Origin: a virus
Length of the DNA stretch: 25,701 bases
Direction: 5' to 3' (one strand)
IMG/VR virus record: IMGVR_UViG_3300007276_000263
Span: 1 to 25,701 of that record
Shown piece after piece: positions 1-25,701 of this stretch. The notes beneath the pieces are model-generated. The model did no database searches. It had not been told where the DNA came from and saw nothing but the letters and a program-made list of their open reading frames with translations. Each line of letters begins with the position of its first letter. Positions within the stretch are counted from its first letter, which is position 1. The translations under genes were made by a program, and so were the position numbers.

Positions 1-3000
1 AACCATAGCTTGAATCTCAGGATTAATATCTAAATTATATTTATCTAGATTTTCAAGTTCTTCTTCACTTAAGTTTCCTGCAACCCCTGCAATTTTAGAT
101 ACATTATTAGGTAACCCTACACTAACTAAATCTAAATTAACTTCGTCAGCAAATCTTACAGCTGCATTGCTTAATAACCTTGAGTCAGAAGAATCAGAGT
201 TTGTAATAATCCCATTAACGGCTATAACAGTTCTAGTTGAATCTTCTTCACTAGCTAGACCAGCTTCAATTCTATTAGATATAAATATCTCTCCTACAGG
301 GTTTGTATAAAATCCTACAGGTGCAGTATTAGCTTTATAATATCCACTACCTTGATTAGATTTTCCTTCACTATTATATGTAATAAAAGGACTAGTTCTA
401 TTTGCCGCAGGAGCATCAAATACTCCAGGCTCTACTAGTATACCATCAAAACCAAAAGTATTATTAGTTTTATCTAGCTTTAATCTTAGTATTCTATTTG
501 ATTTTGATAGAGTACTAATACTATGAGAATTAAGTCCATTATCATGTTTACCTAATAACACATATACTTTATTACAACTAACTGAAAACTCTAAATCTCT
601 AATAACAGTATTTGTCATAGGAACAAGGTCTTTATCTACTAAAAAGTTTGAAGCAGACATTCTTACAGACTCACCTATCTGAGTTCCTAAAATATTATCT
701 CTGTCATTTATATTTAAATTAAAAGCACTAATAACACATTCAGTGTAATCTAAACTAGCAGATTTAGACATAGTACCAATAACAATATATTGTTTGTTTG
801 ATGATACTTTTATTCTAGTATATAATTCACTACCTTCAGCAGTGTAACTATCTCCGTTAGCAACTAACTTATCTTCTAATAAATGATGAACAAAAACACT
901 AGCGCTACTATATTCAATACCACTAGCCCCTAGAACACCAATTTGAGGTGTTGCAAAACATAAATAAATATTACGTTTATTTTCTTTAATTTCATTGTCT
1001 GTATGTGTTCTAATAAATTTATATTGATTATCATTTGTTTTTACAATTTCATGTCCTCGTATATTAGCATTTGCATTTGTTCCAGTAGGAATATTTATTG
1101 AAGTTAGGTAACGATCATTATCTTGTATATTAGAATAAGAATAAGATGTCCCATCTTTTAAAACACTATTATCTTCTGCTGTAAAACTCTCTAAATTTAT
1201 GCTATGATGCGATGTTATAAATCCATAAATAATCCTATTTGATACATTAGGATCTGGAAACATAAACACAGAGTTTTGAGAATCAAAATTAAGCATTGCA
1301 GCTGCTGACGGTCCGAATCCTACTTGATCTAACAAAGTACCATCAAATCCTCTTAATGCATACATTCCTAAACTAGACTCTATAAAAGCTACTATATTTA
1401 AATCTAATTCATTTGAAGTTTGTACTGCTAAAGAGTCTATTATAGTAGAACTATTTAAAACATTTTCTTGTATTGTATTTGTAGTCACATCAAAAGTAAA
1501 TCCTGGCGCTACAATTTTAGAGTTAAATTCAAAACTATTTATAGGAAATATACCACTAGTTATATCAGTTGCAGGTTCTTTAGAATTAAATATTTGAGCA
1601 TATTTAATTCTATTATCATTATCCTCATATTTCATATGAGAAGCTTGTTCAATTAAACTTAAATTATGTAACAAACTATTACGTAAATAAGATTTTGAAG
1701 GTACATGAGTTGCTTCTGATAAAGAATAAACTTTAGGATTTGAAGCAAATATATTTACTGACACTTCAAGATCAGGGTCTGTAATTTTCATATATTTATT
1801 ATCAGATCCCCAGAAATATATACAACCATCATCTTGAAGAGTTACTTTTTGTAAATCCATTTCATCTACATCTATAACTCTTACACTATTATTTAATTCT
1901 TCAGATAGTTGTCCATGTGTGCATCCGTACGATTCTCCTTCTCCAGTTCCAGAATGTATATTATATATAGCAATTCTTCTACTGTTAGAATCTTCAGGGT
2001 TCTCAATGATAGTATATAAAAAATTATCATCTGGAGAAAACTCCATAGAAATAGGTGTCCATCCTCCATTAAAAGTATTCATTAAAGGAGAACCTCCTGC
2101 AATATGTAACTCTACTCCATTTTCAGTTGTAGGTGATACTAAAGAAAAGTTAGTATTATTTACTTTTGCTAAAACAAACCCATGCTTCATACCAATTGCT
2201 AAATGGAAATCTCCTACATGTCTAAAGCTATTATACGCTCCTGCTTCTCCTGAAGTAGCTTCATGCGAAGCATTAGTAAAAGAGGTATTTATATACAATG
2301 GGTGTAAATCACTTAGTATAGGTGAGGGAACTGCCCAAGCTTGAAAAGCTATATTATTTTTATTACAAAAAAATGAATTTCTAAATAATTTATTTCCTAT
2401 TGAAAGAGGTAATCCTGTAAATATTGAGGTTTCTTCTTCTTCATTTTCTGTTCCTAATTTAAATTCTCCATCTTCCCATTTTTTATTACTTAGGCTAACT
2501 AACCCTTTATCGTCAAAACTAAACCCTAAACTAAAAGGTCTTAAAAGCGTAGAATTTAAATGTTGTGAGTTATAAAAAGGAGTTACATCCATTTTAGTAT
2601 TTCTAACATCAATAGGATCTCCCATATTTGCATCAGGGTCATTAAGAATTAAACTAGGCTCACTCCCTATTTCTTGTTCAGTATAAGATCCTTCATAATA
2701 CATTTCTTGATCTCCTACCCAAGTAAATACATTTCTAGAATCTTCTGTAGTATTACTTTGCCCACTTGATGCTAAGTTAAGCGTAGTTATTTCTAAAAAA
2801 TTTTCACTACTATGAAACTTTAAAGTTTTTATACCTGCTATTGTAGGCAATATACAATGTTTTATATTTTCAAAAATACCATTGTCTATTGGATAAGTTT
2901 CAAGACTCATCTCTGTATGGTTAAGATTGTTAATTCCTAAAATTCCAGTAGCGCCAGAAGAGCCATATTCAGTTCGTGAAGCAGTATTAAACATTTTACC

Positions 3001-4380
3001 TACATAAGAAGGACTGCCTTCTTGATTTACTCCATAAATTTTTCCATTACGTACAGAAACATTTGTAATTTTTCCTCCTATATTAACAGCAGATACGCTA
3101 TCTATATTACCATAGGTATATGTATCTAAATTACAAGCAGATACTATTTCTCCACTACTATTAGTTTGAGGCAATGCATCATTTAATTTTAAATTATATG
3201 ATATACCTGATTTATTAGTCCAGTATAAATAATGATCATTAGCTCCATTTTGTGAGTAATAAAATTTAAAATTAGATAAAAATATATCTTGTCTTGTAGA
3301 ATGAGTAAAAGAAGACATTGTATATTCTATATCATTATACTTATTAAGATTTGATACTAGTTGTCCATCAGAGTTAAAAATATTTAAATTTCCATCTACA
3401 TTAATTAAACAGTAATATCTAATTTCTCCTACACTACTACCATAGTCTCCTTCATACTTATCAGTTATAACTAAACTAGTTAAAGGGTAACCATTATCAT
3501 TTAAATTGACAGGTAGTGCACTAATAATAGAATCATTTTGATCTATTATACTTGCAGGATTTTCAAAAGTACCTACAGAGTACTCATATACATTTGAATT
3601 ATTAGCTAAAAAATATTCTGAATAGTTATTACGTAAATAACTATAGTTAGTATTTCTATCTATTGTAGAAAATGGAGATTCTAAATATTGACAAACTCCA
3701 GCATTTATAGTTGCATCTGGATTATAGTTTGTTGCATTAGGATCTGTACAACCTAAGATTAAAGGAGTATTAGTTACACTAGTACCATAAGTAGATATAA
3801 CATTATTTGTTACAGAACTATAATTAGTTAAATACCCTGCTGATATAGACCCAAATTCACCTCTAGATATATTGTATAATGAAAGATAGTTTATACCTAA
3901 ATTAGAAGGGTTCATAGGAGATACTACTACTGTATCTGATATTCCTATAAGCAATCCAACGCCTCTAACTAAATAATTTAAAAGTAGTAATCCATGAGCA
4001 GAAGATTGATTAGTCCAATTTATACCTAAATTTAACTGTAAAGTATTTGCAGAAATTTTTTCTACAAACTTAACAGTTGTAGTATTAAAAATTATATGTA
4101 AGTCTGCGTCTGAATCCTGCTTAACTCTTACAAAATTAACTGTAGCAAAACTACCGTATAGATTGTTAAACAATAAAGACCATTGAAAAAAAGCATTTGA
4201 AATTTCAGTATCAAACTCTGAAGCGCTTAATACTGTACCTGGAATAACTTTAAGTCCTTCTATTCTTGGGTGATCTATAAGAACCCCACTTAATTCAGGA
4301 GTAGAATAAAAAATCTCAATGGACTGTACTTCATTAGAAATCTTACCATTATTAATGGCATTTATTAAACTTTGTATCAT
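1..4380 (-). CDS. Giant tail/adhesin protein with inactive matrixin-like N-terminus (partial, 3' end outside window)
   Basis: The frame is open from an ATG at 4380 to base 1, giving 1460 codons with no stop, so the C-terminus lies beyond the window. Residues 52-100 read like the first half of a matrixin catalytic domain: a helix of the type 'eve.Ai..AF..W', then FNN, then DADLHIIF, which resembles 'aDI.I.F'. Residues 133-172 then follow the zinc-site layout: LVRGVGLLIGISD stands where HExxHxxGxxH should be, followed by SPMNPS as a Met-turn. All zinc ligands and the catalytic Glu are missing, so I infer a structural remnant. Residues 210-230 hold a GCTDPNATNYN...C motif. Much of the rest is beta-rich, with propeller-like stretches such as FSPDDNFLYTI near residue 780. 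It begins 6 bp after the fibre gene and is probably co-transcribed. The likely role is a receptor-binding or tail-tip protein; this is inference. Confidence 0.8.
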   Translation of the reverse strand, partial: MIQSLINAINNGKISNEVQSIEIFYSTPELSGVLIDHPRIEGLKVIPGTVLSASEFDTEISNAFFQWSLLFNNLYGSFATVNFVRVKQDSDADLHIIFNTTTVKFVEKISANTLQLNLGINWTNQSSAHGLLLLNYLVRGVGLLIGISDTVVVSPMNPSNLGINYLSLYNISRGEFGSISAGYLTNYSSVTNNVISTYGTSVTNTPLILGCTDPNATNYNPDATINAGVCQYLESPFSTIDRNTNYSYLRNNYSEYFLANNSNVYEYSVGTFENPASIIDQNDSIISALPVNLNDNGYPLTSLVITDKYEGDYGSSVGEIRYYCLINVDGNLNIFNSDGQLVSNLNKYNDIEYTMSSFTHSTRQDIFLSNFKFYYSQNGANDHYLYWTNKSGISYNLKLNDALPQTNSSGEIVSACNLDTYTYGNIDSVSAVNIGGKITNVSVRNGKIYGVNQEGSPSYVGKMFNTASRTEYGSSGATGILGINNLNHTEMSLETYPIDNGIFENIKHCILPTIAGIKTLKFHSSENFLEITTLNLASSGQSNTTEDSRNVFTWVGDQEMYYEGSYTEQEIGSEPSLILNDPDANMGDPIDVRNTKMDVTPFYNSQHLNSTLLRPFSLGFSFDDKGLVSLSNKKWEDGEFKLGTENEEEETSIFTGLPLSIGNKLFRNSFFCNKNNIAFQAWAVPSPILSDLHPLYINTSFTNASHEATSGEAGAYNSFRHVGDFHLAIGMKHGFVLAKVNNTNFSLVSPTTENGVELHIAGGSPLMNTFNGGWTPISMEFSPDDNFLYTIIENPEDSNSRRIAIYNIHSGTGEGESYGCTHGQLSEELNNSVRVIDVDEMDLQKVTLQDDGCIYFWGSDNKYMKITDPDLEVSVNIFASNPKVYSLSEATHVPSKSYLRNSLLHNLSLIEQASHMKYEDNDNRIKYAQIFNSKEPATDITSGIFPINSFEFNSKIVAPGFTFDVTTNTIQENVLNSSTIIDSLAVQTSNELDLNIVAFIESSLGMYALRGFDGTLLDQVGFGPSAAAMLNFDSQNSVFMFPDPNVSNRIIYGFITSHHSINLESFTAEDNSVLKDGTSYSYSNIQDNDRYLTSINIPTGTNANANIRGHEIVKTNDNQYKFIRTHTDNEIKENKRNIYLCFATPQIGVLGASGIEYSSASVFVHHLLEDKLVANGDSYTAEGSELYTRIKVSSNKQYIVIGTMSKSASLDYTECVISAFNLNINDRDNILGTQIGESVRMSASNFLVDKDLVPMTNTVIRDLEFSVSCNKVYVLLGKHDNGLNSHSISTLSKSNRILRLKLDKTNNTFGFDGILVEPGVFDAPAANRTSPFITYNSEGKSNQGSGYYKANTAPVGFYTNPVGEIFISNRIEAGLASEEDSTRTVIAVNGIITNSDSSDSRLLSNAAVRFADEVNLDLVSVGLPNNVSKIAGVAGNLSEEELENLDKYNLDINPEIQAMV

Positions 4381-4386
4381 ATCTTT

Positions 4387-5922
4387 TTATTTCAAAGGCA
4401 CTACTTGTAACGCATATACTTTTACATCTGTAACTGCTGTAGCTACATTAACATCTACACTAACTGTTATTTTACTATTCCAATCTAATTCTAATCCATT
4501 TGTAAGACCTGTTACAGTATCATCAGTTCCAATCATTACAAATCCAAAAGCCATATATTGTGGAGTATCCGAATGCAATACTGTTATTTCGTGATGACAA
4601 AATTTACTGTTAGGGGCTGTAGTACCTGTAGCAGAAGATTCTAAAACTTGAGTTCCATCTACACCTATAGCAATAGTTTTAGTATTACCATTACCTGCAA
4701 AAAAGCAATGAGAAATTATTTTAAATCCAGTTCCTTTTGGGTACTCTCTTAAATCTACATCTATAGCCATAACAGGTTCATAAGCTCCTGTTGTAGTAGC
4801 TCTTTCTCCGTTTGTAACATCTATTGTACTAAATGTTTTAACTCCTGCTCCAGCTGAAGCGCTAGATACATTACTTTCTAAAAACCACTTGCCTGTGCCA
4901 TCATTATACAATTTTGCAGACTCTCCGTCTGTAGACATTATAAATGTTCTAGACCCTTGTACAGTATCTCCGCCACTAGTTTTTACAGTAATAGTATTTT
5001 TAGCTGCAGAATTACTTTCATCTTTTATTAAGTACTTTACTAGTTTAGCATTTTTCAATCTACCAATAGAAGGTAAAGTTAAAACTACAGCGTGGTTCTG
5101 AGATTGCACTCCTACAATACCTCTATTAGATTCTGTAAGAGTGTAAGTAGGAGTAGTTATTTCAATTCTATTATACTCACTATTAAGTTCTAGAGCTCTT
5201 TTATATTTATAAGGTGTTAGTGCAGAATCTTCTGATTCAAGATCTAATAACTCTTGCTCAGTAGCTACTTTCAGTATACCTGCTTTTTCTTCTGTAGAAA
5301 ATACTACATTAGTATTTACAATAGCAAATTGATGCCCAACTGCACCATGCTCACCACCATCAGAGTTTTCTACACATATAATTAAATCCCCTGCTTGTAC
5401 TTCAGGGCCATCTGTTGCAAACACATTTATATCTTGCTCTATAATAAACGATTCTCCTGCAGACGCTTTAGGGTAACCAGAAGTTCCCTTTTCTTTTTTA
5501 ACTGCTTTTAGAGTAGATTTTAATTCGTCGTCTACGAATTTTTTAGTAACAAGATCTTCTTCTTTAAATACATCAGGAGATGTTCTATAAGATAGATTCT
5601 TAATTAATTTTGTTGTCCCGTCATTTTTAATAACGTTATGCATTGCTGAATCTACATATTGTTTTGTAGTAAGATCTCGATTTCCTACAGGATGTTTAGC
5701 AGATACAGTAGTATTAAATTTAGGGGCAGCTGTATTAATAGTCCTTTTAGTAATTTGACGTTTTACTGTAGATATATCAGATGCCATTTGCGATACAGAA
5801 TCATCTAAATACTTTAAAAGATCTTGTTTAGAAATGTGTTTTTCAACTCCATTTTGAACCACCGCTATTAAGTCTCCTTTAGCGCTGACTTGGGTTCTAG
5901 GTACATTTATTTTTTTTGCCAT
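4387..5922 (-). CDS. Phage fibre protein (tail or head fibre)
   Basis: This 511-residue protein has the modular look of a phage fibre. The N-terminal ~60 residues (charged, helical) are a plausible virion-anchoring segment. Residues ~65-135 contain two copies of the fibre-stalk pattern 'DL.TK.YVD' (DLTTKQYVDSAM and DLVTKKFVDDEL). Around residue 210 comes STEEKAGILKVATEQEL...ALTPYKYKRAL, the common 'eKaGivklat...alTP..l' linker of tail fibres. The C-terminal half is beta-rich and Thr/Ser/Gly-rich, including a TLPSIGRLKNAK...GDTVQGS...W region typical of fibre heads. I infer a trimeric receptor-binding or head fibre. It lies between a short unknown protein and the left-edge giant, separated by 11 and 6 bp, so it belongs to the same operon. 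Confidence 0.75.
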   Translation of the reverse strand: MAKKINVPRTQVSAKGDLIAVVQNGVEKHISKQDLLKYLDDSVSQMASDISTVKRQITKRTINTAAPKFNTTVSAKHPVGNRDLTTKQYVDSAMHNVIKNDGTTKLIKNLSYRTSPDVFKEEDLVTKKFVDDELKSTLKAVKKEKGTSGYPKASAGESFIIEQDINVFATDGPEVQAGDLIICVENSDGGEHGAVGHQFAIVNTNVVFSTEEKAGILKVATEQELLDLESEDSALTPYKYKRALELNSEYNRIEITTPTYTLTESNRGIVGVQSQNHAVVLTLPSIGRLKNAKLVKYLIKDESNSAAKNTITVKTSGGDTVQGSRTFIMSTDGESAKLYNDGTGKWFLESNVSSASAGAGVKTFSTIDVTNGERATTTGAYEPVMAIDVDLREYPKGTGFKIISHCFFAGNGNTKTIAIGVDGTQVLESSATGTTAPNSKFCHHEITVLHSDTPQYMAFGFVMIGTDDTVTGLTNGLELDWNSKITVSVDVNVATAVTDVKVYALQVVPLK

Positions 5923-5933
5923 TGTTATATTTT

Positions 5934-6689
5934 TTATCTGTATGAAATATTTAATTCTATAGAGATGTCTTCTAAAGCTTTATTAAAAACATCTTTTTCT
6001 TTAGTAGTTAGATCTTTACCTTCACTATATGCGTTAACTCCTCCTGTAACTATTGCATTATGCCCTTGTAAAGGCCCTCCTGAAATAAGAGAAAAATTAG
6101 TTTGGAGAAAAGAATTGTATGTTCCATTTTGAATATTATTACTTGCTATAAATTTTTGATTATTAAAATCTGAGGTTTGAGGGAAATCTACATAAAAGAA
6201 ATTAAAATCAGATGAGTCTCCTCCAAAAGATATTTTAAAGTTACCTCTATTAACGCCTTGATCATCTATGTAAGGAAATTCATTAGGATGTTCTGTTGCC
6301 ATAACTTTTTTTCTAAAAAGATAAAAAAGATCAGCATTAGTGTATCCTACCGCTAAAGAATAATCACTCCAGTTAGGTAATTTAATTATAGGTATATATC
6401 TACCATTATAATTTTCTATACCTATAGCTAAATCTTTAAAAGATTCATTTTCTATTTTTCCTGGTATAGGTAATTTAACTTGTTTAGGGCTAACTCCTTC
6501 TATAGATGTAGGCGTAGAAAGTTTTGAGCCTATAAAAGAAATCCATGCAGACATTAAATTAAATTTTGAAACTTCTTTACTAGAAGCTGTACCATTAGCT
6601 AATTTATCAGATATTCTTAGTCCGTAAGAGTCTAACGCTTTGTTAGCTATAGTATATCTATCATGTAGTTGTTGTACTGTAAAGGCCAT
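5934..6689 (-). CDS. Hypothetical tail-module protein
   Basis: I do not recognise this protein (251 residues from ATG at 6689). A TTG two codons upstream at 6695 is in frame, but the ATG leaves a 7-bp gap after the stop of the 1717-residue giant and is the more likely start. Residues ~1-60 look alpha-helical (QLHDRYTIANKALDSYGL, then KEVSKFNLMSAWISFIGSKL). The remainder looks beta-rich with many aromatics, for example FNFFYVDFPQ. There is no signal peptide, membrane segment or catalytic motif. Its place between the zinc-protease giant and a fibre suggests a baseplate, fibre-connector or fibre-assembly role, but this is context only. Confidence 0.7.
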   Translation of the reverse strand: MAFTVQQLHDRYTIANKALDSYGLRISDKLANGTASSKEVSKFNLMSAWISFIGSKLSTPTSIEGVSPKQVKLPIPGKIENESFKDLAIGIENYNGRYIPIIKLPNWSDYSLAVGYTNADLFYLFRKKVMATEHPNEFPYIDDQGVNRGNFKISFGGDSSDFNFFYVDFPQTSDFNNQKFIASNNIQNGTYNSFLQTNFSLISGGPLQGHNAIVTGGVNAYSEGKDLTTKEKDVFNKALEDISIELNISYR

Positions 6690-6696
6690 AGTCAAA

Positions 6697-9600
6697 TTAA
6701 TTGTCGGTAAAGATAGGTAAATTAATAATTTTATTTATAACTTTGTGCATTTTTTTAGAAAGAGTCTCTTCATATGTAGAAGTCAAACTAGAATTAAGCT
6801 CTAAAACCTGCACCCTAGTGTATAATTTATTCATAGATTGAGATGTTCTTTGTGTGTTTGAATGTATTTCATAATAAATTTCGTTAGTAGTAGTATTATA
6901 TTTTACAACATAACTTCCAGAGTAAGGATTACCATCTATTGTGTAAAAATATTCGGAAATACTTGTATATAAAACACTAGAAGTAGCTATAGTTTCATCA
7001 ACAGAATATTTACTAGTAGATCTAAAAGATATTGCATTTCTGCTTTCATTTGGTATTAAATTTGAATCTAATATATCCTCAGAATACCCACTTAAGTTGC
7101 TTAATTGAGAACCAGAATATTTAGGAAGTTGGCTATATGTAACTTTAATTCCATTGCTTTGTGCAATTGCTGAATAGTTATCTGCTAAGTTACCTCCAAT
7201 AATATATCTTGGCTCAGTGTCTAAAGAAGAGGCACACGGATTTAAACTTTGGAGTTCTTCATCAGTATTAAAAATAGAAAAATCTAATATATATCCTCCA
7301 GTGTCTTCAGGACTAAAAAGTATTTGATTTTCACAGTTATAAGGAGTAATAGTTTGAATGTCAGATACAACACAACTACCCAATTTAAGTTCTAAATCAT
7401 CATTATTTGCATTTGAATTTTCTGTATACAATAAACAACCTCCAGTTCCGTCCGCTATTATAGGGTTTTCTATACAATTGTATCTTGCAGGTTTAATTTT
7501 TTCTCTAAATTGATAACTAGCTTGACCTGTACTATTATAATGGTTTAACAAAGGGTCTCCAAATATATATACTTTAATTTCGTTTGGTGTTGGGCGTTCT
7601 CCTTCTAAATCAGAGGGAAAGGGTAAATCACTCGCAGTTCTAATAGCGTCATTGCTGGTAAAAAAGCTGTACCAAGGTCTATCTTTTAGATTAATATGAT
7701 TATACAGTATAAGTTTATCAACACCATTTTCAAAAGTTCTAGTATCTTCATACCTCTTCCATATTAAATCTAATAAAGGAGTTTGAACTACTTCAGGATT
7801 TGAAGTGTAGTTATAAAAATCTCCTGTATCTTTATCTCTTATATATGTAATTATAGGATTATCATTACATACTTCTAGATTTTCAAGTTCATTACGTGAA
7901 GTACAAATTAATCTTATTATTGTATTTCTAGGTATAGCAGTAAATTGACAATTAGAATTATCTGAAGTATCTAATTCAGTTACAAGAACAGATGCCGCTT
8001 CTATTAAAGCTTGAGTATCGTATTGCTCAGAATATTCTAAAATATTATTTATTAAACCTGTACTATATCCTGCTCCGTAATTTCCTGAAGCTAGTGTATT
8101 ATTGCATACAGTTCCTACACATGATCCATCATCTGTATTTATATTAGTATTAAGTGTTCCATCAGCATGTTGTTTATAATTATCTGCCCAAGTTTGAAGG
8201 CACCCATAAATTCTTTCTACACAACTACCGTCATTATAAGTAGCTAATTCATTATAGTTATAGGCATTTGAGTCATTACAGCCACCTATTTGATCTTCTA
8301 AAGGAAAATTTTTCACGTATGTAGAAATAGATTCTATTATAGTTTGAAAATCAGATCTGGTTTCAGAATAAGATCCTAAATCTGTTGGATCATTTTGTTC
8401 ATATATAGCTTTATAATTATTAAGAATATCTGCATCTCTATTGTAAAGATAGTTTATTTTTTTAACCCAGTTTATTGGAGTATTTGTTAAAGAACTAACT
8501 GATGAAATTTCCCCATACATCATAACATCATTAAAACCAAATGGATTATATATTCCATAAAAATCTTCATGATAATATAATTTAGGTTCTGTATCAAACG
8601 CAACTACTTTTTTTGGATGAGTACTCCTAGTATTAAATTTATTATGAGATGCAGTTTCGCTAACATATTTAGCTAACGGATTATATCTAGGTGATGCAGA
8701 GTTTTCACTTCCTAGAGAATATCTACTTTCCATATTAGAAGCAGTGCTGGTAACACCTGTAGTCCAAGCACTTCCTTTAGGGTATCCTAGTCTTAACTCT
8801 GATTCCCACATATATAGAGTACTTGAAGAATTAAATTCTTTAGGAGCTTTTATAGCTTCTTCATCATGACTATTAGTGCCATAAATTTCTATTTTATATT
8901 GTGTATTTTTTTGAGTATCTATGTTATATACTACAGGTAAAACAGATCCCCATCCAAATCCACAATAACCACTAAAATAAGGCAAAGTTAAAACAGTTTG
9001 CTCTGGATCTTCGTACGTATGCAAAGCAACACTAGTTATATTATTTATTGTAAATAACTCAGGAGAATCATAACCATTTTTATATCTATTAGTAGTATAT
9101 GCTAACCAATTACTTGTATATCTATTACTCTCTTCTCTTCTAAAATCAGTTGAAAATTGTGGTTGGTTAACTAAATCTAACTGTAAAATATTATTAAACT
9201 TATCAAACGAAACTTTAAATTGATTTAGTGTTTCTAGTCTATTTCCAGGTAACATAGCGTGCGCAGCTGTTGCATAACCTTCTCCGCCTATAATTTGAAA
9301 TTCATAAGTATTTCCGTCTCCATTATAATAAGTTTGTGTAGTATGTAAACAAGGACAAAATTCTGGATCCATAAGATTATCTACAGGAGTATTGCTAGGA
9401 TAAGCAGGAAAATCAGGATTATAAGCATTAAAGTTATGAACCCAAAAAGGATCATAATATATATTCTCACTTGTAGTTTGAGAAACAGTACCTCCATCTC
9501 TATTTTTAAGACAGAATGGTATTCTAGTAGTTACATCTGGCCCTTTTCTAGTACCATCATCATTAGTAGGGTTAACTACAAGTTGAGTGGCTATAGTATT

Positions 9601-11850
9601 ATCTTCTAATAAATCTACTTGTTTTATATGAACAGCTGTACACAGACTATTCATCAGAGTACTTGTAGGACTATGACTTGTAGATGAGTTTCTACTAAAG
9701 TTTATTACCTTCGCTATTCCACTACTTGCAGTAGTACTTGTCCATACCCTTACAGTGTTAGTGTTTGTACCAATAGTTGAATGATCTCCGTATAGATTTG
9801 TATGAAAATCTGTATCATTACCTATATTTTGTCCACCCATAGCCGCACTCCCATTATCAACTAACTCTGATAACAACTCTGCATCTGGTAAAAAGAAACC
9901 ATCTTGTTCTTCAATAGCCATAGCTTCATCCCAAGTAGCAGTAAGTGCTACAACCTTTATAATATATGCATATCTTTGTTCGATAGGTTTTCTACCAAGA
10001 CTTCCATTTAAAACTACTCCATCTTGATATATAGATCCAAATGCTGGAGGATTTTTTAATATATACGAACCTCCCCAAAAAGAGCTTACACCATTCATTA
10101 TATCTAGTAAAAGTTGTGATTGAGCAAAACTATTACTTGCAGAAGTATTTGAAGGTTTTGTTGCAGTAGCATATACATTATCTGAATAATAAACACGAGC
10201 TTTTGCTCCGCCATCACTTAAACTTCCATTAAGAAATTTTACGTTTACAGAAAAATTGCGAGTTACTTCTGGTAAAAATTTATTGTAAACATATTCTATA
10301 TATCCTTTTTCGTCTTCATTTAAATCTATAAAATCTCCTATTTTTATACTAGATGTACTTTCAAGTCTATTATTTAAAAGAGTTTTTCTTTCTGCGTACT
10401 TTTCAATTATTTCACTAAGAGATCTATTATTACCTGCAAATCTATCTAAAGGTAAATTAGACCAATAATTATAATCTTCATCTGCTTTATCAGAATCTCT
10501 TTTTATATTTTTATATAATAAATTTTCTGTCTCATATGCAAAAGGAGGTTTAAGATCAAAATTTATAATTTTTTTATTTAATATGCTAGTGTCAGAACCT
10601 GGATAACTTGTGTATATAGTTTCTGCTCCTGGAAAATTTTTAAAAATTTGATGTAATTCTCCACTAGAAAGAGTTTTTACTAAATAGTCTACTGCATTAG
10701 TTCCAGCAACTACAGGAACTACCCATGCATGTGTTCTACCTGTCGTGTGTTCAAACTCATGCGCAAAAGTGTTACTGCTTATATAATTTCCTCCTTTTAT
10801 TCGTTGTCCTGAATTTGTATAAGGAATTTCCATAGACGCAGACCAACTATTTTGAGCTACATAGCTACTAGCGGCATATCCCATAGCAAAATATGAAAAC
10901 CCAAGTTTACTATACCCTTGATGATTCATATTTCTAAACCAAGTAGTACCTTCGTTTTCAGAAGAGTTATAATCTTGTATATCACCTAGTATTTTAGATT
11001 CTATATCTAAACTTGTATTGTTTCCATTTATAATTTTTTGTATACCATTTAATTTTGTATAAAACTCATTATCTAAGTTTTCTGAATCTTGCACATAAAG
11101 TCCTGGAAAATCTGATGCAAAATATAAATACTCATTATTTAACAAGTTCCTAGCTATATTGTTTGCAGGTACTTCTAAGTAATCAAGTAGTTCTATTAAA
11201 TTTACTTTACACCCTGACGATTCTGTAAAAAAATTATTTACAATATGATCTACTTTTACTCGGTTAGGAAAAAAGAATTGTATATTAGGATATAGTTCTC
11301 GCAGTTCTCTATGAGAAACAAATTCATCTTCAAACGTATCAAGCTCTTCATTATATATTTGAGCTCCTGTATAGTATCCTATATCAGTAACTTTAGTTTT
11401 ATAATACTCTGCAGACTGATTTCCTGTAGTATGATCTTCTATAGTAAAAGGATTAATTTGACTATTAATATTTGTATTAACGTTTACATCATAATCAGCC
11501 TGTCCAGATAACGCTAAATTATATTTATTTATTCCGTCTATACAACTATTATATTTTGAATTCTGGTTGTAATTAACATTTAATGCGCTAACGCTATCAT
11601 TGTTATACTCACTAAAAAAAATTATAATAGGAATATAAACAGTATCACAACTACCATCTACACAATTTTCTGGATTTACAGTATTTCTATAATTGCGATT
11701 TAAGTTTTCCATTGCCAATCTAATTGAAGGGCTATTATCTCCAATAGTTTCATCGTAATGTGCATCACAACTATGTGGATTATTAGAAGTAAGTTTAGAA
11801 ATACCTTCTGCTTCTTTAAGAGATATTCTTGTATATGGAGTTTTACTCAT
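6697..11850 (-). CDS. Giant tail protein with intact metzincin zinc-protease motif (M43-like)
   Basis: This is a 1717-residue protein. Residues 364-374 read HEFEHTTGRTH, a perfect HExxHxxGxxH metzincin signature: three His zinc ligands, the catalytic Glu and the conserved Gly. Before it, residues ~41-80 (helix, then VYIPIIIFFS) resemble the start of M43 pappalysin/cytophagalysin domains. I cannot place a clear Met-turn. Residues ~624-747 hold WDEAMAIEEQDGFFLP...VRVWTSTTASSGIAKVINF...CTAVHIKQ, which follows the DUF1566/Lcl C-terminal pattern (a formylglycine-generating-enzyme-like, C-type-lectin fold). Residues 1189-1244 contain two Cys/Asn motifs (GCNDSNAYNYN...DGSC and YGCLQTWADNY...DDGSC). 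Its first 8 bp overlap the end of the M43-like 482-residue gene, implying translational coupling. I infer a virion-borne protease/adhesin that cuts or binds host surface protein during adsorption. A tape measure is unlikely because it lacks long helical repeats. Confidence 0.85.
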   Translation of the reverse strand: MSKTPYTRISLKEAEGISKLTSNNPHSCDAHYDETIGDNSPSIRLAMENLNRNYRNTVNPENCVDGSCDTVYIPIIIFFSEYNNDSVSALNVNYNQNSKYNSCIDGINKYNLALSGQADYDVNVNTNINSQINPFTIEDHTTGNQSAEYYKTKVTDIGYYTGAQIYNEELDTFEDEFVSHRELRELYPNIQFFFPNRVKVDHIVNNFFTESSGCKVNLIELLDYLEVPANNIARNLLNNEYLYFASDFPGLYVQDSENLDNEFYTKLNGIQKIINGNNTSLDIESKILGDIQDYNSSENEGTTWFRNMNHQGYSKLGFSYFAMGYAASSYVAQNSWSASMEIPYTNSGQRIKGGNYISSNTFAHEFEHTTGRTHAWVVPVVAGTNAVDYLVKTLSSGELHQIFKNFPGAETIYTSYPGSDTSILNKKIINFDLKPPFAYETENLLYKNIKRDSDKADEDYNYWSNLPLDRFAGNNRSLSEIIEKYAERKTLLNNRLESTSSIKIGDFIDLNEDEKGYIEYVYNKFLPEVTRNFSVNVKFLNGSLSDGGAKARVYYSDNVYATATKPSNTSASNSFAQSQLLLDIMNGVSSFWGGSYILKNPPAFGSIYQDGVVLNGSLGRKPIEQRYAYIIKVVALTATWDEAMAIEEQDGFFLPDAELLSELVDNGSAAMGGQNIGNDTDFHTNLYGDHSTIGTNTNTVRVWTSTTASSGIAKVINFSRNSSTSHSPTSTLMNSLCTAVHIKQVDLLEDNTIATQLVVNPTNDDGTRKGPDVTTRIPFCLKNRDGGTVSQTTSENIYYDPFWVHNFNAYNPDFPAYPSNTPVDNLMDPEFCPCLHTTQTYYNGDGNTYEFQIIGGEGYATAAHAMLPGNRLETLNQFKVSFDKFNNILQLDLVNQPQFSTDFRREESNRYTSNWLAYTTNRYKNGYDSPELFTINNITSVALHTYEDPEQTVLTLPYFSGYCGFGWGSVLPVVYNIDTQKNTQYKIEIYGTNSHDEEAIKAPKEFNSSSTLYMWESELRLGYPKGSAWTTGVTSTASNMESRYSLGSENSASPRYNPLAKYVSETASHNKFNTRSTHPKKVVAFDTEPKLYYHEDFYGIYNPFGFNDVMMYGEISSVSSLTNTPINWVKKINYLYNRDADILNNYKAIYEQNDPTDLGSYSETRSDFQTIIESISTYVKNFPLEDQIGGCNDSNAYNYNELATYNDGSCVERIYGCLQTWADNYKQHADGTLNTNINTDDGSCVGTVCNNTLASGNYGAGYSTGLINNILEYSEQYDTQALIEAASVLVTELDTSDNSNCQFTAIPRNTIIRLICTSRNELENLEVCNDNPIITYIRDKDTGDFYNYTSNPEVVQTPLLDLIWKRYEDTRTFENGVDKLILYNHINLKDRPWYSFFTSNDAIRTASDLPFPSDLEGERPTPNEIKVYIFGDPLLNHYNSTGQASYQFREKIKPARYNCIENPIIADGTGGCLLYTENSNANNDDLELKLGSCVVSDIQTITPYNCENQILFSPEDTGGYILDFSIFNTDEELQSLNPCASSLDTEPRYIIGGNLADNYSAIAQSNGIKVTYSQLPKYSGSQLSNLSGYSEDILDSNLIPNESRNAISFRSTSKYSVDETIATSSVLYTSISEYFYTIDGNPYSGSYVVKYNTTTNEIYYEIHSNTQRTSQSMNKLYTRVQVLELNSSLTSTYEETLSKKMHKVINKIINLPIFTDN

Positions 11851-13291
11851 TATAAATTTTATTAGAAATTGTTGCTATACTTTTAACTTTTCTAGAAAAC
11901 TCTTTTATATTTTTATCCTCTTTAAAACTAAGCTGATTGTATATCATAGTTCTATTATTATTAGAAATTGTAGCTTTACGATCTTTTTGATCACATTGCT
12001 CTTCTAAAGATGGCTCTGGTAAACTAACTACAACATTAGAGTTTATTAATTTAGTTAAAATACCAGCATTTAAAGATCCGTCATCTTCTATATAAGAAAG
12101 CCCTATGTTAGCCTTTACTCTTAATTGTTGCATTAGAGTAAATGTATAGTGATGCATAATAGTAGTTGATATTTTGTAAGACATAGGATTAATAAATTCA
12201 CTGTCTTGTATATCATATAAAAAGTCACATACTGTACTTACAAAAGGTTTTTCAATATCTGGGAATTTAGAAACAACAGCATCATAATCACAGCTATAAC
12301 AAAAATCTGATCCAATAAACCTATTATACACGCAATTCTGATTACAACTATTTTCTATTGAATCTCCTTGTTCTACTATTGAGTAATTAAAACTATTTAA
12401 AGGTGCTAAACCTAAAGCATGTCCTATTGCTTTTACTAAAGGTTTAACCATATGATTTTTACTTCCAAAATAACTGTAAATATTATGTGAATCACTATGA
12501 ATTAAAGTTTTTACTTGATTTTGAATAGGAGTTTCTACTGTATATCTATATCCATACCCAGGAAATTCTTCAGACTGCCAAGGGTTGCCTAAAGCATAAA
12601 AAGGAAGCGTAATATTATATGTAGAACCATTTAAATTATCAAAAACATATGGGTTAGGCGCATCTACTATTATTTTAGTATTAAAAGTAAATGAGTTTAT
12701 TAAAAATATATTTAATACATTTTGATTTCCCCAACTGTAGTCTGTGTATAATTTATTTAAAGAAAAACCAATGTCTGCTATAGGGTTAACATTTGTTGAT
12801 CTATCAAAATACGAGCCAGTAACTGTAATACCTTCTTCAGTATATAACCTATTTATAGTTTCTGTGCCTGGAACTCGTCTGCTATCGCGTAGATTCATAG
12901 CGTCTACAATATGTACTCCAGGTATCCCTAACTCTTCCATATTCCCAGATCCTAAGTTATGAATTACAGGAGCAAAAGTTATATTTAAGGCAGAGTATGT
13001 AGTATTTAAATCTTCTATAATTTTAGCTACATCAAAGTCAAAGCTTTGCCCACTAGGACTTACTATATTATAACTGTCTAATATTAAATGAAATACAATA
13101 GGTATAATAGCTTCTCCATCATAAAGGTTAGATGGGCCATTGTTTACAAAAGAAGTTATAGAATTTTGAATATAGTTTTCATACTCAGTTAAATCTATAT
13201 CAGAAACATTAGCAGCAGCTAAGTTAAGCTGCCAACTATCTAATGCTTGGTTCGATACTGCGTTTATATTTAAACTATTACCTATAGCCAT
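11843..13291 (-). CDS. M43 pappalysin-like pseudo-metalloprotease, tail module
   Basis: This 482-residue protein follows the order of an M43 (pappalysin/cytophagalysin) peptidase. Helix plus IIPIVFHLI lies at ~62-70, a helix KIIEDLNTTYSALNITFAPV at ~90-109, LNIFLINS at ~193-200, the zinc-site region at 287-297, a Cys-rich stretch at 316-355 (CNQNC, CYSC, C) and a Met-turn-like INPMSY at 367-372 followed by a helix with QQLRVKA. The zinc site reads KAIGHALGLAP, where an active enzyme has HExxHxxGxxH: the first and third His and the catalytic Glu are gone, and only the middle His remains. It is therefore probably not a protease; a binding or structural role is inferred. It starts directly after the stop of the 190-residue gene and overlaps the giant protease gene by 8 bp, so the pair is likely made in a fixed ratio. 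Confidence 0.82.
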   Translation of the reverse strand: MAIGNSLNINAVSNQALDSWQLNLAAANVSDIDLTEYENYIQNSITSFVNNGPSNLYDGEAIIPIVFHLILDSYNIVSPSGQSFDFDVAKIIEDLNTTYSALNITFAPVIHNLGSGNMEELGIPGVHIVDAMNLRDSRRVPGTETINRLYTEEGITVTGSYFDRSTNVNPIADIGFSLNKLYTDYSWGNQNVLNIFLINSFTFNTKIIVDAPNPYVFDNLNGSTYNITLPFYALGNPWQSEEFPGYGYRYTVETPIQNQVKTLIHSDSHNIYSYFGSKNHMVKPLVKAIGHALGLAPLNSFNYSIVEQGDSIENSCNQNCVYNRFIGSDFCYSCDYDAVVSKFPDIEKPFVSTVCDFLYDIQDSEFINPMSYKISTTIMHHYTFTLMQQLRVKANIGLSYIEDDGSLNAGILTKLINSNVVVSLPEPSLEEQCDQKDRKATISNNNRTMIYNQLSFKEDKNIKEFSRKVKSIATISNKIYNE

Positions 13292-13864
13292 TTACTGCAT
13301 ATTTTTTATAGATTCTAATAAACTTTTTGCTAACAATGCTCTTTCTATATCAGAGTCATCACAATCTTCGCACCCTAAATTAATAGTTCCCATTAACCTT
13401 TCAACTATTTTTTGAGAGGTGCAAATATTTTTAAATGTAAATTGAAACTCTCTATTATACTTAGATGAAGTTATGTTTGCAAATACTTTATACACATTGT
13501 CATCTAACACTTCTTGTATTGGTTCGTACGATTCAGGTATTCCTGGAAAGTTAGATACCTCTGTAGATATATCATATGCAGGTACTGAAACTTTAAATCC
13601 TCTATACGTATCTTCAGAAGGATATATAACAGTGTTTGCAAAATTAGAAAGAAATATTGGGGTTGTATATTGTGTACCGTTTGGCAAAGTAAGATAAATA
13701 ATTAGAGAAAGGTTTAAATTAAACTCTTCCCTATTACCACTAATATTAAAACTTCCCCATCCTCCAGGGTTAGAAGTCTCATTATATAGGCCTGTTACAT
13801 CTTCAATAACAAGATTTTTACAATCATTTGTTGTACTTATGTTTAGTTTTAAGTCTAATGCCAT
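13292..13864 (-). CDS. Conserved-looking phage structural protein, first gene of tail module
   Basis: This 190-residue protein of unknown function has an N-terminal beta-rich part with NDCKNLVIEDVTGLYN and SNPGGWGSFN. A 'D.TG.Y...NPGGWG' arrangement is, to my recollection, recurrent in structural proteins of Bacteroidota phages, but I could not check this. The C-terminus has a CEDC pair followed by a helix (RALLAKSLLESIKN). There is no signal peptide or membrane segment. It is the first gene after the intrinsic terminator at 13874-13909, and its stop abuts the start of the pseudo-metalloprotease. A small adaptor at the tail tip or baseplate is plausible from position only. Confidence 0.75.
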   Translation of the reverse strand: MALDLKLNISTTNDCKNLVIEDVTGLYNETSNPGGWGSFNISGNREEFNLNLSLIIYLTLPNGTQYTTPIFLSNFANTVIYPSEDTYRGFKVSVPAYDISTEVSNFPGIPESYEPIQEVLDDNVYKVFANITSSKYNREFQFTFKNICTSQKIVERLMGTINLGCEDCDDSDIERALLAKSLLESIKNMQ

Positions 13865-13873
13865 TGGTAGAAA

Positions 13874-13909
13874 TTAAAAAAGGGCAGACAGATAAGCTGC
13901 CTGCCCTTT
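13874..13909 (-). terminator. Rho-independent terminator between head/neck and tail modules
   Basis: Read on the minus strand, a perfect 9-bp stem (AAAGGGCAG pairing with CTGCCCTTT) encloses a 13-nt loop that can itself form a 3-bp CAG/CTG stem. The stem is followed at once by a run of T residues (TTTTTT, partly inside the stem), then AATT. It starts 28 bp after the 432-residue gene's stop and ends about 10 bases before the next ATG. This is the only GC-rich hairpin with a T tract that I found in the window. It should cut or reduce read-through from highly expressed capsid/tube genes into the tail genes. Confidence 0.85.
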
Positions 13910-13937
13910 GATTATATAAATTATGAATACTATGCTA

Positions 13938-15236
13938 TCACGATTCGTTGAATCCTGAAGCTTCAACAGTACCAAATGTAGTATTTGCTTGAGCTCCGTC
14001 TGTAGCATTTACAGTAGAAATTAAAGCAAGAACAATTTGACATCGTCCTACTCCTGAACCTGCAACAGCATATTTAGGATCTGCAATGGTAGCATCAATT
14101 TCCATTACATCGTATACTGCATCTTTAGAAGCATACAAAGTAATATCAGTTTCATTACTAATAATACCTGTACGGTAAGCAGCTCCTTGAGAACCTTTAC
14201 CAAACCATTCTAACTCAGCAACTTCTTTACCGTGTCCAGAACCTTTAACAGCAGCAGTATCAGCTACAGCAGTAGTAGATCCCCAACCATCTAAAGTAAC
14301 TTCAAAAGTAACTTGTGTATCAGTTAAACGACCTAGTTTCCATTCTTGCTCTAGTCCTACAATTTGAATACCTGCGGCATCAGAAGCAGCATCAGCTGCT
14401 GTAATAATAAAACAATCGTCATCTTCTAAAGAAGCAGTAGCTCCTTGGTAAGGTTGGTCTAATACAATGTAGTTATCAGTAGCATTAGCTTCTACAATTT
14501 TGTAAACTGGCTCTGCTTGATCATCTGTAGATCCAGCTGCTTCATCAAAGCGAATGTAGTTACCTACAGCAACTCCGCCAGAAATAATAGCAGAAGAAAT
14601 AGATCCACACGCTACGTGAGTAGAACCATTAACTACTGCTGCAGTAGCTAAATTACCTGAGTCAATACTAGCACAATCTGTACCAGCTCCACCTAAAAGT
14701 CTATTAACTCTTACAGAACCTCGTTTTTTACCAAGTAATTTTCCTGAGAATTTTTCATTCTTAGACATAACTTGTGCAAGGTAATCTATAATTTCAATTT
14801 GAGTTGCAGAAGCATCAGATACATATTCAAAGAAATGTAAGTCTGATTGTTCAGAGTACATATCTACATTATTCTTAAAAGCTACACGAAGAGTGTAACG
14901 ATTAGAGTTAATTGCTTGTACAGAACCTGAAGCCCCGTTAAATCCAAACACTGAAGATTGCTCAGTTCTAGCAACTGTAGCTTTACCTACAAAAGAACAG
15001 TCATCAAATTTTAATAATGGAGAATAGTTTACTGAACCATCAGCATGCTTTTGTCCAATTTTAAAAAGCTCGCCTGTTGCAATAGCATTACTGTGAGCTG
15101 CACCTACTTCATTTACTACAAAGATACTACCTGATCCTGTAGCTGCGCCTGCTGTTACATCATTTTGAAATGCTGCATTTGCACTAGCGCTATTTGGTCC
15201 TACAAATACGTGTAGGGAATTATCTGTTTTAAACAT
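13938..15236 (-). CDS. Major virion protein, possibly tail tube
   Basis: This is a 432-residue soluble protein, rich in Ala, Gly and Thr, with mostly beta-strand character. Its middle part (~215-285) resembles a small beta barrel: NYIRFDEAAG, VYKIVEAN, NYIVLDQPYQG. Residues ~340-360 hold ELEWFGKGSQGAAYR, and the segment after it (GIISNETDITLYASKDAVYDVMEIDA) alternates as tube-forming strands do. There are no catalytic motifs. It lies downstream of the connectors and small virion proteins, immediately before a strong terminator, which fits an abundantly made structural protein. A tail tube or major tail protein is my best guess, but a capsid-accessory protein cannot be excluded. Its base composition seems less A+T-skewed than the tail genes, as in the capsid gene. 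Confidence 0.75.
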   Translation of the reverse strand: MFKTDNSLHVFVGPNSASANAAFQNDVTAGAATGSGSIFVVNEVGAAHSNAIATGELFKIGQKHADGSVNYSPLLKFDDCSFVGKATVARTEQSSVFGFNGASGSVQAINSNRYTLRVAFKNNVDMYSEQSDLHFFEYVSDASATQIEIIDYLAQVMSKNEKFSGKLLGKKRGSVRVNRLLGGAGTDCASIDSGNLATAAVVNGSTHVACGSISSAIISGGVAVGNYIRFDEAAGSTDDQAEPVYKIVEANATDNYIVLDQPYQGATASLEDDDCFIITAADAASDAAGIQIVGLEQEWKLGRLTDTQVTFEVTLDGWGSTTAVADTAAVKGSGHGKEVAELEWFGKGSQGAAYRTGIISNETDITLYASKDAVYDVMEIDATIADPKYAVAGSGVGRCQIVLALISTVNATDGAQANTTFGTVEASGFNES

Positions 15237-15264
15237 TTGTTTTCTATTTTAAAAATTAATTAAT

Positions 15265-15804
15265 CTAGCTATTATTAATAACCAAAAAGTGAATTTTTAC
15301 TGCTGTAGCAGAAGAAGCTTGCGCTGAATCTGTATTAGCAACAGTAATTTTAAAACTACCGCCAGCGATAGTATGATGAGCACATACAAGCTGAGTATTA
15401 TCAGTTGTATTTTCATCTTGCATAGTCATTAAAATTACAGAGTCCGCTTGAACTACAGAGTTAGTAACTGTAAACTCTATATTTTCGTCCGCTGCAATTG
15501 CAGTAGCATGCATAGTAATAACACCACTAGAAGCGTTAAGTGTAACTGCAGTTGTAATACTGGTACCTTGTGTTACAGTTCCGCTATTAGTATGTTTAAT
15601 ACCATCAGTTGCATCAGTAATAATTAAATTACCTCCTACTGTGACATCGCTAGCAATAGATTGAGCATTTGCATCAGATGAACTGATGTAGTCTCCTGCA
15701 AGATCGTTAAAATCTTGTGCTCGAACTGGAGTATTACCAACTAGTCCTGCCGCATTTTTGCGAGGGGCTACATTGGCATTTGTTATTTTTGCTGTTCTTG
15801 CCAT
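15265..15804 (-). CDS. Small beta-rich virion protein (decoration or fibre-like)
   Basis: This 179-residue protein has a basic, extended N-terminus (MARTAKITNANVAPRKNAA), followed by QDFNDLAGD and a C-terminal beta domain of ~100 residues. The domain follows the pattern TVTQGTSITTAVTLNASSG, FTVTNSVVQADSVILMT, and GGSFKITVANTD ending in HFLVINN. Domains with this QGTS..T.VTLN...G and FTVtNS order are, from memory, frequent in marine phage structural proteins and often annotated as decoration or fibre parts. It sits 28 bp before the 432-residue virion gene and 5 bp after a probable connector gene. The exact place in the particle is unknown. Confidence 0.72.
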   Translation of the reverse strand: MARTAKITNANVAPRKNAAGLVGNTPVRAQDFNDLAGDYISSSDANAQSIASDVTVGGNLIITDATDGIKHTNSGTVTQGTSITTAVTLNASSGVITMHATAIAADENIEFTVTNSVVQADSVILMTMQDENTTDNTQLVCAHHTIAGGSFKITVANTDSAQASSATAVKIHFLVINNS

Positions 15805-15809
15805 TTTAT

Positions 15810-16481
15810 TTATTCTATTTCGTTAAGTTCTATTTTACTTGATTGGTATCGTGGACTCTCTATTCCTTCTAGAGCTTCTACGACAGCCATCCTTACAATC
15901 TCTCTATGTGTATGATCTGCTAAAACACAATCTTGCTTATCTCCTATTTGAGGTGGATTCTCTATATACCGTAAATGATATTCAAGAATACTTATACGAT
16001 CTGCAGTTATTAATTCTACATATGCAATATTAGTGTCTCCATCTCCCCCATAATCTAATCTATAAACTGTATTTTTATGAGGTTTATTAAAAGGATCATC
16101 TATAATTTTATTATAACGATCGTGCGTAATAGGCTTTACACTAACCCTTTCTCCATTTTCAAGAACTACTTCTTCATTAACAGAGTGTCTATAGTTAGCA
16201 GGTAAAGACATAAAAATGCCATTAGGCTTAGAATGTTCAGATCTAGAAAAATTTGTTATAACAGTGTTACCTACTATAGTTCTTAAATCATCTCTACGTT
16301 TCTGATCTTCTTCAAAAGTTGTACGTCTAGGATTATTACCAAAAGCACGTTTAGATATAAATTTTTCTTGAGCAATATTTAACAGCATATCCATTTCATC
16401 CGCAAGGAATAATGGGGCAGCTGATGAATCTACTTTGTCAAGTAAAAACTTAAGTTCCGAATGCATTTGGCTTCTAGTCAT
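15810..16481 (-). CDS. Putative head-tail adaptor/neck protein
   Basis: This 223-residue protein starts at ATG, 1 bp after the preceding gene's stop. The N-terminus is helical (LKFLLDKVDS, then DEMDMLLNIAQEKFISKRA), followed by a mixed beta region (SLPANYRHSVNEEVVL, VYRLDYGGDG) and a C-terminal helix (HTHREIVRMAVVEALEGIES). An N-terminal helix with 'LN.AQ..F', a beta-rich middle and a closing helix of the 'REIV..AV..ALE' type is the usual look of ring or adaptor proteins that dock under the portal (T7 gp11-like or equivalent). That comparison is by character, not by alignment. Its position two genes after the capsid protein supports it. Confidence 0.72.
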   Translation of the reverse strand: MTRSQMHSELKFLLDKVDSSAAPLFLADEMDMLLNIAQEKFISKRAFGNNPRRTTFEEDQKRRDDLRTIVGNTVITNFSRSEHSKPNGIFMSLPANYRHSVNEEVVLENGERVSVKPITHDRYNKIIDDPFNKPHKNTVYRLDYGGDGDTNIAYVELITADRISILEYHLRYIENPPQIGDKQDCVLADHTHREIVRMAVVEALEGIESPRYQSSKIELNEIE

Positions 16482-16482
16482 A

Positions 16483-17340
16483 TTACTTACCTACAGACAT
16501 TTTACCTTTTAAATCTAAATACACTTCCTGATTGTCAGGATTTTGTAAATATTCAATCGTTTGCTCAAGTGTATATCCTACAACATCTCCACCAGGAAGT
16601 TGGTATTTAGTACCATTTTTTACAAGAACTCTTGTGGCTATACAGTCATCAATAAACGCTCTCATTTTAAATGTTGGATCTTCTACAGTATTAAGAAATT
16701 CTTGCGGATTATCAGTTACGATTTTATCCAGTTGTGATTCAACAAAGTCTACAGACGCATCGTCTCCAACTCGTTTGCCCATAACTTTAAGAACATCTTT
16801 CATTTCTGTAGTATTCATATTACTAAATACTTTGTAAGCTTTACGCTTAAGCTTAGATTTCTTATTTTCCACTTTAGCTTCTTGCTCATCTGAAGTCATT
16901 ATATACTCTGCAAATGGAGAATCAAATCTTTCCATTTCCGAGTTAGCAACTCTTTGATGCGCTTTTAAAACTAAAAATTTTAATTCATCTTCTGGGAATG
17001 AAAGATCAAGAATAGCTCCTTCTTTAGGAACATCTATTTTAAACATAGTCCAATAATCAGAGTTGTATCTAGACAACGTTCCAGGGGACATGTTCATTTT
17101 ATTTTCAAGTCTTCTTTCGTCTTCCTCAGTTAAACCAGTGTTAAGAACTCCTGTGCCTCTTGCAGCCTGAACAGTTAAGCGTTCAAAGCATTTAGAATAA
17201 CGGATGCTCCCGTCGTGATCGTCGGGAAGCCATCCATTTTTCTTAATAGGTTTTAAAGTAACCTTATCTGGTGTAGTATTTATAACAACACTTTCTGTCT
17301 TCACTTCAGCTTTTGCTTTTGCCTTTGCAACTTTTGCCAT
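16483..17340 (-). CDS. Conserved-looking phage protein downstream of capsid gene
   Basis: This 285-residue charged protein has a Lys/Ala-rich start (MAKVAKAKAKAEVK), a KKNGWLPDDHDGS segment near residue 33, and a mostly helical remainder including a Lys-rich patch (ENKKSKLKRKAYK, ~180). I see no catalytic motif, signal peptide or membrane segment. An AAGAAGAAG tract directly before the ATG may serve as ribosome binding site. Placed between the major capsid protein and a probable adaptor, it may be a neck or connector component or an internal head protein. I do not recognise the family with confidence. Confidence 0.72.
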   Translation of the reverse strand: MAKVAKAKAKAEVKTESVVINTTPDKVTLKPIKKNGWLPDDHDGSIRYSKCFERLTVQAARGTGVLNTGLTEEDERRLENKMNMSPGTLSRYNSDYWTMFKIDVPKEGAILDLSFPEDELKFLVLKAHQRVANSEMERFDSPFAEYIMTSDEQEAKVENKKSKLKRKAYKVFSNMNTTEMKDVLKVMGKRVGDDASVDFVESQLDKIVTDNPQEFLNTVEDPTFKMRAFIDDCIATRVLVKNGTKYQLPGGDVVGYTLEQTIEYLQNPDNQEVYLDLKGKMSVGK

Positions 17341-17375
17341 CTTCTTCTTTCGTGTTTATATTAATTATCTATTTA

Positions 17376-18827
17376 TTATACTGCAGATGAGTAAATTAAT
17401 TCAGCACAAGACATTGGGTTTGCAATAAGCACACCTTGTTGAGCTTGAGCGAATAATTGATAACCATCTACTGCAGATGCAGATCCTTTAGAGAACGAAG
17501 TGTTAGGACCAAGTGGAGAAGTAGAACCAGCTACGTGCCACATTAATTCTTTACGTCCTTTAGGATATACTCTACGAATATTCTTCTCACCACCTGCAGT
17601 ACCCATGTTAAGGATAGTGTAACGGTAAGACTCAGTGTATCCACCTTTTGGGTGCGGTACACGGTTACGTACTTCATTATCATACATTGGTAAGTGTACT
17701 AAAGTAAATCGGATACCTTGTGGCCCCATAAACTCTCTGTACTGACCTTGGAATGATAAGTTTTGTCCTGATCCACTAATTCTCTTAGAGTCTAATGGTT
17801 GGAAACGAGCAGCGTGATTTTCAAGAGCTCTATGGAATTGTACCATACCTCTTTCACCTGTAAACGCTACGAAGTGACGTTGATCTTCTGGAAGAATGTT
17901 AATTGAAAGATTCAATAATACATCTTCTAAATAGTCAATTGTAAAGTCAGTGTAGTGGAACTTGTACGATGGAGAGATTTGCTCACGTAAACCTGCACCT
18001 TCAATGATTGGAGAACCAGAAGCTCCCATTACATTATAAGTACCATTAGCTTGTTTGTTAGATTTAGAGAACCAAAGCATACGCTCTTTTTCTTTCATCC
18101 ACTGACACATAAATTCATATTCAGCATACTGAGTCCAAATCTTAGTAGTCTTGTTAGACTTAGGATCTAACATTTCAATAACTAATGGACGTTGGTGCAT
18201 GTTACCAGGAATAGTGTAAGTCTTAGATAAGAAAGACATTGCATTACGCATTTTGAACGGAGAAGTATAGCTAGTTTCACCATAAGTTCTGTTTAAAGTT
18301 CTTTCTTGTGGAGAGTATTCTTTACTCGCTTTAGATCCTGCAGCTAATAATGAAGGAGCTACAAAGTCAAGAGAATCTGCCGCCATAATCATACAAGGGT
18401 AAACCCAAGATGTACCAGACATGTAAGGCTCACGCATTACACGTACAGCAGTCTCACCGTCATCTAATACTAATTTATCAGTAACTGCAAAATACTTTTC
18501 TGCAAATTCGATAAGAATTTCTGAACCATATTGTCCAGGAGTTGCAGCATAAGATGCAGCAGAGTATCCTGTAATAGAGATAGCTTTTTCGTCATCTCCT
18601 TTTAGGAACCACTCGTAATCATTATCATCTGGAAGTTCTTGATCTCCTCCACCGATTGATAAAAAATAATCTAAACCAGCGTATTGGTTTAGGCCAAAAA
18701 CTCTACTAATGATATTAGATACCAAAGTTGGTTCTTGTGCAAATACGCTTCCTAGGTGGTTCTCAGTTGTTAAGCCAGACCAACTCTTAGGAGCATACAT
18801 TTGTAATGAACTAATTGTGTTTGCCAT
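17376..18827 (-). CDS. Major capsid protein (probable)
   Basis: This 483-residue soluble protein lies in the expected place after portal and scaffold-like genes. It contains features I associate with large HK97-fold capsid proteins of Bacteroidota phages: an N-terminal FAQEPTLVSNIISRVFGL segment, DDNDYEWFLKGDDEKAI near residue 70, and a central SPIIEGAGLREQISPSYK segment followed by a long helix-rich part (DFTIDYLEDVLLNLS, LPEDQRHFVAFTGERGMVQFHRAL). Length is within the usual range for this class. It follows the acidic scaffold-like gene by a 46-bp A+T-rich gap, with no promoter seen in the gap, so it is probably read from the promoter at 20062-20091. Relation to crAss-like phage capsids is possible but unverified. 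Confidence 0.85.
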   Translation of the reverse strand: MANTISSLQMYAPKSWSGLTTENHLGSVFAQEPTLVSNIISRVFGLNQYAGLDYFLSIGGGDQELPDDNDYEWFLKGDDEKAISITGYSAASYAATPGQYGSEILIEFAEKYFAVTDKLVLDDGETAVRVMREPYMSGTSWVYPCMIMAADSLDFVAPSLLAAGSKASKEYSPQERTLNRTYGETSYTSPFKMRNAMSFLSKTYTIPGNMHQRPLVIEMLDPKSNKTTKIWTQYAEYEFMCQWMKEKERMLWFSKSNKQANGTYNVMGASGSPIIEGAGLREQISPSYKFHYTDFTIDYLEDVLLNLSINILPEDQRHFVAFTGERGMVQFHRALENHAARFQPLDSKRISGSGQNLSFQGQYREFMGPQGIRFTLVHLPMYDNEVRNRVPHPKGGYTESYRYTILNMGTAGGEKNIRRVYPKGRKELMWHVAGSTSPLGPNTSFSKGSASAVDGYQLFAQAQQGVLIANPMSCAELIYSSAV

Positions 18828-18873
18828 TTTTAATTAATTTAATTATTACTTGTTGTTTATAAATAAATAGCTC

Positions 18874-20040
18874 CTATCGCAGAGATTTTCTCATAGTGTC
18901 AAAATTAACAGCTTTAGAGGTACCTCTACTTGGTCTGGAACCAGTTTTTTTCGTACTCTTAATTGCATCTGCCAACTTCCGTGTTGATTTAGTTGTTGAC
19001 TGACGTTCAAACGCTGAAAAATCCCACTTAAGGACTGTCGCTAAATATGCTATTTTTAAATCGAACTCAGGATCTTTTTCTCTCATTCTCATGATTTCAT
19101 TTTTTCCATTACGGTCCAACTTAGTTATACCATTGTATAATAAATCCTTATCTTTTGGATTTAGCATAAACCCTGGTAATATTTCTTCTTTCTTAGTTAT
19201 ATGAGTTTTTAAATCAGATAACCAAGTTTTATGAGCTTCTACTTGTTGCTGCTTTTGTTGTTTTTGTTGCTCAATCATCTGTACTTTTTGTTGTTTTTGT
19301 ACATCTTGTAATGTACTTAAAGCTTCTTCAGCTTCTTCTAACAACACTCCAGCATCTTCGTATCGTGCAACTTTTTTATCAATTTGAGCTTGAGAAAAGC
19401 CGTTAATAGATAATAAATCTTTTACAAGTCTTTTTTGTATAGACTCACTATCTGCTAATTTCTCTTTATCTATAGACTCGTACGTTTGCTGTTTAGAATC
19501 AGATTGGATTAAATCGTATATATTTACTCCTGCCTCATGATTTTCCAAAAGATATTTAATCTCTTCTGGCATTGATTCTTTGTACTCCTCTACTTTAGAG
19601 TTTATTGTATCTTGAACCTTTGATAACAACCATTCCTCTGAGTCTTCAAATTCGTCGTCATTAAAATCAATTAATCCTGAATCTCTTTGGATTTGCGCAA
19701 AGACTTTAAGCGCTGGCTCTCCATCTTCTTCTTCCTCCTCTTCAACTTCGCTTGCTTCACTTTCTTCTGAAACAGGCTCTTCTGTATTTTCTTCAGTAAC
19801 TGATCCTTCAGGTTCATTTTCTTCTTTTTGATCCACCTTAACAGGGGTGTCTTCAATTTCAGGCAACTCATCAACTTCTTGGATTTTTAACTCTGGGTTA
19901 AATATACCAGGATTTGACTCTTCTTTAGTTCCTTCACCGTCAGCTTTTGGCTGATCTTCTTTCTTCTCTGGATTAGTTGTTAGATTATCTAACACACTTA
20001 AATCCAATCCATCTAAAATGTTATCGTCTCCTATTGCCAT
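18874..20040 (-). CDS. Scaffold-like acidic coiled-coil protein
   Basis: This 388-residue protein has a very acidic N-terminal third, with runs such as EVEEEEEEDGEPA near residue 100. The central region is strongly predicted coiled coil, with a Gln/Lys-rich part (QKQQKVQMIEQQKQQKQQQ, ~245-265). The C-terminus is basic (KSTKKTGSRPSRGTSKAVN). Acidic-coiled coil-basic layout, with the basic tail likely to contact the capsid inner face, is typical of phage scaffolding proteins, and the gene lies directly before the capsid gene. There is no sign of a protease domain. The segment LPGFMLNPKDKDLLYNGIT (~290) may be a conserved core. It is the first gene after the second promoter module. Confidence 0.75.
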   Translation of the reverse strand: MAIGDDNILDGLDLSVLDNLTTNPEKKEDQPKADGEGTKEESNPGIFNPELKIQEVDELPEIEDTPVKVDQKEENEPEGSVTEENTEEPVSEESEASEVEEEEEEDGEPALKVFAQIQRDSGLIDFNDDEFEDSEEWLLSKVQDTINSKVEEYKESMPEEIKYLLENHEAGVNIYDLIQSDSKQQTYESIDKEKLADSESIQKRLVKDLLSINGFSQAQIDKKVARYEDAGVLLEEAEEALSTLQDVQKQQKVQMIEQQKQQKQQQVEAHKTWLSDLKTHITKKEEILPGFMLNPKDKDLLYNGITKLDRNGKNEIMRMREKDPEFDLKIAYLATVLKWDFSAFERQSTTKSTRKLADAIKSTKKTGSRPSRGTSKAVNFDTMRKSLR

Positions 20041-20057
20041 AGAATTTTATTTATTAA

Positions 20058-20102
20058 GTGACAAAAATAATTATTTTAAGTTAGTCTGCAACACCTTGTC
20101 AC
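20058..20102. repeat. Inverted repeat spanning promoter 2
   Basis: The 7-bp arms GTGACAA (20058-20064) and TTGTCAC (20096-20102) are exact reverse complements 31 bp apart. They flank the -33 and -7 elements of the promoter, and the left arm overlaps the -7 box. This could be an operator for a dimeric regulator; with such short arms it could also be chance. The first promoter module has a related repeat (core GACAA/TTGTC) with a shorter spacer. Confidence 0.35.
20062..20091 (-). promoter_or_regulatory. Bacteroidota-type promoter 2 (scaffold-capsid genes)
   Basis: On the minus strand: TTG (20091-20089), 19 bases, then TATTTTTG (20069-20062), an exact match to the Bacteroidota primary-sigma consensus TTG-N19-TAnnTTTG. 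The -7 box lies about 20 bases before the ATG at 20040, leaving a short leader. The spacer is 13/19 identical to that of the promoter at 23552-23581, beyond what the consensus demands, so both are probably phage late promoters using the host sigma factor and perhaps a phage regulator. Confidence 0.75.
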
Positions 20103-20126
20103 TGTAGTGTTGTTGAAATTATATAG

Positions 20127-20141
20127 TTTTTATAGCTAAAA
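20127..20141 (-). promoter_or_regulatory. Conserved upstream element, copy 2
   Basis: The 15-mer TTTTAGCTATAAAAA (minus strand) occurs here and, identically, at 23616-23630. In each place it ends 34-35 bp upstream of the TTG of a promoter. Identical sequence and distance suggest a binding site for a late activator, or a shared 3'-end signal. Function is unknown. Confidence 0.45.
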
Positions 20142-20143
20142 TA

Positions 20144-20178
20144 TAATTTTGAAGATTATATTTTATTCTTCAAAATTA
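20144..20178 (-). terminator. Hairpin at end of the portal transcript, possible terminator
   Basis: A perfect 12-bp inverted repeat (TAATTTTGAAGA at 20144-20155, TCTTCAAAATTA at 20167-20178) with an 11-nt loop spans the stop codon of the 58-residue gene. On the minus strand it is followed by TATTTTAG, only a weak T tract, and the stem is A+T-rich. It may terminate portal-operon transcripts just before promoter 2, or protect the mRNA 3' end. Confidence 0.5.
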
Positions 20179-20339
20179 ATATTTTGCTTTTTTTGAGTTT
20201 CCTCTTCTACTTTTTGCCTATTTAACTTTATATTGTCATATATAGTTTCAGCAGGTTGTTTAGGGTTAAACATAAAGTCTAATGCATCTGCCACTTTATC
20301 TTCTAAGAAACTATTTACTATTTCGCTTGGCGTCGGCAT
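20163..20339 (-). CDS. Small hypothetical protein overlapping portal 3' end (58 aa)
   Basis: A 58-codon frame begins with ATG at 20339, inside the last codons of the portal gene, and ends with TAA at 20163. The overlap with portal is 29 bp in a different frame, which suggests translational coupling. The product starts MPTPSEIVNSFLEDKVADAL and ends in a charged helix (NRQKVEEETQKKQNINFEE). It is acidic and Lys/Gln-rich, without Cys or a membrane segment. Nearly all the space between portal and promoter 2 would otherwise be empty, and the codon use resembles that of its neighbours. A small scaffold partner or capsid-assembly factor is possible; I do not recognise it. Confidence 0.65.
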   Translation of the reverse strand: MPTPSEIVNSFLEDKVADALDFMFNPKQPAETIYDNIKLNRQKVEEETQKKQNINFEE

Positions 20340-22689
20340 CTTTATTTTTTATGTTTAATTCTTGTTGTTTTAATGTTGTATTAACTTGAAGCTTTTCTCT
20401 TTCTAATTGGAGTTTAGCTAAATCAATGTCGTCTCTAATCTGGTTATTATTTAAATCTCTGTCCATATTTTTAGACTGCGCATTCATTCTAGCTATCTCC
20501 AATTTCGTGCTGTTGTCTTCACTGTTGCGAGCATCTTCTCTATTCTCTTTTTCGATTTCGAACTGCATTTGCTGTTGCTGTTGTTGCTGTTGCATTTGCA
20601 TTTGTTGTTCTTGCATTTGCGCTTGCTGCTGTTTATTTTCTTTCTCTGCTTTTTGGAGTTTAACTCTGGTATCTGCAAGAGAGTTCGAGTTATAAATTCC
20701 AATAACATCTGATAAAGATATTTGATCGTTTTGTAAAGCTGCATGAGTTAATTGTTTTAAAGCGTCAAGTGCCATTGTATCTCTAGCTGAGTTAGAAACA
20801 AATAATCCATATTCAGAGTTAGCAATTTGATCTCCCTGTAAAGAGAATACAACATTAGCTAATTCATCTGTCATATATTGGAATCGTTTTGTTTTTCCTT
20901 TATACAAATCTTTAGACACATTTAGTAAAGACTCCATAACTCTAACCTTAGTTTCGTTATGGATTTCAAATAATTTTTCAGTGATATGAGATGATTGTAC
21001 AACAGCTCTTTGTGTATTACCTACAAGCTCAGAGTTTGATATAGCTCCCATTCTTTGTGGAGTAACCCCTGATAAAGTATGTATTTTCTGTTCTACAAAA
21101 TCTAATAACTGTACGTGTTGTTGTATATGATTACCAGTTTCCATATCTAACACTTTATTCTGTGTAGAAATGTTACCTGCTAATTTACCTGTGGACTGCC
21201 CTTTTTTACCTTCGTTAAATGAATCTACAAAACCAAACTTCATTGATTGTGCATAGTACATCCATTTTTCTACCTCCCATCCATCAGGAACTAGAGATAA
21301 ATCTATAAGAGCAATTTTACCTTGGTTAGCTGCAATAGCTAATTCAAGTCTATACCACATTGTTATATACAAATAAATCCACGGTACTAATCTGTCCATT
21401 AAAGAAACAGATTGTGAATTATTTGCATTATACACTGTACCTACATAACCAGAGCTGCATATAGAAAGATTATCCATATGTCTAAACTGATTAGGTCTAG
21501 GGCGTATGTGTATATAAATATCTTCTCCAAGTTTAGTACCTTCCCAGTACTCACTTACCCACATCCATTCAACAGACTCTTCACTCTCAGGATCTACTTT
21601 ATAACTTTCAGAGACAATAGTTTCTTGAGCCATTCCTAACTCATCTGTATAAGATAACTTACCTATCTTACGCATAGACTTCCAAACTACTTTTGTAACT
21701 CTAACATTACCGTCTTGATCATAGTAGTTAAATAAATTACCCTCTTCTCCTTCTCTGTTTTCAATAAACATTTTTTCAGGGGAAGGATAATTTAATAAAC
21801 TATTACTTTCCATAGAACTTCTGTTTCCATGATCTTTCTCTAACTTATCTATTTGAGATGCAGTTAAATCTTCGTAATAGTTATCAATAATAGTATTTAC
21901 AGACATCCATGTATCTTCTATGATAATGTCTGCATGATCTACTAAATCTGAGTTGTGTGGTAGTAAACAATAAAACTCTAAAGGATTTACATTTCTTACT
22001 ACAGGCTCATTAGAAATTTCTTCTATACAATAGATTTCTTCCCCTGCAATAAGTGCATCTTCCCAGCCTTTATTAAATTTACGTTTTAAGTTTTGCTGTC
22101 TTTCAAAATATGTAAGAAGCTTGTGCGCTACAGACTCGTTCATATCCTGAAAATCATAATCAAAATATTTCTGTATACGTTTAAGCTCTTCTGGTATATT
22201 TTGCTGCGCTTGAGACATAAGCGCTTCCATTTCTTGAGGATTAGCGGGTTGTTGTTGATTTTGCATAAAAGCTTGCATAGCTTGTTGCATTAATCCTTCA
22301 AAATAGCCAACCACGGCTTTTTTCTTTTCCTCTTCTTTTTCTCCAATAGCTTCTTCGTTAACAGATCTAACGACATAGCTAAATGCCCTTTTAGTTTCTT
22401 CACCTAAAAGGAGATTAAATATAGGGGATGCTACATCATAATATTGTAATGAAGCTGGGAGTTCTGCTGCTCCACCTAGGCCTAACGGATCTGTTACATA
22501 CTCAAGATCTTTCTTGTCAAACTTTCCGTTATAAAGATCGTAGTTCCGCTTTTTCTTAAAGCGAGAACTACGTCTTGTATGATCATAAATACCTATTAAA
22601 CCTAAAGCAGATTCTATGCATTCTTCTCCCCATTTCTGAGTCTTTTTCCTACGACTCAGTTTTTGTCTGGGAAAATCTATATGAGGCAT
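20311..22689 (-). CDS. Portal protein
   Basis: This 792-residue protein, long for a portal but usual for large Bacteroidota phages, would form the dodecameric ring through which DNA enters and leaves the head. The N-terminal part is basic and helical (RQKLSRRKKTQKWGEE). ASPIFNLLLGEETKRAFSY (~87-105) and GWEDALIAGEEIYCIEE (~207-223) followed by VVRNVNPLEFYCLLPHNSD are the stem/wing-type pieces found in portal families. Helices around 540-570 (QHVQLLDFVEQKIHTLSGVT, then TQRAVVQSSHITEKLFEIH) fit the stem and crown. The C-terminus is a long Gln-rich coiled coil (~680-790). It lies 9 bp downstream of a decoration-like gene and overlaps a 58-residue gene. Confidence 0.85.
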   Translation of the reverse strand: MPHIDFPRQKLSRRKKTQKWGEECIESALGLIGIYDHTRRSSRFKKKRNYDLYNGKFDKKDLEYVTDPLGLGGAAELPASLQYYDVASPIFNLLLGEETKRAFSYVVRSVNEEAIGEKEEEKKKAVVGYFEGLMQQAMQAFMQNQQQPANPQEMEALMSQAQQNIPEELKRIQKYFDYDFQDMNESVAHKLLTYFERQQNLKRKFNKGWEDALIAGEEIYCIEEISNEPVVRNVNPLEFYCLLPHNSDLVDHADIIIEDTWMSVNTIIDNYYEDLTASQIDKLEKDHGNRSSMESNSLLNYPSPEKMFIENREGEEGNLFNYYDQDGNVRVTKVVWKSMRKIGKLSYTDELGMAQETIVSESYKVDPESEESVEWMWVSEYWEGTKLGEDIYIHIRPRPNQFRHMDNLSICSSGYVGTVYNANNSQSVSLMDRLVPWIYLYITMWYRLELAIAANQGKIALIDLSLVPDGWEVEKWMYYAQSMKFGFVDSFNEGKKGQSTGKLAGNISTQNKVLDMETGNHIQQHVQLLDFVEQKIHTLSGVTPQRMGAISNSELVGNTQRAVVQSSHITEKLFEIHNETKVRVMESLLNVSKDLYKGKTKRFQYMTDELANVVFSLQGDQIANSEYGLFVSNSARDTMALDALKQLTHAALQNDQISLSDVIGIYNSNSLADTRVKLQKAEKENKQQQAQMQEQQMQMQQQQQQQQMQFEIEKENREDARNSEDNSTKLEIARMNAQSKNMDRDLNNNQIRDDIDLAKLQLEREKLQVNTTLKQQELNIKNKDADAKRNSK
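20571..20632 (-). repeat. CAA/CAG trinucleotide tract encoding poly-Gln in portal
   Basis: The minus strand carries an imperfect run of CAG/CAA codons interspersed with ATG, encoding a Gln/Met-rich coiled coil with eight consecutive Gln. Such tracts can change length by slippage. It sits in the portal C-terminus, where length changes could be tolerated. Confidence 0.7.
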
Positions 22690-22698
22690 AAATTAGTT

Positions 22699-23088
22699 TT
22701 AGTCTACTTCTAATAGTAAAAACTCTACTCTAGGAGTGTTAGCTGAAGATTTAACTTGGATCTTTGTGTTATCTGCTGTAGGGTAAAATAAAAATTCACC
22801 TGGAGATAACATTGCAAATACTTGATCTCCGTCATCTGCAAAGATTAAATCATCTGTTGCATCTGTGTTTTTTGCATATACATATGCTTTCTTACCACCT
22901 TGAGTAGATCCTGATAAAGCTTCAACGTTAATATCTGCGTATGAAGTGCTAGTTACCATTGTAGTTAAACCTTGGCGGTTATCACCATCTATAGTAAGAG
23001 CATCTGATACAGTCTTAGATAAATTAACTGTGTTTAATAAATCTGAGCTTGATAAGCTAAAATTTACATTTAAAGTTGCGTTTGCCAT
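22699..23088 (-). CDS. Small virion protein, paralogue of the upstream gene
   Basis: This 129-residue beta-rich protein shares layout with the 136-residue product just upstream. Both start MA.. followed by a VN(F/L)SLSS strand, have KAYVYAKN versus RAYLFLHN in the middle, then SPGEFLFYPTAD versus GPGEFLFIPIAD, and close with VEFLLLEVD versus VEYVLMEKA. I see no catalytic residues. The tandem pair between terminase and portal, expressed from promoter 1, fits capsid decoration or a head-vertex protein; this is inference. It ends 9 bp before portal. Confidence 0.75.
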   Translation of the reverse strand: MANATLNVNFSLSSSDLLNTVNLSKTVSDALTIDGDNRQGLTTMVTSTSYADINVEALSGSTQGGKKAYVYAKNTDATDDLIFADDGDQVFAMLSPGEFLFYPTADNTKIQVKSSANTPRVEFLLLEVD

Positions 23089-23105
23089 GTCTTATTATTT
23101 TAAAA

Positions 23106-23516
23106 TTATGCTGCTTTTTCCATTAGTACGTATTCTACTACAGGGTTACCTGCTGCTGCTTCTACGTCTACATCTTGCATATCTGCAATAGGAATAAATA
23201 AAAATTCTCCAGGCCCTAAAACTGAAAACCAGTCACCTGATGCTGAGTCTGTACCATGAGCTGCACATAATCCTACTTTAACATACTCGCCCGTAGTTGA
23301 GCTTATATTGTGTAAAAATAAGTATGCTCTATCGTTTGTTCCGTCTAATGCCTTTAAGGCTATATTGTCTTCTGTTCCTGACCCAGTAGTTTTAAGTCTA
23401 CCGATCAGCATCTGATCTCCTGCAGGAGATAATACATCTGTCTCTGTAAAGCTCAAACTTTGCTTTTCAAACAAGTTTGTGCTAGAAAGAGATAGTGTTA
23501 CATTTACTGTTGCCAT
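23106..23516 (-). CDS. Small virion protein, first gene after promoter 1
   Basis: This 136-residue protein is a tandem paralogue of the 129-residue neighbour, 17 bp apart. The paralogy rests on aligned landmarks: MATVNVTLSLSS at the start, RAYLFLHN in the middle, GPGEFLFIPIAD at ~105 and VEYVLME at the C-terminus. The product is mostly beta with no Cys-based or enzymatic motif except one Cys (CAAHG). It has an ATG start 36 bp after promoter 1's -7 box. A capsid decoration subunit is the most likely role. The pair may have diverged to occupy different positions on the head. Confidence 0.75.
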   Translation of the reverse strand: MATVNVTLSLSSTNLFEKQSLSFTETDVLSPAGDQMLIGRLKTTGSGTEDNIALKALDGTNDRAYLFLHNISSTTGEYVKVGLCAAHGTDSASGDWFSVLGPGEFLFIPIADMQDVDVEAAAGNPVVEYVLMEKAA

Positions 23517-23548
23517 ATTAATATGTTTTTTAAAATTCGCGAATTAAA

Positions 23549-23577
23549 GGACAAAAATATAAATTTTAACTTTGTCC
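23549..23577. repeat. Inverted repeat spanning promoter 1
   Basis: The 7-bp arms GGACAAA (23549-23555) and TTTGTCC (23571-23577) are perfect reverse complements 15 bp apart. They overlap the -7 box and lie within the promoter spacer. A possible operator site; short enough that chance cannot be excluded. Confidence 0.4.
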
Positions 23578-23581
23578 GCAA
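23552..23581 (-). promoter_or_regulatory. Bacteroidota-type promoter 1 (decoration-portal genes)
   Basis: On the minus strand: TTG (23581-23579), 19 bases, TATTTTTG (23559-23552), an exact match to TTG-N19-TAnnTTTG. It lies in the 108-bp gap between terminase and the first decoration-like gene, with the ATG 36 bp downstream. Its spacing and 13/19 spacer bases equal those of promoter 2. Confidence 0.75.
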
Positions 23582-23586
23582 GTAAT

Positions 23587-23604
23587 AATCTACGAAATTA
23601 GATT
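23587..23604. other. Short hairpin after terminase gene
   Basis: A 6-bp inverted repeat, AATCTA and TAGATT, with a 6-nt loop lies 20 bp after the terminase stop. It has no T tract on the minus strand, so a terminator role for terminase transcripts is weak; on the plus strand it is followed by T-rich sequence but no plus-strand gene precedes it. Confidence 0.25.
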
Positions 23605-23615
23605 TTTAATAATTT

Positions 23616-23630
23616 TTTTTATAGCTAAAA
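23616..23630 (-). promoter_or_regulatory. Conserved upstream element, copy 1
   Basis: TTTTAGCTATAAAAA on the minus strand is identical to 20127-20141. Here it includes the terminase stop codon TAG and lies 34 bp upstream of promoter 1's TTG. The same arrangement in two places argues for a regulatory function, but nothing shows which. Confidence 0.45.
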
Positions 23631-25701
23631 CAATTTTTTCTTTCTAGCGTATAAGGGTTTACTCCAGAAAGATTGATCGTATATAGTTTTAACTTTAGTG
23701 TTTTTTTCTACTTTTATTTTCTTCACTTCTTCTAAATGGTACATTACCATCATAAGAGACATTACCCTATCAAAGTTTCCTATGTTATTATAAGATATAA
23801 GTTCTTTTAACAATGCTACACTTCTTATTCTATGCAGGTTTAATAAACCTTCACTACCATTAGCTTCTAGCAACCACATCTTTATAAGTTCTTCACCATA
23901 GACTTTTAAAGGTTTTGACATGTGCATACCTTTTTGTCTTTGCACTCTACTATTCTGAACTACATCTTTTATTATATCAGGTTGATCTGCTAAAAGAAAT
24001 GTTTCGTGTTTATGCTCTAAATACTGAAACAAACCTTTTCTTTCGTTCTCGTACAAACACTTAGCATTATAAAACTTAAGTAAGCGTCTTACATTTTCAT
24101 AATATTGATTTGCAGTTTCTGGTCTTCCCGTGTATTCTGCAACAACTCTATTTGTAAGCTTATTAAGTACAAATGTAGATCCTAAAGAAGATGTAGTGGA
24201 TTCATCATGATCGTAAGGGTCACATCCTGCAATATACATACCAAAAGGTATTTGCCCGTCAGAATCCTCATATGGCATCTCATATATAATAACAGCTCCT
24301 GCAATATCATCTGATCCTCTTACAGGAAAATCATATATAGGTTTAAGTTTTGCATTTGGCTTCCAATCCACTTTTTTAGTTTCAGTGTTCATGTACAGCT
24401 CGCCAATATAATCATGATTTCTTTCTCGGTTAGATGCTTCTAACTCGGCTAATCGTGTTAACATATCTGCCACTGGAAATAAGTTACCAGTTCGTGTAAG
24501 GAATACTTCTGAAGGTACAAGCGGTCTGTTTTGCAACTCTGCATCTAATGCACTTCTTGCATTCTTACCTTTCTTTAGCTTTTCTCTAAACTTATCTAGA
24601 TAATCTTTAGCCCCAGCTTCGTGAGTATTACCATTATCATCTTTATACTGATTTAGCCCTCTGTAAGCAGGTACAAAATAAGAGATTTTTCCTTTATCCT
24701 CCCATTCATCGTCAAACGAAATCATATCGTAAACATCTGGGTTGTAGAACATATCTCTTGCGTCTACAGTACCTCCACCTTCCATATCACCTCCTGTACC
24801 AAGATACATACAACTTCCAAACTTATATGCCCCGTTTTTCATACATTCTACAGAAGCTTCGTGCGATGCTTTAAGATTACCAAACATACCAATCTCTTCC
24901 ATAACCATTACAGCAGGACGAGTACCATTGGCAGCAAACGGGTTGTCTTTAAATGTACGGTGCTTGATTTTAGACTTACTACCCATAACTTTCCAGGTAC
25001 CGCCAAGCTTTTTCTTATATTCTGCAATAACTTCTTTACCAGAGTACCAGCTTCCACCATATTGTTTAGCAAAAGGAGAGGGAAAGAATTTATTTCCAAT
25101 TTCTATGCCACCTGGTAAATTATCTAGTCCAAATTGCGTTTTCTTTAATATATCTCCAGAATATTTAGCATCACCAGCTCCCACTACAATTTCTGTAGAT
25201 GGAGGATTCTTTATAAGATCAGGGTCATAAGATTTCATACCATCAAATACAAACTCATGTCCTGCTACACCCCCTGCAACAGAATATGATTTACCAAATC
25301 CACGACTCCCCATCATCATAAAGTTTTTAGCTTCATTTTCCCACAATGGTCTACCTAAATTCTTTTTATGTGTCCTACGCATATATTCTGCAGCAGGCAC
25401 ATAGTTTTCTTTTCCTATAAATTCTCTATCACAAGTAAACTCTTTATCATCTTCAAATCCTGAAAATCCGCGAGCTTCTACCCAATTATAAAAGAATTCC
25501 CACTCAAGATCTCTAAGAAATGGTTTACCTGGAGTTTTAGTTTTAGAGTGTGCAGTTTTATTTAAAAGAATTGTCCAGAAATTTACATAAAAGTAAAGAT
25601 TACCTGGCATCCATACTCCGCCTACCCAATAACCTTCTATACACCTCTTTTTTTCTTCTCTCCAGAATAGCAAGTATTCTTCACTAGCTGGGTGAAACTG
25701 A
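23625..25701 (-). CDS. terL: Terminase large subunit (partial, 5' end outside window)
   Basis: This is the DNA-packaging motor ATPase and nuclease. The frame stays open to the right edge: upstream of a TTG at 25673 it reads QFHPASEEY, so the TTG is not the start and the N-terminus is missing. Counting from that TTG, a terminase-type Walker A GSRGFGKS lies at 122-129 and Walker B VMVMEE (with catalytic Glu) at 255-260. LGTGG at 291-295 fits the coupling motif. The C-terminal RNase H-like nuclease shows GCDPYDHDE (Asp 485), LYENERKG (Glu 542) and NFDRVMSLMM (Asp 635), a plausible acidic triad. The N-terminal GYWVGGVWMPGNLYFYVNFW is typical of terminases of large Bacteroidota phages. It lies upstream of portal with two small genes and promoter 1 between. 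Confidence 0.95.
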   Translation of the reverse strand, partial: QFHPASEEYLLFWREEKKRCIEGYWVGGVWMPGNLYFYVNFWTILLNKTAHSKTKTPGKPFLRDLEWEFFYNWVEARGFSGFEDDKEFTCDREFIGKENYVPAAEYMRRTHKKNLGRPLWENEAKNFMMMGSRGFGKSYSVAGGVAGHEFVFDGMKSYDPDLIKNPPSTEIVVGAGDAKYSGDILKKTQFGLDNLPGGIEIGNKFFPSPFAKQYGGSWYSGKEVIAEYKKKLGGTWKVMGSKSKIKHRTFKDNPFAANGTRPAVMVMEEIGMFGNLKASHEASVECMKNGAYKFGSCMYLGTGGDMEGGGTVDARDMFYNPDVYDMISFDDEWEDKGKISYFVPAYRGLNQYKDDNGNTHEAGAKDYLDKFREKLKKGKNARSALDAELQNRPLVPSEVFLTRTGNLFPVADMLTRLAELEASNRERNHDYIGELYMNTETKKVDWKPNAKLKPIYDFPVRGSDDIAGAVIIYEMPYEDSDGQIPFGMYIAGCDPYDHDESTTSSLGSTFVLNKLTNRVVAEYTGRPETANQYYENVRRLLKFYNAKCLYENERKGLFQYLEHKHETFLLADQPDIIKDVVQNSRVQRQKGMHMSKPLKVYGEELIKMWLLEANGSEGLLNLHRIRSVALLKELISYNNIGNFDRVMSLMMVMYHLEEVKKIKVEKNTKVKTIYDQSFWSKPLYARKKKLF

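Follow-up and report, generated by a model that had tools for sequence, protein, structure and literature searches.

The locus analysed here raises the question of why one phage gene block would encode three proteins with a metzincin fold, and which of the three still carries an intact zinc site. A sequence-only reading had placed the motifs KAIGHALGLAP, HEFEHTTGRTH and RGVGLLIGISD in three minus-strand open reading frames, and we confirmed their coordinates. Its central claim, that one gene block encodes three metzincin folds, two with a dead site and one with an intact motif, is now backed by profiles, predicted models and alignments.

A crAss-like phage fragment and its metzincin block

The window (the whole stretch of DNA that was analysed, 25,701 bases) is a linear virus fragment of a crAss-like phage. 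Its main genes lie on the minus strand, as do all features given below, in the order TerL, portal, major capsid protein, auxiliary capsid protein (crAss001 type) and metzincin block. Crassvirales genes were matched through phrog_11589, phrog_6547, phrog_6681 and PF25650, with the usual order of capsid, portal, terminase and auxiliary capsid genes. The capsid protein and terminase match those of crAss-like phages, and TerL is 40% identical to that of Cellulophaga phage phi14:2 and 28.5% to that of crAss001.

The block is flanked by the crAss001-type auxiliary capsid protein P0007 (13938..15236; PF25650, E 1.2e-11). It is headed by P0006 (13292..13864), a small protein of 190 aa conserved by synteny, which occupies the position of gp098, a structural protein of phi14:2 confirmed by mass spectrometry. 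Then come P0005 (482 aa; 11843..13291) and, just downstream and overlapping it by 8 nt, the gene for the 1717-aa giant P0004 (6697..11850). P0003 (5934..6695), a protein conserved by synteny, lies between P0004 and P0002 (4387..5922). The latter is the best conserved protein of the block, with 35-65% identity, and is weakly similar to a family of tail collar fibres (phrog_910, E 7e-4). The last gene, P0001 (1..4380), encodes a giant that is cut by the window edge. The earlier size of at least 1460 aa holds for the open reading frame in the window, but the real length is 2,200-3,300 aa in most relatives.

Pfam and PHROG searches with P0005, P0004 and P0001 assigned no family, P0004 giving only a chance match to DUF6364. 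Searching 50,697 phage records by tblastn with the three proteins retrieved no relatives except repeat matches, and a search of viral contigs retrieved none. Since the three proteins themselves found no relatives, these were fetched by synteny, with a conserved neighbouring gene, P0002 and the capsid protein as anchors. The order P0007, P0006, P0005, P0004, P0003, P0002 and P0001 recurs in the syntenic relatives, and the block belongs to a clade of environmental crAss-like phages. More distant crAss-like contigs carry other genes at the module position, and the P0005 and P0004 profiles found no match in six records, phi14:2 and crAss001 among them. When bacterial genomes were searched with P0002, a single weak match was observed (L084).

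The same place is occupied by structural proteins confirmed by mass spectrometry in phi14:2, and by tail-hub and ring genes in crAss001. From the synteny with the phi14:2 structural proteins we infer a tail or virion location for the three proteins, and the gene order fits the tail module that had been proposed from the sequence.

Three domains and one intact zinc site

P0005 is, by its predicted fold, an M43 homologue and not a peptidase. A family profile built from 17 syntenic homologues matches mirolysin (1.2e-5), ulilysin and PAPP-A. The AlphaFold2 model (pLDDT 76.6, pTM 0.79) aligns from residue 16 to 424 with promirolysin (Z 20.0, 253 residues, 3.2 A) and also with proulilysin (Z 19.8), including the prosegment region in both cases; Foldseek gave 1e-7. 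These profile and model matches are the reason for assigning the fold to M43, as had been guessed from the order of motifs. At the zinc helix, KAIGHALGLAP (residues 287-297; 12401..12433), the glutamate and two of the three histidines are gone and the second histidine alone is kept; the Met-turn reads NPMSY (residues 368-372; 12176..12190). The catalytic glutamate is missing from all 21 distinct family members with a readable site. Zinc ligands are kept to a varying degree among P0005-like proteins, from HSLGHILGLFH in L026 to KGLVTSLGVMQ in L015.

The first 240 residues of P0001 were modelled from 10 homologues (AlphaFold2, pLDDT 84, pTM 0.82). Residues 1-200 (3781..4380) form a predicted matrixin-fold domain, hereafter P0001-N, that is catalytically dead. 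Its best structural match is karilysin, a matrix metalloproteinase (MMP)-like enzyme of Tannerella forsythia (Z 15.4, 141 residues, 2.2 A); all the structural matches listed are karilysin or MMPs, and Foldseek gave 6.6e-6. Thus, the predicted folds of P0005 and P0001-N do match metzincins, and the matrixin layout suspected at the N-terminus of this giant is recovered by model and fold search. The motif HExxHxxGxxH is gone from P0001-N in the window and in 11 of 11 relatives. The former zinc helix is RGVGLLIGISD (residues 139-149; 3934..3966), followed by a Met-turn remnant, SPMNP (residues 154-158; 3907..3921), which is visible with variants in most homologues. One contig (G010) encodes the dead matrixin domain as a separate protein of 252 aa.

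P0004 carries the intact site, HEFEHTTGRTH (residues 364-374; 10729..10761). H364, E365, H368 and H374 are invariant in 18 of 18 aligned syntenic giants, which have a mean column identity of 19% and are just 13-35% identical to the window giant. Invariance of HExxH and the third histidine, together with the dead state of the other two sites being fixed across their families, argues that the pattern is not there by chance. One contig (G017) has two tandem giants in which threonine or alanine replaces the motif glycine, with HExxH and the third histidine kept. Searched against the PDB, the N-terminal profile of P0004 matches metzincins (fragilysin at 8e-6, PAPP-A and mirolysin both near 1e-4). 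The Pfam M43 model does not match the window protein and matches its relatives only below the cut-off, so we call P0004 M43-like by profile rather than a filed member of the family.

We cut the alignment of the giants into 41 tiled segments and compared each with the P0005 profile (hhalign). Those at giant residues 59-129, 306-431 and 1083-1176 match it with E 2e-3 or better, and the matched P0005 residues come in the same order (56-97, 270-295 and 363-395). The next two segments overlap the first match, and the remaining ones gave E 0.34 or worse. The three matched places correspond to the first strand (VYIPIII, residues 71-77; 11620..11640), to the zinc helix, and to the Met-turn with the C-terminal helix of the catalytic domain (residues 1127-1139; 8434..8472). 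The Met-turn and a candidate tyrosine switch lie in NDVMMY (residues 1107-1112; 8515..8532), where the tyrosine is invariant in 14 of 14 giants and the methionine is present in 11 of the 14. In pappalysins, the tyrosine two residues past the Met-turn methionine is the catalytic tyrosine switch (PMC11674741). From the third zinc histidine to this tyrosine there are 516-922 residues in the giants (738 in the window giant), compared with 45 between H241 and Y286 of cytophagalysin CPL1 (PMC11674741).

We therefore read the collinear profile matches as a single M43-like catalytic domain of P0004, into which a large insert has been placed between the zinc helix and the Met-turn (residues 375-1109; 8524..10728). 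A match to Lcl_C, a lectin-like domain, was found inside the insert of three relatives (L074, L026 and L011; best 1.9e-8) and past the Met-turn in another (L027); the giant encoded in the window gave none. Should the domain prove to be split in this way, the metzincin fold would be able to accommodate hundreds of residues between its zinc helix and its Met-turn.

In promirolysin, Cys23 of the prosegment maintains latency (PMC8259862). Ahead of the first strand, 17 of the 18 giants have a cysteine somewhere in residues 11-30, placed like an M43 cysteine switch; in the window it is Cys28 (11767..11769), a candidate switch that by analogy would ligate the zinc. P0005-like proteins show a related pattern: all six with three possible zinc ligands have a cysteine within the first 25 residues, and none of the rest has. 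Counting any N-terminal cysteine, the figures are 6 of 6 against 2 of 15. With close relatives collapsed, the association has a p of about 0.04 and is only suggestive in this set of sequences.

Regarding kinship, the P0005 and P0004 profiles match each other, and the two are probably M43 paralogues. P0001-N shows no profile similarity to either outside the zinc helix; for this reason it was probably acquired separately, and a single origin of the three domains inside the virus is not supported. Thus, the repeated use of one fold claimed earlier has to be qualified: P0005 and P0004 look like members of one family, but P0001-N belongs to another, M10-like, family. It had also been proposed that one copy might have regained catalysis. 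We find no sign that the P0004 site was ever lost, given that it is invariant in every relative (18 of 18). Judging from the alignments, the flanking copies are the ones that decayed, and their dead state is fixed across both families, in line with the earlier idea that the fold had been taken up for binding or structure. The clade offers a natural decay series in one neighbourhood –three ligands without the glutamate, partial loss and total loss– and with it a test bed for dead enzymes turning into binding proteins.

Divergence and possible function of the block

Between the window and its relatives, the capsid protein and terminase are 85-93% identical, against 23-37% for P0005, 23-36% for P0004 and 26-46% for P0001-N. 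The divergence is not limited to the three metzincin proteins, since the auxiliary capsid protein has also diverged (33-52%). Such a contrast between fast and slow proteins is usual for host recognition, and the pattern seen in these sequences fits that role. DGR diversification was considered and rejected: positions 1-13900 of the window contain no long internal repeats, and of seven related contigs only one, which is without the module, gave a reverse transcriptase match.

Our favoured explanation, with middling confidence, is that the block serves host recognition as a rapidly evolving tail-fibre or adhesin module, in which a live, zymogen-like P0004 would cut and the dead metzincin heads would bind. 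P0004 would be a pappalysin-type zinc protease with 500-900 residues of adhesin-like sequence between its zinc helix and Met-turn, probably held latent by the N-terminal cysteine. At the host surface it might cut a protein, for example of the S-layer or outer membrane, and so clear a path to the membrane. P0005 and the matrixin head of P0001, both dead, would not cut and would serve as binding or assembly domains. The proteolytic activity, zymogen state and host-surface target of P0004 are putative. More tentatively, and with some doubt, the whole could be a single tail device: a latent, split pappalysin-type protease built around its own adhesin of 500-900 residues and accompanied by two dead metzincin heads. 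Activation would take place at the host surface, and one diversifying fold would serve both recognition and proteolytic clearing.

The divergence bears also on the main rival explanation, that P0004 is a virion-maturation protease processing itself or its neighbours (P0001, P0005, P0003) during assembly, with the dead metzincins as substrates or regulators. P0004 does sit in a structural gene block beside two other giants, it is probably produced together with its dead paralogue P0005 because their genes overlap, and a residue resembling a cysteine switch implies regulated activation. However, a protease with conserved parts of the virion as its substrates would be expected to be conserved as well, and P0004 is far more diverged than capsid and terminase. 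Its neighbours have diverged too, and under maturation they could have co-evolved with it. On balance the divergence disfavours this explanation, which we consider unlikely.

That the proteins are purely structural or receptor-binding, with the P0004 zinc site serving folding stability or zinc-dependent binding and no proteolysis relevant to infection, seems to us quite improbable. It would suit the finding that two domains out of three have a dead site and yet are conserved as folds, and the P0005-like proteins with three possible ligands and no glutamate indicate that zinc without catalysis occurs in this group. Stability alone, however, leaves the invariant general-base glutamate (18 of 18) and tyrosine (14 of 14) of P0004 unexplained, both of which are catalytic in pappalysins (PMC11674741).

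For crAss001, the roles of the cargo and muzzle genes follow in part PMC10172136. Delivery of P0004 into the host as a cargo or effector that would act following entry, not at the surface, has a precedent in the cargo proteins that crAss001 virions package and eject through the muzzle (PMC10172136), but is very improbable here, since the cargo-type genes of crAss001 lie elsewhere, downstream of the muzzle gene, and the Lcl_C-like domains and Cys-rich repeats would better suit an exposed protein.

Returning to host recognition with surface proteolysis, the reading that we prefer, the block is of interest in that little is known of how crAss-like phages outside the gut recognise their hosts; the metzincin block is a concrete candidate for this role.

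Comparison with known systems

Each domain is a member of a known superfamily. The lower pappalysins of MEROPS family M43 (mirolysin, ulilysin and cytophagalysin CPL1) have a fold in common with P0005, prosegment region included, but P0005 is without the catalytic glutamate and most ligands. With P0004 they share the zinc motif and, judging from sequence and profile, probably also the Met-turn with a tyrosine two residues on, the N-terminal cysteine and the order of elements; what sets P0004 apart from CPL1 is the distance from third histidine to tyrosine. Known lower pappalysins are secreted cellular enzymes, unlike the phage proteins P0005 and P0004.

The human upper pappalysins PAPP-A and PAPP-A2 are likewise very large M43 proteins with accessory domains, and the P0005 model matches them with Z about 14-15. 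However, they have no adjacent live and dead pair, and they are cellular proteins rather than products of phage structural genes. Karilysin and the MMPs (M10 matrixins) have the fold predicted for residues 1-200 of P0001, which retains the Met-turn remnant, whereas this domain has lost HExxH and forms the head of a phage protein of 2,200-3,300 aa.

Among phages, the succession TerL, portal, capsid, auxiliary capsid is also that of phi14:2 and crAss001, with structural genes after the auxiliary capsid gene, but other proteins stand at the module position and give no P0005 or P0004 profile match. The Listeria pair of a metzincin and a TIMP-like protein (PMC8235301) likewise has a phage-origin metzincin gene adjoining that of its partner; it is described as a protease that is secreted and is paired with an inhibitor-like lipoprotein within a phage remnant, and not as a set of giants in a structural block.

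Our literature search, in which subscription journals were thinly covered, found no metzincin or pappalysin in the tails of crAss-like or other phages. The set as a whole –a live M43-like protein with an adhesin-sized insert, a dead M43 paralogue and a dead matrixin, conserved together in phage structural blocks– was found nowhere in the searched literature. It suggests that these phages grip, and probably cut, host-surface proteins by means of a fold that is best known in proteases that cells secrete. Enzymes that cut glycans are well known in phage tails; a conserved virion protease directed against a host surface protein, if true, would offer another means of getting past a protein layer.

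Variants of the metzincin-derived proteins in relatives

In the locus L082 of a related phage, two live giants, the counterparts of the window's 1717-aa protein P0004, lie in tandem on a single contig (L082:1730-5548 and 5548-9255) and carry the zinc sites HELGHSFTLSH and HELGHTFALKH, which suggests that the live gene was duplicated there. The dead matrixin domain, which forms the N-terminus of the left giant P0001 in the window, is a free-standing 252-aa protein in another contig (G010, L062:3434-4192), followed by a separate 1151-aa protein. Three relatives encode longer versions of the dead pappalysin protein P0005 (958-1088 aa; L006:12680-15946, L017:12707-15583, and L036:12557-15502), which bear a C-terminal extension.

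Cys-rich repeats

Both P0004 and P0001 contain Cys-rich repeats of the GCTDPNATNYNPDATxxDGSC type (window 8194-8283 and 3664-3753). Further on in relatives, repeats of this type account for much of the sequence of proteins of 700-824 aa (L060:16-2490, L061:15857-18004, and L067:47-2281).

Other genes and compared phages

Between the terminase gene (TerL) and the portal gene, the window encodes two small neighbouring proteins that are paralogues of each other (22699-23088 and 23106-23516), and the pair is paralogous in relatives too. The TerL of Leptolyngbya phage Lbo-JY46 (PP438436.1:114988-116796), which infects cyanobacteria, matches the window's TerL at 25%, with 93% of its length covered. 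A reverse transcriptase is encoded at G018:82632-83213, in a crAss-like contig that is related to the window but has no metzincin module.

In Cellulophaga phage phi14:2, gp081 (L085:8361-10142) is a structural protein, confirmed by MS according to its record. Since it contains two HExxH motifs, HEFTHAMGVD and HEFIHASAKS, it may be a further zincin within a crAss-like virion.
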